A DNA stretch of 64,000 bases from Solwaraspora sp. WMMA2065. Lineage in GTDB: Bacteria; Actinomycetota; Actinomycetes; Mycobacteriales; Micromonosporaceae. The position numbers and the translations under genes are program-made. The notes under the pieces were generated by a model, which did no database searches, was not told where the DNA came from, and saw nothing but the letters and a program-made list of their open reading frames with translations. Shown here in pieces: positions 1 through 64,000 of this stretch (the stretch's first letter is position 1; each line of letters starts with the position of its first letter). The stretch spans positions 62,001 through 126,000 of the forward strand of contig NZ_CP128361.1 in the NCBI RefSeq assembly GCF_030345075.1. The letters run 5' to 3'.

Positions 1-187
1 CGGCGAGGTCGGCCAGGCCGGTGGCAGCGCCCTGGCCGAACGGGTGCAGCACGAAGTCGCCGCGATCACCCTGGTCGCCCCCCGGGTCGTGGTCACCGAG
101 CTGACCGAGGAGCCGGTGCTGCAGGGTGCCCTGCGGACCGCCCTCGACGCCGCCCGCGACGAGGTCTTCGGATCCACCGTGGCCTGA
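1..187 (+). CDS. ROK family protein, C-terminal end (partial)
   Basis: The reading frame is open from base 2 to the TGA at 185-187, giving the last 61 residues of a protein that starts before the window. The fragment has an Ala-Gly-Gly-Ser-Ala-Leu-Ala-Glu-Arg-Val stretch and ends in Arg-Asp-Glu-Val-Phe-Gly-Ser. This resembles the C-terminal helices of actinobacterial ROK (repressor/ORF/kinase) regulators or sugar kinases. The catalytic and zinc motifs lie outside the window, so regulator and kinase cannot be told apart. The family call is by similarity of the tail only. Confidence 0.45.
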   Translation, partial: GEVGQAGGSALAERVQHEVAAITLVAPRVVVTELTEEPVLQGALRTALDAARDEVFGSTVA

Positions 188-272
188 CCCCGGGGACACC
201 CGTCGGGTGGTGCCGGCCACCCCGGCACGGCCAGGTGGGGCGGCACCACCCACGGCGTGATTGGATGGTCCG

Positions 273-1070
273 GTGCCTACCGTTGCTGACGACCTGGTGA
301 TCGAGCTCGACTCAGTGGGCGTGACCCGCTCCGGCACGGCCCTGCTGCAGGACATCACCCTGCGGGTGCAGCCCGACCAGCGGTGGGTGGTGCTCGGCCC
401 GAACGGTGCCGGCAAGACCACCCTGCTCAGCCTCGCCGCCGGCCGGCTGCACCCGACGACCGGCACCGTCCGGGTCCTCGACGAGCAGTTGGGGCGCACC
501 GACCTGGCGGAGCTGCGGACCCGGATCGGGCTGACCACCGCCGCGCTCGCCGAGCGGATCCCCGGCACCGAGCGGGTGCTCGACGTGGTGCTGACCGCCG
601 CCTGGTCGGTGGTCGGCCGGTGGCGGGAGCGCTACGACGAGCTCGACGTGGGCCGGGCGCAGGAGCTGCTCGGCCAGTTCGGCGTGGCCGGGCTGGCGCA
701 GCGCGAGTACGGGACCCTCTCCGAAGGCGAACGCAAGCGGGTGCAGATCGCCCGGGCGCTGATGACCGATCCGGAGCTGCTGCTGCTCGACGAGCCGGCG
801 GCCGGGCTCGACCTCGGTGCCCGCGAGGAGCTGGTCGGCCGGCTCGGGGTCCTCGCCCAGGACCCGGATTCCCCGGCGTTGATGCTCGTCACCCACCACG
901 TGGAGGAGATCCCGCCGGGCTTCACCCACGCCCTGCTGCTGCGCGGCGGCACCGTCGTCGCGGCCGGCGAGTTGGCGGCCACGATCACCGGCGAACACCT
1001 GTCGGAGACGTTCGGTGTGCAGCTGGTCGTCGAGCGGGCGGGCCAGCGGTTCACCGCCCGGGCCGGCTGA
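273..1070 (+). CDS. ABC transporter ATP-binding protein
   Basis: A stand-alone ABC ATPase of 265 residues that would energise a transporter or act as a soluble ABC protein; no permease is adjacent. Seen directly: Walker A GPNGAGKTT near residue 42, signature LSEGERKRVQIARAL near 152, Walker B LLLLDEPAAGLD right after it, and the switch histidine in VTHHVEEIP. GTG at 273 is preferred because it follows TTGGAT (261-266), a possible -10, with no good Shine-Dalgarno; TTG at 261 would add four residues. The ribokinase gene follows after 9 nt, so the two are probably cotranscribed. The substrate cannot be read from the sequence. Confidence 0.85.
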   Translation: MPTVADDLVIELDSVGVTRSGTALLQDITLRVQPDQRWVVLGPNGAGKTTLLSLAAGRLHPTTGTVRVLDEQLGRTDLAELRTRIGLTTAALAERIPGTERVLDVVLTAAWSVVGRWRERYDELDVGRAQELLGQFGVAGLAQREYGTLSEGERKRVQIARALMTDPELLLLDEPAAGLDLGAREELVGRLGVLAQDPDSPALMLVTHHVEEIPPGFTHALLLRGGTVVAAGELAATITGEHLSETFGVQLVVERAGQRFTARAG

Positions 1071-1079
1071 GCGGAGGAC

Positions 1080-1973
1080 GTGGTGACAGCGCCGCGGATC
1101 GCGGTGGTGGGCAGCGCGAACATGGACCTGGTCGCGACCGCGCCGAGACTGCCGTCGCCGGGGGAGACTCTGCTCGGCACCGACTTCGTCACGGTGCCCG
1201 GCGGCAAGGGCGCCAACCAGGCGATCGCGGCGGCCCGCGCCGGTGGCGACTGCGTGTTCCTCGGCGCGGTCGGCTCGGACGCGTTCGGCGTCACCCTGAC
1301 CGGCCGGATCGCCCGGTCCGGGGTGGACACGAGCCAGCTGCGGGTGGTGTACGGGCCGTCCGGCGTCGCGGTCGTGATGGTCAACGCGGCCGGCGAGAAC
1401 GCGATCGTCGTCACCCCGGGCGCCAACGCGGCGTTCCGTGGGCTCACCGAGCCGGAGCTGGCGGCGGTGCGCGACGCCGACGTGCTGGTGGCGCAGTTGG
1501 AGATCCCGCTGGAGACGGTGCTGGCCGCCGCGGCGGCGGCTCGCGGTGCGGGCACCAGGGTGATCCTCAACGCCGCCCCGGCGCGCGAGCTGCCGGCCGA
1601 ACTGCTCGACGCGGTGGATCTGCTGGTGGTCAACGATGCCGAGGCGCGGGCGGTCGTCGGCGCCGGGCGGGAGGACCCGGCGGCGCTGCTGACGGTGGTC
1701 CGTCGGGCGGTGCTCACCCTGGGTGCCGAGGGTGCCTGGTTCGCCGACCGCGACGGTACGGTGCACCACGTGCCGGCCTTCCCGGTCGAGACGGTGGACT
1801 CCACCGCCGCCGGTGACGCGTTCACCGGCGCGCTCGCGGTCGCCTGGGGCGAGGGGCGGGACCTGGTGTCCGCGGTCCGGTGGGCGTCGGCGGCCGGTGC
1901 GGCCTGCGTACGCCGGTTGGGGGCCTCGGTGTCGTTGCCGCAGCGCGCCGAGATCGACGCCCTGGCCGGCTGA
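1080..1973 (+). CDS. rbsK: Ribokinase (PfkB family carbohydrate kinase)
   Basis: Phosphorylates ribose, or a related sugar, at the 5-hydroxyl with ATP in the cytoplasm. The 297-residue length is typical. The N-terminal motif GSANMDLV, the substrate-binding PGGKGANQA near residue 40 and the catalytic TAAGDAFTGALA near 240 are all present. GTG at 1080 is chosen because GCGGAGG (1071-1077) lies just upstream. The gene follows an ABC ATPase almost directly, but no ribose permease or binding protein is nearby, so specificity within PfkB (ribose, deoxyribose or another sugar) is inferred from the close match to RbsK motifs. Confidence 0.85.
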   Translation: MVTAPRIAVVGSANMDLVATAPRLPSPGETLLGTDFVTVPGGKGANQAIAAARAGGDCVFLGAVGSDAFGVTLTGRIARSGVDTSQLRVVYGPSGVAVVMVNAAGENAIVVTPGANAAFRGLTEPELAAVRDADVLVAQLEIPLETVLAAAAAARGAGTRVILNAAPARELPAELLDAVDLLVVNDAEARAVVGAGREDPAALLTVVRRAVLTLGAEGAWFADRDGTVHHVPAFPVETVDSTAAGDAFTGALAVAWGEGRDLVSAVRWASAAGAACVRRLGASVSLPQRAEIDALAG

Positions 1974-2069
1974 CCGCCCGCCCGCCCGGCCACGCCTGGT
2001 CGGTCTACCAACAGACCGCTGATCACGAACCGCCGGTGCCGGGTGGCGCGGATGCGGGATCATCGAGAC

Positions 2070-2477
2070 ATGCGAGTCATTCTCAACCTGCTCTGGCTCA
2101 TCTTCGGCGGCGGCATCGTGCTCGGCCTCGGGTACGCGGTGGCAGCCCTCGTCTGCTTCGTGCTGATCGTCACGATCCCGTTCGGGGTGGCGTCGCTGCG
2201 GTTGGCCTACTACTCCCTCTGGCCGTTCGGCCGGACGCTGGTCGCGAAGCCGGGGGCGGGGATCGGCTCCGGGCTGGCGAACATCCTCTGGGTGGTGCTG
2301 GCCGGCTGGTGGCTGGCGCTCACCCACATCGTCACCGGCGTGACGCTCTGTCTGACGATCATCGGCATTCCGTTCGGCATCGCCAACTTCAAGCTGGTGC
2401 CGGCGGCGTTCTGGCCGCTGGGCCGGGAGGTCGTCGACGTCGAGGACCTGCGTCGACCGGTGCTGGTCCACGCCTGA
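2070..2477 (+). CDS. YccF domain inner-membrane protein
   Basis: A 135-residue membrane protein with two repeated hydrophobic blocks, each ending in a near-identical I-x-I-P-F-G motif (VTIPFGVAS and IIGIPFGIANFK). This is the hallmark of YccF (DUF307) proteins, whose function is unknown. Each repeat is followed by an aromatic YYSLWPFGR or AAFWPLGRE segment. ATG at 2070 is preferred; the upstream in-frame GTG at 2043 adds only hydrophilic residues unlike the family. It stands alone between ribokinase and a convergent regulator-like gene. Confidence 0.8.
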   Translation: MRVILNLLWLIFGGGIVLGLGYAVAALVCFVLIVTIPFGVASLRLAYYSLWPFGRTLVAKPGAGIGSGLANILWVVLAGWWLALTHIVTGVTLCLTIIGIPFGIANFKLVPAAFWPLGREVVDVEDLRRPVLVHA

Positions 2478-2501
2478 CCCAGCCGGCCAGCGAGTCCCTG
2501 C

Positions 2502-2529
2502 CCGGTGCCGGTCAGGCGATCGGCACCGG
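2502..2529 (+). terminator. Hairpin between convergent genes
   Basis: CCGGTGCCG (2502-2510) and CGGCACCGG (2521-2529) form a perfect 9-bp stem with a 10-nt loop, directly after the YccF gene and before the end of the convergent gene at 2546. There is no U-tract, as is common in high-GC actinobacteria, so termination is inferred from position. Confidence 0.45.
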
Positions 2530-2545
2530 CGCTGACCCGCACTGA

Positions 2546-2977
2546 TCAGTCGGCTTCGCCGGCCGGACCGCTGCGTCCGGCGAGTCGTTCGTAGCGCTGC
2601 CGGGCAGCCTGCGCGGTGCCCAGGCCGAGCCCGAAGGCGATCGCCTGCCAGGTGAGTCCCCGGCTCCGGGCGGCCTCCAGCAGGCCCAGTTCGACGGCGT
2701 CGAGGTCGGCGCGGACCGGGGCGACCAGGGTCAGTGCCGCGATCAGGTCGCTGACGTCCAGCTCCGGCTCGTCCGGGTCGGCCTTGGCGCCGCCACTGGC
2801 CAGGCTGAGTGCCAGCCGTACCGCCTCGTACGGGTCGACCACCTGCGGGTGCAGATGGCGGTGCCGCCGCGCGGTGGTGTCGGCGTGCCGCTCAGCGATC
2901 CGGAGCAGGGCAGCGTGCCGGCGGTGCGCCCGCGACTGCGCCGCGTCGGGCGGGGTGAACAGGTCGTCGGTGGTCAC
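2546..2977 (-). CDS. Hypothetical helix-turn-helix-like protein
   Basis: A 143-residue soluble protein with GTG start. The first half is Arg/His-rich (RRHAALLRIAERHADTTARR). The C-terminal third, from about residue 95, reads like a sigma-factor-type helix-turn-helix: a helix LGLLEAARSRG, then LTWQAIAFGLGLGTAQAARQRYERL. Proteins of this shape in Micromonosporaceae are listed as putative DNA-binding proteins; no experimental role is known to me. It faces away from the map gene, and its promoter region holds two AACGTT palindromes that it might bind itself. Confidence 0.6.
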   Translation of the reverse strand: MTTDDLFTPPDAAQSRAHRRHAALLRIAERHADTTARRHRHLHPQVVDPYEAVRLALSLASGGAKADPDEPELDVSDLIAALTLVAPVRADLDAVELGLLEAARSRGLTWQAIAFGLGLGTAQAARQRYERLAGRSGPAGEAD

Positions 2978-3007
2978 AGTGTCGACTCAAGCACGCCAAC
3001 GCACCGA

Positions 3008-3037
3008 TGTCAACTCAACGTTTTCAACAGAACGTTT
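3008..3037 (-). promoter_or_regulatory. Promoter region with paired AACGTTT repeats
   Basis: On the minus strand TTGACA (3013-3008) lies upstream of the gene at 2977, with a weak TTGAGT 17 nt further on. Immediately upstream on this strand are two AACGTTT copies (3017-3023 and 3031-3037), 14 bp apart, whose AACGTT cores are palindromes. This is a plausible promoter with two operator half-sites. Confidence 0.35.
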
Positions 3038-3056
3038 AGCAATCGTGTTGCTCCGG

Positions 3057-3830
3057 TCAGGGGGTCGGGCGGCCGGTCAGGACCCGGGGACCGGACGGTG
3101 TGATGGCGACGGTGTGTTCGGAGTGGGCGGTACGGGAGCCGTCAGCGGAGCGGATCGTCCAGCCGTCCTCGTCGTACCTGATCTTGTTGGTGGAGTGGCA
3201 GAACCAGGGCTCGATCGCGATGGTCAGGCCGGGGTCGAGCCGCATACCACGGCCGGCGCGGCCGGTGTTGGCGACGTGCGGGTCCTCGTGCATCGTGCGG
3301 CCGATGCCGTGACCGCCGAACTCGCCGTTGACGCCGTAGCCGTACGAACCGGCGACGTCGCCGATCGCGGCGCAGACGTCGCCGAGCCGGCCGCCGGGCT
3401 GGGCGGCGGCGATCGCCGCCGCGAGGGCGACCTCGGTCGCCTCGATCAGCCGCAGATCGGCCGGATCGGGGGTGCCGGCGATGACGGAGACCGCGGAGTC
3501 GGCCACCCAGCCGTCGATGCCGACCGCCATGTCGATGCTGAGCAGGTCACCGTCGCGCAGCACGTAGTCGTGCGGGAGGCCGTGCAGCACCGCGTCGTTG
3601 ACCGACAGGCACAGCACGTTGCGGAACGGACCGCGGCCGAACGACGGGGCGTAGTCCCAGTAGCAGGACTCGGCGCCGCGTTCGGCGATCCGCCGCCGGG
3701 CGTGGTGTTCGATGTCCATCAGGTTGACGCCGACTGCGGCGACACCGCTCAGCTCGGCGAGCAGTTCGCCGACGAACTGGCCGGTGATCGCCATCCGGTC
3801 GATCTCCTGGGCGGACTTGAGCTCGATCAC
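3057..3830 (-). CDS. map: Methionine aminopeptidase type I
   Basis: Removes the N-terminal methionine from new proteins; two-metal enzyme of the pita-bread fold, 257 residues. All five metal ligands are visible in the expected order: Asp in SIDMAVG, Asp in VADSAV, His in GGHGIGR, Glu in AIEPW and Glu in HSEHTV; the substrate-side His is in VLHGLP. There is no N-terminal zinc finger, so this is the short bacterial form. GTG at 3830 follows a GGAGAGGGAG stretch. It sits apart from ribosomal-protein genes and divergent from a small HTH gene across a palindrome, suggesting a dedicated, locally regulated second enzyme rather than the housekeeping copy. That last point is inference. Confidence 0.9.
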   Translation of the reverse strand: MIELKSAQEIDRMAITGQFVGELLAELSGVAAVGVNLMDIEHHARRRIAERGAESCYWDYAPSFGRGPFRNVLCLSVNDAVLHGLPHDYVLRDGDLLSIDMAVGIDGWVADSAVSVIAGTPDPADLRLIEATEVALAAAIAAAQPGGRLGDVCAAIGDVAGSYGYGVNGEFGGHGIGRTMHEDPHVANTGRAGRGMRLDPGLTIAIEPWFCHSTNKIRYDEDGWTIRSADGSRTAHSEHTVAITPSGPRVLTGRPTP

Positions 3831-3850
3831 GACAGACTCCCTCTCCCTCT

Positions 3851-3868
3851 GTGGTATTTTTATACCAC
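3851..3868. promoter_or_regulatory. Perfect palindromic operator candidate
   Basis: GTGGTAT (3851-3857) and ATACCAC (3862-3868) form a perfect 7-bp inverted repeat around TTTT. It lies between the divergent map gene (start 3830) and the HTH gene (start 3908). On the minus strand it contains a TATAAA-like sequence, so it probably overlaps the -10 of map, and it lies just upstream of the HTH gene promoter. Binding by the HTH protein is inferred. Confidence 0.65.
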
Positions 3869-3894
3869 GCCGAATCGAGGGCGCTCCGGAGGGC

Positions 3895-3900
3895 TATCCT
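3895..3900 (+). promoter_or_regulatory. -10 element for leaderless HTH gene
   Basis: TATCCT ends 7 nt before the ATG at 3908, and no Shine-Dalgarno lies between, so the transcript probably starts at or next to the ATG. The same geometry recurs at several genes in the window. Confidence 0.5.
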
Positions 3901-3907
3901 GCTGGGC

Positions 3908-4174
3908 ATGGTTCGCCAACCACTCACCGCCGAACAGATCGCCGCAGGCCAGCGACTCGGCGCCGCGCTGCGGGTCGCGCGGGCCGGCCGCAGCCTCGTC
4001 GAGGTGGCGCTGGCGGCCGGGATCTCCCCCGAGACGCTGCGCAAGATCGAAGCGGGCCGGCTTCCGGCACCGGCGTTCGGCACCGTGGTCCGGCTCAGCC
4101 AGGCCCTCGACGTCCCCCTCGGTGACCTGGCCGACGTCTGGCTGGCCGAGATGCCCGTCCGCCAGGCGTCCTAG
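3908..4174 (+). CDS. XRE-type helix-turn-helix regulator
   Basis: An 88-residue protein that is almost only a Cro/C1-type DNA-binding domain: RSLVEVALAAGISPETLRKIEAGR (two overlapping short segments, residues about 31-54) followed by VVRLSQALDVPLGDL. No sensor or ligand domain is present. ATG at 3908 is preferred over upstream in-frame codons because a -10 hexamer is correctly placed for a leaderless start. It is divergent from map with a perfect palindrome between, so it probably represses map, itself, or both. This pairing is inferred from arrangement, not from known biochemistry. Confidence 0.8.
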   Translation: MVRQPLTAEQIAAGQRLGAALRVARAGRSLVEVALAAGISPETLRKIEAGRLPAPAFGTVVRLSQALDVPLGDLADVWLAEMPVRQAS

Positions 4175-4188
4175 CGCTGGCCTGGCGC

Positions 4189-4956
4189 TCACTCACCCGA
4201 CGGCAGGGCCTCGTCCTCACCGAGCCGGTCCGCTCCCCGGCGGCGCAACATCCGCAGACCTGGGATGCCGGCCACCGCCAACTTCAGGTCCCGGGTCACC
4301 TCCAGCAGGTCGTGGATGTCCGGCCCGACCCGGTCCAGGGTGGCCAGGATCGGCAGCACGTCGGCCTTGAGGTGCTGGGTCAGCCGGGGCAGCTCGTCGA
4401 CCAGCCGGACCGCCGCGTCCACCTCGTCCTCGCTCAACTGCTCGACGAAGTGCCGGGCCATCGGGGCACCCCGGCGCAGCGCCGGCTCGTACTCGCCGAT
4501 CAGCTCGACCGACCGGTCGGCGATCTCCTCGCTGCGCCCCACCACCCGACTGGCCCCCACCGCTACCCGGTCGGCATCGGTGAGCAGCGTCTGCGCGGCG
4601 GCCGCCACCCGGGTCGCGGCCGCCACCGCGTCGGTCGCCGCCGTGGCGATCGCCTCCACCCGTAGCGTCGCCTCCTCCGCCTCCGCGACCACCCGCTCAC
4701 TGCGGTCGAGCAGCACCTCGACCCGGTCGACCACGGTGCCGACCCGTTGCACCAGAGCCTCGATCTCATCCAGTACGGCGAACGCGCGCGACGGCACGGC
4801 GGCGTACTCGGAGGTGAGCCGGCCCATCCAGGTCGCCACCTCACCGGCCTGGCCGGTGGCCCGTCCGGCCGCGCCGGTCACCGCACCGGCGACCTGCCCG
4901 ACGGTGGATCTGGTCAGTGCGATGAGACTCGCCGGAGACGGCAGCGGGAGCGGCAT
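4189..4956 (-). CDS. Coiled-coil protein of unknown function
   Basis: A 255-residue protein dominated by heptad-like Ala/Val/Arg/Glu helices (VDRVEVLLDRSERVVAEAEE; ATRVAAAAQTLL; ELIGEYEPALRR), resembling apolipoprotein-like or phasin-like coiled coils in actinobacteria. No catalytic motif or clear membrane segment is seen. The C-terminus is basic then acidic (LRRRGADRLGEDEALPSGE). ATG at 4956 follows the stop of the DUF6232 gene by 4 nt, so it is probably translationally coupled; longer in-frame starts would run into that gene. Function unknown. Confidence 0.65.
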   Translation of the reverse strand: MPLPLPSPASLIALTRSTVGQVAGAVTGAAGRATGQAGEVATWMGRLTSEYAAVPSRAFAVLDEIEALVQRVGTVVDRVEVLLDRSERVVAEAEEATLRVEAIATAATDAVAAATRVAAAAQTLLTDADRVAVGASRVVGRSEEIADRSVELIGEYEPALRRGAPMARHFVEQLSEDEVDAAVRLVDELPRLTQHLKADVLPILATLDRVGPDIHDLLEVTRDLKLAVAGIPGLRMLRRRGADRLGEDEALPSGE

Positions 4957-4960
4957 CTCC

Positions 4961-5530
4961 CTATTGTGCGGTGCGCCGGCCACCACCGCTGGCGCGCCGG
5001 TCGGCACCGCCGGGCGTGGGCCGGGGTAGCGCCCGGCGGGCCGGAGCGGCCCGGACCGGAGCAGGCGCTTGCGACGCCAGTGCGGCCTCGACCGCACGGC
5101 GCAGCGCGCGATGGATGCGTCCCACCCGCAGCGCGTCCCGGTCGGACACCAGCAGCACCGGAGCGCCCCGTACGTCGGCCCAGAGTTCGAGCAGGTGCGC
5201 GCCCCGGTCGTAGGAGTCGTCGAGCAGCCCGAGCAGCAGGTCCGCGATCGGGATGATGACCAGCCCGACCAGGATCGATCCGCCGATCAGCGCGATGGTG
5301 ACGGTCGGCGAGGCGTCGATGGTCAGCGCGGTGACCAGGCCGAGGAGCGCGGTCGCCACCGGGGCCAGGAAGGCGACGCCGACCATGCCCCGGCCGGCCA
5401 GGGCGCTCCACGAGCGGGCACCCCGCCGCTGCCAGATCCGGTGCACCTGGGTGAGCGGATGTCGGTGCTGGTCCACCCGGATCTCTGTGGAGGTGATCCG
5501 TACGGATTTGTCATCGTAGTAGGTGGTCAT
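4961..5530 (-). CDS. DUF6232 family membrane protein
   Basis: A 189-residue protein. The N-terminal part begins MTTYYDDKSVRITSTEIRVD and continues with a basic HPLTQVHRIWQRRGARSW segment, as in DUF6232 proteins, which look like a degenerate PH-like fold attached to membrane helices. Two hydrophobic segments follow (VGVAFLAPVATALLGLVTAL and IALIGGSILVGLVIIPIADL), then a domain with HLLELWADVRGAPVLLV and a disordered Arg/Pro/Ala tail. ATG at 5530 has GAGGGAGGG upstream. It is the first gene of a two-gene unit with the coiled-coil gene. The role of the family is unknown. Confidence 0.7.
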   Translation of the reverse strand: MTTYYDDKSVRITSTEIRVDQHRHPLTQVHRIWQRRGARSWSALAGRGMVGVAFLAPVATALLGLVTALTIDASPTVTIALIGGSILVGLVIIPIADLLLGLLDDSYDRGAHLLELWADVRGAPVLLVSDRDALRVGRIHRALRRAVEAALASQAPAPVRAAPARRALPRPTPGGADRRASGGGRRTAQ

Positions 5531-5585
5531 CCGCCTGCCCTCCCTCACGTTGTGGATCACGTTACCCACTCTCCGGTGTTCCCCG

Positions 5586-5591
5586 TAGGCT
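5586..5591 (+). promoter_or_regulatory. -10 element upstream of enoyl-CoA hydratase
   Basis: TAGGCT is a good actinobacterial -10. It lies 34 nt before the GTG at 5626, which has its own Shine-Dalgarno GGGGAGG (5613-5619), so this transcript would carry a short leader. Confidence 0.4.
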
Positions 5592-5625
5592 GTCCCAGAA
5601 CGCGACGTCGATGGGGAGGTCCGCC

Positions 5626-6399
5626 GTGCCGGAGTTGGTGCTGGTCGAGGTCGAGCAGGGGATTGCCACCATCCGGCTGGCCCGGCCGCCGATGAACGCG
5701 CTCAACGCGGCGGTGCAGGAGGAGTTGCGCGAGGCCGCGCGTACCGTCGCCGACGACGAGCGGGTGCGCGCCGTCGTGGTCTACGGCGGTGAGAAGGTCT
5801 TCGCCGCCGGGGCCGACATCAAAGAGATGGCCGACATGTCGTACGTGGACATGGCGGCCCGCGCGGCGCAGCTGTCCAGCGCGTTCGACGCGGTCGCCCG
5901 GATCCCGAAACCGGTGGTCGCCGCGATCACCGGCTACGCCCTCGGCGGCGGCTGTGAGCTGGCCCTGGCCTGCGACTGGCGGGTGGTCGCCGAGGACGCC
6001 AAACTCGGCCAGCCGGAGATCAAGCTGGGGGTCATCCCCGGTGCCGGCGGCACCCAGCGGTTGGCTCGGCTGGTCGGCCCGGCCCGCGCCAAGGACATCA
6101 TCCTGTCCGGACGGATGGTCGCCGCCGCGGAGGCCGAGCGGATCGGCCTGGCCGACCGCGTCGTCCCGGCCGACCAGGTGTACATGGCGGCACTCGACAT
6201 GGTGCGACCGTTCGTCACCGGCCCGGCCCAGGCTGTCAGGGCGGCCAAGCTGGCCATCGACGGGGGCCTGGAGATGGACCTCGCCTCCGGCCTGGCCTGG
6301 GAGAGCCAGCTGTTCGCCGGCCTGTTCGCCACCGACGACCGCACCGAGGGGATGGCGGCGTTCGTCGCCAAGCGCAAGCCCGACTTCACCGGTCGCTAG
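5626..6399 (+). CDS. Enoyl-CoA hydratase/isomerase
   Basis: Crotonase-fold enzyme of 257 residues, expected to hydrate 2-enoyl-CoA in fatty-acid or branched-chain acid breakdown. The oxyanion-hole motif FAAGADIKEM (residues about 59-68) and the second one ITGYALGGGCELALACD (about 98-114) are intact. Both catalytic glutamates are present, in GGCELAL and in LGQPEIKLGVIPGAGGTQRL. GTG at 5626 is chosen over ATG at 5611 because GGGGAGG sits 6 nt upstream of it. It stands alone, so the exact acyl-CoA substrate is not inferable. Confidence 0.88.
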   Translation: MPELVLVEVEQGIATIRLARPPMNALNAAVQEELREAARTVADDERVRAVVVYGGEKVFAAGADIKEMADMSYVDMAARAAQLSSAFDAVARIPKPVVAAITGYALGGGCELALACDWRVVAEDAKLGQPEIKLGVIPGAGGTQRLARLVGPARAKDIILSGRMVAAAEAERIGLADRVVPADQVYMAALDMVRPFVTGPAQAVRAAKLAIDGGLEMDLASGLAWESQLFAGLFATDDRTEGMAAFVAKRKPDFTGR

Positions 6400-6554
6400 C
6401 CCGTACCGGCCCTCGACCGACCCCTCCGCCGTACCCCGACCGGCTTGGTGTCGGCGGTGCCGGACGCGCGTGGGTGCCGGGCTAAGTGACTGAGCGGTAA
6501 CCTGCTCGGGGGTGCGCCGGCCGGGCGGGCCCGGGGCGACGGGAGGCATCGACG

Positions 6555-8177
6555 ATGGTGGAACGGATCGAGGGACACGGCGGGACGTTGGCACTGGCCG
6601 CCGCGCAGGCGTACGGCGTACGTGAGCTGTTCACCCTCTCCGGTGGCCACATCTTCCCGCTGTACGACGCCGCGCACGCCGCCGACTTCCCGATCTACGA
6701 CGTACGGCACGAGCAGACCGCCGTCTTCGCCGCCGAGGCGGTGGCGAAACTGCAGCGCCGCCCCGGGCTCGCCGCACTCACCGCGGGCCCCGGCGTCACC
6801 AACGGCATCTCCGGTCTGACCAGCGCCTTCTTCAACGCCGCGCCGGTGTTGGTGCTCGGTGGCCGGGCACCGGCGTTCCGCTGGGGGTCGGGCAGCCTGC
6901 AGGAGATCGACCACGTACCGCTGGTCGCCCCGGTCACCAAGCACGCCGCCACGGTCGCCGCGACGGACGACGTACCGGCCGCGGTCGGTGCCGCGCTGTC
7001 CGCCGCGCTCGCCCCGCACCGCGGCCCGGCCTTTCTCGACCTGCCGCTGGAGGTGATCTTCTCGACCGCCGAGGTGACCGCGCCGACCGCCGCCGCGGTG
7101 CCGGTGGTCGAGCCCGACCCGGACGAGGTCGCCCGCGCGGCCCGGCTGATCGCCGCCGCCGACCGTCCGGTGATCGTCGCCGGCTCCGACGTGTACGCCG
7201 GGGACGCCGTCGCGGCGTTGCGGGAGGCCGCCGAGGCGCTGCAGGTGCCGGTCTTCACCAACGGCATGGGGCGTGGGTCGCTGCCGCCGGGGCACCCGCT
7301 GGCCTTCGCGAAGGCGCGGCGGGTCGCGTTCGGCCGGGCCGACGTGGTGGTCGTGATCGGCACCCCGCTGGACTTCCGGCTCAGTTTCGGTGACTTCGGC
7401 ACCGCCCAGGTGGTGCACGTCGTCGACGCGCCGGGCCAGCGGGCGACCCACGTGCAGCCGGCCGTTTCGCCCGCCGGTGACCTGCGGCTGATCCTGTCCG
7501 CGTTCGCCGACCACACCGGCGACCGGGCCGACCACACCGGCTGGCTGGCCGACCTGCGCGCCGCCGAGGAGCAGGCCCGGGCGCGGGACGCGGCCGAGCT
7601 CGCCGCCGGGTCCGACCCGATCCGCCCGTCGCGGATCTACGGCGAGCTGCGGGCGGTGCTCGACCCGGACGCCGTGACCATCGGCGACGGTGGTGACTTC
7701 GTCTCGTACGCCGGCCGTTACCTGGAGCCGTCGGTGCCGGGCAGCTGGCTCGACCCCGGCCCGTACGGCTGCCTGGGCACCGGGATGGGCTACGCGATGG
7801 GTGCTCGGCTCACCTACCCGGACCGGCAGGTCTGCGTGCTGATGGGCGACGGTGCAGCCGGCTTCTCGCTGATGGACGTCGAGTCGCTGGCCCGGCAGAA
7901 GTTGCCGGTGGTGATCGTGGTCGGTAACAACGGCATCTGGGGGCTGGAGAAGCACCCGATGCGCGCCATGTACGGCTACGATGTCGCCGCCGACCTGCAG
8001 CCGGGGCTGCGCTACGACGAGATAGTCGGGGCGCTGGGCGGCGCGGGGGAGACGGTGACCAAGGCCGGCGACATCGGTCCGGCGCTGCGCCGGGCCTTCG
8101 ACGCCGGGGTGCCGTACCTGGTCAATGTGGTGACCGACCCGGAGGACGCCTATCCGCGTTCGTCGAACCTGGCCTGA
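6555..8177 (+). CDS. Thiamine-diphosphate enzyme, acetolactate synthase-like
   Basis: A 540-residue ThDP-dependent enzyme of the POX/ALS fold. Seen: the activating glutamate in YDVRHEQTAVFAAEAV (near residue 51), the central domain from about 190, and the ThDP/Mg motif MGDGAAGFSLMDVESL through VIVVGNNGIWG near residues 431-460. ATG at 6555 follows GGGAGG. It is annotated acetolactate synthase in relatives, but no small regulatory subunit (ilvN) or ilvC is adjacent, and oxalyl-CoA decarboxylase or benzaldehyde-lyase-like activity is equally possible. The ilvD gene lies about 53 kb away, so a role in branched-chain amino acid synthesis is not supported by context. Confidence 0.75.
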   Translation: MVERIEGHGGTLALAAAQAYGVRELFTLSGGHIFPLYDAAHAADFPIYDVRHEQTAVFAAEAVAKLQRRPGLAALTAGPGVTNGISGLTSAFFNAAPVLVLGGRAPAFRWGSGSLQEIDHVPLVAPVTKHAATVAATDDVPAAVGAALSAALAPHRGPAFLDLPLEVIFSTAEVTAPTAAAVPVVEPDPDEVARAARLIAAADRPVIVAGSDVYAGDAVAALREAAEALQVPVFTNGMGRGSLPPGHPLAFAKARRVAFGRADVVVVIGTPLDFRLSFGDFGTAQVVHVVDAPGQRATHVQPAVSPAGDLRLILSAFADHTGDRADHTGWLADLRAAEEQARARDAAELAAGSDPIRPSRIYGELRAVLDPDAVTIGDGGDFVSYAGRYLEPSVPGSWLDPGPYGCLGTGMGYAMGARLTYPDRQVCVLMGDGAAGFSLMDVESLARQKLPVVIVVGNNGIWGLEKHPMRAMYGYDVAADLQPGLRYDEIVGALGGAGETVTKAGDIGPALRRAFDAGVPYLVNVVTDPEDAYPRSSNLA

Positions 8178-8270
8178 CCCCTGGTCGGAGTTGGCCTGAG
8201 CGCTGGTCGGACCTGGCTCTGAGAGGTCGCCGACCCCGGTCTGGTCGGCAAATGCTTGGCGGAATGTCGG

Positions 8271-8309
8271 TCCTGTCGTTCATTGTGGGTCTGCAGACAA
8301 ACGACAGGA
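8271..8309 (+). promoter_or_regulatory. Perfect 10-bp inverted repeat covering the drrA Shine-Dalgarno
   Basis: TCCTGTCGTT (8271-8280) and AACGACAGGA (8300-8309) are exact inverted copies around 19 nt. The loop contains the 10-bp palindrome GTCTGCAGAC (8289-8298). The right arm overlaps the Shine-Dalgarno ACAGGAG (8304-8310) of the ATG at 8316. It could be a repressor operator or an RNA hairpin that hides the ribosome site. Confidence 0.6.
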
Positions 8310-8315
8310 GTGAGG

Positions 8316-9395
8316 ATGTCGCACGCGATCTGGGCCGAGGGCCTGGTCAAGCGGTTCGGCGCGACGACCGCGTTGGCCGGGGTGGATCTCGCGGTCCGTA
8401 CCGGCACCGTGTTCGGCCTGCTCGGTCCGAACGGTGCCGGCAAGACGACTGCGGTCCGGGTGCTCGCGACCCTGCTGCGGCCGGACGCCGGGCACGCCCG
8501 GGTACTGGGCTTCGATGTGGTCGGCCGGGCTCACCAGGTCCGTCAGTCGATCGGACTGACCGGGCAGTACGCCTCGGTCGACGAGACGCTGACCGGCGTG
8601 GAAAACCTGATCATGATCGGTCGGTTGCTGGGGTCGTCCCGGCGGGACGCGCGCTCCCGTGCCCGGCAACTGCTGGCCGAGTTCCAACTCACCGACGCCG
8701 CCGATCGCGCGGCCAAGACCTATTCGGGCGGTATGCGCCGCCGGCTCGACCTGGCGGCCAGCCTGGTGGGACGGCCACAGGTGCTGTTCCTCGACGAACC
8801 GACCACCGGGCTGGACCCGCGCAGCCGCAACGAGCTGTGGGAGCTGGTCCGTGGGCTGGTCGCCGGTGGCGTGACGGTGCTGCTCACCACCCAGTACCTG
8901 GAGGAGGCCGACCAGCTGGCCGACGAGTTGGCCGTGGTCGACCACGGTCGGGTGATCGCCGGCGGTACGCCGGAGGAGCTGAAGGCCAAGACCGGTGCCC
9001 AGGTCCTCGCGGTGCGCCCGACCGATCCGAAACAGTTGCCGACGGTGCTGACCGCGCTGCGGGAGCTGTCCGGCAACGAGCCGTCGTTGGCTCAGACCAC
9101 GGTGACGGTGAGCACCGCCGATGCGGACCTGCTGCCGGCGGTGGTCCGCCGACTCGACGAGTCCGGGGTGAAGGTGGGTGAGCTGGCGTTGCGCAGCTCA
9201 AGCCTGGACGAGGTCTTCCTGTCGCTCACCGGCCACCGGGCCGATCCGGGCTCCGGCGGATCGCCGACCGGCACCGGTTCTGCGACCGGCCCCGGCGGCT
9301 CGGAGACCGGCTCCGGCGAGCGCCCGACACCGGCGACCGGGCCGGCCGGTACGGGAGCACAGCCGACCGCCGACACCATGGAGGGAATCCGTTGA
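8316..9395 (+). CDS. DrrA-type ABC exporter ATP-binding protein
   Basis: ATPase subunit of a two-component (DrrAB-like) exporter of the daunorubicin-resistance family, typically moving hydrophobic drugs or lipids. 359 residues. Walker A GPNGAGKTTAVRVL near 37, signature YSGGMRRRLDLAASL near 132, Walker B VLFLDEPTTGLDPRSR, and a DUF4162-type C-terminal region (VLAVRPTDPKQLPTVLTAL) are present. After residue about 308 a Gly/Ser/Thr/Pro-rich tail follows, unusual for the family, which normally ends soon after the SLDEVFLSLTGH motif seen here. ATG at 8316 has a Shine-Dalgarno inside an inverted repeat. The stop overlaps the permease start. Confidence 0.88.
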   Translation: MSHAIWAEGLVKRFGATTALAGVDLAVRTGTVFGLLGPNGAGKTTAVRVLATLLRPDAGHARVLGFDVVGRAHQVRQSIGLTGQYASVDETLTGVENLIMIGRLLGSSRRDARSRARQLLAEFQLTDAADRAAKTYSGGMRRRLDLAASLVGRPQVLFLDEPTTGLDPRSRNELWELVRGLVAGGVTVLLTTQYLEEADQLADELAVVDHGRVIAGGTPEELKAKTGAQVLAVRPTDPKQLPTVLTALRELSGNEPSLAQTTVTVSTADADLLPAVVRRLDESGVKVGELALRSSSLDEVFLSLTGHRADPGSGGSPTGTGSATGPGGSETGSGERPTPATGPAGTGAQPTADTMEGIR

Positions 9396-10207
9396 CCGCC
9401 ACCACCGCCACCACGTCCGAGCTGTCCGGGCGGCACCAGTGGGTCAGCCCGGTGGCCGGGCTGCGGCACACCCGCACCCTGGCCTGGCGGAGCCTGGTGC
9501 AGATCAAGCACAATCCATTGGAGCTGCTCGATCTCAGCGTCCAGCCGCTGATGTTCCTGCTGCTGTTCACTTACGTGTTCGGCGGCGCGATCGCCGGCAC
9601 GCCGGGGGACTATCTGACCTTCGCGTTGCCGGGAATCATCGTGCAGAACGCCCTTTTCGCGACGATGACCACGGGGTTCGGGCTGAACACCGACCTCACC
9701 AAGGGGGTGTTCGACCGGTTGCGGTCGTTGCCGATCGCCCGGTGGGCGCCGCTGGCCGGGCGGATCCTGGCCGACACCGTCAAGCAGGCCTGGTCGGTGC
9801 TGCTGCTGCTGGGTGTCGGGATGATCCTCGGCTACCGGGTCGAAGGTGGTCCGGTCGGCCTGCTCGGCGCGTTCGCGCTGATCCTGGCCTTCACCCTGGC
9901 CGCGTCGTGGATCTCGGTGCTGGTCGGGGTGATGGTCAGCGAGCCGGAGAAGGTGCAGATCTTCGGCTTCATGGTGATCTTTCCGCTGACCTTCACCAGT
10001 AACGCATTCGTGCCGACCGAGACTATGCCGGGCTGGCTTCAGGCCTGGGTCGAGGTCAACCCGGTGACGATCCTCGCCGACGGCCTGCGTGGCCTGCTCA
10101 GTGGCGCGCCCGCCGCCGGCCCGGTCGGCTTCTCGCTGCTCTGGGCAGCCGGCATCGCGGCGGTGTTCGCGCCGCTGGCGCTCGCCCGGTTCAAGCGCCG
10201 GGTCTGA
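9392..10207 (+). CDS. DrrB-type ABC exporter permease (ABC-2 family)
   Basis: Membrane subunit partnering the upstream ATPase; 271 residues with about six hydrophobic segments, as in ABC-2 type permeases. Typical landmarks: cytoplasmic WRSLVQIKHNPLELLDLSVQ at the N-terminus, the exposed LPGIIVQNALFATMTTGFGL, the coupling segment GVFDRLRSLPIARWAPLAGR, and the conserved FPLTFTSNAFVPTETMPGWL near the end. The start is TTG at 9392, overlapping the ATPase stop by 4 nt with GGAGGG upstream, so the two are translationally coupled. The exported molecule is unknown. Confidence 0.88.
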   Translation: MTATTATTSELSGRHQWVSPVAGLRHTRTLAWRSLVQIKHNPLELLDLSVQPLMFLLLFTYVFGGAIAGTPGDYLTFALPGIIVQNALFATMTTGFGLNTDLTKGVFDRLRSLPIARWAPLAGRILADTVKQAWSVLLLLGVGMILGYRVEGGPVGLLGAFALILAFTLAASWISVLVGVMVSEPEKVQIFGFMVIFPLTFTSNAFVPTETMPGWLQAWVEVNPVTILADGLRGLLSGAPAAGPVGFSLLWAAGIAAVFAPLALARFKRRV

Positions 10208-10240
10208 CCTGACCACCCTCCGGGCGGGCCGCTCGGGTTG

Positions 10241-10264
10241 CCCGGGTCAGGCGCCTGACTCGGG
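10241..10264. terminator. Palindromic hairpin between convergent genes
   Basis: An imperfect palindrome with a perfect 12-bp core TCAGGCGCCTGA and flanking CCCG/CGGG pairs lies just after the permease gene and overlaps the end of the convergent PLD-N gene. It may terminate transcription in both directions. No U-tract is present. Confidence 0.4.
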
Positions 10265-10672
10265 CCGGCGGTCCTCCCGGGGGTCTGCGGCGTCCCGGCG
10301 GCGCAGGTCGTCCTCCCGGCGGCGCAGGTCCTCCTCCCACCGTTCGAAGAGCTCGCGATCCTGCTTCGACCTTTCGGCGTCGAGCGCGCGCAGGAACTCG
10401 GGATCGTCGTCGGGGGCCGTCGGACGGTTGCGCGGTGGCGGGGTACCGGTCGGTCTGGGGACGCCGCCGAGCGGTGACGGGCTGCCGAAGCCGGGCCGGC
10501 GGCTGAGGAACCAGGCGGCCGGCCCGAGGAGTGGGATGACGATGATGACCGGCACCCAGAGCAGGCGCGGCAGGGCGCGGACGTCACCTTTCTCCGCTGA
10601 GAGGCAGCTGATCAGCGCCACCGCCATGAGCACGACGTGGAGCATGAAGAGCAGGATGAACACGCGGGCCAT
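10247..10672 (-). CDS. PLDc_N (cardiolipin synthase N-terminal-like) membrane protein
   Basis: A 141-residue protein with two N-terminal membrane helices (VFILLFMLHVVLMAVALISC and LWVPVIIVIPLLGPAAWFLS). This matches the PLDc_N domain that precedes phospholipase-D domains in cardiolipin synthases, but no HKD catalytic domain follows. The second half is hydrophilic, with a Glu/Arg-rich helix (ERWEEDLRRREDDLRRRD) likely forming a coiled coil. Such stand-alone PLDc_N proteins are common in actinobacteria and their role is unknown. Confidence 0.78.
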   Translation of the reverse strand: MARVFILLFMLHVVLMAVALISCLSAEKGDVRALPRLLWVPVIIVIPLLGPAAWFLSRRPGFGSPSPLGGVPRPTGTPPPRNRPTAPDDDPEFLRALDAERSKQDRELFERWEEDLRRREDDLRRRDAADPREDRRPESGA

Positions 10673-10708
10673 CCCGCAATGATGCCCCGCCTGGCGGGCT
10701 CAGCCTAG

Positions 10709-11047
10709 TCAGCTGAGGATCAGGATGGCGCCGAGCGCCGCGTAACCGGCGGTGACCAGCCCCAGCAGGGGCACCTCCGTGCTGATCTGTCCGGCTGCCG
10801 GACGTCGTGGGCCGCTGGCGTGCCGGTAGGCGTGGCCGATCAGCCCGGCCCAACCGATCACCGCGAACAGACCGAGCAGCGTGGCGGCTCCGCCCCGCTC
10901 GACGGCCAGCCGCATGGTGAGCGCCACCACCAGGGTGAGCGCCAGAGCCGACCGCCGCCAGGCCAGCCGGGTCCGTTCGGGCTGCAGACCGGGGTCCCGG
11001 GCCGGCGGTCCGTGCTCGCGGGCCGGCGGGTCGGTGGGATCAGCCAC
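10709..11047 (-). CDS. DUF202 family membrane protein
   Basis: A 112-residue protein with three hydrophobic segments and the DUF202 entry motif LQPERTRLAWRRSALAL, where the RTxLAW(R) pattern marks the family. It starts with GTG overlapping the last codons of the upstream DUF202 gene, so both are translated from one transcript. DUF202 proteins (YidH/YidG type) are inner-membrane proteins of unknown function often found as pairs. Confidence 0.82.
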   Translation of the reverse strand: MADPTDPPAREHGPPARDPGLQPERTRLAWRRSALALTLVVALTMRLAVERGGAATLLGLFAVIGWAGLIGHAYRHASGPRRPAAGQISTEVPLLGLVTAGYAALGAILILS

Positions 11048-11438
11048 TGGCCGCCTCGACCAGCACGACGATGGTCAACGCGGTGGCACCGACACCGACA
11101 CACATCGCGAGGAACGCCGGAAACCGGGACGCCGGTAGGTCGGTGCCCAACCGCATGGCCCGCTCGGTACGGGACCAGTGGTCGACCGCCCGCAGCGCGA
11201 CGGTCCCGCCGAGCAGCAGCAGGGTCACCGCCAGCCCTTCCCGAAGGTGGGCCACGGACAGCTCAGGCAGGAACTGCGCGATGGCCAGCCCGCCGGCGAC
11301 CAACGCCAGGGCGGTCCGGATCCAGGCCAGGAAGGTCCGCTCGTTCGCCAGCGAGAACCGGTAGTCGGGCGCGGTGCCGACCCGGCGCAGCTGCTGGGGA
11401 TCGAACCACCGGCGCAGCGCACTCCACACGTGGATCAT
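11040..11438 (-). CDS. DUF202 (YidH-like) membrane protein
   Basis: A 132-residue inner-membrane protein. The motif FSLANERTFLAWIRTALALVAGG (two adjacent short parts, from about residue 28) is the classical YidH/DUF202 signature, followed by three membrane helices. It is the upstream partner of a second DUF202 protein, with an 8-nt overlap. It is divergent from the gene at 11463. No function is established for the family. Confidence 0.85.
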   Translation of the reverse strand: MIHVWSALRRWFDPQQLRRVGTAPDYRFSLANERTFLAWIRTALALVAGGLAIAQFLPELSVAHLREGLAVTLLLLGGTVALRAVDHWSRTERAMRLGTDLPASRFPAFLAMCVGVGATALTIVVLVEAASG

Positions 11439-11448
11439 TATCGCCGAC

Positions 11449-11454
11449 TAGACT
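11449..11454 (+). promoter_or_regulatory. -10 element for leaderless gene at 11463
   Basis: TAGACT ends 8 nt before GTG 11463, with no Shine-Dalgarno between them; a leaderless transcript is expected. Confidence 0.5.
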
Positions 11455-11462
11455 CACCGTCT

Positions 11463-11867
11463 GTGGCCGAGCTGACCGATGACGAGCGCAGCACACTGAA
11501 GACCGGTGCTTTCGGTGCCGTCTACCTGGTGTCGGCTGCGGACCCGGGGCTGGTGTCGATGGTCCGGGAGAGCTTCGCTGCCTCGGACGTGTTCGCCGGG
11601 ACGTCGGGTCTGGTGAACGACGTGCTGACCAGCGGCGAGTTGCCCAAGTTGGCACGGGACACGCCGGAGGCGGTGGAGCAGTTGGTGCTGCCGGCGCTGC
11701 GGCAGTCGGTGGCGGTGCTCACCGCGAAGGCCCCGCACGACCTGGAGCACTACCGGTCGGCGGTGACCGAGGCGGTCGACCGGGTAGCGCGGGCCGCGTC
11801 CGGGGTCGACCCGGCGGAGACGGCGATGATCTCCAAGATCAGGCAGGCGTTGGCCACTCCCTCCTGA
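11463..11867 (+). CDS. Conserved hypothetical protein
   Basis: A 134-residue soluble, mainly helical protein that I do not recognise by function. It opens with AELTDDERSTLKTGAFGAVYLVSAADPG and ends ETAMISKIRQALATPS; the GAFGAVYLVSAA segment is the most distinctive part. No membrane segment, metal motif or nucleotide motif is visible. The GTG start is placed 8 nt after a TAGACT hexamer, arguing for leaderless expression. It is divergent from the DUF202 pair. Confidence 0.65.
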   Translation: MAELTDDERSTLKTGAFGAVYLVSAADPGLVSMVRESFAASDVFAGTSGLVNDVLTSGELPKLARDTPEAVEQLVLPALRQSVAVLTAKAPHDLEHYRSAVTEAVDRVARAASGVDPAETAMISKIRQALATPS

Positions 11868-11930
11868 CCGGTCCGTCCCCCTGCTGACCAGGGCGGTCGT
11901 ACGGTCCGGCCGGCCCGTCGGTGGGGCCGT

Positions 11931-11958
11931 TTGGCCCTTGGCTACTTGCGGGTAACAT
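11931..11958 (+). promoter_or_regulatory. Candidate promoter of etfBA
   Basis: TTGGCC (11931-11936) and TAACAT (11953-11958) with a 16-nt spacer lie upstream of etfB. The leader of roughly 100 nt ends with GGAGGGG about 12 nt before the ATG. Confidence 0.35.
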
Positions 11959-12070
11959 GGCGGGTGGGGCATTCCACAGCGGTGCTCGGTTGACCGATCG
12001 TTAAGGAAAGCGGCAGGCTGCGCCGAGAGTGGTAGAGCAGCACCACCTACAGGAGGGGTGTCGAAGCGCG

Positions 12071-12850
12071 ATGAACATCGTCGTACTCGTCAAGCAGGTG
12101 CCCGATTCCGGCGCGGAACGCGCCCTGCGCGGTGACGACAACACCGTCGACCGCGGGTCGGCCAACAACGTGATCAATGAGATGGACGAGTACGCGATCG
12201 AGGAGGCGCTGCGGCTGCGGGAGGCCAACGGCGGTGAGGTGACCATCCTCACCATGGGCCCGGACCGCGCGGCCGAGTCGATCCGCAAGGCGCTGTCGAT
12301 GGGGCCGGACAAGGCGGTGCACGTCGTCGACGACGCCCTGCACGGCTCCTGCGCGGTCGCCACCTCCAAGGTCCTCGCCGCGGCGCTCGGCACCCTCGGG
12401 GCGGATCTGATCCTCTGCGGTGCCGAGTCCACCGACGGGCGGGTGCAGGTGATGCCGCACATGCTCGCCGAACGGCTCGGCATCGCCGCCCTGACTGGCG
12501 CCCGCAAGCTGACCGTCGACGGCGGCACGCTCACCGTCGAACGGCAGAGCGAAGAGGGCTACGAGGTGGTCAGCGCCGCCACCCCGGCGGTGGTCTCGGT
12601 GTGGGACACCATCAACGAGCCGCGCTACCCCTCGTTCAAGGGGATCATGGCGGCGAAGAAGAAGCCGGTGCAGAGCCTGTCCCTGGCCGATCTGGGGGTG
12701 GCCGCCAGCGAGGTCGGCTTCGACGGGGCGACCAGTGAGGTCGTCGAGCACCACAAGCGCCCACCACGGTCGGCGGGGCAGAAGGTCGTCGACGACGGCG
12801 AGGCCGGCGTACGGCTGGTCGAGTTCCTGGCGTCCGAGAAGTTCGTGTGA
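12071..12850 (+). CDS. etfB: Electron transfer flavoprotein beta subunit
   Basis: Beta subunit (FixA family) of the heterodimeric flavoprotein that takes electrons from acyl-CoA dehydrogenases. 259 residues, normal length. It begins MNIVVLVKQVPDSG and contains DEYAIEEALRLRE, the AMP-binding region around GAESTDGRVQVMPHMLAERLG, and the conserved VVSVWDTINEPRYPSFKGIMAAKKK near residue 178. ATG at 12071 is the family start. It is followed after 14 nt by etfA, forming the usual etfBA operon. Confidence 0.95.
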   Translation: MNIVVLVKQVPDSGAERALRGDDNTVDRGSANNVINEMDEYAIEEALRLREANGGEVTILTMGPDRAAESIRKALSMGPDKAVHVVDDALHGSCAVATSKVLAAALGTLGADLILCGAESTDGRVQVMPHMLAERLGIAALTGARKLTVDGGTLTVERQSEEGYEVVSAATPAVVSVWDTINEPRYPSFKGIMAAKKKPVQSLSLADLGVAASEVGFDGATSEVVEHHKRPPRSAGQKVVDDGEAGVRLVEFLASEKFV

Positions 12851-12864
12851 GCGGGGAGGTTGAC

Positions 12865-13827
12865 ATGGCTGAGGTTCTCGTTGTCGTCGAGGCCACCGGT
12901 GAGTTCGGCGTCAAGAAGGTCACCCTGGAACTGCTGACCCTGGCCCGTAAGCTGGGCGGCGAGGTGTCCGCGGTGGTGCTCGGCGGGCCGGGTGCGGCCG
13001 CCGCGATGACCGACAAGCTCGGTGAGTACGGCGCCAGCAAGGTGTACGCCGCCGAGAGCGAGGAGATCGACGGCTACCTGGTCGCTCCGAAGGTGACCGT
13101 GCTGGCCGAGCTGATCGGCCGGGTGCAGCCCGGCGCGGTGCTGCTCGCCTCCTCGCAGGAGGGCAAGGAGATCGCCGGTCGGCTCGCCGTACGGCTGGAC
13201 AACGGCCTGCTGACCGACGTGGTCGACCTGGCCGCCGACGGCACGGCGACCCAGATCGCGTTCGCCGGCGCCACCATCGTCACTTCCCGGGTCACCCGGG
13301 GCCTGCCGTTGGTGACGCTGCGGCCCAACTCGGTGGCGCCCGAGCCGGCCCCGGCCACCCCGCAGGTGGAGCAGGTGCAGGTGCAGGTCGCCGACTCCGA
13401 CAAGCTGGCCAAGGTGGTCGAGCGGGTCGCCGAGCAGTCCGGCTCCCGGCCGGAGCTCACCGAGGCGTCCGTGGTCGTCTCGGGCGGGCGCGGTGTCGGC
13501 AGCGGCGACAACTTCAAACTGGTCGAGGAGCTCGCCGACCTGCTCGGCGGCGCGGTGGGCGCCTCCCGGGCCGCGGTCGACTCCGGGTTCTATCCGCATC
13601 AGTTCCAGGTGGGGCAGACCGGCAAGACCGTCTCCCCACAGCTGTACGTGGCGCTGGGCATCTCCGGGGCGATCCAGCACCGGGCCGGGATGCAGACCGC
13701 GAAGACCATCGTGGCGGTCAACAAGGACGGTGAGGCGCCGATCTTCGAGCTCGCCGACTTCGGTGTGGTTGGTGACCTGAACAAGGTGGTCCCGCAGGCG
13801 GCCGAGGAGATCCGCAAGCGCAAGTGA
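12865..13827 (+). CDS. etfA: Electron transfer flavoprotein alpha subunit
   Basis: Alpha subunit (FixB family), 320 residues, binding FAD in its C-terminal domain. Seen: [20 protein letters not shown] at the start, [20 protein letters not shown] near 208, [25 protein letters not shown], the FAD motif [18 protein letters not shown] near 262, and [27 protein letters not shown] at 12865 with GGGGAGG (12853-12859) is preferred over the GTG overlapping etfB. The next genes are in sulfur transfer, so there is no obvious fixed electron donor nearby. Confidence 0.95.
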
Positions 13828-13889
13828 GGTGACCGTCCCGCAGGGCGTCGCGGCCACCGCCGTACCGACCTGACTGATCGGGTCCGGCC

Positions 13890-13922
13890 GCCTATCCGCC
13901 GGACCCGACCCGGCGGATAGGC
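13890..13922 (+). repeat. 13-bp perfect inverted repeat before cysteine desulfurase
   Basis: GCCTATCCGCCGG (13890-13902) and CCGGCGGATAGGC (13910-13922) are perfect inverted copies with a 7-nt loop. The right arm contains the TAGGC of the -10 hexamer TAGGCT (13918-13923) of the next gene, 8 nt before ATG 13932. It can serve as terminator of etfBA, as an operator, or both. Confidence 0.55.
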
Positions 13923-13931
13923 TTGCTGGTG

Positions 13932-15128
13932 ATGGCTTATCTCGACCACGCCGCGACCACGCCGATGCTCGACGAGGCGGTGGAGACCTACGTCGCCACC
14001 GCCCGCCGGGTCGGTAACGCGTCGTCACTGCACGCCGCCGGACGGGCGGCCCGGCGTACGGTCGAGGAGGCCCGGGAGCGGGTCGCCGCCGCCCTCGGCG
14101 CCCGGCCGTCCGAGGTGATCTTTACCGCCGGCGGCACGGAGAGCGACAACCTCGCGGTCAAGGGAATCTTCTGGGCACGTTCGGCGGCGGATCCTGCCCG
14201 GCGGCGGATCCTGGCCAGCACCGTCGAGCACCACGCCGTGCTCGACGCCGTGCAGTGGCTCGCCGAGCACGGGCAGGCCCAGGTGACCTGGCTGCCGGTG
14301 GACGCTACCGGTCGGGTCGACGACGCCACCGTGCAGGCCGAGCTGGACGCCGCCGCCGACGAGCTGGCCCTGGTCACCGTCATGTGGGCGAACAACGAGG
14401 TCGGCACAGTGCAACCGGTCGCCGCCGTCGCGGCAATGGCCGCGCGGGCCGGCGTACCGCTGCACACCGACGCGGTCCAGGCGGTCGGTCAGGTTCCGGT
14501 CGACTTCGCCGCCAGTGGCGCCGCCGCGCTGACCGTCAGCGGTCACAAGCTCGGCGGCCCCGCCGGCGTGGGCGCCCTGCTGCTCGGCCGGGACGTCACT
14601 TGCACCCCGCTGCTGCACGGTGGTGGCCAGGAGCGCGACGTCCGCTCCGGCACGGTCGACACCGCCGGGATCGCCGCGTTCGCGGTCGCCGTGGAGGTGG
14701 CGGTGAAACGCCAGGCCGAGCACGCGGCGCGGGTCGGTGCGCTCCGCGACGACCTGGTCCGACGGGTACGCCAGGTGGTACCGGACGTGATCTACAACGG
14801 TGACCCGGCCGACCGGCTCCCGGGCAACGCGCACTTCTCGTTCCCCGGCTGCGAAGGCGACGCACTGTTGCTGCTGCTCGACGCCCAGGGCATCGCCTGT
14901 TCGACCGGCTCGGCCTGTTCGGCCGGGGTCGCGCAGCCGTCGCACGTGCTGCTGGCGATGGCCGACGACGACGAGCGAGCCCGCTCGTCCCTGCGGTTCA
15001 GCCTGGGCCACGACTCCACCCGGGCCGAGGTCGACGCGCTGGTGGCGGCCCTGCCCGGTGCGGTCGAGCGGGCCCGCCGGGCCGGCGCGGTCCGCGGCAC
15101 GAAGGCGACGCCGCCCGCCGCCGGCTGA
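13932..15128 (+). CDS. Cysteine desulfurase (NifS/IscS type)
   Basis: PLP enzyme of 398 residues that removes sulfur from cysteine as a persulfide. Seen: YLDHAATTP at the N-terminus, [15 protein letters not shown], the stacking histidine in TVEHHAVL, the PLP lysine in [12 protein letters not shown] near residue 201, and the active cysteine in the short loop [10 protein letters not shown] near 325. It is followed by mnmA, so it probably supplies sulfur for tRNA 2-thiouridine. This pairing is common in actinobacteria and bacilli. Its leaderless-type promoter overlaps an inverted repeat. Confidence 0.92.
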
Positions 15129-15192
15129 CCCGGGGCCGCTGCGGGACGATTACCCTCGAACCGAGGCGACGATCAGGCAGGAGATGGGTACG

Positions 15193-16266
15193 GTGCGAGT
15201 GCTGGCGGCGATGTCCGGCGGGGTCGACTCGGCGGTGGCGGCGGCTCGGGCGGTGGCCGCCGGGCACGACGTGACCGGTGTGCACCTGGCGCTGTCGCGC
15301 AACCCGCAGACGTACCGCACCGGGGCCCGTGGCTGCTGCACCGTCGAGGACGCCCGGGACGCCCGGCGGGCCGCCGACGTGATCGGCATCCCGTTCTACG
15401 TCTGGGACATGGCCGAGCAGTTCCACAGCGACGTGGTGGACGACTTCGTCGCCGAGTACGCCGCCGGGCGTACCCCCAATCCGTGCCTGCGCTGCAACGA
15501 GAAGATCAAGTTCGCGGCGGTGCTGGACCGCGCGGTGGCGTTGGGGTTCGACGCGGTGGTCACCGGCCACCACGCCCGGCTCGGCCCCGACGGTCTGCTG
15601 CGGCGCAGCGTCGACCTGGCCAAGGACCAGTCGTACGTGCTCGCCGTGCTCAACCGGGCCCAGCTGGACCGGGCGATGTTCCCGCTCGGCGACTCGACCA
15701 AGGCGCAGGTCCGGGCCGAGGCGGCGCGGTACGGGCTCGCGGTGGCCGACAAGCCCGACTCACACGACATCTGCTTCATCGCCGACGGCGACACCCGTGG
15801 ATTCCTCGCCGACCGGCTCGGCAACGTCCCGGGCGACGTGATCGACGCGACGACCGGCGCGGTTGTCGGCCGCCACGACGGGGCGTACGCGTTCACCGTC
15901 GGCCAGCGGCGTGGCCTGGGCATCGGGGTGCCCGCGCCGGACGGTCGACCCCGCTACGTGCTGTCGATCACACCGACGAGCAACACGGTGACCGTAGGCC
16001 CGGCCGAGGCGCTGGACGTCGACGCGGTGACCGGTGTCCGCCCGGTGTGGATCGGCGGGGACCGGCCAACCGGTCCGGTCGAGGCGATGCTCCAGGTGCG
16101 CGCGCACGGGTCGACCACCCCGGCGGTGGTCGAGCTGACCGATGCCGGCATGCACGCCCAGCTGCACCGGCCGGTCCGGGGGGTCGCCGCCGGCCAGGCG
16201 ATGGTCGCCTACCGGCCCGATCCGGCCGGCGACGTGGTGCTCGGCTCGGCGACCATCGCCGGCTGA
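15193..16266 (+). CDS. mnmA: tRNA-uridine 2-sulfurtransferase
   Basis: Adenylates and thiolates the wobble uridine of tRNA(Lys, Glu, Gln). 357 residues. The PP-loop [14 protein letters not shown] lies at the N-terminus, the first catalytic cysteine in [14 protein letters not shown] near 100 and the second in [16 protein letters not shown] near 193; GHHARLG and [11 protein letters not shown] are family motifs. GTG at 15193 is chosen because AGGAG (15179-15183) is 9 nt upstream, whereas ATG 15184 would touch it. It lies right after a cysteine desulfurase, its likely sulfur donor. Confidence 0.93.
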
Positions 16267-16270
16267 CCGG

Positions 16271-16276
16271 TAGAGT
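16271..16276 (+). promoter_or_regulatory. -10 element upstream of methionine synthase uORF
   Basis: TAGAGT ends 8 nt before GTG 16285, the first codon of an 8-codon reading frame, matching the spacing of leaderless starts elsewhere in the window. Confidence 0.45.
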
Positions 16277-16284
16277 CGGCGGAC

Positions 16285-16311
16285 GTGACCGACGCGAGTG
16301 ACCTGACGTGA
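16285..16311 (+). CDS. Possible 8-codon leader peptide
   Basis: GTG at 16285 opens a frame encoding V-T-D-A-S-D-L-T whose TGA stop (16309-16311) overlaps the GTG start (16308) of the methionine synthase gene as GTGA. A -10 hexamer is placed for leaderless translation at 16285. It could couple translation of the downstream gene. It contains no methionine or cysteine codons beyond the start, so classical attenuation is not indicated. Chance occurrence cannot be excluded. Confidence 0.3.
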   Translation: MTDASDLT

Positions 16312-17360
16312 CCGACCCGCGTAGTCCGTCCAGCCCGGAGCCGGCCGTCCCTGCGACGGACTCACCGTGGCCCTGGCCGCCAGGTGCCGCCAGCGGGATC
16401 GGTTCGCTGCCCGGCACCGACGTCGCCGAGGCGCAACGGATCGTCCTCGGTGAACTGCCGGGCCTGCCGCACCTGCCCGAACTGCCGGCCCGGGGGCCGG
16501 GGGCAGAGATGATCGGACGCGGCGCCACCTTCCTGGTGGACCTGCCGGTCGAGCTGTACGCCGGTCGGTGGCGGGTCGCCGCCCGACCCGGCCGGGACCT
16601 GCGCCGCGCACTCGACCTGCGGGAACGGGACCTCGACCAGCTGACCGAGCAGGCCGACGGCTACACCGGGCCGGTCAAGCTGCAGGCCGCCGGGGTGTGG
16701 ACGCTGGCCGCCGCTCTCGACGTCGGCCTCGGTGGGCGGCTGGTCCGCGACCACGGCGCCGTACGTGACCTCGCCGCGTCGCTCACCGAAGGCCTGCGGG
16801 AGCACGTCGCGGAGGTGTCACGCCGGGTGCCGGGCGCGCGGCTGCTGCTCCAACTCGACGAGCCCTCGCTGCCCGCCGTGCTGGCCGGGACGCTGCGCAC
16901 CGACAGCGGTCTGCACACCTACCGGGCGGTCGTCGCCGGCACCGTCCGGGACCTGCTCGCCGAGGTGATCTCCGGAGTCGGCGTGCCGGTAGTGGTGCAC
17001 TGCTGCGCCCCCGGTGTACCGGTGGGTCTGCTGCGGGCCGCCGGAGCCGTCGCGATCGCCGCCGACCTGGAGCTGCTCACCGACCTGGACCCGGTCGGTG
17101 AGGCGATCGACGCCGGGATGGGGCTGTTCGCCGGGGTGGTGCCGGCGACCGGGGAAGCGACCGGCGCGGCGGCACCGGCCTCGGCGCGGGCGGCGGGACA
17201 GGTCCGTACCCTCTGGTCGAAGCTGGGGTTCCCGGCGGAGCGGGCCGCCGCCCAGGTGGTGGTGACCCCGGCGTGCGGGCTGGCCGGGGCGGCCGTGCCG
17301 TACGCCCGGGCCGCGCTGGCCGCCTGCCGCGACGCTGGCCGGCGGCTGGCCGAGGGCTGA
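16308..17360 (+). CDS. Cobalamin-independent methionine synthase family protein (short form)
   Basis: A 350-residue protein equivalent to only the catalytic C-terminal half of MetE. It starts with a variable Pro-rich stretch, then GIGSLPGTDVAEAQRIV, and carries zinc-ligand motifs VVVHCCAPG near residue 227 and VVTPACGLAG near 321, plus LLLQLDEPSLPAVL near 180. Core-MetE proteins of this size lack the N-terminal folate-binding half; in other bacteria they use other methyl donors or partners. Which donor it uses is unknown. Start GTG 16308 overlaps a tiny upstream frame; no Shine-Dalgarno is obvious. Confidence 0.8.
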   Translation: MTDPRSPSSPEPAVPATDSPWPWPPGAASGIGSLPGTDVAEAQRIVLGELPGLPHLPELPARGPGAEMIGRGATFLVDLPVELYAGRWRVAARPGRDLRRALDLRERDLDQLTEQADGYTGPVKLQAAGVWTLAAALDVGLGGRLVRDHGAVRDLAASLTEGLREHVAEVSRRVPGARLLLQLDEPSLPAVLAGTLRTDSGLHTYRAVVAGTVRDLLAEVISGVGVPVVVHCCAPGVPVGLLRAAGAVAIAADLELLTDLDPVGEAIDAGMGLFAGVVPATGEATGAAAPASARAAGQVRTLWSKLGFPAERAAAQVVVTPACGLAGAAVPYARAALAACRDAGRRLAEG

Positions 17361-17436
17361 ACCCGGCCGGCGGCCGGCGGTGGAGTGCGGTGGGGTCCGG
17401 CCGGTGGAACAGTGCCGCCCGGGGTGTGCCTACGGT

Positions 17437-17442
17437 TACCGT
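17437..17442 (+). promoter_or_regulatory. -10 element for leaderless small membrane protein
   Basis: TACCGT ends 8 nt before ATG 17451, without a Shine-Dalgarno. Confidence 0.4.
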
Positions 17443-17450
17443 TGGCGGCG

Positions 17451-17612
17451 ATGAGCTACCACGGTGACAGCGACGGTGACCCGGCCGCCGGTCGGCGCGG
17501 CTGGTGGCGGGTGTACCGCGGGTTGATCGTCGCCGTGCTGGTGGTGGTCTCCGTGCTGTGCTTCCTGTGGTGCGCCGGGGTGGCCGTGTTCAACCTCGTC
17601 CAAGGCGAGTGA
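17451..17612 (+). CDS. Small single-pass membrane protein
   Basis: A 53-residue protein with a charged N-terminus (SYHGDSDGDPAAGRRGWWR) and one membrane helix (GLIVAVLVVVSVLCFLWCAG), ending VAVFNLVQGE. I do not recognise a family. Coding status is supported by a leaderless-type -10 at the right distance and by the clean helix; it lies alone between methionine synthase and ligA. Confidence 0.55.
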   Translation: MSYHGDSDGDPAAGRRGWWRVYRGLIVAVLVVVSVLCFLWCAGVAVFNLVQGE

Positions 17613-17632
17613 CCGGGCCGCCACGCGAGTGA

Positions 17633-19939
<2,307 letters not shown>

Positions 19940-20126
19940 CGGCGACCCGGCGTCGGTCGACCCGGACCCTCGCCGGAGCCCCGACAATTGGCGGACGCCA
20001 TTTCCCGACGCGGTCAGGAATCCCGCGTGGGGCATTCGCCGACCGCGTCTCAAATCAGTCACGACCGCGCTTCGCTCCTGACCTGCGGGCCGTCCGTCCT
20101 TAAGGTGTAGGACGTCGGCGGGACGC

Positions 20127-20145
20127 CCGGCTCATGCCGAGCCGG
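20127..20145 (+). promoter_or_regulatory. Hairpin in leader of GGDEF/EAL gene
   Basis: Between ligA and the next gene (240 nt) the only clear structure is CCGGCTC - ATGCC - GAGCCGG, a perfect 7-bp stem about 35 nt before ATG 20180. I compared it with c-di-GMP riboswitch cores and saw no match. Its role is unknown. Confidence 0.3.
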
Positions 20146-20179
20146 CGAAGCGGGCCACGGGAGCGCGACGGGAGGGCAG

Positions 20180-22321
20180 ATGGAGGCCGCGGCATTGCGG
20201 AACTCCGTTCCTTCGGAACGCGCCCCTGGGTTCTTCGGCTTTGTCGGCGGCGTGACCGCCGCCGCGCTCGCCGTCTGTGCCGTACCGTTGCTGGACCTGC
20301 CCGCCCAGATTCTCGACCTGCCGGCGGCATTCTGGCTGATGGCCCTGCTCGCGGTGGTCGGCGACGCCCGACCGTTCACCCCACCGGGCCGGCGGCGCCG
20401 GTCCGAAGTCTTTCCGTCGGTCTGTTTCACCTTCGCCATCCTGCTCGCCTGGGGCCTCGGCCCGGCGGTCGCGGTGCAGGCCGTCGCGGTGGCGGTCTTC
20501 GCCTGGCGGGCCCGGCACGTGCCGTGGCGGGCCCTGTTCAACAGTTCGCAGTACGCGCTGGCGCTCGCCGCCGCAGCGGCGGTGGCCGGGCTGGCCGGGC
20601 CGGGCGCCTTCGCCGGCACCGCGGAGCTGGCCTGGAGCGACGTCGCAGTGGCGGTCGGCGCGGCGGCGGCCTGGTCGGCGGTCAACTACGGCACGGTCAC
20701 CCTGGCGATCCGGCTGCGCTTCGGCGGCCGGTGGTGGCGGTCAGCCCGCCGTGGCATCGGCTTCGAGCTGTCCTCCACCGGATCGCTGCTGCTGCTCGGG
20801 CCGGTGCTGGTGGTCGCCGCACAGGTCGACCCGGCGCTGATCCCCCTCGTGCTGGTGCCGCTGTACGCGGTCTACCGGATGGCCGCGCTGGCCAGCGAGC
20901 AGGAACGGTCGGCCCGGCTGGACCCGTTGACCGGGCTGGCCAACCGCAAGGCGCTGATCGTCGAGATCGCTGACCAGGTGCCGGCACACGCCGACGCGCT
21001 GCGGCGCGGAGCGCCGGACTCCCGGATGGCGCTGCTGCTGCTTGACCTGGACCGGTTCAAACGGGTCAACGACGCACTCGGGCATCTGGTCGGCGACCGG
21101 CTGCTGGTCGAGGTGGGGCTGCGGCTGGCCATGGTGGTCCGGCCGCAGGACCTGGTGGTCCGGCTCGGCGGCGACGAGTTCGCCATCCTGGCCACCCGGC
21201 TCACCGGCGCGGACGAGGCGCGGGAGATCGCCGATCAGGTGGTGACCGCGCTCGCCGAGCCGGTCGCCCTGGACGGGCTGCCGCTGGACGTCGGCGGCTC
21301 GGTGGGCATCGCCCTCTACCCCGAGCACGGTGGGGATTTCGCCACCCTGCTGCAGCACGCCGACGTCGCGATGTACGACGCCAAGGACACCGGTGACGGC
21401 ACCGCCGTCTACGCGGCCGAGTCGGACCACAACACGCCGGAACGGCTCAGCCTCCTCGCCGACCTGCGTCGCGTACTCGACGTCAACGGCGCGCACGCGG
21501 CCGACTCCGGTCGGGAGGTCGACGACGTCGGCGAGATCACCATGTACTACCAGCCGCAGGTGGAGATCGCGACCGGCGAGGTGGTCGGGGTGGAGGCGCT
21601 GCTGCGCTGGCGGCATCCGCGCCGGGGCATGGTCGACCCGGAAGAGTTGATCAAGGTCGCCGAGCAGAGCGCCGTGATGCGCCTGCTCACCCGCCGGGTC
21701 GTCGACGACGTCGTCGAGCAGATCGCCAAGTGGGCCGCCGCCGGGATCACCCTGCGGGCAGCGGTCAACGTCAGCGTCCGGGACCTGCACACCGGCGAGA
21801 TCGCCGAGCAGATCTCCGACCGGCTCACCCGCTTCAACCTGTCACCGGAGCAACTCCAGTTGGAGATCACCGAGGGGGCGCTGATGGCCGACCCCCGGCG
21901 GGTGCTGGCTACCATCTCCCGGCTGGACGCGATCGGGGTGGCGATCGCCTTGGACGACTTCGGCACCGGCTACTCGTCCATGCAGCACCTGCGCCGGCTG
22001 CCGCTGTCCGAAGTCAAGATCGACCGCTCGTTCGTCCTCGGCATGGCCGCCGACACCGACGACGCGGCCATCGTCCGCTCGGTGATCGAGCTGGCCCGGG
22101 CGCTCGGGCTGCGGGTCGTCGCCGAAGGCGTCGAGGACGACGCGTCCTGGCGACGGTTGTCCGCGCTCGGCTGCCACGTCGCCCAGGGCTGGTTCTACGC
22201 CCGGCCGATGCCCGCCGACGAGCTGGTCAGCTGGCTGGCCCGGTACCGTCCACTGGTCCCCGGCCCGCGCGCCGTCCCGGCCGGCGTGCCCGATGACTCG
22301 GCTGACCCGCCGGAGAAATAG
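20180..22321 (+). CDS. Membrane GGDEF-EAL protein (c-di-GMP turnover)
   Basis: A 713-residue protein with several N-terminal membrane helices (residues about 15-235), then a GGDEF domain and an EAL domain. The catalytic RLGGDEFAILA (near residue 330) is intact, and RPQD five residues before it fits the inhibitory I-site. The EAL motif GVEALLRWRHP (near 471) and LDDFGTGYSSMQHL are also intact, so it could both make and degrade c-di-GMP. ATG at 20180 has GGGAGGG upstream. It sits between ligA and gatC; the membrane part presumably senses an unknown signal. Confidence 0.92.
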   Translation: MEAAALRNSVPSERAPGFFGFVGGVTAAALAVCAVPLLDLPAQILDLPAAFWLMALLAVVGDARPFTPPGRRRRSEVFPSVCFTFAILLAWGLGPAVAVQAVAVAVFAWRARHVPWRALFNSSQYALALAAAAAVAGLAGPGAFAGTAELAWSDVAVAVGAAAAWSAVNYGTVTLAIRLRFGGRWWRSARRGIGFELSSTGSLLLLGPVLVVAAQVDPALIPLVLVPLYAVYRMAALASEQERSARLDPLTGLANRKALIVEIADQVPAHADALRRGAPDSRMALLLLDLDRFKRVNDALGHLVGDRLLVEVGLRLAMVVRPQDLVVRLGGDEFAILATRLTGADEAREIADQVVTALAEPVALDGLPLDVGGSVGIALYPEHGGDFATLLQHADVAMYDAKDTGDGTAVYAAESDHNTPERLSLLADLRRVLDVNGAHAADSGREVDDVGEITMYYQPQVEIATGEVVGVEALLRWRHPRRGMVDPEELIKVAEQSAVMRLLTRRVVDDVVEQIAKWAAAGITLRAAVNVSVRDLHTGEIAEQISDRLTRFNLSPEQLQLEITEGALMADPRRVLATISRLDAIGVAIALDDFGTGYSSMQHLRRLPLSEVKIDRSFVLGMAADTDDAAIVRSVIELARALGLRVVAEGVEDDASWRRLSALGCHVAQGWFYARPMPADELVSWLARYRPLVPGPRAVPAGVPDDSADPPEK

Positions 22322-22402
22322 ACTCGTCGGGTCCGGCCCGCTGAGCCACGCTGAGCGAGGATCCCGGGCCAACCGTTCGATCACCGTACGAAGGGGGCGC
22401 AG

Positions 22403-22702
22403 ATGGCCGCCATCTCCCGCGAAGAGGTCGCGCACCTGGCGCGACTGTCGCGGCTGGCCGTGACCGAGGACGAACTGGCGACGTTCGCCGGCCAGCTCGA
22501 CGTCATCCTGCAGTCCGTGGCCCGGATCGGCGAGGTCGCCGCCGACGACATCCCGCCCACCTCGCACTCGGTGCCGCTGACCAACGTGCTGCGCGACGAC
22601 GTCGTCATCCCCGGCCTGGACCGCGACGCCGCGCTCGCCGCCGCCCCGGACGCCGAGGACGGCCGGTTCCGGGTGCCGCGCATCCTGGACGAGGAGGTCT
22701 GA
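22403..22702 (+). CDS. gatC: Asp/Glu-tRNA amidotransferase subunit C
   Basis: Small subunit (99 residues) of the GatCAB complex that converts Glu-tRNA(Gln) and Asp-tRNA(Asn) to the amidated forms. It shows the family start [20 protein letters not shown], the central [14 protein letters not shown], and the late P-T-S-H-S-V-P-L-(x)-N-V-L-R-D-D motif. It is the first gene of the gat unit, with gatA starting 3 nt after its stop. Confidence 0.95.
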
Positions 22703-22705
22703 ACC

Positions 22706-24184
22706 ATGTCCGAACTCACCGGGATGACCGCCGCGCAGCTGGCCGGGCTGATCGCCGCCGGCGACACCAGCGCCGTCGAAGTGACCCGCGCCCACCTGGA
22801 CCGGATCGCCGGCGTCGACGAGCGGGTGCACGCCTACCTGCACGTCGACGCCGACGGGGCGCTCGCCGCCGCGCAGGCCGTCGACACCGCCCGCGCCGCC
22901 GGGCAGCCGCTCGGCCCGCTGGCCGGCGTACCGATCGCGGTCAAGGACGTCGTCACCACCAAGGGCGTACCGACCACCGCCGGGTCGAAGATCCTCGACG
23001 GCTGGCGGCCACCGTACGACGCGACGATCGTCGCCCGGCTGCGCGCCGCCGGCATGCCGATCCTCGGCAAGACCAACATGGACGAGTTCGCGATGGGCTC
23101 GTCGACCGAGTACTCGGCGTACGGGCCGACGTACAACCCGTGGGACCTGACCCGGATCCCGGGCGGATCCGGCGGTGGCAGCGCGGCCGCGGTCGCCGGG
23201 TACGAAGCTCCACTGGCGATCGGCACCGACACCGGCGGCTCGATCCGCCAACCGGGCGCGGTCACCGGCACCGTCGGCGCCAAGCCGACCTACGGCGGCA
23301 CCTCCCGGTACGGGCTGATCGCCTTCTCCTCCTCGCTGGACACCCCTGGCCCGTGCGCCCGGACGGTGCTCGACGCGGCGCTGCTGCACGAGGCGATCGC
23401 CGGCCACGACCCGCATGACTCCACCTCGATCCCGGCCGCCGTGCCGCCGGTCGTCGAGGCGGCCCGTGCCGGTGCCTCCGGTGACCTGACCGGGGTGCGC
23501 CTCGGCCTGGTCACCCAGTTCGCCACCGGCGAGGGCGTCGAGCCGGGCGTCCTGGCCGCGTTCCGCGACGCGGTCGACGCGCTGACCAAGCTCGGGGCCG
23601 AGGTCGTCGAGGTCTCCTGCCCGCACTTCGACTACGCGCTACCGGCGTACTACCTGATCGCGCCGAGCGAATGCTCGTCCAACCTGGCCCGCTACGACGG
23701 CGTCCGGTACGGGCTGCGCAGCGGCGACGACGGCAACCGGTCGCTGGAAGAGGTCATGTCGCTGACCCGCGACCAGGGCTTCGGGCCGGAGGTCAAGCGG
23801 CGGATCATGCTCGGCACCTACGCGCTGTCCAGCGGCTACTACGACGCCTACTACGGGCAGGCGCAGAAGGTCCGTACCTTGATCACCCGCGACTTCACCG
23901 CCGCGTTCGAGCAGGTCGACGTGCTGATCTCGCCGACCACGCCGTTCGTGGCGTTCCCACTCGGGGCGCGCACCGCCGACCCGTACCAGATGTACCTGGC
24001 CGACCTGTTCACCATCCCGACCAACCTGTACGGCGGCCCGGCCATCTCGGTGCCGTGCGGGCTGGCCGACGGGCTGCCGGTCGGGTTGCAGATGATGGCG
24101 CCCACGATGGCCGACGACCGGATGTACCGGGTCGCGGCGGCCCTGGAGTCGGCGGTCGGCACCCTCACCCCGCCGGAGCTCTGA
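22706..24184 (+). CDS. gatA: Asp/Glu-tRNA amidotransferase subunit A (amidase)
   Basis: Glutaminase subunit that releases ammonia for GatB; 492 residues, normal length. The Ser-Ser-Lys triad is complete: Lys in [12 protein letters not shown] near 80, cis-Ser and nucleophile Ser in the Gly-rich [13 protein letters not shown] and [15 protein letters not shown] near 152-185. The C-terminal [19 protein letters not shown] is typical. It directly follows gatC. The gene that should come next, gatB, is displaced by a two-gene insertion. Confidence 0.96.
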
Positions 24185-24192
24185 GCCGCGAC

Positions 24193-25584
24193 GTGCTGAC
24201 CCGGATCGAGATCGACGGCTTCAAGTCGTTCCGCGACTTCACGCTGGACGTGCCGCCGTTTCTCGTGATCATCGGGCGGAACGCGGCCGGCAAGTCGAAC
24301 CTGTTCGACGCGATCCAGTTCCTGTCCCGGCTCGCCGATGATGGGCTGCTGGAGGCCGCTCAGCAGATGCGCGGGGAAGTACCCGATCTGTTCCATCGGC
24401 ACACCGACGGCACCCAGATGCCGGTGATGACCTTCGCCGTCGAGGTGCTGCTGGGGTCGTCGGTGACCGACGCATTCGGTGATACGGCCGAAGTGAATCA
24501 CTCTCGGCTGCGTTACGAGCTTGCGGTCGAGCTACGACTCACCAGCAGCAGCGGGACCCGTCGGCCGTACGTGGTACGGGAGGCGGCGTACCGGATCCCT
24601 AAGTCCGACGACGCTGCGTTGCGGGCACTGATCCCGCGATGGAAGCAGGTAACCAGCTATCGCGGGGGCGGTCGGGAACTGCTGGAGACCGAGCGCGATG
24701 AGCAGGGGCGTGCGATTTTCAGCATCCGGCAGCAGGGCAACCAGGGCCGCAAACGGAAACTGCCGGCGACAGCGGCGACCGCAACCGTGCTGTCCAGCCT
24801 GACCACCGCCACGGACTTCCCGCTGCTGTACGCGCTCAAGCGGGAGCTTCAGTCGTGGCGACTGCTGCACCTCGATCCCAGCGCGCTGCGTACCCCGGAT
24901 TCCTATGACGACCCGGACAGCCTCGCGCCCAACGGTGCCCACCTGGCCAACACGCTGCGTTACCTGGCCGCCGCGACGGGCACCGAGGACCGGCCGGAGG
25001 GCGCGTTGAACGACCTTTCCGCCGACGTATCCGAAGTGATACCGGGAGTGGTCCGGGTCCGGCTCGCCGAGGACGAGGCACGCCGGCAGCGGCAGGTCGA
25101 GGTCGTCACCCGCGACGAGGCACCGTTCTCGGCCCGGGTCGCGTCCGACGGGACGCTGCGCGCGATCGCGTTGCTCGCAGCACTCTACGACCCCCGTGGT
25201 GCCGGGCTGATCTGCTTCGAGGAGCCGGAGAACGGCATCTTCCCGCAACGGCTCGCCCAGTTCGTGCGGTACCTGCGGGCCCTGGTCGAACGGTCGTTGG
25301 AGTCGCGCGACGAAGCAGACGGCAATCGATTGACCCAGTTGATCCTGAGCAGCCACTCGCCTGCGATCTTGCGGGCGTTGGAACGCGGCGAGGACGGGGG
25401 ACGGCTCCATGCGGTCTACCTGGACGTGGTGACCCGGGTGCGCAGGGGCGAACCGCGCAGCCGGATCACCCGTAGCCGCCTGATCGGTGGTGATCAGCTT
25501 GCGTTGGATCTCGAAGATCCCAGCGGTGTGGTCACCAAGGCAGAGATTGCCGAATTCGAGGTCCTGGAGACGCTGGATCGCTGA
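24193..25584 (+). CDS. AAA family ATPase (AAA_21/OLD-like), putative defence module
   Basis: A 463-residue SMC/ABC-like ATPase. Seen: LTRIEIDGFKSFRDFTLDV at the N-terminus, Walker A GRNAAGKS (residues 28-35), a long central insertion, Walker B LICFEEPENGIFPQRL near 340, and the H-loop LILSSHSPAIL near 382. This fold (RecF/OLD type, AAA_15/AAA_21) is used by many anti-phage ATPases. It starts with GTG 8 nt after gatA, inside the gatCAB region, and overlaps the next gene as TGATG, so the two form one functional unit. Codons are less strictly GC-ending than in gatA or gatB (my reading, not computed), suggesting transfer. No nuclease or TOPRIM domain is fused; the partner appears to supply it. 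Confidence 0.85.
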   Translation: MLTRIEIDGFKSFRDFTLDVPPFLVIIGRNAAGKSNLFDAIQFLSRLADDGLLEAAQQMRGEVPDLFHRHTDGTQMPVMTFAVEVLLGSSVTDAFGDTAEVNHSRLRYELAVELRLTSSSGTRRPYVVREAAYRIPKSDDAALRALIPRWKQVTSYRGGGRELLETERDEQGRAIFSIRQQGNQGRKRKLPATAATATVLSSLTTATDFPLLYALKRELQSWRLLHLDPSALRTPDSYDDPDSLAPNGAHLANTLRYLAAATGTEDRPEGALNDLSADVSEVIPGVVRVRLAEDEARRQRQVEVVTRDEAPFSARVASDGTLRAIALLAALYDPRGAGLICFEEPENGIFPQRLAQFVRYLRALVERSLESRDEADGNRLTQLILSSHSPAILRALERGEDGGRLHAVYLDVVTRVRRGEPRSRITRSRLIGGDQLALDLEDPSGVVTKAEIAEFEVLETLDR

Positions 25585-26216
25585 TGCGCTACCTCTCGAC
25601 CGCACTGATCTCCGAAGGCCTCAGCGATGACCGCTTCCTGCCCCGGCTGCTGGCACGCTCACTGGAAGGACTGTGCCTGACCGAGTTCGATGAAACGGTG
25701 TACGTAGCCGACGTACAACCGTTGCGGGCCCGGTCCGGCCCGGCAGGTATCGGTGATGTGATCAGCTTGGCCGACCGCAGCGACGGCGCCTTCACGATTG
25801 TCTTCTTTCACCGAGACCAGGGTGCGAACGCTGAACGGGTACACCGGGAGTGGCTGGAACCGCTCCGGAAGCGTTGGGCCGACCGCCGGGAGCAACTCGT
25901 CGCGGTCGTCCCGGTCCGGGAGACCGAGGCCTGGCTGCTCGCCGACGGGCAGGCACTGCGCAACGCCCTCGGTGTCCAGTGGACCGATGTCGAGATGGGG
26001 CTCCCCGGGAGCCCTCGTCAGGTGGAGCAGATCGCCGACCCGAAGAAAGTGCTCAACGACGTGACGCGCCGGGTCAGCCGGTCAGTCGGGGACCACCTCG
26101 GCCAGCTTGGCGAGCTGGTGGATCTGGAAAGGCTGCAGCAGGTACCGGCGTACCGGCGGTGGTGGGACGACACCCGGCAGGCTCTCGTGGCACTCGGTTA
26201 CCGGCCGGGTCGATGA
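25584..26216 (+). CDS. DUF4276-type TOPRIM-like protein, partner of the ATPase
   Basis: A 210-residue protein. It opens ALISEGLSDDRFLPRLLARSL, where the early Ser-Glu-Gly fits the first TOPRIM acidic residue. It then has FTIVFFHRDQGANAERVHREW, with an Asp at the expected second position, and VPVRETEAWLLADGQALRNAL, the conserved Glu-x-Glu-Ala-Trp-Leu-Leu-Ala-Asp of DUF4276 proteins. DUF4276 is known mostly as the downstream partner of AAA ATPases. Start ATG 25584 overlaps the ATPase stop by one base. A nuclease or nucleic-acid role is inferred from the TOPRIM resemblance; nothing here proves activity. Confidence 0.72.
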   Translation: MRYLSTALISEGLSDDRFLPRLLARSLEGLCLTEFDETVYVADVQPLRARSGPAGIGDVISLADRSDGAFTIVFFHRDQGANAERVHREWLEPLRKRWADRREQLVAVVPVRETEAWLLADGQALRNALGVQWTDVEMGLPGSPRQVEQIADPKKVLNDVTRRVSRSVGDHLGQLGELVDLERLQQVPAYRRWWDDTRQALVALGYRPGR

Positions 26217-26235
26217 GCGGAACCCAGGTGGACAC

Positions 26236-26241
26236 TAGGCT
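26236..26241 (+). promoter_or_regulatory. -10 element in front of gatB
   Basis: TAGGCT lies in the 63-nt gap between the inserted module and gatB, 38 nt before ATG 26280. It could let gatB be transcribed independently of the insertion. No good -35 is visible. Confidence 0.4.
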
Positions 26242-26279
26242 GGTGCGGTCGGTGCCGCGCCGAGAGTTGGAGCTGTGAG

Positions 26280-27785
26280 ATGAGCACGACCGCGTTGCCC
26301 ACGTACGAGGATGTCGTCGCCCGCTACGAGCCGGTGATCGGCCTGGAGACGCACGTCGAGCTGGGCACCAACACGAAGATGTTCTGCGGCTGCCCGACCG
26401 GGTTCGGCGCCGAGCCGAACACCCAGGTCTGCCCGGTCTGCCTGGGCCTGCCCGGCTCGTTGCCGGTGGCGAACAAGGCGGCGATCGAGGCGACGATCCG
26501 CATAGGGCTGGCACTGAACTGCTCGATCGCCGACTGGTGCCGGTTCGCCCGGAAGAACTACTTCTACCCGGACATGCCGAAGAACTACCAGATCAGCCAG
26601 TACGACGAGCCGCTGTGCGTGGACGGCTGGCTCGACGTCGAGGTCGACGGCGAGCTGGTGCGGATCGGCATCGAGCGGGTGCATCTGGAGGAGGACACCG
26701 GCAAGACGCTGCACGTCGGCGGCGCGACCGGGCGCATTCACGGTGCGACCGAGTCGCTTGTCGACTACAACCGGGCGGGTATCCCGCTGGTGGAGATCGT
26801 CACCAAGCCGATCCCCGGCACCGGGGACCGGGCACCGCAAGTGGCCCGCGCGTACGTCACCGAGCTGCGGGACGTGATCCGCTCGTTGGGCGTGTCCGAC
26901 GTACGGATGGAGCAGGGTTCGCTGCGCTGCGACGTGAACACCTCGCTGACCCCGGTCGGGCAGACCGAGTGGGGCACCCGCACCGAGACCAAGAACGTCA
27001 ACTCGCTGCGGTCGGTGGAGCGGGCGGTACGCGCGGAGATGCTGCGCCAGGCGTCGGTGCTCGACGCCGGTGGCCGGATCGTGCAGGAGACCCGGCACTT
27101 CCACGAGGACAGCGGCGACACCACGTCCGGCCGGTCCAAGGAGACCGCCACCGACTACCGCTACTTCCCGGAGCCGGACCTGGTGCCGCTCGCCCCGGAC
27201 GCCGCCTGGGTGGCCGAGCTGAAGGCGGCCCTGCCGGAGCTGCCCCGGGTGCACCGCAAGCGGCTGCAGGAGCAGTGGGGGCTGACCGACCACGACATGC
27301 AGTCGGTGGTCAACGCCGGGGCGGTCGAGCTGATCGAGCAGACCATCGCCGCCGGCACCACCCCGGCCGGCGCCCGCAAGTGGTGGCTGGGTGAGCTGGC
27401 CCGCCGGGCCAACGAGTCCGGTGTGGAGCTGGCCGCGCTCGGGGTTACCCCGGCGCACGTGGCCGAACTGCAGGGGCTGGTCGACTCGGGCAAGCTCAAC
27501 GACAAGCTGGCCCGTACCGTCCTGGAGGCGGTGGCCGCCGGGGAAGGCACGCCGACCGAGGTGATGACCGCGCGCGGCCTGGAGGTGGTCTCCGACACCG
27601 GTGCGTTGACCGCCGCCGTCGACGAGGCGATCGCCGCCAACCCGGACATCGCGGCGAAGGTCCGCGACGGCAAGGTCGCGGCGGCCGGTGCGCTGGTCGG
27701 CGCGGTGATGAAGACGACCCGGGGCCAGGCGGACGCGCGTACCGTCCGGGAGCTGATCCTGTCCCGCCTCGGCGCACAGGGCTGA
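26280..27785 (+). CDS. gatB: Asp/Glu-tRNA amidotransferase subunit B
   Basis: tRNA-binding kinase/amidotransferase subunit, 501 residues. Seen: [23 protein letters not shown] at the N-terminus (split into motif plus zinc cysteines), the second cysteine pair [30 protein letters not shown], and the C-terminal YqeY-like tail ([14 protein letters not shown]). Start ATG 26280 has GGAG about 7 nt upstream. It normally follows gatA directly; here it is 2.1 kb away behind an ATPase/TOPRIM pair and has a possible promoter of its own. Confidence 0.96.
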
Positions 27786-27812
27786 GGCAGGTGCGCGGCC
27801 AACCACAGCGGA

Positions 27813-27845
27813 CGAGCCGTGTCGGGCACTGCCCGACGCGGCTCG
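27813..27845. terminator. Strong bidirectional hairpin after gatB
   Basis: A 15-bp stem (27813-27827 with 27831-27845; one G-T pair) closes a 3-nt loop ACT, between gatB and the convergent DUF397 gene. It is by far the strongest hairpin of this region and fits a bidirectional terminator. Confidence 0.7.
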
Positions 27846-27851
27846 CGTCAT

Positions 27852-28040
27852 CTACCGCTGATGGTGGTCGACGAAGGTCCGCCAGGCGGTGGGGGAGAAG
27901 GTGAGGGTGCCGCCGGTGCGGTCCTTGCTGTCGCGGACCAGGACCCGGCCGGGCAGGTTGTCGGCGACTTCGACACAGGCGCCGCCGGTGCCGTTGCTGC
28001 GGCTGCTGGTCCGCCAGGCCGGTCGAGGATCGGTCGTCAT
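27852..28040 (-). CDS. DUF397 domain protein (XRE partner)
   Basis: A 62-residue protein of the DUF397 family: W-R-T-S-S-R-S-N-G-T-G-G-A-C-V-E-V-A near the start, then VLVRDSKDRTGGTLTFSP and AWRTFVDHH. DUF397 proteins are typically encoded just downstream of XRE-DUF5753 regulators in actinobacteria and are thought to work with them, with some pairs described as toxin-antitoxin-like or as antibiotic-production regulators in Streptomyces. ATG at 28040 overlaps the XRE stop as ATGA, arguing for coupled translation. Confidence 0.9.
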   Translation of the reverse strand: MTTDPRPAWRTSSRSNGTGGACVEVADNLPGRVLVRDSKDRTGGTLTFSPTAWRTFVDHHQR

Positions 28041-28828
28041 GCCCATCTGTCGGCTGCCTCCTGCATCAACGCCACGGACTGCTCGCTGGGCAGAGCGTAC
28101 TCCCGCAGCGACTCCCAGGCATGCTCCAGTCTGGTCAGATCGGCCTCCAACTCGATGGTCTGGCCCTCCAACGGCCCGTCTACGAAGCCGGCCGCCCGGC
28201 CGTCCAGGCTGGCCAGAATGAACGGGCCGTTCAGCCCCGGGTAGGCACCGACCCCGGCCGGCACCACCTGGATCGAGACGTTGGGCCGGTCGCAGGCGGC
28301 GATCAGCGCCAGGACCTGCTCACGCATCACCGCCGGGCCGCCGACCGCCCGGGTCAGCACCGCCTCGTCGATCACCCCGACGAAGCGGCACGGCCGCTCG
28401 GCCCGGTGCAGGATCTCCTGCCGGCCGAGCCGGTCGCCGACGGTGGTGTCGACGTCGTCGATCGCCACTCCGGCATGGGTGAGGACGACGCGGGCGTACG
28501 CCTCGGTCTGCAGCAGGCCGGGCACCAGCAGCGGCTCGTACCAGCGCAGCATGATCGCCTCCCGCTCGTGCTCCAGCCACGGGCGCAGCCAGACCGGGGC
28601 CCGCTCGGTGCGCAGCAGCAGCTCCCAGAGGGTCGAGTAGTCGCAGTTGAAGACCCGGTCGATGGTGGCCAGGTAGTCGAGCCGGATCGGCCGGGCACCG
28701 CGCTCGACCGCGCTGACGTGCTGGGCCGACCAGTGCAGGGCGGCGCCCCACTGCTCCTGGGTGAGCCCGGCCAACTCGCGGCGGCGGCGGAGCTCCGCTA
28801 TCAGATATGCGCTCGCTGCTCCAGACAT
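28037..28828 (-). CDS. XRE regulator with DUF5753 domain
   Basis: A 263-residue regulator. Residues about 8-60 are a Cro/C1 helix-turn-helix (LRRRRELAGLTQEQWGAAL then SAQHVSAVERGARP). The rest is DUF5753 with its hallmark YEPLLVPGLLQTEAYARVVL and the later motif NVSIQVVPAGVGAYPGLNGPFILA. ATG at 28828 follows TGGAGG. It is the first gene of a two-gene unit with DUF397 and is divergent from two unknown genes at 29011 and 29315, which may belong to the same module. Confidence 0.92.
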   Translation of the reverse strand: MSGAASAYLIAELRRRRELAGLTQEQWGAALHWSAQHVSAVERGARPIRLDYLATIDRVFNCDYSTLWELLLRTERAPVWLRPWLEHEREAIMLRWYEPLLVPGLLQTEAYARVVLTHAGVAIDDVDTTVGDRLGRQEILHRAERPCRFVGVIDEAVLTRAVGGPAVMREQVLALIAACDRPNVSIQVVPAGVGAYPGLNGPFILASLDGRAAGFVDGPLEGQTIELEADLTRLEHAWESLREYALPSEQSVALMQEAADRWA

Positions 28829-28937
28829 TCGTTTCCTCCAGCTCTCTACAGAATTGCTTTGTGGTGGGCAGAGGTTGCCCCGTGACGGATGTTGCTGCTA
28901 CGAGGACAAAGCCCATCTTCCATATGTGAGGCGGGGA

Positions 28938-28951
28938 AGTCCAGGGTGGAG
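28938..28951. repeat. 14-bp motif shared with second XRE locus, copy 1
   Basis: AGTCCAGGGTGGAG occurs here, about 110 bp upstream of the XRE gene, and identically at 53794-53807 upstream of the second XRE gene (about 99 bp before its start when the IS66 element is removed). Possible common regulatory site. Confidence 0.45.
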
Positions 28952-29010
28952 GAGTGGGAAATTCGAGAAGGCGTCCATTGTTGTCCCGATGGGGGACGCA
29001 TGGCGCAAAA

Positions 29011-29322
29011 ATGAATGAGAAAGATCAATTGCGCCGGCACGGCGTACTCGGCTGGATGTCGGTGCCGACCGGCAGCGCCGTGCCCGGCTACGTCAACCAC
29101 CCGGTGATCGCCCGCGCCCGGCACCTGGCCGCGATGCACCTGCCCGACCCGGTGACCGGGTGTCCGCGCTGCGGCACGATCGTCTGTCCGGGGCTGCGGC
29201 TCGCGGTGGCCTACCTGGACCGGTACGACGGTGACGCCGCCCGGACCATTCGTCGGCTGCTCGCCTCGGTCGGCATCTGGCTCACCGCTGACCCGACCAC
29301 CGGGGCAGGTGGCGATGACTGA
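29011..29322 (+). CDS. Hypothetical protein beside XRE/DUF397 pair
   Basis: A 103-residue soluble protein I do not recognise. It contains a cysteine cluster GCPRCGTIVCPGLRLAVAYL (C-x2-C-x4-C), possibly metal-binding, preceded by VNHPVIARARHLAAMHLPD. ATG 29011 is the best-looking start, but upstream in-frame codons up to 28954 are possible and no clear Shine-Dalgarno is present. It overlaps the next gene by 8 nt and is divergent from the XRE gene, so the four genes probably form a module. Confidence 0.6.
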   Translation: MNEKDQLRRHGVLGWMSVPTGSAVPGYVNHPVIARARHLAAMHLPDPVTGCPRCGTIVCPGLRLAVAYLDRYDGDAARTIRRLLASVGIWLTADPTTGAGGDD

Positions 29323-29674
29323 GTCGACAAGATCGCCGCTGGTGCAGCCGTGGGACGTCATCGAGATCGGCGGGTCCGACTATCTCAACGGAGACGGAGC
29401 GCTGCGGCTGCGGGTCATCCACGTCCGCGCCGAGGCCGCCCACCCGAACATCGAATGGATTCACCTGCTCGGCATCCGACTGCACGGCAACCGGGACGGC
29501 CAGATGATGATGGTGATGGTCCGCGCGGCGGCGCTGCGCCGCCCCGGCGCGGTCATCCGGCCAGGGCCGGCTCCCGGGACCAAGGTGCCCTTTCACGACC
29601 TGATGCCACAGGTGCACCAAGATGCACCTCCGGCATCAAGCTCCACTGGTACCTCAGCCTCGATCCACCGATGA
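29315..29674 (+). pseudogene. Hypothetical protein, 3' end replaced by IS1380
   Basis: A 119-residue reading frame starting at ATG 29315 inside the previous gene. It reads PLVQPWDVIEIGGSDYLNGDG, then IEWIHLLGIRLHGNRDGQMM and [19 protein letters not shown]. The IS1380 element starts at 29658, so the last residues (ASIHR) are encoded by the element. Joining the sequence across the 5-bp duplication gives S-G-P-N-E and a TAG at 31360-31362, so the original protein was only about the same length with a different tail. Function may survive. A related C-terminal segment recurs at the second XRE locus. Confidence 0.6.
29597..29643 (+). repeat. Palindromic repeat, copy 1
   Basis: TGATGCCACAGGTGCA (29601-29616) and TGCACCTCCGGCATCA (29623-29638) are inverted copies with 14 of 16 bases matching. 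A close copy, in opposite orientation, lies at 53865-53912. Here it is coding for LMPQVHQDAPPASSS at the end of the hypothetical gene. Confidence 0.55.
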
Positions 29675-29706
29675 AGGTCGGACCGGCAGGACCCCGGCTA
29701 TAGAAA

Positions 29707-29768
29707 GTGCCCTCTGAACTGGAAGGATAGGAGTTCTGACGCTTCTATCGCTCGGTTCGAGAGGGCAC
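29707..29768 (+). promoter_or_regulatory. Hairpin masking the transposase ribosome site
   Basis: GTGCCCTCT (29707-29715) and AGAGGGCAC (29760-29768) are perfect inverted copies enclosing a second small hairpin (GAACT/AGTTC). The right arm contains the GAGAGGG Shine-Dalgarno of the GTG at 29776. Transcripts entering from outside would fold and block translation, a protection seen in several IS families. Confidence 0.5.
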
Positions 29769-29775
29769 CTCGCAG

Positions 29776-31164
29776 GTGAGAATACGCCAGGACGCGCCGG
29801 TGGTGCGCGCGACGTTCGACGATCCGAATCTGGTGTCGTGTGCCGGTCTCGTTCCGGTGATGCGCCTGGCCGAGCAGGCCGGTCTGCATGACGCGGTCGC
29901 CGACCGGGTGCGGCTGCCGACGGACAAGGGCGCGAACCCCGCCGGGAAGGTCGCCACGGTCGTGGCGGGGATGCTCGCGGGCGCGGACAGCATCGACGAC
30001 CTCGACATCGCCCGGCACGGTGGCATGCGGTCGCTGTTCGGCAGCGTGTACGCGCCGTCGACGCTCGGGTCGTTCCTGCGTACGTTCACCCACGGGCACG
30101 TACGGCAGTTACAGGCCGCCGCCCGCGACACCCTGATCGGTCTGACCGGCCGGGCACCGATCCTGACCGGCGCCGACACCCTGTGCTTCGTGGACATCGA
30201 CTCCATGCTGCGGCGGGTGTACGGCAAGCAGAAGCAGGGCATCGGGTTCGGCCACGCCAAGGTCGGCGGCTACAACGTCTACCTGCGCGGCTACAACCCC
30301 CTGGTCGCGACGCTGTCCACCCCGCTGTCCGCGCCGGTGATCGCCGCCACGAGGCTGCGGTCGGGTAACGCCGGCTCGTCCCGGGGCGCCGCCACCATGA
30401 TCGCCGAGGCCATCACGACCGCCCGGGCATGCGGCGCTTCGGGGGAGATCATGGTGCGAGCGGACTCGGCGTTCTACGCCAAGACGGTGATCAGCGGCTG
30501 CCGGCGTCGTGGCGTGCGGTTCTCGGTCACCTGCCGCATCGACCCGAAGATCCGCGCCGCGTGCGACGGCATCGCCGCCGACCAGTGGGTCGACATCACC
30601 TATCCGCAGGCCGTCCGGGACGAAGACGCCGGCCGGTGGATCTCCGACGCGCAGATCGCCGAAACCACGTACACCGCGTTCGCCGGCACCCGACACGAGG
30701 CGACCGCCCGGCTGATCGTGCGCCGCGTCCGCCGCGACGACCCGCAACAGATCCCCGGCCAGGACGAACTCCTACCGACCTACCGGTACCACGCCGTGTT
30801 CACCGACAGCCCGTACACCCTCGTACAGGCCGAAGCCCAGCACCGGCAACACGCGATCATCGAGCAGGTCAACGCCGACCTGATCGCCGGCCCCCTCGCC
30901 CACCTGCCCTCCGGACACTTCAGCGCCAACGACGCCTGGCTGACCTGCGCCGCGATCACGCACAACCTCACCCGCGCCGCCGGACACCTCGCCGCGGGCA
31001 CCTGGTCGACCGCCAGACCCGCCACCATCCGGACCCGGATCATCACCGTCGCAGCCCGCCTCGCCCACCGGGCCCGCACCATCCACCTACACCTGCCCGA
31101 GTACTGGCCCTGGCAGGCGGCGTTCGACAACCTGTTCACCGCCGTCCAGCCGGCACCCGGCTGA
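29776..31164 (+). CDS. IS1380 family transposase
   Basis: DDE transposase of 462 residues. It shows the IS1380 pattern: VRIRQDAPVVRATFDDPNLV at the start, an acidic residue in LCFVDIDSMLRRVYGKQKQG, EIMVRADSAFYAKTVISGCR as second catalytic block, and a C-terminal HFSANDAWLTCAAITHNL helical region. GTG at 29776 is chosen for its position after GAGAGGG. The frame is complete with no internal stops, so the element may be active. Confidence 0.93.
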   Translation: MRIRQDAPVVRATFDDPNLVSCAGLVPVMRLAEQAGLHDAVADRVRLPTDKGANPAGKVATVVAGMLAGADSIDDLDIARHGGMRSLFGSVYAPSTLGSFLRTFTHGHVRQLQAAARDTLIGLTGRAPILTGADTLCFVDIDSMLRRVYGKQKQGIGFGHAKVGGYNVYLRGYNPLVATLSTPLSAPVIAATRLRSGNAGSSRGAATMIAEAITTARACGASGEIMVRADSAFYAKTVISGCRRRGVRFSVTCRIDPKIRAACDGIAADQWVDITYPQAVRDEDAGRWISDAQIAETTYTAFAGTRHEATARLIVRRVRRDDPQQIPGQDELLPTYRYHAVFTDSPYTLVQAEAQHRQHAIIEQVNADLIAGPLAHLPSGHFSANDAWLTCAAITHNLTRAAGHLAAGTWSTARPATIRTRIITVAARLAHRARTIHLHLPEYWPWQAAFDNLFTAVQPAPG

Positions 31165-31430
31165 CCACACCCCACCAGCCGAAACCAGGCGGCCCGACCA
31201 CAGGCCACAATCCCGTTCCACCCCGAACACTCACCCTCGGAGCAAGCCGATCACGTGATCGGCGACTCCCTCACGCCCGCCGCACCACCCAATACAGAAA
31301 TGATCGACCAACATTCAGCGGCAACCGCGTCGGTGGATCGAGGCTCAGGCCCAAACGAATAGGCCGCGCGATCCTGGCTGGCGGCGCGGGCCGGGGTGCC
31401 GGTGAGGCTCTGCCGGGGGTGGGCGCGGGC

Positions 31431-33113
31431 TCAGGACGGGCTGGGTGCCGGGGTCGCGGACTGAGTGGTAGTCGGGGTCGCGGACGGACCGGCGGTAGGA
31501 ATCGGCGATGGCGACGGGTCTGGCTCCGGTTCCGGGCCGGCGATGACGTGCCGTTCCAGGGTGACCTGGGCCTGGCCGGTGCCCCCGATCCGGATGTCGT
31601 CGTGCGCCTGCAACTGGTGTTCGGCGTCGAAGTACAGCACCGTCATCGCCAGTGGCGTCGGCTCCTCGCCCTCCAGGCCGCGCAGTCCGGCTCCGCCGGT
31701 CGAACCCTCCACCATCAGGCGGGTCGGCTGCTCCCCGGGAATCTCGGCGAGCATCCGGACCTCCCGGTTGTGGGTGTGCCCGGCCAGCACCAGCGGCGTG
31801 GTGCCGGACAGCGGCCCGGCGGACACCGGGTCGTGCACCAGGGCGATGTCGACCGGCTCGTCGGTGCCCCGGATCGTCGCGGCAAGTTGCTCGCCGACCC
31901 CGATGACCTGGTCGGTGGCCGGCTTGGACAGGCCGCCCTCGGCCGGGCTGGTCTGCTTGTCCGGGGTGAACCGGGGGTCGCCGATACCGGCGATGGTCAG
32001 CCCAGCGACCTCGGTGACCTCGTTGTCCAGCACGACCGCGTTCGGCTGGCTGGCCACCGCCTCCTGGGTGCGGACTGAGTCGTGGTTGCCGCGGATGAAC
32101 ACGTACGGCACCTCCAGCAGCCCGATCGAGGCGACGTAGTTCGCCTCCGGCTCGCTGCCCCAGTCGGTGATGTCCCCGGTGTCGATCACCACGTCGATGT
32201 CGAACTGCTCGACCACGGTACGGATCACCGACCAGCCGGTCGGGTTGAGGTGCATGTCCGACACGTGCAGCACCCGGGTGGTGCCCTCGGCCGCCTGGTA
32301 GACGGGCAGCGTCGACACGGTGGTGTAGATCCGGCTGACGTTGCTGACGATGTGCTGCAGCTGTTCGGCGTACTGGCTGTAGTTGGTGGCGATCCGCTGC
32401 ACGTCACCGACCACCGCCGGGGCGTTGACCAGCAGACCCTCGTACCGAGGCTCCTCGATCGACTCCGGCCGGATGGTCGCCGCCGCGACGCCGATGCTGC
32501 CGCCGGTGATCAGCAGCGCCAGAGTGCCGGACCAGGCGACCCGGCGGGTGTCGCGGAAGACCAGCGCGGCGAGGATCAAGGTGGTGAGCACGGCGACCGC
32601 GATGGTACGGATACCGAGCCGCAGCACCCCCTCGGTGACGTCGCCGACCACGGTCTGACTGGCCCGGGTGATCGCGTTCGGGTCGTCGAGCAGGGCGAGG
32701 GTGCGGACCTGGTCGAGGGAGCCGAGCCGGATGGAGAGCTGGACCGGCCCTTCGTGGCTGTCCACGTGCAGCGCGCCGAGCGGCGGGATGGCCATGGTGG
32801 TGCCGCCGTCCACCGCCGGGGTCACCGACATCTCGGCCCGGAACGGGCCGATGTCGACGTCGGCGCGGGCCCCGAGCAGGACGCCGATGACGACCCCGGC
32901 CAGACTGACCGCGACGACCGCGAGCGCCACGCCGATCCGCCGGGTCGCCCGGGACCGCGCGGCCCGCCCGAATCCGCGACCAGCGGTACGGCTGACCGAG
33001 CCGAGCCGCCGCCCGGCGCGCGCCAGCCGTCGCCCGGGGCGGCCCGGCTGCTGATCCGGACGGCCCGGCTGCTGGCCGGGACGGCTCCGGTCGGCCGTCT
33101 GCTCGTCGCTCAT
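31431..33113 (-). CDS. Membrane metallophosphoesterase
   Basis: A 560-residue protein. A disordered Arg/Gly/Pro-rich cytoplasmic head is followed by membrane helices (IGVALAVVAVSLAGVVIGVL near 60; a pair near 170-215), then a calcineurin-like phosphoesterase domain from about 285. All core metal motifs are present: VLHVSDMHLN, VIDTGDITDWG, VFIRGNHDSV and LAGHTHNREV. A Pro/Ser/Thr tail ends the protein. The active domain is probably outside the membrane. Substrate unknown; relatives act on nucleotides or phosphodiesters. It starts 44 nt from the end of the next gene on the same strand. Confidence 0.85.
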   Translation of the reverse strand: MSDEQTADRSRPGQQPGRPDQQPGRPGRRLARAGRRLGSVSRTAGRGFGRAARSRATRRIGVALAVVAVSLAGVVIGVLLGARADVDIGPFRAEMSVTPAVDGGTTMAIPPLGALHVDSHEGPVQLSIRLGSLDQVRTLALLDDPNAITRASQTVVGDVTEGVLRLGIRTIAVAVLTTLILAALVFRDTRRVAWSGTLALLITGGSIGVAAATIRPESIEEPRYEGLLVNAPAVVGDVQRIATNYSQYAEQLQHIVSNVSRIYTTVSTLPVYQAAEGTTRVLHVSDMHLNPTGWSVIRTVVEQFDIDVVIDTGDITDWGSEPEANYVASIGLLEVPYVFIRGNHDSVRTQEAVASQPNAVVLDNEVTEVAGLTIAGIGDPRFTPDKQTSPAEGGLSKPATDQVIGVGEQLAATIRGTDEPVDIALVHDPVSAGPLSGTTPLVLAGHTHNREVRMLAEIPGEQPTRLMVEGSTGGAGLRGLEGEEPTPLAMTVLYFDAEHQLQAHDDIRIGGTGQAQVTLERHVIAGPEPEPDPSPSPIPTAGPSATPTTTQSATPAPSPS

Positions 33114-33157
33114 GGTGAGATGATGCCTGTCTGATCGAGGGTGGGGAGGCGGGTAAG

Positions 33158-34345
33158 TCAGCTGCGCCCGGCTCCGCCGTCGGCGAAGACCAGCCGAAGG
33201 ATACGGTCATCCTCCGGGGCCGGTTCGCCCCGGCCGTCCTGGTTCGAGGTGGTCACCCAGACCGAGCCGTCCGGTGCCTGCACGACGGTGCGTAGTCGAC
33301 CGTACTCTCCGGTGAGCAACGCGCGGGGCTGGCCGAAGACCGTACCGGACTCGGTCAGCTCAACCAGCCATAGCCGTTCGCCGCGCAGACAGGCGGCGGC
33401 GAGGATCCGGTCCACCACGGCCGCCCCTGAGCAGGAGGACTCCTCGGTCGGCCAGACGACCAGCGGGTCGACGAATTGTCCGTCCCCGCCTTCACCCTCG
33501 ACCTGTGGCCAACCGTAGTTTTCGCCCGGCTCGATCAGGTTGATCTCGTCCCAGGAGTTCTGGCCGAACTCGGTGGCGTACAGCCGGTCCTGAGCGTCCC
33601 AGGCGATGCCCTGCACGTTGCGGTGGCCCAGAGACCAGACCAGCGAGTCGGGGAACGGGTTGTCGGGGGCCGGCTCGCCGTCCGTTGTCATCCGCAGAAT
33701 CTTGCCGCCGAGGCTCTCCTGGTCCTGGGACAGGCCGGTGTCCGAGGCGTCACCGGTGGTGGCGTACAGGAAGCCGTCCGGCCCGAAGGCGAGCCGGCCG
33801 CCGTTGTGGATGCCGGAGAGCGGAATGCCGGTGACGATCGGTTCCGGTTCGCCGCCCAGGGTCAGCCGGGCGATCCGGTTGTCCTCGGCGGTGGAGTAGT
33901 AGATGAACACCGTCTCGTCGGTGGCGTACTCGGGGGAGACGGTGATGCCGAGTAGCCCGCCCTCACCGCCGCCGTCGACCTGGTCGATGATCTGCACCTC
34001 GGTGACGTCCAGCCCGTCCGGGGTCGAACCGGGCCCGACCTGCAGAATCCTGGCGCTGTCCCGTTCGGTGACCAGCGCGGCACCGTCCGGCAGGAACGTC
34101 ACCCCCCACGGCACCGCCAGTCCGCTGGCCAGCACGGTGACGGCCACCTGCTGATCGACGCCGCCGCCGGTCGGTGTCTCGGTCGGGGCGGGGAAAGTTG
34201 GGGGCGCGCCGGCCTGGTCCGGCTCCGGCTCGCCGAACGCGCAGCCGCCGGCGAGCAGCAGGGCGGTCAGGCTGGCGGCGGCGGTCGCTGTGGTCGCGGC
34301 GGTAGGGCGGCGCGACGAGCGGCGGTACGGCGGGCAAGCGTTCAC
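33158..34345 (-). CDS. PQQ-dependent sugar dehydrogenase-like lipoprotein
   Basis: A 395-residue exported beta-propeller of the glucose/sorbosone dehydrogenase (GSDH) family. N-terminus: basic residues, hydrophobic stretch and lipobox LLLAGGC, then a low-complexity linker. Propeller motifs include LAVPWGVTFLPDGAALVTER, GGEGGLLGITVSPEYATD, LSGIHNGGRLAFGPDGFLY and WSLGHRNVQGIAWDAQDRLY. GTG at 34345 is chosen because TAGTCT (34358-34353) lies 7 nt upstream on this strand, the leaderless pattern; longer frames would overlap that element. True PQQ use and substrate are uncertain. Confidence 0.85.
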   Translation of the reverse strand: MNACPPYRRSSRRPTAATTATAAASLTALLLAGGCAFGEPEPDQAGAPPTFPAPTETPTGGGVDQQVAVTVLASGLAVPWGVTFLPDGAALVTERDSARILQVGPGSTPDGLDVTEVQIIDQVDGGGEGGLLGITVSPEYATDETVFIYYSTAEDNRIARLTLGGEPEPIVTGIPLSGIHNGGRLAFGPDGFLYATTGDASDTGLSQDQESLGGKILRMTTDGEPAPDNPFPDSLVWSLGHRNVQGIAWDAQDRLYATEFGQNSWDEINLIEPGENYGWPQVEGEGGDGQFVDPLVVWPTEESSCSGAAVVDRILAAACLRGERLWLVELTESGTVFGQPRALLTGEYGRLRTVVQAPDGSVWVTTSNQDGRGEPAPEDDRILRLVFADGGAGRS

Positions 34346-34352
34346 CCGCACC

Positions 34353-34358
34353 AGACTA
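34353..34358 (-). promoter_or_regulatory. -10 element of the dehydrogenase lipoprotein gene
   Basis: TAGTCT on the minus strand ends 7 nt before GTG 34345 and fits a leaderless transcript. Confidence 0.45.
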
Positions 34359-34401
34359 GCCCGCTGCCGGACATCCGCATCCGACGGCATCCCCGGAGCA
34401 C

Positions 34402-34454
34402 TTAGGTAAGGGTAGCCAAATGGCATCGGGCGGTGTTAGGTAAGGGTTTCCAAA
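34402..34454 (+). promoter_or_regulatory. Two iron-box-like direct repeats
   Basis: TTAGGTAAGGGTAGCCAAA (34402-34420) and TTAGGTAAGGGTTTCCAAA (34436-34454) are 19-bp direct repeats 34 bp apart. By eye they match the DtxR/IdeR consensus TTAGGTTAGGCTAACCTAA at 15 and 14 of 19 positions. They lie between the divergent dehydrogenase and DUF1540 genes, just upstream of the latter's promoter. Confidence 0.45.
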
Positions 34455-34455
34455 A

Positions 34456-34484
34456 TTGCGAGAATTGAATACGCGCCATATATT
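34456..34484 (+). promoter_or_regulatory. Promoter of DUF1540 gene
   Basis: TTGCGA (34456-34461) and TATATT (34479-34484) with exactly 17 nt between them, in an unusually AT-rich stretch. A GTAGT/ACTAC inverted repeat (34490-34501) sits at the expected transcript start. Confidence 0.55.
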
Positions 34485-34559
34485 CTGTCGTAGTGGACTA
34501 CAGTTCTCCACAGTGACGACGACGCCACTGCCGGATGCTGCCGAGCTAGGAGGACCACC

Positions 34560-34859
34560 ATGACCGCGATGATGGAGATGCCCCGGGTGCAGGAGTGCAC
34601 CGCCGTGGAGTGCGCGTACAACCAGCACGAGGGCTGTCACGCCTTCGCCATCACGATCGGCACCGAGGCGGACAGCGCCAGCTGCACCACCTTTTTCGAC
34701 ATCTCGTCCAAGGGTGGCCTCGACGCGGTGATCGCCCAGGTTGGCGCCTGCAAGCGTGCCGACTGCCGGTTCAATGCCGAGCTGGAGTGTCGGGCGCCGG
34801 CGATCCGGGTCGGGCCGAGCCGGGAGACGGCCGACTGCATGACCTACGAACCGGCCTGA
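34560..34859 (+). CDS. DUF1540 cysteine-rich protein
   Basis: A 99-residue protein with two DUF1540 repeats: ECTAVECAYNQHEGCHAFAI with SCTTF downstream, and ACKRADCRFNAELECRAPAI with DCMTY. Each repeat has four cysteines spaced as in metal-binding DUF1540 domains. No membrane segment. ATG 34560 follows the excellent TAGGAGGACC. A strong-looking promoter and two iron-box-like repeats upstream suggest metal-responsive control and a metal-binding or redox role; both are inference since the family is uncharacterised. Confidence 0.85.
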   Translation: MTAMMEMPRVQECTAVECAYNQHEGCHAFAITIGTEADSASCTTFFDISSKGGLDAVIAQVGACKRADCRFNAELECRAPAIRVGPSRETADCMTYEPA

Positions 34860-34974
34860 CCGCCGTGCCACTTTCCTGCCCATTCACCCGTGCCGTCGTA
34901 AGGCGTGCATCCGGGAGCCAGGATTCGAACAAGAACATTGAACGATGTGGTCTGATCGACAAGGCGGCGTCGAA

Positions 34975-34989
34975 CGAGTAACATACTCG
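34975..34989. promoter_or_regulatory. Small inverted repeat upstream of dehydrogenase
   Basis: CGAGTA-ACA-TACTCG is a perfect 6-bp inverted repeat about 100 nt before GTG 35089, within the 229-nt gap after DUF1540. The gap otherwise shows only a -10 hexamer near its end. Confidence 0.3.
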
Positions 34990-35075
34990 CAAGTAGTGAG
35001 CCGCTGCCTTGCGGGGCCTCGTACCGGATGATCATGTGATGTCCGGCCTGGGCGGGCCGGACCCGGAAGGCCCGC

Positions 35076-35081
35076 TATCGT
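35076..35081 (+). promoter_or_regulatory. -10 element for leaderless 2-hydroxyacid dehydrogenase
   Basis: TATCGT ends 7 nt before GTG 35089 with no Shine-Dalgarno. Confidence 0.5.
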
Positions 35082-35088
35082 CGGACCG

Positions 35089-36015
35089 GTGAAAGTCTGG
35101 ATCCCCCACGCACACGGCCGACAACTACTCGGCCGGCTGCCTGACGAGGTGACCGTCGAGGTCGCCGCCGACATCACTCAGCTGCCGTCCGACCCCGCCG
35201 GCGTGCGGTTCTGGGTGCCTCCGTTCCTGGCCCGGCCCGGAGCGGCGGAGCTGGCCGGCAAGATGCCGGACCTTCAGGTGGTGCAGTTGCTGTCCGCGGG
35301 TGCCGATGCCTGGGTGGGGCGGCTGCCGCAGCATTTGACGCTCTGCGACGCGCGCGGGGTGCACGACTCGTCGACGGCGGAGTGGATTGCCGCCGCGATC
35401 CTCACCCACGTCCGCGACTTCGCCGGCTTCATCCGGGCCCAGACCCGAGGGGAATGGTCGTACGAGCGGTTCGCCCCGACCGACGAGCTGGCCGGCAAGC
35501 GGGTCCTCATCGTCGGTGCCGGATCGATCGGTGCCGCGCTGCGCGCCCGACTGACCCCGTTCGAGGTGGAGTTCACACTGGTGGCTCGTACCGCCCGGCC
35601 GGCGGAACAGGTGCACGGCGTCGACGAGCTGCCAGCCCTGTTGCCGTACGCCGACATCGTGGTGCTGATCGTTCCGCTGACCGACCGGACCCGGGGGATG
35701 GTCGACGCGGCCACGCTGGCCGCGATGCGTGACGGTGCGCTGCTCGTCAACGCCGCCCGTGGCCCGGTGGTCGACACCACGGCGCTCACCGCCGAGCTGT
35801 CGACCGGCCGGATCTGCGCGGTACTCGACGTGACGGACCCCGAACCGCTGCCCGCAGACCATCCGCTATGGAGGTTTCCGAACGTGGTGATCAGTCCACA
35901 CATCGCCGGGTCGGTACGCGGTCTGCTGCCCCGCGCGTACGCCCTGGCAGGTCGGCAGGTCACCCGGCTGGTCGCGGGCGAGCCGCTGGACAACGTGGTG
36001 GTGGACGGCTATTGA
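35089..36015 (+). CDS. D-isomer-specific 2-hydroxyacid dehydrogenase
   Basis: NAD(P)-dependent reductase of 2-oxoacids, 308 residues. Nucleotide-binding motif VLIVGAGSIGAALRARL near residue 140, active-site Arg in LLVNAARGPVVDTTAL near 223, Glu in VLDVTDPEPLPADHPLW, and His in VISPHIAGSVRGLLP near 270 are all in order. No ACT or regulatory domain, so not a serine-pathway PGDH. Leaderless-type GTG start. It converges with the PH-domain gene, overlapping by 7 bp. Substrate unknown; hydroxypyruvate or glyoxylate are common for the family. Confidence 0.88.
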   Translation: MKVWIPHAHGRQLLGRLPDEVTVEVAADITQLPSDPAGVRFWVPPFLARPGAAELAGKMPDLQVVQLLSAGADAWVGRLPQHLTLCDARGVHDSSTAEWIAAAILTHVRDFAGFIRAQTRGEWSYERFAPTDELAGKRVLIVGAGSIGAALRARLTPFEVEFTLVARTARPAEQVHGVDELPALLPYADIVVLIVPLTDRTRGMVDAATLAAMRDGALLVNAARGPVVDTTALTAELSTGRICAVLDVTDPEPLPADHPLWRFPNVVISPHIAGSVRGLLPRAYALAGRQVTRLVAGEPLDNVVVDGY

Positions 36016-36431
36016 GTCGGCGTGGCCGGTTCGTCGGTCGGTGGTGCCGCTGGCGGTGGTGTCGCCGGGGCCAGCGGTTGTCCGCTGGCAGCGATCAGCC
36101 GGGGCAGGTCGGCTGCCCGCACAGCGGGCAGCCGTACCTGCTCGCCGTCGGTGAGCAGGGCCACCGCCCGGCCTTGCGGGTCGGGCGCGAGCTCGGCCAC
36201 CCGCGACCAGCCGATCCGGCGCTGGCCGATCAGTGCCCGCACCCGGAGCCCGGCCGGGTCGGCATCGGTTCCGGAGCGGACCGCCCAGATCGCGATCGCC
36301 AGCGGCAGCAGCAGGACCGGCAGCAGATACCAGCGGGCACCGGCCAGCGGCAGCGACCCGACGAACGCGATCACCGCCGCCAGCATGATCGCCTGGTGCG
36401 GCCGGAACCGGACAGTTACCCTGCGACTCAT
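36009..36431 (-). CDS. Bacterial PH domain membrane protein
   Basis: A 140-residue protein with two membrane helices (AIMLAAVIAFVGSLPLAGA and YLLPVLLLPLAIAIWAV), followed by a small PH-like domain: AGLRVRALIGQRRIGWSRVAEL and AVALLTDGEQVRLPAVRAADLP. A Pro/Ala/Thr-rich tail ends it. ATG at 36431 is favoured; longer in-frame starts lack helices or family resemblance. Related actinobacterial PH proteins are of unknown function. Confidence 0.72.
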   Translation of the reverse strand: MSRRVTVRFRPHQAIMLAAVIAFVGSLPLAGARWYLLPVLLLPLAIAIWAVRSGTDADPAGLRVRALIGQRRIGWSRVAELAPDPQGRAVALLTDGEQVRLPAVRAADLPRLIAASGQPLAPATPPPAAPPTDEPATPTQ

Positions 36432-36657
36432 CCGACAATCCTGGCATCCTGCCGGTGAGTGTCGGCTGCCGGGTAGGCCAGGTGGCACCGGCGGGTGCGC
36501 GCCGCGAGACCCGGCCGGGTACACCGGGGCGGAAATCCGACGGAAATCTTCGGTGACCGCCCCGTAACCCGGCGCCAGGCTGGTTCGTTGTGACCGGCAC
36601 AGAGGGCCGACCCGGCCCAGCTGTGCCCCGACCCCTTCCGTGGAGGCGACGGCCACC

Positions 36658-39330
36658 GTGCCTGAGGCGTTCCCCGAACCACCCCGTACCCGTCCCCGCC
36701 CCCACCGGGCCGAACCCCCCGGCTGGACCCTGCCCGCACAGGTCGGCGCCGCCGCGCTGCTGCTGACCGCAGGCACCGTTGGCCTGCTGACCGTCCCGGT
36801 CGCGGTGCTCGGCGCGGTGCTGTTCGGCGTCGGCATGCCCGGTTGGCGGCTGTCGCGGATGGCCGTCACCGCGCACGCCCGTACCGGGGAATACCGGGAC
36901 TGTCGCGGAACCGGCCTGCTCGCCGTGACCAGCGTCGGCGGCGCCACCGCAGTCTGCGTCGCCGCCTTCAGCCCGCCGGCGGCCCGGACCGGCCTGGCGC
37001 TCAGCGGGCTCATCCTCGCCCTGGCCGGTCACCTCGCGGCGATTCTGCTGCTGCCGGGCATCGCCGAGACCTGGCGGCTGCGCCTTCGGCGGGTGGTCGA
37101 CGGGCTGAGCCTGGGGATCAGTCTGATCTTCGCCGGATGGCTGCTGTCGCCGGTCGACACCGTGCCGTCGGCCGTGCTCTTCGTCGAGCTGAGCGTGATC
37201 GGGGCCGGATCGATCATCGCGGTCACCGCCCTGGCGGTATGGCGGCAACGCCCGGCGGTGCTGTACTGCGGCGGCGGCTCCGGCGCGGTGCTCATCGGAC
37301 TGGCCGCCCCGACGGTCTGTTTCGCGTACGGCACCGCGGGCTGGCTCTGGTGCCTGGCGATGGCCCCGGCGCTCGGCGGCATGCTGCTGCTGGTCATCGG
37401 GGCGCAGCGGGCGCAGCGCGCGGGTTCGCGGCCGGTCACCCCGGTGCGCGGCCGGCTCACCGCGTATCCACTGGTGACAGTTCCGGCGGTGGTGGCCGCG
37501 CTGGCGGCCGTATACCACGTGGCGGCCCAGGGGTCGTTCGACCGTACGTCGGTCCTGCTCGGCCTCGCGGTGATCCCGACGCTGGTGATCCGGGAGATGA
37601 TGGCCGCGGCCGACGTGCGGTCCTACGCCCGGCGACTGAGCATCCAGGAGGCGCACTTCCGGTCGTTGGTCTCCGGCGGCAACGATCTCACCCTGACCCT
37701 CGGCGACGACCTGCGGGTGCGGTGGCAGTCACCGGCCGCCGCCCGGCTGTTCGGGCTGGCCGACGCGCAGGTGCTCGGCCGACCATTCATCGAGCTGATG
37801 CATCCCGAGGACGTCCCCGAGGTGATCATGGTGCTGACCGGGGTGGTGACCGGCCGGCTGGTACCGACCGGCCGGACCCCGCTGGTCACCGCCCGGCTAC
37901 GGGACGGCCACGGCCGGTGGCGGGACACCGAGTCCACCGTGTCCGATCAGCGGACGGTGCCTGAGGTCGGAGCGCTCGTGGTGCACGTACGCGACGTGGG
38001 GGAGCGGGTGCACCTGGAGCGGCGGCTGTACAAGCTCGGCTTCACCGACCAGTTGACCGGGTTGGCGAACCGCCGGGAGCTGATGCGCCAGATCGCCAAC
38101 CAGCGGGACCTGCCCGGCCACCCCGGTGCGTTGCTGATCATCGACCTGCACGGCCTGGTCGGCGTCAACGAGCAGTACGGGCGGGAGGCCAGCGACGCGG
38201 TGCTGGTCGAGGTGGGGCGGCGGCTGCGGGACACAGTGGAGCCGGACGATGTGGTCGCCCGGCTCAGCGGCGACGAGTTCGCGGTGATCACCGTCGCCGG
38301 CCCGATGCTGGCGTACGGCACCGGGGCGCGGCTGGTCGCGGCGCTGCGCGAGCCGTGCCAGCTGCCCGGCGCGGTGGTTGCGCTGCAGACCAGCATCGGC
38401 ATGGCCGAGGTGGCCGGCGGCGCCGGGGCGGACGATGTGCTGCGCCGGGCGGATCTGGCTCGCCGCCGGGCCCGCCAGCTCGGTCGCAACCGGGTCGAGT
38501 GGTACGACTCCTACCTGGAGCAACAGCTCGTTCGGCGGCTGGATCTGGAGCGGGAGCTGCCGGGTGCGGCCGAGCGGGGCGAGTTGGACGTGGTGTACCA
38601 GCCGGTGGTGGACCTGGTCGACGGCAAACCGGTGGGGGTCGAGGCGCTGCTGCGCTGGCGCAGCCCGGTGCTCGGCACGGTGCTGCCGGCCGAGCTGCTC
38701 GCCGTGGCCCGGGAACTGTCGCTGCTGGGCCACATCGGCCGGTGGGCGCGGGCTACCGCCTGCCGGCAGTTGGCGTCCTGGTCACGGGAGGGGCACGGGC
38801 TGTGGCTGTCGGTCAACGTCGCCCCGGCCGAGATGGCCGCGACCACCTTCGTAGCCGACCTGTTGGCCATGCTGGCCGCACAGGGTGTCGGGCCGGAGCG
38901 GCTCGTCGTCGAGGTGGCCGAGTCGCTGGTCGCCGAGGAGTTGGCGGCCGCCGAGAATCCGCAGATCCTCGCGCAGTTGGCGAACCTGCGGGCGCACGGG
39001 GTGCGGATCGCGTTGGACGACTTCGGCGCCGGTCAGGCGTCGATCGCCCAACTGCGGCGGCTGCCGCTGGACGTCGTCAAGATCGACCGGTCGCTGGTCG
39101 CCGGCGCCGGTGCCGGCCCGGACAGCGTCCACCCGATGCTGGAGGCGGTGGCTGGGCTCGGCCGGCGGTTCGGGCTGGAAATCGTTGCTGAAGGGCTGGA
39201 GACGGACGGGCAGGTGAGCCAGGCGCAGGTGGCCGGCTGCCGGTTCGGTCAGGGGTACGCCCTGGCCCGCCCCGCACCTGCGGAGCGGACCGAGGCGTAC
39301 ATCGCCGACTTCCCCACCCCGTCGCACTGA
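36658..39330 (+). CDS. Membrane PAS-GGDEF-EAL protein
   Basis: An 890-residue c-di-GMP protein. About 300 residues of membrane helices are followed by a PAS domain (EAHFRSLVSGGNDLTLTLGD near 330), GGDEF and EAL. The GGDEF motif reads RLSGDEFAVITV (Ser at the first Gly, near residue 537), and the I-site is not conserved (EPDD). The EAL motif GVEALLRWRSP (near 661) and ALDDFGAGQASIAQL are conserved. It may therefore be mainly a phosphodiesterase, though SGDEF cyclases exist. GTG 36658 follows GGAGGCG by about 11 nt; GTG 36640 is an alternative. Confidence 0.88.
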   Translation: MPEAFPEPPRTRPRPHRAEPPGWTLPAQVGAAALLLTAGTVGLLTVPVAVLGAVLFGVGMPGWRLSRMAVTAHARTGEYRDCRGTGLLAVTSVGGATAVCVAAFSPPAARTGLALSGLILALAGHLAAILLLPGIAETWRLRLRRVVDGLSLGISLIFAGWLLSPVDTVPSAVLFVELSVIGAGSIIAVTALAVWRQRPAVLYCGGGSGAVLIGLAAPTVCFAYGTAGWLWCLAMAPALGGMLLLVIGAQRAQRAGSRPVTPVRGRLTAYPLVTVPAVVAALAAVYHVAAQGSFDRTSVLLGLAVIPTLVIREMMAAADVRSYARRLSIQEAHFRSLVSGGNDLTLTLGDDLRVRWQSPAAARLFGLADAQVLGRPFIELMHPEDVPEVIMVLTGVVTGRLVPTGRTPLVTARLRDGHGRWRDTESTVSDQRTVPEVGALVVHVRDVGERVHLERRLYKLGFTDQLTGLANRRELMRQIANQRDLPGHPGALLIIDLHGLVGVNEQYGREASDAVLVEVGRRLRDTVEPDDVVARLSGDEFAVITVAGPMLAYGTGARLVAALREPCQLPGAVVALQTSIGMAEVAGGAGADDVLRRADLARRRARQLGRNRVEWYDSYLEQQLVRRLDLERELPGAAERGELDVVYQPVVDLVDGKPVGVEALLRWRSPVLGTVLPAELLAVARELSLLGHIGRWARATACRQLASWSREGHGLWLSVNVAPAEMAATTFVADLLAMLAAQGVGPERLVVEVAESLVAEELAAAENPQILAQLANLRAHGVRIALDDFGAGQASIAQLRRLPLDVVKIDRSLVAGAGAGPDSVHPMLEAVAGLGRRFGLEIVAEGLETDGQVSQAQVAGCRFGQGYALARPAPAERTEAYIADFPTPSH

Positions 39331-39366
39331 CCCGATCGGCGCAGGTCAGACGCGGATGGGCGCAGG

Positions 39367-40632
39367 TCAGGCCGCGTAGCCGGGCATCGGGTAGCCGGCG
39401 AGCAGGTCGGCGACCTCCCCGGCGATCCGGTCGAGGGCGGCGCCGTCGTCCTTGACCGCCGCGGTCACCGCGTCGTCCAGCCAGGAGGCGACCTGCGGCA
39501 TCTGCACCTCGGTCAGACCGCGGGTGGTCAGCGCGGCGGTGCCCAGCCGGATGCCGGACGGGTCGAACGGCTTGCGCGGGTCGTACGGCACCGTGTTGTA
39601 GTTCAGCTCGATCCCGGCCCGGTCCAGCGCCTGCGCGGCCGGCTTGCCGGCGACGCCCTTGCCGGTCAGGTCGGCCAGGATCAGATGGTTGTCGGTGCCG
39701 CCGGAGATCAGTTCGAAGCCCCGGTCGACCAGCGCGGCGGCCAGCGCCTTCGCGTTGGCGACCACCTGGTGGGCGTACCGGCGGAAGTCGTCGGTGTCGG
39801 CCTCGCGCAACGCGACGGCGATGCCGGCGGTGGTGTGGTTGTGCGGGCCGCCCTGCAGGCCCGGGAAGACTGCCTTGTCGATCGCGGCGGCGTGCTGTTC
39901 GGTGGTGAGGATCATCGCGCCGCGCGGGCCGCGCAGCGTCTTGTGGGTGGTGGTGGTGACCACGTCGGCGTGGCCGATCGGCGAGGGGTGCGCGCCGCCG
40001 GCGACCAGGCCGGCGATGTGCGCGATGTCCGCGACGAGCACCGCGCCGATCTCCCGGGCGATCTCGGCGAAGGCCGGGAAGTCGATGGTCCGCGGCACCG
40101 CCGTACCGCCGCAGAAGATCACCTTCGGCCGTTCGCGGCGGGCCAGGTCACGTACCTCGTCGAAGTCGATCCGGCCGGTGTCGCGGGAGACGTTGTAGCG
40201 GACCGAGTTGAACCACTTGCCGGTGGCCGACACCGACCAGCCGTGGGTGAGGTGCCCGCCCATCGGCAGCGACATCCCCAGCACGGTGTCGCCGGGGGAG
40301 AGGAAGGCGAGGTACACGGCGAGGTTGGCGGGGGAGCCCGAGTACGGCTGGACGTTGGCGTGGGCCGCCCCGAACAGCGTCCTGGCCCGCTCGACGGCGA
40401 GCGTCTCGATCGGGTCGACGAACTGCTGGCCCTCGTAGTAGCGCCGGCCCGGGTAGCCCTCGGAGTACTTGTTGGTCAGCACCGTGCCGCTGGCCTCCAG
40501 CACGGCGGCGGAGACGTAGTTCTCCGAGGCGATCATGCGCAGCTTGTCGTGCTGGCGGCGGGCCTCACCCTCGACGAGGGCGGCGAGCTCGGGGTCGGTG
40601 GCGGTCAGTTGCGGGATCTGCGGTACGTGCAC
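39367..40632 (-). CDS. glyA: Serine hydroxymethyltransferase
   Basis: PLP enzyme converting serine and tetrahydrofolate to glycine and methylene-THF; 421 residues. Seen: IASENYVSAAVLEASGTVLT, NKYSEGYPGRRYYEGQQFVD, the PLP lysine in VVTTTTHKTLRGPRGAMIL near 228, and GGPHNHTTAGIAVAL. GTG at 40632 is chosen because GGAGGG (40644-40639) is 6 nt upstream; longer frames would run through the riboswitch. Expression is probably controlled by the ZTP riboswitch in its leader. Confidence 0.95.
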   Translation of the reverse strand: MHVPQIPQLTATDPELAALVEGEARRQHDKLRMIASENYVSAAVLEASGTVLTNKYSEGYPGRRYYEGQQFVDPIETLAVERARTLFGAAHANVQPYSGSPANLAVYLAFLSPGDTVLGMSLPMGGHLTHGWSVSATGKWFNSVRYNVSRDTGRIDFDEVRDLARRERPKVIFCGGTAVPRTIDFPAFAEIAREIGAVLVADIAHIAGLVAGGAHPSPIGHADVVTTTTHKTLRGPRGAMILTTEQHAAAIDKAVFPGLQGGPHNHTTAGIAVALREADTDDFRRYAHQVVANAKALAAALVDRGFELISGGTDNHLILADLTGKGVAGKPAAQALDRAGIELNYNTVPYDPRKPFDPSGIRLGTAALTTRGLTEVQMPQVASWLDDAVTAAVKDDGAALDRIAGEVADLLAGYPMPGYAA

Positions 40633-40646
40633 GACGTGCCCTCCTG

Positions 40647-40678
40647 GGGTCGGGCGGCTCCGCCGGCCGGGGCGACCC
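40647..40678 (-). promoter_or_regulatory. Hairpin between riboswitch and glyA ribosome site
   Basis: GGGTCG and CGACCC arms (40678-40673 and 40652-40647) can close a GC-rich hairpin just upstream of the GGAGGG (40644-40639). It is a candidate expression platform for the riboswitch. Confidence 0.4.
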
Positions 40679-40696
40679 GGGCATGACGGTGCCGTC

Positions 40697-40785
40697 GACG
40701 GTGCACCCAGGCGCGCGGCGCACGTCGGTGGTCGCTCCCCGGTGGTCGGTTCCACCTTCGCTGCGCCAGTCGCGTGACCGGTCCG
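40697..40785 (-). ncRNA. ZTP (pfl) riboswitch upstream of glyA
   Basis: Reading the minus strand, the conserved ZTP core is recognisable: ACGCGACTGGCG, then GGTGG pairing with CCACC, the invariant CCACCGGGGAGCG, a variable linker, and CGCGCCTGGGTG as the 3' pseudoknot strand. ZTP riboswitches sense the purine intermediate ZMP/ZTP that builds up when folate one-carbon units are short, and commonly control glyA. TATGCT (40791-40786) is a -10 placed to start the RNA near 40779. Confidence 0.88.
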
Positions 40786-40791
40786 AGCATA
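40786..40791 (-). promoter_or_regulatory. -10 element of glyA/riboswitch transcript
   Basis: TATGCT on the minus strand, about 7 nt before the first riboswitch bases. No convincing -35 is visible. Confidence 0.5.
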
Positions 40792-40873
40792 ACCCGCGGT
40801 GGTCGGCGGGTCGGGCAGACCCTGACGGTACGCGGCGAGATCTGTTGGTGTTTGCGCCGTCAAGGTTTCGGAA

Positions 40874-40889
40874 ACTTAACCGGTTCACT
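40874..40889. promoter_or_regulatory. LacI-type operator candidate 1
   Basis: ACTTAACCGGTTCACT has a perfect AACCGGTT core and lies at the 3' end of the LacI gene, upstream of glyA. Similar sites are at 41941-41956 and 42088-42103. The palindrome GTTTCGGAAAC (40865-40875) abuts it. Confidence 0.4.
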
Positions 40890-41907
40890 GTCCGTTACGT
40901 GGCGGTGCGGTGCTGCCCCGCGGGGTCAGGTGCGGCGTCTCGTCCTGGTACGCCTGCGTCGGCTCACCGGCGATCGTCGCCAGCAGTTGCCGCGCGGCGT
41001 GTGCACCGTACGCCGGGATGTCGCGGCCAAGCGCGGTCAGCGGCGGATGCACCAGCCGGCACAGCGGCGAGTCGTCCCAGGCCACGATCGACAGGTCACC
41101 CGGCACGGCCAGCCCCATCTCCTGGGCCACCGCCAGGCCGGCGATCGCCATCACGTCGTTGTCGTAGATCATCGCGGTGGGGCGGGCCGCGGTGCTGAGC
41201 AGCCGCCGGGTCGCCCGCGCGCCCTCCTCTCCGGTGTAGTCGGACGGCACCGTGACGCACTGGTTCAGGCCGAGTCGGCGGCAGACGTCGGTGAACGCGT
41301 CCGCGCGGATCTCGGTGTGCAGTAGTCCGGGCAGGCCGCCGACCCGGGCGATCCGGCGGTGCCCCATCGCGACCAGGTACTCGACCGTCTCGACCAGGGC
41401 CGACGCGTCGTCGGACCAGATGCTCGGCAGCGAGCCGGTGTGGTCGGGGCCGCCGATCACCACCGCTGGCAGTTGCAGCGTCTCCAGTGCCGGCACCCGG
41501 TCGTCGTCGACCCGAAGGTCGCAGAGGAACACGCCGTCCACCCGGCGCTCACCCCACCAGCGCCGGTAGACCGCGATCTCGGCCTCGGTGTCGGCTACCA
41601 CCTGCAGGGTCAGCGCGTACGACCGGGCGGACAACTCGGCCTCGACACCGCTGATCAGCTCCATGAAGAACGGCTCGATACCGAGGATCCGGGCCGGGCG
41701 GCTCAGCGCCAGGCCGACTGCGTTGGCGGTGGCTCCGGACAGGGCGCGGGCGGCGCTGTTGGGGTTGAACCCGATCTCGGCGGCGATGGCGAGGATCCGC
41801 TGCCGGGTCGCCTCGGACACTCCCGGCTGGCCGTTGAGCGCGTAGGAGACGGCGCCCTTCGAGACGCCTGCTCGGCGGGCGATGTCGGCGATGGTCGGCC
41901 GTTTCAC
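40885..41907 (-). CDS. LacI family transcriptional regulator of mannan locus
   Basis: A 340-residue repressor: headpiece PTIADIARRAGVSKGAVSYALNG (split helix-turn-helix) and hinge helix FNPNSAARALSG, followed by a periplasmic-binding-protein-like effector domain (GLALSRPARILGIEPFF, VDGVFLCDLRVDDDRVP, PTAMIYDNDVMAIAGLAVAQEMG). GTG start after GAAGGAG. It is divergent from the sugar transporter/mannosidase genes, and similar operator-like palindromes occur upstream of itself and at the operon promoter, so it very probably represses both until a manno-oligosaccharide is present. The inducer is inference. Confidence 0.92.
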   Translation of the reverse strand: MKRPTIADIARRAGVSKGAVSYALNGQPGVSEATRQRILAIAAEIGFNPNSAARALSGATANAVGLALSRPARILGIEPFFMELISGVEAELSARSYALTLQVVADTEAEIAVYRRWWGERRVDGVFLCDLRVDDDRVPALETLQLPAVVIGGPDHTGSLPSIWSDDASALVETVEYLVAMGHRRIARVGGLPGLLHTEIRADAFTDVCRRLGLNQCVTVPSDYTGEEGARATRRLLSTAARPTAMIYDNDVMAIAGLAVAQEMGLAVPGDLSIVAWDDSPLCRLVHPPLTALGRDIPAYGAHAARQLLATIAGEPTQAYQDETPHLTPRGSTAPPRNGQ

Positions 41908-41940
41908 CGGCGGCGCTCCTTCGGGGTTCGTTTCGGCTGG

Positions 41941-41956
41941 CCTTGCCCGGTTAAGT
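41941..41956. promoter_or_regulatory. LacI-type operator candidate 2 (autoregulation)
   Basis: On the minus strand ACTTAACCGGGCAAGG, sharing ACTTAACCGG with site 1, 34 bp upstream of the LacI start. Confidence 0.4.
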
Positions 41957-42052
41957 CTGCTGCCCGAAACGATATCCGGTGTCGGCCGGGCCCAGCGGCC
42001 ACCCCGTCCGAGGGCACCGAGGTTACGGGTTGGCTACGGCGTTAACCAGCCA

Positions 42053-42081
42053 TTGACATGCGTTGACGTCGCTCGTACCGT
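42053..42081 (+). promoter_or_regulatory. Promoter of the mannan-utilisation operon
   Basis: TTGACA (42053-42058) and TACCGT (42076-42081) with 17-nt spacing, the best sigma-70-type promoter in the window. Confidence 0.65.
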
Positions 42082-42087
42082 GGCCTA

Positions 42088-42103
42088 ACTTACCCGGTTC
42101 AGT
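42088..42103. promoter_or_regulatory. LacI-type operator candidate 3 (operon)
   Basis: ACTTACCCGGTTCAGT, an imperfect palindrome (12 of 16 symmetric) resembling sites 1 and 2, at the transcript start of the operon, ideally placed for repression. Confidence 0.5.
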
Positions 42104-42152
42104 CGATGCTCCTCGATGTCTGGAGCGTCTCCAAGTGTGTTCGGAGGATGGG

Positions 42153-43433
42153 ATGAAGCGGCGTTGGGCCCCTTGGACACGTACGGCGGCGGTCGGCGCC
42201 GCCGGCGCGTTGCTGATCGCCGGCTGCAGCGGCGAACCCGGTGGCGGCAGCGACGACGGCGGCACCACCCTGACCATCGCGTTCTGGGGCGACTTCGGCC
42301 TCGACGACCTCAAGGCCGCGTACGAGGCGGAGAACCCGGGCGTGCGGATCAACCTCAACTCCGGTGAGTACAACGCCCAGCACGAGGACCTGCAGAAGAA
42401 GCTGATCGCCGGGTCCGGCGCCGCCGACATCGCCGCCATCGACGAAGGGTTCGTCGTCCAGTTCCGCGAGCAGGCCGACAAGTTCGTCAACCTGCTGGAC
42501 AAGGGCGCCGGCCAGTACGAGGAGCGCTACCTCGACTGGAAGTGGCAGCAGACCCTGTCCGCCGACGGAACCACCCAGATCGGCCTCGGCACCGACGTCG
42601 GCGGGTTGGCCATGTGCTACCGCACCGACCTGTTCGCGGCGGCCGGGCTGCCGACCGAACGGGACGAGGTCTCCGCCCTGTGGCCCGACTGGGAGTCGTT
42701 CGTCGCCACCGGTGAGGAGTACGTCGCGGCCAGCGGCAAGAAGTTCGTCGACTCGGCCACCAACATCTTCAACCCGGTGCTCGGCCAGCAGCCGGTCGGC
42801 CTCTTCGACACCGGCGACAACCTGGCCATGCAAGGCGGTCCGAAGGTCGCCTTCGACACCGCCGCCGCCGTCGTCGGCGCCGGGCTGTCGGCCAACCTCG
42901 CCGCCTTCTCCCCGGAGTGGAACAACGGCTTCGTCAACGGCGACTTCGCCGTGCTGGCCTGCCCGGCGTGGATGATGGGCCACATCCAGAACACCGCCCC
43001 CGACACCGCCGGCACGTGGGACGTGGCGGCCATCCCCGGTGGCGGCGGCAACTGGGGCGGCTCGTTCCTGACCATCCCAGCGCAGGGCGGCAACGTCGAC
43101 GAGGCGTACAAGTTCCTGGAGTGGCTGATCCAGCCCGAGCAGCAGATCGAGATCTTCAAGAAGGTCGGCAACCTGCCGTCACAGCCGGCGCTCTACGAGG
43201 ACCCGGCGATCGTCGAGTTCTCCAACCCGTTCTTTAACGACGCGCCGGTCGGCCAGATCTTCTCCGCCACCGCCGCCAACCTCACCCCGCAGTACCTCGG
43301 CCGTAAGAACGGCCCCGTCCGGGTCGCGGTGGAGAACGTCCTCAACCGGCTGCAGAGCGGTGACCTGGAAGGCAAGCCCGACGAGGCGTGGACGGAAGCC
43401 ATCGCGGAAGCCGAAAAGGCGGCGAACGCGTAA
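42153..43433 (+). CDS. Sugar ABC transporter substrate-binding lipoprotein
   Basis: Type 1 (CUT1 family) binding protein, 426 residues. The signal peptide has Lys/Arg at the start and lipobox LLIAGC, with the mature protein beginning CSGEPGGGSDDGG. The mature part shows TIAFWGDFGLDDLKAAYEAE, ADIAAIDEGFVVQF, and the aromatic-rich PAWMMGHIQNTAPDTAGTWD. ATG 42153 follows CGGAGGATGGG. It is the first gene of an operon with two permeases, beta-mannosidase, ROK kinase and mannanase, so manno-oligosaccharides are the likely ligand. Confidence 0.9.
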   Translation: MKRRWAPWTRTAAVGAAGALLIAGCSGEPGGGSDDGGTTLTIAFWGDFGLDDLKAAYEAENPGVRINLNSGEYNAQHEDLQKKLIAGSGAADIAAIDEGFVVQFREQADKFVNLLDKGAGQYEERYLDWKWQQTLSADGTTQIGLGTDVGGLAMCYRTDLFAAAGLPTERDEVSALWPDWESFVATGEEYVAASGKKFVDSATNIFNPVLGQQPVGLFDTGDNLAMQGGPKVAFDTAAAVVGAGLSANLAAFSPEWNNGFVNGDFAVLACPAWMMGHIQNTAPDTAGTWDVAAIPGGGGNWGGSFLTIPAQGGNVDEAYKFLEWLIQPEQQIEIFKKVGNLPSQPALYEDPAIVEFSNPFFNDAPVGQIFSATAANLTPQYLGRKNGPVRVAVENVLNRLQSGDLEGKPDEAWTEAIAEAEKAANA

Positions 43434-43482
43434 CCGCTCGCAGGCCGCGAGCCGCGCGTGCGGCTGAACCTGGAGGCAAACC

Positions 43483-44451
43483 ATGTCCGCAACCCGCGCC
43501 GCACCACCAGCGCCACCACCCGAGCCGACCTGGCGCAACCGGATGCACCGCTTCGACATGCGGTACATGCCGTACATCCTGATCTCCCCGTTCTTTCTCC
43601 TCTTCATCGCCTTCGGGCTCTTCCCGATCATCTTCAACGGCGTGGTGGCGCTGCGGCACTGGCGGCTGGACAACGCCGACCTGACCGGCTGGGCCGGGCT
43701 GGAGAACTTCCGGCGGCTGTTCACCGACGACAGCTTCTGGAACGCGCTGTACAACACGTTCGGCATCTTCCTGCTCTCCACTGTGCCGCAGCTGTTCCTG
43801 GCCCTGATCATCGCGTCGCTGCTGAACCGCAAGCTGCGGGCGCAGACCTGGTTCCGGGTCGGCATCCTGCTGCCGTACATCACCCCGATCACCGCGTCGA
43901 CGCTGCTGTTCGCGGTCTTCTTCGCCCGCGACTTCGGCATCGCGAACTGGGTGCTCGACGTGCTGAACCTGCGCGGCGAGGCACCGATCGACTGGCGGTC
44001 CAGCAAGGCCGCGTCGTGGGTCGCCATCGCCACCATGGTCAACTGGAAGTGGATCGGCTACAACGCGCTCATCTACCTGGCCGCGATGCAGTCGATCCCG
44101 CGCGACATCTACGAGGCGGCGGCGGTCGACGGCGCCGGCCCGTGGCGGCAGCTCTGGCGGATCACCGTGCCGATGATCCGGCCGGTGGTGGTCTTCACCG
44201 TGATCCTGTCCACCATCGGCGGGCTGCAACTGTTCACCGAGCCGATGCTGTTCGAGCAGAACTCGCAGGCCGCCACCGGCGGGTCCAACGGCCAGTTCCA
44301 GACCATCGCCCAGCTGATCTACAAGGTCGGCTGGAAGGACCTCAACCTCGGGTACGCCGCCGCGATGTCCTGGGCACTGTTCCTGATCATCGTGATCATC
44401 GCGGTCGTCAACGCGCTGGTCGCCAACCGGCTGGGCGGAGGCCGTAGATGA
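43483..44451 (+). CDS. Sugar ABC transporter permease (MalF-like)
   Basis: CUT1 permease, 322 residues, about six membrane helices. The N-terminal MRYMPYILISPFFLLFIAFG is typical, and the EAA loop that docks the ATPase is YEAAAVDGAGPWRQLWRITV near 205. The periplasmic loop and PMLFEQNSQAATGGSNGQFQ follow. It overlaps the next permease as ATGA. No ATPase gene is in the locus; CUT1 systems of actinobacteria usually share MsiK-type ATPases encoded elsewhere. Confidence 0.92.
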   Translation: MSATRAAPPAPPPEPTWRNRMHRFDMRYMPYILISPFFLLFIAFGLFPIIFNGVVALRHWRLDNADLTGWAGLENFRRLFTDDSFWNALYNTFGIFLLSTVPQLFLALIIASLLNRKLRAQTWFRVGILLPYITPITASTLLFAVFFARDFGIANWVLDVLNLRGEAPIDWRSSKAASWVAIATMVNWKWIGYNALIYLAAMQSIPRDIYEAAAVDGAGPWRQLWRITVPMIRPVVVFTVILSTIGGLQLFTEPMLFEQNSQAATGGSNGQFQTIAQLIYKVGWKDLNLGYAAAMSWALFLIIVIIAVVNALVANRLGGGRR

Positions 44452-45305
44452 GCGCCAGCAACGTCGGCCGAGCCCCGGCCAGTACGCCGGGCAGCTTCTG
44501 GAACTACCTGTTCCTCAGCCTCGTCATCCTGTTCTCCGCGTTCCCGCTCTACTGGATGGTGGTGATCGCCAGCGGCACCGACGCCGACCTGGCGAAGATC
44601 CCGCCGCAGCTGCTGCCCGGCGGACAGCTGCTCACCAACCTCAACGAGGTCTTCACCCTCAAGAACGTCTACTTCGCGCAGTCGCTGGGCAACAGCTTCA
44701 TCGTCTCGTCGGTCGTGACGTTCTCGGTGCTGTTCTTCTGTTCGCTGGCCGGCTTCGCCTTCGCCAAGCTGCGGTTCGCCGGCCGCAACGCGCTGATGGT
44801 CGTCGTGGTGCTCACCCTCACCGTGCCCAATCAGCTCGGCGTCGTCGCCCTCTACATCCTGATGGGCGAACTCGGCTGGAACGGCACCCTGGTCGCGGTC
44901 ATCGTGCCCGGCCTGGTCACCGCGTTCGGCGTGTTCTACATGCGGCAGTTCATCCTCGAAGCGGTGCCCGACGAGCTGATCGAGGCCGGCCGGATCGACG
45001 GTGCCACCACGCTGCGGATCTACTGGAGCGTGGTGCTGCCGGCGGTCCGCCCGGCGATGGCCGTGCTCGGCCTGCTCACCTTCGTGGCCACCTGGAACGA
45101 CTTCCAGTGGCCGCTGATCACCCTCGGCGGCACCTACTACCCGACGTCGATGGTGGCCCTGTCCGACCTGGCCAGCGGCAACTACGTGCTGTACCGGCGG
45201 GTGCTCGCCGGTGCGTTCGTGGCGACCATCCCGCTGTTGATCATGCTCTTCATCGGTGGTCGGCAGATCGTCCGGGGGATCATGGAAGGCGCCGTCAAGA
45301 ACTGA
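44448..45305 (+). CDS. Sugar ABC transporter permease (MalG-like)
   Basis: Second CUT1 permease, 285 residues. Seen: FLSLVILFSAFPLYWMVVIA, GNSFIVSSVVTFSVLFFCSL, the EAA loop IEAGRIDGATTLRIYWSVVL near 182 and WNDFQWPLITLGGTYYPTS close to the C-terminal end. It starts inside the stop of the first permease, so the two are coupled. Together with the binding lipoprotein it forms the uptake part of the mannan locus. Confidence 0.92.
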   Translation: MSASNVGRAPASTPGSFWNYLFLSLVILFSAFPLYWMVVIASGTDADLAKIPPQLLPGGQLLTNLNEVFTLKNVYFAQSLGNSFIVSSVVTFSVLFFCSLAGFAFAKLRFAGRNALMVVVVLTLTVPNQLGVVALYILMGELGWNGTLVAVIVPGLVTAFGVFYMRQFILEAVPDELIEAGRIDGATTLRIYWSVVLPAVRPAMAVLGLLTFVATWNDFQWPLITLGGTYYPTSMVALSDLASGNYVLYRRVLAGAFVATIPLLIMLFIGGRQIVRGIMEGAVKN

Positions 45306-45361
45306 CCCGGCGAGCACCCGTACCGTGGCCCAGTCCCGATCCAGCACTAGTGAGGTATGGC

Positions 45362-47854
45362 ATGAACACCGTACGACCGCTCCACGAGGGCTGGACCGTA
45401 CGACCGGCCGACGGGTCCGACGTACCCGACGGCGTCGGCGACCACAGCGTCCCCGCAGCCGTACCGGGCTGCGTCCACACCGACCTGCTCGCCGCCGGCC
45501 TGATCCCCGACCCCTACCTCGACGACAACGAGACCCGGCTGTCGTGGATCGGCCGGACAGACTGGGTCTACGAGACCACGTTCGACTGGGTCGACCCGGG
45601 CGATCCCCGGGTCGACCTGGTCTGCGCTGGCCTCGACACCGTCGCCACCGTCACCCTCAACGACGTCGAGCTGGGCCGCACCGCCAACATGCACCGCGGC
45701 TACCGGTTCGACGTCCGTACGGCACTGCGCCCCGGGCGCAACACCCTGCGGGTACGGTTCGACTCCGCGTACCGGCACGCCGAAGCGGTCCGCGACCGGC
45801 TCGGCGACCGGCCCAACGCCTACCCGGAACCGTTCAACTTCATCCGCAAGATGGCCTGCAACTTCGGCTGGGACTGGGGCCCGAACCTGGTCACCGCCGG
45901 CATCTGGCAGGAGATCGGCCTGCACGCCTGGAGCGTCGCCCGGCTGGCCACCGTCCGCCCCCTGGTCACCGTCGACCACACCGGCGGCCCGATCGGCGAG
46001 GCGCAGGGCCGGGTTGAGGTGCACGTCGACGTCGACCGCGCCGACGGTGCCGACGCCCCGCTGACCGTGGTCGCCGCCGTCGCAGGGGCCCGCGCCGAAG
46101 CGGTCGTCCCCGCCGGGCAGCGCAGCGCCGTCGTAACCCTCACCGTCGCCGAGCCCGAGCTGTGGTGGCCCCGAGGGTACGGCGAACCCGCCCGCCATGC
46201 CCTCGACGTCACCCTGCACCGGGCCGACGGCAGCACACTCGACACCTGGCAGCGACTGATCGGCTTCCGGTCGGTCCGCCTCGACACCACCGCCGACGCC
46301 GCCGGCAGCGCGTTCACCCTGGTCGTCAACGAGATGCCGGTCTTCGTCCGGGGCGTCAACTGGATCCCCGACGACGCGTTCCCCACCCGGGTCGACCGGG
46401 CCCGCTACGCCCACCGGTTCGCCCAGGCGGCCGACGCCGGCGTCAACTTCCTGCGGATCTGGGGCGGCGGCCGCTACGAATCCGAGGACTTCTACGACCT
46501 CGCCGACGAGCAGGGTCTGCTCGTGGGGCAGGACTTCCTGTTCGCCTGCGCCGCGTACCCGGAGGAGGAGCCGATCGCGGGTGAAGTGGCCGCCGAGGCC
46601 CGCTACCAGGTCGCCCGGCTCACCCCGCACCCCAGCCTGGTGCTGTGGACCGGCAACAACGAGAACATCTGGGGCTGGCACGACTGGGGCTGGCAGGAGA
46701 TCCTCGACGGACGCACCTGGGGGCTCGGCTACTACCTCGATGTGCTGCCCGGCATCGTCGCCGAACTCGACCCGACCCGTCCGTACTGGCCGGGCAGCCC
46801 GTACTCCGGCCGCGACGACCTGCACCCCAACGACCCGGCGCACGGCACCATGCACATCTGGGACGTGTGGAACACCGACGACTACCTTAAGTACCGGCAG
46901 TATGTGCCCCGGTTCCTCGCCGAGTTCGGCTACCAGGGGCCACCCGTGTACGCCACCCTGCGCCGGGCGATCAGTGATGACCCGCTCGCCCCCGACTCAC
47001 CCGGCATGGCCCACCACCAGAAGGCCGCCGACGGCGACCTGAAACTTCAACGCGGCCTCGACGCACACCTGCCCGCTCCGCGTGACTTCGACGACTGGCA
47101 CTACCTGACCCAGGTCAACCAGGCCCGCGCGATCGCCGTCGGGGTGCGGCACTTCCGCTCCCACCGGGGCGTCTGCATGGGCACCATCCTGTGGCAGCTC
47201 AACGACTGCTGGCCGGTCACCTCGTGGGCCGCCGTCGACGGCGACGGCCGCCGCAAACCCCTGTGGTACGCGCTGCGCGACGCCTACGCCGACCGGCTGC
47301 TCACCATCGAACCCCGCGACGGTGGGCTCGCCCTGGTGGCGGTCAACGACACCGGGGCCGACTGGCACCCGCAGACCGACGTCACCCGGCTCACCCTGGC
47401 CGGCGAGCCACTGGCCAAGATCGGCTACCAGCTGGCCGTACCGGCCCATTCGGCGGTCACCGTGCCGCTCTACCCAGACCTGGCCACCACCGGCGACCCA
47501 CGCAGCGAGCTGCTGCTCGCCGACGCGGCCGGGCAGCGGGCCTGGTGGTTCTTCGCCGAGGACAACGAGATCGACTACCCGGCGGCCGGGTACGACGCGA
47601 CGGCCGCACCGGTCGACGGCGGGCTGCGGGTCACCGTCACCGCCCGGACCGTCCTGCGTGACCTGACCCTCTACCCGGACCGGCTCGACCCGGCCGCCGA
47701 AGTGGACCGGGCACTGGTCACCCTGCTGCCCGGCGAGTCGACGGAGTTCGTGGTGCGCACCGGGGTCGAGCTGGATCCGGCGGCGCTGACCCGCCGGCCG
47801 GTGCTGCGCTGCGTCAACGACATCGTCAGCGACACCCCGGCGGCCGGCGCATGA
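45362..47854 (+). CDS. Beta-mannosidase (GH2)
   Basis: Cytoplasmic glycosidase releasing mannose from imported beta-manno-oligosaccharides; 830 residues. Domain order is sugar-binding (PAAVPGCVHTDLLAAGLIPD), Ig-like, and TIM barrel. Typical mannosidase motifs: FIRKMACNFGWDWGPNLVTA, LRIWGGGRYESEDFYDLADE, acid/base Glu in VLWTGNNENIWGWHD near residue 431, and nucleophile Glu in FLAEFGYQGPP near 521. ATG 45362 has GAGG about 8 nt upstream. Its stop overlaps the ROK gene as ATGA. No signal peptide. Confidence 0.92.
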   Translation: MNTVRPLHEGWTVRPADGSDVPDGVGDHSVPAAVPGCVHTDLLAAGLIPDPYLDDNETRLSWIGRTDWVYETTFDWVDPGDPRVDLVCAGLDTVATVTLNDVELGRTANMHRGYRFDVRTALRPGRNTLRVRFDSAYRHAEAVRDRLGDRPNAYPEPFNFIRKMACNFGWDWGPNLVTAGIWQEIGLHAWSVARLATVRPLVTVDHTGGPIGEAQGRVEVHVDVDRADGADAPLTVVAAVAGARAEAVVPAGQRSAVVTLTVAEPELWWPRGYGEPARHALDVTLHRADGSTLDTWQRLIGFRSVRLDTTADAAGSAFTLVVNEMPVFVRGVNWIPDDAFPTRVDRARYAHRFAQAADAGVNFLRIWGGGRYESEDFYDLADEQGLLVGQDFLFACAAYPEEEPIAGEVAAEARYQVARLTPHPSLVLWTGNNENIWGWHDWGWQEILDGRTWGLGYYLDVLPGIVAELDPTRPYWPGSPYSGRDDLHPNDPAHGTMHIWDVWNTDDYLKYRQYVPRFLAEFGYQGPPVYATLRRAISDDPLAPDSPGMAHHQKAADGDLKLQRGLDAHLPAPRDFDDWHYLTQVNQARAIAVGVRHFRSHRGVCMGTILWQLNDCWPVTSWAAVDGDGRRKPLWYALRDAYADRLLTIEPRDGGLALVAVNDTGADWHPQTDVTRLTLAGEPLAKIGYQLAVPAHSAVTVPLYPDLATTGDPRSELLLADAAGQRAWWFFAEDNEIDYPAAGYDATAAPVDGGLRVTVTARTVLRDLTLYPDRLDPAAEVDRALVTLLPGESTEFVVRTGVELDPAALTRRPVLRCVNDIVSDTPAAGA

Positions 47855-48660
47855 GCGCCGGCCCGGCAGCGGTCGGTCCGGCGGCGGCCGACCGCGCCCC
47901 CGGCCCGGTTCTCGCGGTCGACGTCGGCGGCACCAAGCTGGCCGCCGCCGTCGTCGAACCCGACGGCACCATCGCCGTGCAGGGCGCGGTGCCGACCCCG
48001 GCCGGCGGGGACACCGCGACCGTCACCGCCGCCCTGCACCGGGTGGTCCGCCAGGTCGTCGGCGACGGGCACTGCATGGCGCTCGGCGAACACTGGCGCG
48101 GCGGCTACCCCGGCCGCGCCCTGCTCGGCATGGTGGTCTCCACCGGCGTCGGCGGCGGACTGGTCATCGACGGCCGGGTCCACCCGGGCGGCAGCGGCAA
48201 CGCCGGACACATCGGACACATCGTGGTGGACATGACCGGCCCGGCCTGCCCGTGTGGCGGGCGCGGCTGCGTCGAGGCGATCGCCAGCGGTCCGGCGATG
48301 GTCCGCTGGGCCGTCAACCAGGGCTGGACGCCGGGGGAGCGGCCGGGCGACGCCCGTACCCTCGCCGAGGACGCCCGGGCCGGCGTACCGCTCGCCGTCG
48401 CCGCGTTCGGGCGGGGCGCGACCGCCCTGGCCGCCGCGGTGGTCTCCGCCACCGCGTTGGTCGACCTCGACGACGTCGTCATCGGCGGTGGGGTGGCCGC
48501 CGCCGGTGACCTGCTCTTCGCTCCGCTGCGCGCGGCCGTAGCGGAGCTTGCCGGACTCGACTTCGTCCGCCGGGTCCGGATCCACACCAGCAGCCTCGGC
48601 AACGACGCGGGACTGCTCGGTGCCGCCGCACTCGCCCTGGAGGCCGCAGCGCGTCAGTGA
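47851..48660 (+). CDS. ROK family sugar kinase with internal deletion
   Basis: A 269-residue ROK protein, shorter than the usual 300-320. It has the ATP motif VLAVDVGGTKLAAAVVEPDG, VVSTGVGGGLVIDG, and the zinc site HIGHIVVDMTGPACPCGGRG with CVEAI. Between LHRVVRQVV (about residue 69) and GDGHCMALGEHWRG the expected block of about 45-50 residues, with the P-G-P-x-D substrate motif, is absent, although the catalytic Asp in GDGH remains. The frame is kept. In context it should phosphorylate mannose, but activity is doubtful if the deletion is real. Confidence 0.8.
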   Translation: MSAGPAAVGPAAADRAPGPVLAVDVGGTKLAAAVVEPDGTIAVQGAVPTPAGGDTATVTAALHRVVRQVVGDGHCMALGEHWRGGYPGRALLGMVVSTGVGGGLVIDGRVHPGGSGNAGHIGHIVVDMTGPACPCGGRGCVEAIASGPAMVRWAVNQGWTPGERPGDARTLAEDARAGVPLAVAAFGRGATALAAAVVSATALVDLDDVVIGGGVAAAGDLLFAPLRAAVAELAGLDFVRRVRIHTSSLGNDAGLLGAAALALEAAARQ

Positions 48661-48693
48661 CCTCCACCGCTCCACGGTCAGGAGAACCCCGTA

Positions 48694-50715
48694 ATGCGCC
48701 CACGCTCCGCCGGCCTGCTGCTCGCACTGGCCGGGCTGCTGCTCACCGCAGCGGCAGTCCCGGTCCAGGCCGCACCGCCGGCCCGCCATCCCGGCCATCC
48801 CGGCCATCCCGGTACGCCTGGTACGCCGACCGCCGGGTTCGTCACCCGGCACGGCGACGACCTCAAACTCGACGGCCGGAAGTTCCGGTTCGCCGGCAGC
48901 AACAACTACTACCTGATGTACAAGTCGCCGACGATGGTCGACGACGTGTTCGCCGACGCCGAGGCAGCCGGGTTCACCGTGCTGCGTACCTGGGGGTTCC
49001 TCGACATCGGCAACGCCGACGGCTCCGACTCGGTCGCCGGCCCGGCCGACGGGGTCTACTTCCAGTACTTCGACGGCGAACGGCCGGCGTACAACGACGG
49101 CCCGGACGGCCTGCAACGCCTCGACTACGTCCTCGCCGCCGCCCGCGAAGCCGGCATCAAACTGGTGGTCCCGCTGACCAACAACTGGCGTGACTTCGGC
49201 GGCATGGACCAGTACGTGCGCTGGCGCGGCGGGCAGTACCACGACGACTTCTACACCGATCCGGTGATCCGCGGCTGGTACAAAGACTGGATCAGCCATG
49301 TGCTGAACCGCACCAACACCATCACCGGGGTGAGATACAAGGACGACCCGACGGTGATGACCTGGGAGCTGGGCAACGAGCCGCGCTGCAAGGGCTCCGG
49401 GGTCTACCCGCAGTCACCGGACTGCGCCACCGACACGCTGACCGCCTGGGCTGACGAGATGACCCGGCACGTCAAGTCGATCGCTCCCCGGCAGCTGGTC
49501 AGCGTCGGCGACGAGGGCTTCTTCTGTGACGATCCGACCAGCGCCGACTGGACCACCAACTGTGGTGAAGGCGTCGACAGCGTCGCGCTGAGCAGGTTGC
49601 CCGCCGTCGACGTCGTCTCCTACCACCTCTACCCGGACCACTGGGGCAAGGACGCCGCCTGGGGCACCGAGTGGATCACCCGGCACGCTCGCGAGGCAAA
49701 GAAGGTCCGCAAGCCGGTGATGCTCGGCGAGTTCGGCATCCACGACAAGTCGACCCGCAACGTCGTCTACCGCGAGTGGACCGACGCGGCGATCGCCGGC
49801 GGCACCAGCGGTTTCCTCTACTGGATCCTCTCCGGCGTGCAGGACGACGGCAGCCTCTACCCGGACTACGACGGTTACACCGTCTACTGCCCGAGCCCGG
49901 TCTGCACCACGCTGTCCAACGCCGGGGCGGCGGTGCGCGGCGACCGCCGGCCGTGGCCGCCGGTCGCCGACCACGACACCACCACCGTCGAGTTCGGCCA
50001 GGTCGCGACGCTGCGGCCGGCGGCCAACGACATCGCCCACCGGGGTACGGTCCGCGCCACCACGATCGACCTGGACCCGACGGTGCCCGGCCAGCAGAAG
50101 CAGGTGACCGTCGCCGGCGGCGAGTTCTCGCTCGGCGGCGACGGGGCGGTCACCTTCACCCCGGCGGACGGCTTCGCCGGTCGGGCCACCACCCACTACC
50201 AGGTGTGGGACCGGGCCTGGCGAGCCTCCAACGTCGCCGACCTGGTCGTCACGGTGAAACCCGACCCGGCCGGGGTGCAGACGCTGTTCTCGTTCGAGGC
50301 CGGCACCGACGGGTGGGGGCCGCCGTCGTGGGAGCCGGGCGTCGGCAGCGTCGCCCAGTCGGACGCGTTCGCCACCGACGGGGCGTACGGGCTGCGGGTC
50401 GACTCGGTCACCGGCGGCTGGTTCGGCACGTCGTTCCCCGAGCCGGTCGACCTGTCCGGCCGGGTCACCCTCAAGTACGACCTGCGTACCGACCCGTCGG
50501 TGGGGACCAATGCGGCGATCGCGGTGCAGACCGGTCCGTCCTACACCTGGTGCCAGTCAACGTTCACCTGGCTGAACCAGGACTGGACCGGCACCGCCGA
50601 GATCGACCTGCTGACCGAGATGTCGTGTGATGCCGAGGCGCTGGCCGACGTGCGGGAGTTCTACGTCTACGTCAACCCGGGCTCTGTCCACCTCGACAAC
50701 ATCCGGGTCGAGTAG
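48694..50715 (+). CDS. Secreted endo-beta-1,4-mannanase (GH5-like) with Ig and C-terminal binding domain
   Basis: A 673-residue exported enzyme. Signal peptide LLLALAGLLLTAAAVPVQA is followed by a HPGHPGHPGTPGTPT linker and a GH5-like barrel from about residue 45. The acid/base Glu is in TWELGNEPRC near 231 and the nucleophile Glu in VMLGEFGIHDKS near 348. An Ig/cadherin-like domain (VEFGQVATLRPAANDI to VVTVKP) and a jelly-roll type C-terminal module (FSFEAGTDGWGPPSW to SVHLDNIRVE) follow. AGGAG precedes ATG 48694. Placement behind the beta-mannosidase supports mannan as substrate. Confidence 0.88.
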   Translation: MRPRSAGLLLALAGLLLTAAAVPVQAAPPARHPGHPGHPGTPGTPTAGFVTRHGDDLKLDGRKFRFAGSNNYYLMYKSPTMVDDVFADAEAAGFTVLRTWGFLDIGNADGSDSVAGPADGVYFQYFDGERPAYNDGPDGLQRLDYVLAAAREAGIKLVVPLTNNWRDFGGMDQYVRWRGGQYHDDFYTDPVIRGWYKDWISHVLNRTNTITGVRYKDDPTVMTWELGNEPRCKGSGVYPQSPDCATDTLTAWADEMTRHVKSIAPRQLVSVGDEGFFCDDPTSADWTTNCGEGVDSVALSRLPAVDVVSYHLYPDHWGKDAAWGTEWITRHAREAKKVRKPVMLGEFGIHDKSTRNVVYREWTDAAIAGGTSGFLYWILSGVQDDGSLYPDYDGYTVYCPSPVCTTLSNAGAAVRGDRRPWPPVADHDTTTVEFGQVATLRPAANDIAHRGTVRATTIDLDPTVPGQQKQVTVAGGEFSLGGDGAVTFTPADGFAGRATTHYQVWDRAWRASNVADLVVTVKPDPAGVQTLFSFEAGTDGWGPPSWEPGVGSVAQSDAFATDGAYGLRVDSVTGGWFGTSFPEPVDLSGRVTLKYDLRTDPSVGTNAAIAVQTGPSYTWCQSTFTWLNQDWTGTAEIDLLTEMSCDAEALADVREFYVYVNPGSVHLDNIRVE

Positions 50716-50740
50716 GACGGCGCGGTCACCGGTACGCGTC

Positions 50741-50775
50741 GAGCCCCGGCCGCCGTCGGCGTGGGGCCGGGGCTC
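50741..50775. terminator. Hairpin terminating the mannan operon
   Basis: GAGCCCCGGCC (50741-50751) and GGCCGGGGCTC (50765-50775) form a perfect 11-bp stem, 25 nt after the mannanase stop and before the end of the convergent DUF397 gene. Confidence 0.65.
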
Positions 50776-50808
50776 GTCACGTCGTTGCTGACCTGCTGAT
50801 CCTACGGC

Positions 50809-50994
50809 TCAGCGGAGCGTGGGTGCCTCAGCGACGAAGGAGCGCCAGGCGGTCGGGCCGAAGGCGAGCGTGGGACCACCCTGGTCCTTGCTGTCGCGGA
50901 CCAGGATGCGACCGGGAAGGTTGTCCGCCACCTCGACACAGTCGCTTCCGTTGCTGTTGCTGCGGCTGGACTTGCGCCACGCCGGCTCGGTCAT
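50809..50994 (-). CDS. DUF397 domain protein, second copy
   Basis: A 61-residue DUF397 protein: AWRKSSRSNSNGSDCVEVAD, ILVRDSKDQGGPTLAFGP and AWRSFVAEA. It is strongly similar to the copy at 27852 in the DNLPGR-[IV]-LVRDSKD core. ATG 50994 overlaps the XRE stop as ATGA. It depends on translation and transcription through the XRE gene, which has lost its original leader to an IS66 insertion. Confidence 0.9.
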   Translation of the reverse strand: MTEPAWRKSSRSNSNGSDCVEVADNLPGRILVRDSKDQGGPTLAFGPTAWRSFVAEAPTLR

Positions 50995-51776
50995 AGTTCC
51001 TTCACCAACTTCAAGATCATGTCTCGCGACTGGTCGCGCGGCAACGCAACACCACTCAGAGCCTGCCAGGCCTGTTCGAGGGTGGCAACCCGCTTCGGAT
51101 CGGTCACCAGGCGGCCCTCCAACTGGTCGTCGACATAGCCGACGGTGCCGCCGGTCTCGGCCATGCTGGCGAGCATGAACGGCCCGTTCTGCCCGGGATG
51201 CAAGCCGGCGGAAACCGGGGCCACCTGCACCAGCACCCGCGACCGGGTGCTCATCTCGGCGATGTGCTCCAATTGCTCCCGCATGATCACGGGGTCTCCC
51301 CGGCGAAGTCCGTCCTCGTCGATGATGAACTGACACACCGGCGGCTCCTCCCGCTCGAACACGGCGGCCTGTCGCGTCATCCTGAGAGCGAGGTACTCGT
51401 CGGCCTTAGCGGGAGTTAGCAGGCCGCTGTGCAGGATGGCCCGGGCGTACGCTTCCGTCTGGAGCAGTCCAGGGATGATCTGGCACTCGTACCGCCGAAT
51501 TGCGGAGGCCTCCTGCTCCAACTCCGGTAGCGCCCGGAACCAGTCCGGTGGGATGCTCTTGCGGGCGTTCTCGGAGAGTCCCTTGATCAGCGGGGCGCTG
51601 CTGAACACCTGATCGATGTGGTCTGCCGTGTCGGGCATCGGTATCTGTCGACCGGTTTCGAACTTGGCGATCAACGACGTCGAGACGCTTAGTCGCTGCG
51701 CCAACTGCTCCTGTGTCATGCCGCCATTGAGTGAACGAAGAAACCTGAGCACCTGCGGAATGCCGTTGCTGCTCAC
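50991..51776 (-). CDS. XRE regulator with DUF5753 domain, second copy (displaced leader)
   Basis: A 261-residue regulator: helix-turn-helix NGGMTQEQLAQRLSVSTSLIA and DUF5753 with YECQIIPGLLQTEAYARAIL, RVLVQVAPVSAGLHPGQNGP and GYVDDQLEGRLVTDP. Start GTG 51776. Without the IS66 element the sequence before it would read GGAAGGACAAGCAGCA-GTG, giving a Shine-Dalgarno at 9-10 nt. The insertion lies just after that GGAAGGAC, leaving only GGAC of the duplicated target next to the gene. Expression is therefore likely reduced or driven from the element. The coding part is complete. Confidence 0.88.
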   Translation of the reverse strand: MSSNGIPQVLRFLRSLNGGMTQEQLAQRLSVSTSLIAKFETGRQIPMPDTADHIDQVFSSAPLIKGLSENARKSIPPDWFRALPELEQEASAIRRYECQIIPGLLQTEAYARAILHSGLLTPAKADEYLALRMTRQAAVFEREEPPVCQFIIDEDGLRRGDPVIMREQLEHIAEMSTRSRVLVQVAPVSAGLHPGQNGPFMLASMAETGGTVGYVDDQLEGRLVTDPKRVATLEQAWQALSGVALPRDQSRDMILKLVKEL

Positions 51777-51788
51777 TGCTGCTTGTCC

Positions 51789-53706
51789 GTAAGTAGTCCC
51801 AGTTCCCGTGGGTGACTTTGTGTAGTCGGACAGTTGGTGCGTGCTCCGGCAGCCGTGGTGGTGTTGATTTGCGGCCGTGACGGTCTCGGTTGGTGCTTCG
51901 GTGGAGGCGGATGCTGACGCGGGGTTGAGGTCTGCGCTGGCTCGGGTGGTGGAGGCCAACGAGCGGTGGGAGCGGTTGGCCGGGCAGTTGCGGGAGGAGA
52001 ACGCGGCGCTGCGGGTGGAGAACGAGCGGTTGCGGGAACGTGATGTGCGGCGTGAGGCCGAGTTGGAGCGGGTGTCGGCGGAGTTGGCGGTGTTGCAGCG
52101 GTTGGTGTTCGGGCGTTCGTCGGAGCGGGTTCGGCCGCAGCCGACGGCGGGCGACGGTGACGGCCAGGGTGGGTATGGCGGTGAGCCTGGCGAGCGTGAG
52201 CGGGAGAGGGCACCGCGGCGGGGGCCGGGAGGGCGGGCCGGTCGCAGGGATTACTCGCATCTGCCGCGGGTGGAGGTGGTGTGGGACTTCGCCGGGGGCG
52301 GGTACTGCTGCCCGGACTGTTCGTCGCGGTTCGAGGCGTTCGACGATCACGCCTTCGAGCAGGTCGATTGGCGGGTGACGGTGCGGGTGGTGGTGCACCG
52401 TCGGCGCCGGTACCGGCGGCGGTGCCGGTGTGCCGGGGCGAGGACGGTGACCGCGCCGGGCCCGCCGAAAGCGGTCGGCAAGGGCCGGTTCAGTAACGGG
52501 TTCATCGCGATGCTGCTGGTCGAACGGTTCGTGGCCGGGCGCTCCCGGAACTCCCTGATCGCCGGGCTGGCACGCCAGGGCGCCGAGGTCAGCTCCTCGA
52601 CGTTGGTCGGGACCTGCGCGGCCGCCGGGACGTTGCTGGCGCCGTTGGAGGAGCGGATCGTCGCCCGGTCCCGTGATTCGTGGCATCCGCACGCCGACGA
52701 GACGTCGTGGCACGTGTTCACCCCCGATGGTGGTGACGGGCCGGCCCGCTGGTGGCTGTGGGTGTTCATCGGCGCGGACACCACCTGTTTCGTGATGGAC
52801 CCGACCCGCGCCGGCGCTGTTCTGGCCCGCCACGCCGGGATCGACACCGCCACCGGACAGCTGACCCCGCACGCTGATGGTGGGCCACGGCGGCTGGTCG
52901 TCTCCAGCGACTTCTACACCGTCTACGCCTCGGCCGGGCGTAGGACCGACGGCCTGACCAACCTGTACTGCTGGGCCCATGTCCGCCGGTACTTCGTGCG
53001 CGCCGGGGACGCGAACCCGACCCAACTGGCGTGTTGGACCCGAGACTGGCTGGACCGGATCAAGGCCCTGTACCACGCCCACGACGAGCTGACCGACGCG
53101 TGGAACGCATCCACGGCCGCCGCAGGGACGGCGGCGACCCGGCTGGACGACGCGTACACCGCCTGGGACACCGCCCTGCAGGCGATCGACACCGCCCGGC
53201 AGGCCCAGATGGCCAGCCCCGGCCTGCAACAACCCGCGAAGAAGGCCCTGGCCACCCTGGACCGCGAGTGGGACGGCCTGACCGCGCACCGCGACTACCC
53301 GATGATCAGCCTGGACAACAACACGTCCGAGCGGGCACTGCGACGGCCCGTCATCACCCGCAAGAACGCCTACGGCTCCCGCACCGACGACGCCGCGCGC
53401 CTCGCCGCGACCGTCTGGACCGTCACCGCCACCGCCGAACAGGCCGGCCTCAACGTCCTGACCTACCTCACCGCCTACCTCGACGCCTGCGGTCGCAACG
53501 GCGGCAGACCCCTGACCGGTCCGGACCTCCAACGATTCCTGCCCTGGACCGCGTCCCCCGCCGACCTGCACACCTGGGCCCAGCCACCCCCGACCGGCTG
53601 ACACCCACACCGACCACCGCGACGGCGACGCCACACCCGGCCACGCCGACCATCAGCATGCCCACAAACCGCGTCGCCCAACCCCACGAGACTTGGGACT
53701 ACTTAC
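51789..53706 (+). mobile_element. IS66-family insertion sequence (single-ORF type), complete
   Basis: A 1918-bp element. Inverted repeats of about 24 bp start with GTAAGTAGTCCCA at 51789 and end with the inverse TGGGACTACTTAC at 53706; the GTAA ends are typical of IS66. An exact 8-bp target duplication GCTTGTCC flanks it (51781-51788 and 53707-53714), the size expected for the family. Only a tnpC-type gene is present, without tnpA or tnpB, as in the ISBst12 subgroup. Perfect ends argue for recent arrival. Confidence 0.95.
51877..53601 (+). CDS. IS66 family transposase (TnpC)
   Basis: A 574-residue transposase. N-terminal coiled coil (AGQLREENAALRVENERLRE), LQRLVFGRSSERVRP, zinc-finger-like YCCPDCSSRFEAF, then the DDE core: Asp in HPHADETSWHVF near 269, Asp in VVSSDFYTVYAS near 345, LYCWAHVRRYF, and the Glu in SERALRRPVITRKNAYGS near 487. 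GTG start. The frame is intact. It resembles single-gene IS66 members. Confidence 0.95.
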   Translation: MTVSVGASVEADADAGLRSALARVVEANERWERLAGQLREENAALRVENERLRERDVRREAELERVSAELAVLQRLVFGRSSERVRPQPTAGDGDGQGGYGGEPGERERERAPRRGPGGRAGRRDYSHLPRVEVVWDFAGGGYCCPDCSSRFEAFDDHAFEQVDWRVTVRVVVHRRRRYRRRCRCAGARTVTAPGPPKAVGKGRFSNGFIAMLLVERFVAGRSRNSLIAGLARQGAEVSSSTLVGTCAAAGTLLAPLEERIVARSRDSWHPHADETSWHVFTPDGGDGPARWWLWVFIGADTTCFVMDPTRAGAVLARHAGIDTATGQLTPHADGGPRRLVVSSDFYTVYASAGRRTDGLTNLYCWAHVRRYFVRAGDANPTQLACWTRDWLDRIKALYHAHDELTDAWNASTAAAGTAATRLDDAYTAWDTALQAIDTARQAQMASPGLQQPAKKALATLDREWDGLTAHRDYPMISLDNNTSERALRRPVITRKNAYGSRTDDAARLAATVWTVTATAEQAGLNVLTYLTAYLDACGRNGGRPLTGPDLQRFLPWTASPADLHTWAQPPPTG

Positions 53707-53793
53707 GCTTGTCCTTCCGGCCCGTATCGGGGCAGCTTCCTACCAGGAATCGACTGCCTTGCGTGCCGGTATCTTCTCTCGTCGTGCCCACAT

Positions 53794-53807
53794 AGTCCAG
53801 GGTGGAG
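53794..53807. repeat. 14-bp motif shared with first XRE locus, copy 2
   Basis: AGTCCAGGGTGGAG, identical to 28938-28951 and at a similar distance from the XRE start once the IS66 element is removed. Confidence 0.45.
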
Positions 53808-53864
53808 ACGAAACTTGTATTGATCATCTTCGTCCAATTCCGTTCCGGATCGGAGATGCTCGTC

Positions 53865-53912
53865 GAGCTTGATGCCAGAGGTGAATCATGATGCACCTGT
53901 GGCATCAAGCTC
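53865..53912. repeat. Palindromic repeat, copy 2
   Basis: GAGCTTGATGCCAGAGGTG (53865-53883) and CACCTGTGGCATCAAGCTC (53894-53912) are inverted copies with one mismatch in 19. On the minus strand it matches the 29597-29643 repeat with about five differences in 44 bases. Confidence 0.6.
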
Positions 53913-54057
53913 GCGGAGACACCTTGGGTCCGCAGAGCTGGCACGGGCACTCCACCAGCAGGTCAGCCGCACATCTGGCTGACCCGTCGGCGGCGCACCC
54001 GGCTGACGGGCCGGCGAAAAGTTGTTGGTCCTCGGCCGGCCGCCGCCTCTCACCCGT

Positions 54058-54077
54058 GTCCGGCGACGTCGCCGGAC
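54058..54077. promoter_or_regulatory. 20-bp perfect palindrome upstream of lipoprotein gene
   Basis: GTCCGGCGACGTCGCCGGAC is fully self-complementary, about 80 nt before ATG 54156. It could be an operator or a short hairpin. Confidence 0.45.
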
Positions 54078-54155
54078 GTCCCGCGCCCCGGGCGGGCCGG
54101 GACCCGGTTGGGCGTCGACTCACCCGGCACGGAGAGGGAGAGGCTGGAGGGCCAG

Positions 54156-54986
<831 letters not shown>

Positions 54987-55010
54987 CCGCCCGGCCTGGA
55001 CCGCGCCGCC

Positions 55011-55016
55011 TAGCAT
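55011..55016 (+). promoter_or_regulatory. -10 element for leaderless sigma-factor gene
   Basis: TAGCAT ends 7 nt before GTG 55024, so the sigma gene likely has its own leaderless transcript apart from the lipoprotein gene. Confidence 0.5.
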
Positions 55017-55023
55017 TGCCCGG

Positions 55024-56565
55024 GTGGACGATCGCGCCATCGTGGCCGCGCTGGTCGCCGGTGACCCGCGCGGCCTCGACCGTGCCTACCGCATGTACGC
55101 CGACCGGCTGTACACGTACTGCCGATTCGTGCTGCGCGACGCGGACGGCGCGGCCGACGCCGTCCACGACACGTTCGTCCTGGCCGGTCAGCGGGCGGCG
55201 CAGCTGCGCGACCCGGAGCGGCTGCGCCCGTGGCTGTACGCCATCGCCCGCAACGAGTGCCTGCGGGTCATCCGTGGCCGGCGACGGCAGTTGCCGCTAG
55301 ACGAGGTAGGCGAACTGCCCGCCACGCCGGTCGACCCGGTCACCGGGCTCGGTGCCGAACAGCTGCGGGAGCTGGTCCGGTCGGCCGCCGCCGGGCTGAA
55401 CCCCGGTGACCGGCAGGTGATCGAGCTCGCCATCCGGCACGACCTGTCCGCCGCCGACGTCGGTGCCGTACTGGGGGTCTCCGACAGCCACGCGCACGCC
55501 CGGCTGTCCCGGGCCCGGGCCCAACTCGAACGGGCCATCGGCGCGCTGCTGGTGGCCCGCACCGGTGCCGACGACTGCCCGACGCTCGGTGAGCTGCTGC
55601 ACGGCTGGGACGGCACCCTCACCGTGTTGCTGCGCAAGCGGGTCAGCCGGCACATCGAATCCTGCCCGACCTGCGCCGACCGTCGCCGCCGGCAGGTCAG
55701 CCCGGCCGCGTTGTTCTCCGCGTACGCGACCCTGCCGATGCTCGCCGTACCGGCGGAACTCTGGCCCCGGCTGAAGCTGACCAGCGCTGACGCCGGGCAG
55801 GCGGCGACCCGGGCGCGGATCGAGCAGCGGGCCGGCCGGTTCGACCCGGCCACCGGTTTCCCCCGCCGGGGCGGGCCGCGTCGAAATCGGCTGCTGGCCG
55901 GCCTGGCGGCGGCCGCGGTGCTGGCCCTGCTGATCGGCGGTGCCGTGGTGGTGCCCCGGCTGGGCGCGGTCGACGACACCGCCCGGTCGGTGCCGGCCGG
56001 ATCGCCGGGCCTGGCCGCGCCACCGCCCGTGCCGTCGGCCAGCAGCGCACCGCCGACCACCCCGGGCGAACCGGCACCGACGACGCCGACACCGACCGCG
56101 CCGGCCGGTGGCGCTCCCGAGCCGAGCGGCCCCGCCGAGCCGGCGCCGCCGCTGACCGTCCAGGCCGAGGCGCGGGTCTCCTGCACCGGATTCAGCCGCT
56201 ACCAGCTGACCGTGGTCGCCACCGTCACCGGTGGCACCGTCGAGTCGGCGGTCCTCACCTGGACCAGCGGCGCGGCCGGTCCGACGCAGCCGCCGACCAC
56301 GGCTCCCACGCAAGGGCCGGGAACCGACCCGGATCCGACGTCCGGACCCGGTGCCGGCGGCCCGGGTGGCATCGCCGCGCCGGGCACGGTGCCGGCGCGG
56401 GGCGGCGAGGTGGCGATGACGGTTTCCGGGGACACCGCCACCGGGCAGGTCTGGCGGATGGCCGTCGCATCGGTCAGCTGGCAGGTCGCCGTCGTCGCAG
56501 TCGACGGGCGGCGGGCCGGTGCCGGCCCGTACCCGGCAGCCAACCCGTGCCCGGTGCCGGGCTGA
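55024..56565 (+). CDS. ECF-type sigma factor fused to zinc-finger, membrane and exported region
   Basis: A 513-residue protein. Sigma region 2 (YRMYADRLYTYCRFVLRDAD and WLYAIARNECLRVIRGRRRQ) and region 4 (LNPGDRQVIELAIRHDLSAA, VGAVLGVSDSHAHARLSRAR) occupy residues 1-185. Next comes RHIESCPTCADRRRR, an H-x3-C-x2-C pattern (His210, Cys214, Cys217) as in zinc anti-sigma domains. One membrane helix (LLAGLAAAAVLALLIGGAVV, near 290), a Pro/Thr/Ala linker and a small exported domain (VSCTGFSRYQLTVVATVTGG) follow. Similar sigma/anti-sigma-like fusions exist in actinobacteria. It is probably held at the membrane until released by a signal. Confidence 0.88.
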   Translation: MDDRAIVAALVAGDPRGLDRAYRMYADRLYTYCRFVLRDADGAADAVHDTFVLAGQRAAQLRDPERLRPWLYAIARNECLRVIRGRRRQLPLDEVGELPATPVDPVTGLGAEQLRELVRSAAAGLNPGDRQVIELAIRHDLSAADVGAVLGVSDSHAHARLSRARAQLERAIGALLVARTGADDCPTLGELLHGWDGTLTVLLRKRVSRHIESCPTCADRRRRQVSPAALFSAYATLPMLAVPAELWPRLKLTSADAGQAATRARIEQRAGRFDPATGFPRRGGPRRNRLLAGLAAAAVLALLIGGAVVVPRLGAVDDTARSVPAGSPGLAAPPPVPSASSAPPTTPGEPAPTTPTPTAPAGGAPEPSGPAEPAPPLTVQAEARVSCTGFSRYQLTVVATVTGGTVESAVLTWTSGAAGPTQPPTTAPTQGPGTDPDPTSGPGAGGPGGIAAPGTVPARGGEVAMTVSGDTATGQVWRMAVASVSWQVAVVAVDGRRAGAGPYPAANPCPVPG

Positions 56566-56655
56566 CCAGGGAAGACCGGCGTCGATGCGCCCGGCGGGCA
56601 AGGGTCTGTGACCGACGTCCTGCCCGGTCGACGTCACCTCGGCCGAGACGGCAGG

Positions 56656-57240
56656 ATGTCCGGCATGCAACGTGACACCGACGACGGCGACCGCTTCGAC
56701 GACCAGCTTCGGATCTACCACCGGGCCGGCACGCAGGCGGACGTCCCGGCGGTTCTCGCGCTGCTCGACGACGCGGTCCGCTGGCTGGCCGAACACGGCC
56801 GTACCGGGCAGTGGGGGACCGAACCGCAGTCGACCGACCCGCGCCGGATCGCGATGGTCACCGGCTGGGCGAAGGAGAGCGGCCTGGTGCTGGCCTGTGT
56901 GCCGACCGGCGACGGTGGTGAGCGGGTCGTCGGGGCGCTCGCCGTCGGCACGGCCCGGTCCTACGCGCCGCCGGTCAACGAACCCGAGTTGTACGTGAAC
57001 CTGCTGGTCACCGACCGGTCGTGGGCCGGTCGAGGGGTCGGTCAGGCGTTACTGGACCGGGCGCGGACGCTCGCCGTCGAACGCGGCGCGACCCTGTTGC
57101 GGGTCGACTGCTACGCCGGTGGTGACCGGGCGCTGGTGCGCTACTACGAGCGGGCCGGGTTCACCGCCGCCGAGCCGTTCACCGTCGACCAGCCGACCGG
57201 CCCGTGGCCAGGCCAGATCCTCAGCCAGCGGATCCGTTGA
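56656..57240 (+). CDS. GNAT family N-acetyltransferase
   Basis: A 194-residue acetyl-CoA-dependent transferase. Seen: RAGTQADVPAVLALLDDAVRW, ELYVNLLVTDRSWAGRGVGQ with the acetyl-CoA loop GRGVGQALLDRA, and LRVDCYAGGDRALVRYYERA with the final GFTAAEPF strand. This resembles a toxin-immunity or small-molecule GNAT; the substrate is unknown. ATG 56656 and ATG 56665 are both possible starts. It converges with the serine hydrolase gene, overlapping by 20 bp. Confidence 0.8.
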   Translation: MSGMQRDTDDGDRFDDQLRIYHRAGTQADVPAVLALLDDAVRWLAEHGRTGQWGTEPQSTDPRRIAMVTGWAKESGLVLACVPTGDGGERVVGALAVGTARSYAPPVNEPELYVNLLVTDRSWAGRGVGQALLDRARTLAVERGATLLRVDCYAGGDRALVRYYERAGFTAAEPFTVDQPTGPWPGQILSQRIR

Positions 57241-58675
57241 CCGACCGGCCGGTCCCGGTGGTCGGCTGGCCGGAGCCGGCACGCCAGCCGGCCGGGTCGA
57301 CCCCGCCCGGCACCGCTGTCGCCGGCTGGTACGGCCCCCGGGTCAGCACCAGGGTGCCGAGATCGAGATGGCTGACCGCGCCGGCCGCGTCCCGGCACAC
57401 CCGCAGCGTCTCGTCGGCGTAGAAGCCCTTGAAGCCCAACCATCGGTCATCAGCCGTACGGCGGAATTGGGTGCCCCGGTTGGCCACGCCGATCGGGGTG
57501 AGCTGCAGGGTGCCGTCGCCGAGCAGGCGGAGCGCCACCGGGCGCGCACCCCAGTACCACGGTCCGGTCAGGTCGACCAGCGCCAGGTCGACATCGGTGG
57601 CCGGCCGCCACGGAGGCGGGATCACCGGCTCCCGGTCAGCGACGATCTTGACGAGGTCGGCGGCGATCTCGTCGATCTGCGGTCCCGTCGTGACATTGGC
57701 CAGCACCACAGCGGCGACGTCCTGGTCGGGGCAGGTCCACAGCGCGGCGAGGAAACCGGGTACCGAGCCGGTGTGCCCGGCCAGCTCCAGACCTTCGTGG
57801 CGGAGCAGTTGCAGGCCGAGGCCGTACCCGCAGTCCGGGTCCGCACTCTCCGGCGGCGAGGCAGGGGTGCGCATCCGGGCCAGCGAGTCCGCCGACAACA
57901 GCCGGGTGTCCGCGCCGAGCAGCACCGCCGCCAGCCGTCCCAGGTCTGCGGCGGTGGACCAGAGTTGTCCTGCCGGGGCGAGGTGACCGTACTGCGGCGT
58001 CGGCTCGGGCAGCAGCACATCCGCCCACGGATGCACCGCCCATCCGGTGGCGTGCCGTCCACTCGGCTCGGCGCCGGTGGCGGACATGCCGAGCGGGTCG
58101 AGCAGCGCCTGCCGCAGGTGGTCGCCGCACCGGTGCCCGGACAGCCGCTCGATGAGCGCGCCGAGCAGCGCGTACCCGGGATTCGAGTAGCGGTAGCGGT
58201 GCCCGGCCGGCCGTCGGTCGGACGCCGGCCCGAGCACGTCGGACAGTTCGGGGCGCAGCTCGCCGGGGGTGCGCTCCCACCACGGGCCGGGCGGCTCGGC
58301 AGGTAGCCCGCCGGTGTGTGCCAGCAACTGCTCCACGGTCGCCGCGACCCCGCAGCCGGGCAGGTGCCGCTGGATCGGATCGGTCAGCTCCAGCCGGCCC
58401 GCCTCCCGCAGCAGCAGCACCTGCACTGCGGTGAAGGTCTTGCTGATCGACCCGATCCGGTAGCTGGTCGCCGCGTCCGGTGTGCCGTGGTCGACCTCAC
58501 CTCGGCCGGCGGCCCTAACCAGCCCGTCGGCGCGGACCACCGCCGCCACCATCGACGGTGCCCGCCCGTCGACCTGGCCGACGGCGAGTCGGTGCAGCAG
58601 CGCCCGCCGGGTCGTCGGCAGGAGGCCGGCGACGGTGTGGTCCGGCGTCGACCCGGGTCGTTCCTCCGTCGTCAT
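57221..58675 (-). CDS. Serine hydrolase, beta-lactamase class C/PBP4 family
   Basis: A 484-residue enzyme with the three class C motifs: SISK in SYRIGSISKTFTAVQVLLL near residue 77, YSN in RYRYSNPGYALLGALIE near 165, and HTG in ELAGHTGSVPGFLAAL near 306. No signal peptide is evident, so it may be a cytoplasmic esterase or peptidase rather than a secreted beta-lactamase. A C-terminal lipocalin-like region (GPWYWGARPVALRLLGDGTL) is common in this group. ATG at 58675 or 58684. Confidence 0.83.
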   Translation of the reverse strand: MTTEERPGSTPDHTVAGLLPTTRRALLHRLAVGQVDGRAPSMVAAVVRADGLVRAAGRGEVDHGTPDAATSYRIGSISKTFTAVQVLLLREAGRLELTDPIQRHLPGCGVAATVEQLLAHTGGLPAEPPGPWWERTPGELRPELSDVLGPASDRRPAGHRYRYSNPGYALLGALIERLSGHRCGDHLRQALLDPLGMSATGAEPSGRHATGWAVHPWADVLLPEPTPQYGHLAPAGQLWSTAADLGRLAAVLLGADTRLLSADSLARMRTPASPPESADPDCGYGLGLQLLRHEGLELAGHTGSVPGFLAALWTCPDQDVAAVVLANVTTGPQIDEIAADLVKIVADREPVIPPPWRPATDVDLALVDLTGPWYWGARPVALRLLGDGTLQLTPIGVANRGTQFRRTADDRWLGFKGFYADETLRVCRDAAGAVSHLDLGTLVLTRGPYQPATAVPGGVDPAGWRAGSGQPTTGTGRSVNGSAG

Positions 58676-58772
58676 GACCGCCATTGTGTCGGGTGCGGCC
58701 GGCGGCGGTGCCGTTGACCGCCCGCCGCTGCGGCACCATTGACCAATGCCAGGTTCGTGGCATGGTTAGCCG

Positions 58773-59378
58773 ATGGATACCGCAGATCCTCCGCAGGCAG
58801 GCGTTCCGCCGCGTCCGTGGCTGGCCCGCCCGGTGGCGGTGCTCGGCGGTGTGGTCGCCGGGCAACTGCTGCTGGCCCGCAGTGACCAGGCCGCGGTGAT
58901 CCTGACCAGTGTGCTGGCGTACCCGACGGGTTTCGAGTTCGACATCAGCGCGATCCTGCGGGCCCCGGAGCCGGCGACCGCCGCCGGTCCGGCACGGCAG
59001 CCGGCCGGCGCGTCGGGGCCGCCCCGGCCGCGTACCCCGGTCGACGGGGTCGGCGGCCTGCAGGTGATGGTCCGGTTCGCCGACGGTACGGCGCTGAGCA
59101 GCCTGCACCGCAGCACGTCGCAGGCCGACCGCGAACCCGCCGGCCCGCTGCTGTCGCCCGTGGTGGCCAGCACCGACCAGCAGCGGCACGACGCCCGCTT
59201 CTGGGTGTGGCCGCTGCCGCCGGACGGCCCGGTGACGGTGGGGTGCGCCTGGCCGGCGCGGGACATCCCGCACAGCCGGGTGGAGGTCTCCGGTGAGTTG
59301 ATCCGGCAGGCGGCGGCCGGTGCCGTCGAGCTGTGGCCGGCGGCACCGCCGGCCGACCCGGCGGTGTCGGCCGGCTGA
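58773..59378 (+). CDS. Hypothetical protein, actinobacterial
   Basis: A 201-residue protein that I cannot assign. It has RPWLARPVAVLGGVVAGQLL and ARSDQAAVILTSVLAYPTGF, which look like a beta-sandwich start, then a Pro/Ala-rich stretch, LQVMVRFADGTALSSLHRST, and RFWVWPLPPDGPVTVGCAWP. No signal peptide or catalytic motif is seen. Proteins of this pattern are conserved in Streptomyces and Micromonospora with unknown role. Confidence 0.6.
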   Translation: MDTADPPQAGVPPRPWLARPVAVLGGVVAGQLLLARSDQAAVILTSVLAYPTGFEFDISAILRAPEPATAAGPARQPAGASGPPRPRTPVDGVGGLQVMVRFADGTALSSLHRSTSQADREPAGPLLSPVVASTDQQRHDARFWVWPLPPDGPVTVGCAWPARDIPHSRVEVSGELIRQAAAGAVELWPAAPPADPAVSAG

Positions 59379-59414
59379 CCGGAGGCCTGACGCTGGCCAT
59401 CGTCGGTGGCCGGG

Positions 59415-60641
59415 TCAGTCCGGCAGCAGTGGGGCGGCGGGGCCGAGGTCGCGGCCGAGCAGCACCGCGCGGTTGACCGCGCTGGACCCGAACCGGTCCC
59501 GGACGGCGTCGAGCGCGGCGTCCAGGCTCTCCTGCCGGCCGACGGGGTGTGGCGCTGCCTGCGGCGGCGCGTCGGCCGAATCGAGGGGCAGCGCCAACTG
59601 GGTGGCCTGTCCGTCGTCGAGGTTGCCGACCGAGACGCCGACCAGGGTCAGCCCGCGTTCGCGGATCATCGGACCGGCGGCGGCCAGCAGGTCGCGGGCG
59701 GTGTCCAGGATGGTCGACGTCTGGGCGGTGGCCCGGGGCAGGGTGTGGGCGCGGGTGGCCCGGGTGAAGTCGCCGAACCGCAGCCGCAGGGTGACCGTCC
59801 GGCCGGTGCGCCCGGCGGCCCGCATGCGTCGGCCGACCCGGTCGACCAGCCCGGCGAGGATCGCGTCCACGTCGGCCGGGTCCCGGTTGGCCCGGCCCAG
59901 CGCCTGCTGGGAGCCGATCGAGCCGCGTCGGCCGCCGGTCTGGACCCGGCGCGGGTCCTGATTGTGGGCGAGGGCGTGCAGGTGCCGGCCGGCGGCGGCG
60001 CCGACGATGCTGACCAGCGCCGCCTCCCCGAGGCCGGCGACCCGGCCGACCGTGGTGATGCCGCGTTCGCGCAGCCTGCCGGCGGTGACCGGGCCGACGC
60101 CCCAGAGCCGTTCGACCGGCAGCGGGTGCAGGAACGCCAACTCCTCGTCGGGCGGCACCACCAGCAGCCCGTCCGGTTTGGCGACGCCGCTGGCCACCTT
60201 GGCCAGGAACTTGGTCCGGGCGACCCCGACGGTGATCGGCAGCCCGACCTGGTCGCGGACCGCGACCCGCAGCCGGGCGGCGATGTCGGCCGGCGCTCCG
60301 ACGAGCCGGCGCAGCCCGCCGACGTCGAGGAACGCCTCGTCGATGGAGAGCGGCTCGACCAGCGGCGTGGTCTGCCGGAACACCTCGAACACCGCCCGAC
60401 TGGCCGCCGTGTAGGCCGCCATCCGGGGCGGCACGACCACCGCCTCCGGGCAGATCAGCCGGGCCCGCCGGGCGGGCATCGCGGTGCGTACACCGCGCGC
60501 CTTTGCCTGGTAGCTGGCGGCCAGCACCACGCCGGCGCCGACGATCACCGGCCGGTCGCGCAGCCGGGGGTCGTCGCGCTGCTCGACCGAGGCGTAGAAT
60601 GCGTCCAGGTCGGCGTGCAGGATGCTGGCCTCACCCGCCAC
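59415..60641 (-). CDS. dinB: DNA polymerase IV (Y family)
   Basis: Lesion-bypass polymerase, 408 residues. Catalytic acids are visible in ILHADLDAFYASVEQRDDP and in VEPLSIDEAFLDVGGLRRLV. The helix-hairpin-helix VERLWGVGPVTAGRLRERGI and the little-finger domain (VTLRLRFGDFTRATRAHTL) follow. The C-terminal QLALPL is a beta-clamp-binding motif. Length and order are typical. GTG start at 60641. No SOS box was recognised upstream. Confidence 0.93.
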   Translation of the reverse strand: MAGEASILHADLDAFYASVEQRDDPRLRDRPVIVGAGVVLAASYQAKARGVRTAMPARRARLICPEAVVVPPRMAAYTAASRAVFEVFRQTTPLVEPLSIDEAFLDVGGLRRLVGAPADIAARLRVAVRDQVGLPITVGVARTKFLAKVASGVAKPDGLLVVPPDEELAFLHPLPVERLWGVGPVTAGRLRERGITTVGRVAGLGEAALVSIVGAAAGRHLHALAHNQDPRRVQTGGRRGSIGSQQALGRANRDPADVDAILAGLVDRVGRRMRAAGRTGRTVTLRLRFGDFTRATRAHTLPRATAQTSTILDTARDLLAAAGPMIRERGLTLVGVSVGNLDDGQATQLALPLDSADAPPQAAPHPVGRQESLDAALDAVRDRFGSSAVNRAVLLGRDLGPAAPLLPD

Positions 60642-60731
60642 CGCGTCATCATCGCACAGATGTTCGACGAACGGGTGTGAGCTGCGCAGACGTCGCCGAA
60701 GCGGCGGTGGGTCACTGCGGGTGGCGGCGGG

Positions 60732-62579
60732 TCACTCCGGGACGAGACGGTACGCGCCGTCGCTGGCCGAGGTGGCCATCGAGGCGTACGCCCGCAGCGC
60801 CGCCGATACCGGCCGCTGCCGGTCGACCGGGGTGTACGGGCGGTCCCGCTTCTCCTGGGCGATCCGGCGGGCCTGCAGCACCTCGTCGGGCACGTTCAGC
60901 TCCAGCTTGCGGGCCGGGATGTCGATGACGATCTCGTCGCCCGGCTCGACCAGGGCGATCAGCCCACCGGAGGCGGCCTCGGGGGAGGCGTGCCCGATGG
61001 ACAGCCCGGAGGTGCCGCCGGAGAACCGGCCGTCGGTGATCAGCGCGCAGGCCCGGCCGAGGCCACGCCCCTTCAGGAACGAGGTCGGGTAGAGCATCTC
61101 CTGCATGCCCGGCCCGCCCTTGGGGCCTTCGTAGCGGACCACGACCACGTCACCGGCGACCACCTCGCCGGCCAGGATCGCCGAGACGGTGTCCTCCTGC
61201 GACTCGTACACCTTGGCCGGGCCGCGGAAGGTCAGGCAGTCGTCGGGCACCCCGGCGGTCTTGACCACCGCGCCCTGCGGGGCCAGGTTGCCGTGCAGGA
61301 TTGCCAGGCCGCCGTCGGCGGAGTACGCGTGGGCGACGTCGCGGATGCAGCCCTGCGCCGCGTCGGTGTCCAGACCGGACCAGCGGTTGGTGGTGGAGAA
61401 CGGCTCGGTGGTGCGCACCCCGCCGGGGGCGGCGTGGAACAGCTCGACCGCCTCGTCGGTGGCGTTGCCGCCCCGGATGTCCCAGTCGGCCAGCCACCGG
61501 CTCAGCGACGGCGAGTGCACCGCGTGCACGTCGCGGCGCAGCGCGCCGGCCCGGTCCAGCTCGCCGAGGATCGCCGGGATGCCGCCGGCCCGGTGCACGT
61601 CCTCCATGTGGTACTTCGGGGTGTTCGGGGCGACCTTGGCCAGGCAGGGCACCCGGCGGGAGATGTCGTCGATGTCGGCGACGCCGAAGTCCAGCTCGGC
61701 CTCGCGGGCGGCGGCCAGCAGGTGCAGCACCGTGTTGGTGGAGCCGCCCATCGCCACATCCAGGGCCACCGCGTTCTCGAAGGCGGCCCGGCTGGCGACG
61801 GCGCGGGGCAGCACCGAGGCGTCGTCGCCGTCGTACCACCGTTTGGCGATCTCCACGACGGTCCGGCCGGCCTCGACGAACAGCGATTTGCGGGCGGCGT
61901 GGGTGGCCAGCACCGAGCCGTTGCCCGGCAGCGCCAGCCCGACCGCCTCGGTGAGGCAGTTCATCGAGTTGGCGGTGAACATGCCGGAGCAGGAGCCGCA
62001 GGTCGGGCAGGCGGACCGCTCGATGGTGTCGAGCTGGGCGTCGGTCACGTTGTCGTTCGACGCGGCGATCATGGCGTCGATCAGGTCGAGCTTGGCGTGC
62101 ACGACGCCCTCGACGGCGACGGTCTTGCCGGCCTCCATCGGGCCGCCGGAGACGAACACGGTCGGGATGTTCAGCCGCAGCGCGGCGAGCAGCATCCCCG
62201 GGGTGATCTTGTCGCAGTTCGAGATACACACCAGCGCGTCGGCGCAGTGCGCGTTGACCATGTACTCGACGGCGTCGGCGATCAGCTCCCGGCTGGGCAG
62301 CGAGTAGAGCATGCCGCCGTGGCCCATGGCGATGCCGTCGTCGACGGCGATCGTGTTGAACTCGCGGCCCACCCCGCCGGCGTCGGCGACCGCGTCGGCG
62401 ACCAGTCCGCCGAGGTCCTTCAGGTGTACGTGGCCGGGCACGAACTGGGTGAAGCTGTTGGCGATGGCGACGATCGGCTTGCCGAAGTCGTCGTCGGTCA
62501 TCCCGGTGGCCCGCCACAGGGCCCGGGCGCCGGCCATCGTCCGACCGTGGGTGGAGGTCCTCGACCGCAGCTCAGGCAT
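60732..62579 (-). CDS. ilvD: Dihydroxy-acid dehydratase
   Basis: Fe-S dehydratase of valine, isoleucine and leucine synthesis; 615 residues. Cluster cysteines lie in [20 protein letters not shown] and [20 protein letters not shown]; the catalytic region [19 protein letters not shown] is near residue 510. It starts with ATG 62579 and the family motif [14 protein letters not shown]. It stands alone here, away from ilvBNC. Confidence 0.96.
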
Positions 62580-62711
62580 TCGACAAGTGTTACACCACGG
62601 TTGCCGGGCCGGCGGTCCCAGCCGTGTCGCGTTTCACGTGTCGGGATGTCTCCTGCCGGCAAACCCGCACCCCGGCACCACGGGCCGGCGCCGATCCGGC
62701 AGAGTTGTGGC

Positions 62712-64000
62712 GTGCACCTCCCCTCGGGCATGCAGGCGCTCGCGTTGGCGAGTGGGCTGGCGGCTGCGCTGGGCGTGGGATGGTTGTTCGTCGTGGCCCG
62801 CCGCCGGGACGGATCGTCGGACCGGGCCCACCGGCTGCTCGCGGTCGGCGCCGGGCTGACCACCGTCAGCGTGCTCACCGGGCTGGTCGGCGCCGTCGCG
62901 ATGGCCGCCGAGTGGGATCGGCAGCAGCCTCAGCGGAGTCTGCTCGCCACGGTCGTCGCGGTCGGCTGCGCGCTCGGCGGACTGCTGCTGATCTGGGGCC
63001 TGCTGCGGCTGCCGGGCACCGCCGGGCGGTCCGCGCCGACCGCGCGTCACCTGCTCGACTGCCTGGCGGTCGGTGCGGCGCTGTGGTTCACCGGCTGGGT
63101 ACTGGTCGCCCCACCGACCCGGCTGCTGGGCGCGGCCACCCCGACCGCCTGCCCGGCGATCCTGCTGGCCACCGCGACCGTCGCCGCGATCACCGGCGTG
63201 GCGGTGATGACCGCGCTGCACAGCGGCCGGCATCCGGCCGGTCCGCTGCTCGGCGGCGCGGGCACTGTGCTGATCGGGCTCAGCGGTATCGGCGCGGCGG
63301 CGGGCATCTGCCAGTACGGTGTGGGGCTCGTCCTGGTCGGTGCCGTCGGGTTGCCGGTCGGGCTGGTGCTGGTCTGGTTCGGTGGGGGACGGCCGGGGTG
63401 CGGCGGCAGCGCGCCGGCCGGCCTGGTGCCGCGCGGGGCCGGTTACGTGTTCCTGCCGATGGTGGTGATGGCCGCCGCAGGCTTCTACCACGTGGCCAGC
63501 GGCGGCGAGTTCACCACCGTCGCGGTGGCGGTCGGCAGCCTGGAGGGCTTCATCCTGGTGAGCCGGCAGTATCTGGCACTGCTCGACGTGCGCCGGTACG
63601 CGGCCCGGCTGGCGGCCAGCGAGGCGCACTTTCGCAACCTGGCGCACACCGACCCGTTGACCGGGTTGGCCAACCGGCGGGCGCTGCTGCGTGAGCTGTA
63701 CGACTGCGTCGCCGATCGGCGTCCCGGCGGGCTGCTCACCCTGGACCTGGACGGTTTCAAGACGGTCAACGACATGCGGGGTCATGACGTCGGTGACGCG
63801 GTGCTGATCGAGGTGGGCCGGCGGCTGATCGCCGAGCTGGCCGGGGCGGGGCTGGCTGCCCGGTTGGGCGGCGACGAGTTCGCCGTACTGCTGTCGTTGC
63901 CGGACCCGGACGAGGCACACGGCGTCGCGGTCCGGATCCTGCGCGCCCTCGACGAGCCGTACCCGCATGACAAGGGTCCGATCTACGTGTCGACGAGCAT
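62712..64000 (+). CDS. Membrane GGDEF diguanylate cyclase (3' end outside window)
   Basis: An open frame of about 430 residues running off the window end. GTG 62712 begins a frame with about eight membrane helices (residues 1-310), followed by VRRYAARLAASEAHFRNLAH and directly by TDPLTGLANRRALLREL and the intact RLGGDEFAVLL near residue 386. No RxxD inhibitory site precedes it. The linker VRxYAxRLxxxEAHFRxL also occurs in the PAS-GGDEF-EAL protein at 36658, so the two share a sensor but this one lacks the PAS domain. Whether an EAL domain follows is beyond the window. Confidence 0.85.
   Translation, partial: MHLPSGMQALALASGLAAALGVGWLFVVARRRDGSSDRAHRLLAVGAGLTTVSVLTGLVGAVAMAAEWDRQQPQRSLLATVVAVGCALGGLLLIWGLLRLPGTAGRSAPTARHLLDCLAVGAALWFTGWVLVAPPTRLLGAATPTACPAILLATATVAAITGVAVMTALHSGRHPAGPLLGGAGTVLIGLSGIGAAAGICQYGVGLVLVGAVGLPVGLVLVWFGGGRPGCGGSAPAGLVPRGAGYVFLPMVVMAAAGFYHVASGGEFTTVAVAVGSLEGFILVSRQYLALLDVRRYAARLAASEAHFRNLAHTDPLTGLANRRALLRELYDCVADRRPGGLLTLDLDGFKTVNDMRGHDVGDAVLIEVGRRLIAELAGAGLAARLGGDEFAVLLSLPDPDEAHGVAVRILRALDEPYPHDKGPIYVSTS

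Follow-up and report, generated by a model that had tools for sequence, protein, structure and literature searches.

Genes gatA and gatB, which encode amidotransferase subunits A and B, are needed by soil actinobacteria for making proteins, and the question raised by this locus is what two genes of quite another kind are doing between them. The window (the whole 64,000-nucleotide stretch of Solwaraspora sp. WMMA2065 DNA that was analysed) carries on its plus strand gatC (22403..22702), gatA (22706..24184), an ABC/OLD-type ATPase gene (24193..25584), a gene for a DUF4276 protein (25584..26216) and gatB (26280..27785), in that order. The name gatC follows from the original prediction and the gatA/gatB context; this open reading frame is kept in six other genomes of the genus, that of gatB is likewise kept, and gatA shows 96-99% identity there. 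The ATPase (463 aa, GTG start) begins 8 nt after the gatA stop codon, and its gene overlaps by one base (TGATG) that of its 210 aa partner, which has an ATG start; the open reading frame coordinates agree in every respect with the pair as originally predicted. The pair has a GC3 of 0.80-0.83, compared with 0.95-0.96 in the gat genes. Apart from the pair and one transposase-like ORF, the surrounding 16-18 kb are conserved in the genus; within the genus comparison this ORF occurs in the window genome only.

Both proteins are members of the candidate defence family HEC-01. The PADLOC profile HEC-01A (PDLC04184) aligns residues 1-460 of the 463 in the ATPase with positions 1-461 of its own 464 (5.8e-194), and HEC-01B (PDLC04210) covers residues 1-207 of the 210 in the product of the adjacent gene (9.8e-87). 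In Pfam the ATPase matches AAA_21 (7.1e-29, 102.3 bits, cut-off 27) and its partner DUF4276 (1.5e-8, 35.5 bits, cut-off 30.2), the sole other match of the partner being RuvA_C, below cut-off. Every motif named in the original prediction is there, with its core residues conserved among relatives. For the ATPase, aligned over 38 of the 59 listed sequences, G28, N30, G33, K34 and S35 of the Walker A motif GRNAAGKS (residues 28-35, 24274..24297), E343, E344, E346 and N347 of the Walker B motif LICFEEPEN (residues 339-347, 25207..25233) and H388 of the H-loop SSHSPAIL (residues 386-393, 25348..25371) are invariant. For the DUF4276 protein, aligned over 43 of 52 listed sequences, the same holds for E11 and G12 of the SEG motif (residues 10-12, 25611..25619), H76 and D78 of HRDQG (residues 76-80, 25809..25823) and E115, W117 and D121 of ETEAWLLAD (residues 113-121, 25920..25946).

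The predicted structures place these residues in a suggestive arrangement. A TOPRIM domain is expected to carry a glutamate after its first strand and a DxD after its third. In the model of the DUF4276 protein (pLDDT 95.9, pTM 0.91), where strands and helices alternate through the first half, E11 lies just after predicted strand 1, H76 and D78 at the end of strand 3, while the ETEAW block follows strand 4. Such an arrangement is reminiscent of a TOPRIM domain, as the original label had it, and the fold itself is to be taken as a lead rather than a result: the model gave no Foldseek match at E <=0.001 in PDB or BFVD, and hhalign comparison with 16 OLD-type TOPRIM sequences returned P 0.057 or 0.93 depending on the reference row, neither significant. 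The literature searched yielded no mention of DUF4276. The ATPase model (pLDDT 90.8) has as its nearest solved folds the heads of SMC proteins and PtuA of Septu and retrons, at E around 1e-12. Such a head, resembling also that of Rad50, might suggest a complex for DNA repair or chromosome maintenance of the SMC/Rad50 kind, a reading that we regard as highly improbable given that the best whole-protein profiles are defence candidates, that a protein of 463 aa shows no long helical arm in its model, and that the pair is patchy and fast-evolving.

Several known systems resemble the pair in part. Gabija combines an ATPase-TOPRIM fusion with the helicase GajB. The window pair shares with Gabija and OLD the OLD-type ATPase, and one ORF spans both the ATPase and DUF4276 domains in Sinosporangium album (L171/L222) and in genome G440 (L255); it differs in that its ATPase has no TOPRIM tail or match, the GajA profile matching only in part at 38 bits, and in that gatB and not gajB follows the partner gene. 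PARIS likewise joins an AAA_21/AAA_15-type ATPase to a small partner, and its AriA profile matches at 6.3e-30, but the window partner has no match at E <=0.1 to the DUF4435 (PF14491) of AriB, a domain with matches in 0 of 197 class genomes, and its E11 and HxD only resemble the TOPRIM layout. PtuA is among the top fold matches of the predicted ATPase, whereas the partner is a DUF4276 protein and not an HNH protein as in PtuB. The NCBIfam models for MADS score far below their thresholds (MAD3, 123 bits for a cut-off of 420; MAD4, 18.4 for 160), and the neighbours differ, being gat and other conserved genes. HEC-01 supplies a pair of single profiles that cover both proteins at full length. HEC stands for Hma-embedded candidate; several HECs, including HEC-06, are active, and HEC-01 is not named among them in the accessible part of the source (PMC12988326). 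The window pair, in a gat operon among conserved chromosomal genes, is in neither an Hma system nor a defence island. Hma embedding is the origin of the name, and is not known as a rule of the profile set. Of the proposal that the module is possibly defensive, the family assignment therefore stands, as full-length matches to a candidate system, while defence-island neighbours are not found.

How the pair is distributed bears directly on how it came to lie here. It is found between gatA and gatB in four of the seven genomes of the genus. Across Micromonosporaceae, a DUF4276 match at E <=1e-10 was obtained in 27 of 354 genomes, and in at least 24 of the 354 the pair or its remains directly follow gatA; the remaining three, together with second copies in two genomes, are distant relatives with no gatA in the flanks examined. 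In Streptosporangiaceae the ATPase matches at E <=1e-20 in at least 80 of 250 genomes, with both proteins placed between gatA and gatB in at least 67 (44 + 20 + 3). Inspection of the loci in 63 distinct genomes of that family found both proteins in 62 and an ATPase remnant alone in G838; the 67 include G941 (where a six-frame look shows both proteins), G908 and G944. Outside the family of the window, the same arrangement occurs in Kitasatospora sp. SolWspMP-SS2h, Sinosporangium album, S. siamense and Nonomuraea strains. A class-wide search at E 1e-20 matched the ATPase in at least 16 of 306 genomes, ten of which adjoin gatA (that of the window and nine from Streptosporangiaceae), the other six having no gatA within the flanks examined. 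These presence counts are lower bounds, because few candidates were scored per genome (8, 6, 4 or 5 by search). Comparison of gatA-gatB spacing in relatives, proposed at the outset, thus reveals a patchy pair, and the possibility raised with it, that the pair is family-wide and vertically inherited, did not hold: most genomes are without it, and its types do not follow the gat tree (see below).

Relatives of both proteins also occur away from gat, in cyanobacteria, proteobacteria and others, and a separate ATPase subfamily of 19 loci (L227-L245, Streptosporangiaceae) lies elsewhere too; in 75 of 75 non-gat loci, tblastn at E 1e-3 found gatA, gatB and gatC absent from the flanking DNA examined. 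The copies at gat are nevertheless a group apart. In an ATPase tree of 144 rows, one branch (SH-aLRT 83, a moderate support) splits 73 gat-locus rows, including three identical second copies, from 71 others; a smaller tree agrees (28 gat and 53 other rows, SH-aLRT 84), and in the DUF4276 tree the gat rows are likewise apart from the others (SH-aLRT 94). None of the 71 other ATPase rows falls within the gat clade, in a collection whose queries were built from gat-locus copies. A single settlement at gat is favoured by these trees and not proven, because the tree program warns of long branches in the ATPase tree, where types II and III of Streptosporangiaceae may be drawn together. In the portions of the literature that were available to our search, no description of HEC-01 residing in a gat operon was found.

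Within the gat clade three divergent types can be recognized. Type I, that of the window, is found in Micromonosporaceae, Sinosporangium, Kitasatospora and one Nonomuraea, and types II and III in Streptosporangiaceae. Types were assigned to the 73 ATPase rows, with 20 + 3 further gat-placed loci outside the typing, and L063 and L075 left out in A2. When the ATPase labels are laid on the DUF4276 tree they require two changes, the minimum possible, whereas on a gatA/gatB tree of 86 rows (G081, G337 and G032 not among them) they require 14. The proteins therefore appear to travel together and to be exchanged at a fixed address, and on the sequences compared, three divergent versions alternate at the gat site as matched pairs. 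Close gat sisters carry different types (L257/L265, L252/L271 and L255/L266), and in G773 one pair of type II and one of type III stand in tandem between gatA and gatB. In the DUF4276 tree, type I does not form a single clade, since the long-branched L079 groups with type III. Recombination in the flanks could have disturbed the gatA/gatB tree itself.

The empty sites of the genus suggest how the pair may be lost. In the three genomes without it (G002, G004 and G005) the gatA-gatB junctions measure 41-43 bp, and at the position of the ATPase start they match the first 19 nt of the ATPase gene with 17, 18 and 16 identities, respectively; of 5000 single-base shuffles, 2, 3 and 1 score as high. 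This remnant is joined to the last nucleotides before gatB. We consider each junction to be probably a deletion scar, in which the -10 box of gatB was lost as well. For the genus, an insertion that duplicated a short target was weighed as well; deletion was preferred, because the empty sites repeat an inner stretch of the coding sequence just as far from gatA. Being related, the three junctions do not amount to three independent tests. Alternatively, the scar could be older sequence that turned into a gene start.

Decay and selection are both visible in the copies that remain. The DUF4276 frame is broken or missing in 4 of 24 Micromonosporaceae copies (G353, G240, G337 and G032), and in three of these four genomes a full-length ATPase match is retained, as would be expected if the effector were costly. 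Some of the frame breaks may be assembly errors. The DUF4276 copy of G063 is intact, with 206 aa and a stop at its end. Within the genus the dN/dS of the pair is 0.06-0.28, and intact copies are therefore under purifying selection. Its dS exceeds that of gatB by a factor of 1.7 to 5.2, consistent with either exchange or weaker codon bias.

Raised dS, patchy presence and lower GC3 are also what might be expected if a defence module had recently been inserted horizontally into the gat operon of this lineage. We hold such an insertion to be very unlikely, as the pair occupies the same place in three families and falls in one clade, the empty sites of the genus contain a probable gene remnant, and plasmids and phages offer few matches. 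At a limit of 1e-20, tblastn searches with the ATPase matched 3 of 72,556 plasmid records, of which two are 4.6 and 11.9 Mb long; one of these two, from Nonomuraea gerenzanensis, matches at 50% identity. At a limit of 1e-10 they matched 1 of 50,697 phage records. An origin from a mobile element was set aside on these counts. Of the horizontal acquisition originally proposed, a recent date and an entry into this lineage are largely refuted, whereas the patchiness and the GC3 offset stand, and lateral exchange at the same address forms part of the explanation that we prefer.

The position of the pair also raises the matter of how it and gatB are expressed. Of 91 loci, 76 gave a measurement of the spacing between gatA and the ATPase (L176 and L223, from one genome, are both counted): it is 1-30 nt in 46, 31-100 nt in 28 and more than 100 nt in two. 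Because of this short spacing and the overlap of the two genes, use of the housekeeping operon for expression fits as proposed: the pair would be transcribed from the gatCA promoter, with gatA as donor of the transcript. A -10 box, TAGGCT, stands at 26236..26241, 44 nt upstream of gatB, as originally noted, and is a likely gatB promoter. The motif is conserved, lying within 110 nt of gatB in 43 of 48 gatA-gatB intervals of at least 100 bp (16 of 19 that bear the pair and 27 of 29 others) and in 0 of 27 shorter ones, with a rate of 1.7% in shuffled sequence. It seems that gatB uses a start of its own when the interval is open.

Other tenants share this interval. Sixty pair-less Micromonosporaceae were picked by best gatB scores and not at random, and four were dropped with no gatA in about 10 kb; of the 56 with a measured gap, 27 are below 100 bp and 29 at or above it, 21 of the latter with predicted genes. 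Among ten pair-less Streptosporangiaceae, gatA and gatB are nearly contiguous in six and separated by 2.2-3.7 kb in four, with neither protein there. Among the cargo clusters, each named from one representative, are a He_PIG-domain protein at 17 loci (at one of these together with the pair), a Sortilin-like protein at four, a weak Yip1-like protein, and an M1-peptidase protein at five, only beside the pair or its remains. The interval is permissive, and it could be argued from these occupied gaps that it is merely a landing site on which the pair is one passenger with no lasting bond. Yet each located pair follows gatA directly and in the same direction, other cargo lying downstream, and none of the other ATPase rows joins the gat clade, though the queries were gat-locus copies; we judge the landing-site explanation unlikely.

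The constancy of the gatA adjacency could instead mean that the pair serves the host in tRNA amidation or translation, acting on GatCAB or on tRNA-Gln/tRNA-Asn, for example in quality control or as a guard against amidation failure. Besides adjacency in three families and one clade, this would account for an ATPase start within 100 nt of gatA in 74 of 76 loci and for L166 (Micromonospora sp. NBRC 107566), where the DUF4276 frame stays open into GatB, for 727 aa, with the own start of GatB inside. ATPase-plus-effector systems that cut tRNA do exist, namely PARIS through AriB (PMC12409363) and Septu (PMC13096335). However, 330 of 354 and 183 of 250 genomes yielded no pair, which is therefore not needed for GatCAB; the interval is taken by other genes in many genomes, and relatives of both proteins occur away from gat. 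A host role in amidation is accordingly rated as distinctly unlikely.

Taken on balance, we prefer to think of the pair as a resident, swappable two-component immune cassette of HEC-01 type in a housekeeping operon, and we consider this probable, if well short of certain. The ATPase would act as a sensor of infection or damage, and the DUF4276 protein as a metal-dependent effector, probably nuclease-like, that is held back or switched on by the ATPase. The two genes would be translated together from a transcript begun at the gatCA promoter, while gatB would be transcribed from its own promoter, and the cassette therefore need not starve the cell of GatB. Most likely the cassette settled between gatA and gatB a single time, in the line leading to the sampled actinomycete copies, and then stayed, being lost in places by deletion and probably exchanged from lineage to lineage as a matched pair through homologous recombination in the conserved gatA and gatB flanks. 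Against an immune cassette it may be said that HEC-01 is itself only a candidate defence system, that the neighbours are conserved chromosomal genes, and that the branch uniting the gat clade reaches an SH-aLRT of only 83.

A bolder form of the same idea would make the gat-clade cassette an immune guard linked to GatCAB, with the ATPase reading infection or failed amidation and freeing the DUF4276 protein onto tRNA-Gln/tRNA-Asn or another translation target. Adjacency to gatA would then be functional, and the three versions would be kept by phage pressure and swapped at one address. We think this rather improbable; were it true, the three old versions would be comparable to alleles at a multi-allelic resistance locus.

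Searches for defence genes usually turn to mobile islands, and a probable immune system with a fixed address of this kind is unusual. In the present case the candidate pair occupies one chromosomal position in a translation-enzyme operon across three actinomycete families, with deeply divergent versions apparently exchanged there. The locus also suggests that an immune module can be accommodated in a housekeeping operon whose downstream gene keeps its own promoter. Close flanks that carry different, broken or no cassettes provide a natural experiment on the function of HEC-01, on its residence at gatA and on swapping without an evident mobile element.

In Micromonospora sp. NBRC 107566, whose genome also holds loci L077 and L023, the DUF4276 protein and GatB lie in one continuous frame of 727 aa (locus L166, 11380-13560), with no stop between the two and with the start codon of GatB itself falling within it. 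The ATPase and DUF4276 protein share a single ORF in Sinosporangium album (locus L171, 10001-12034) and in another of the Streptosporangiaceae, genome G440 (locus L255, 2184-4232). In a further genome of this family, G773, the gatA-gatB interval (locus L254) carries a type II ATPase-DUF4276 pair and, in tandem with it, a divergent type III pair.

Relatives of the pair also occur away from the gat genes. Loci L227-L245 of the Streptosporangiaceae form a distinct ATPase-DUF4276 subfamily that the gat genes do not adjoin, and some genomes with this subfamily carry the gat-locus pair too. The window's own genome has a distant ATPase relative (27-34% identity) at a second site, C1:6564179-6565159 (loci L002 and L003).

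Several unrelated genes lie inside the Micromonosporaceae gatA-gatB interval (L114, L092, L075, L070 and related loci); one tenant, a He_PIG-domain protein, is found at 17 loci.

On the forward strand of the window, 29776-31164 is a 462-aa ORF, putatively transposase-like. In the genus comparison it has no counterpart within the 16-18 kb compared in each of the six other genomes, and the ORF looks like a recent insertion.
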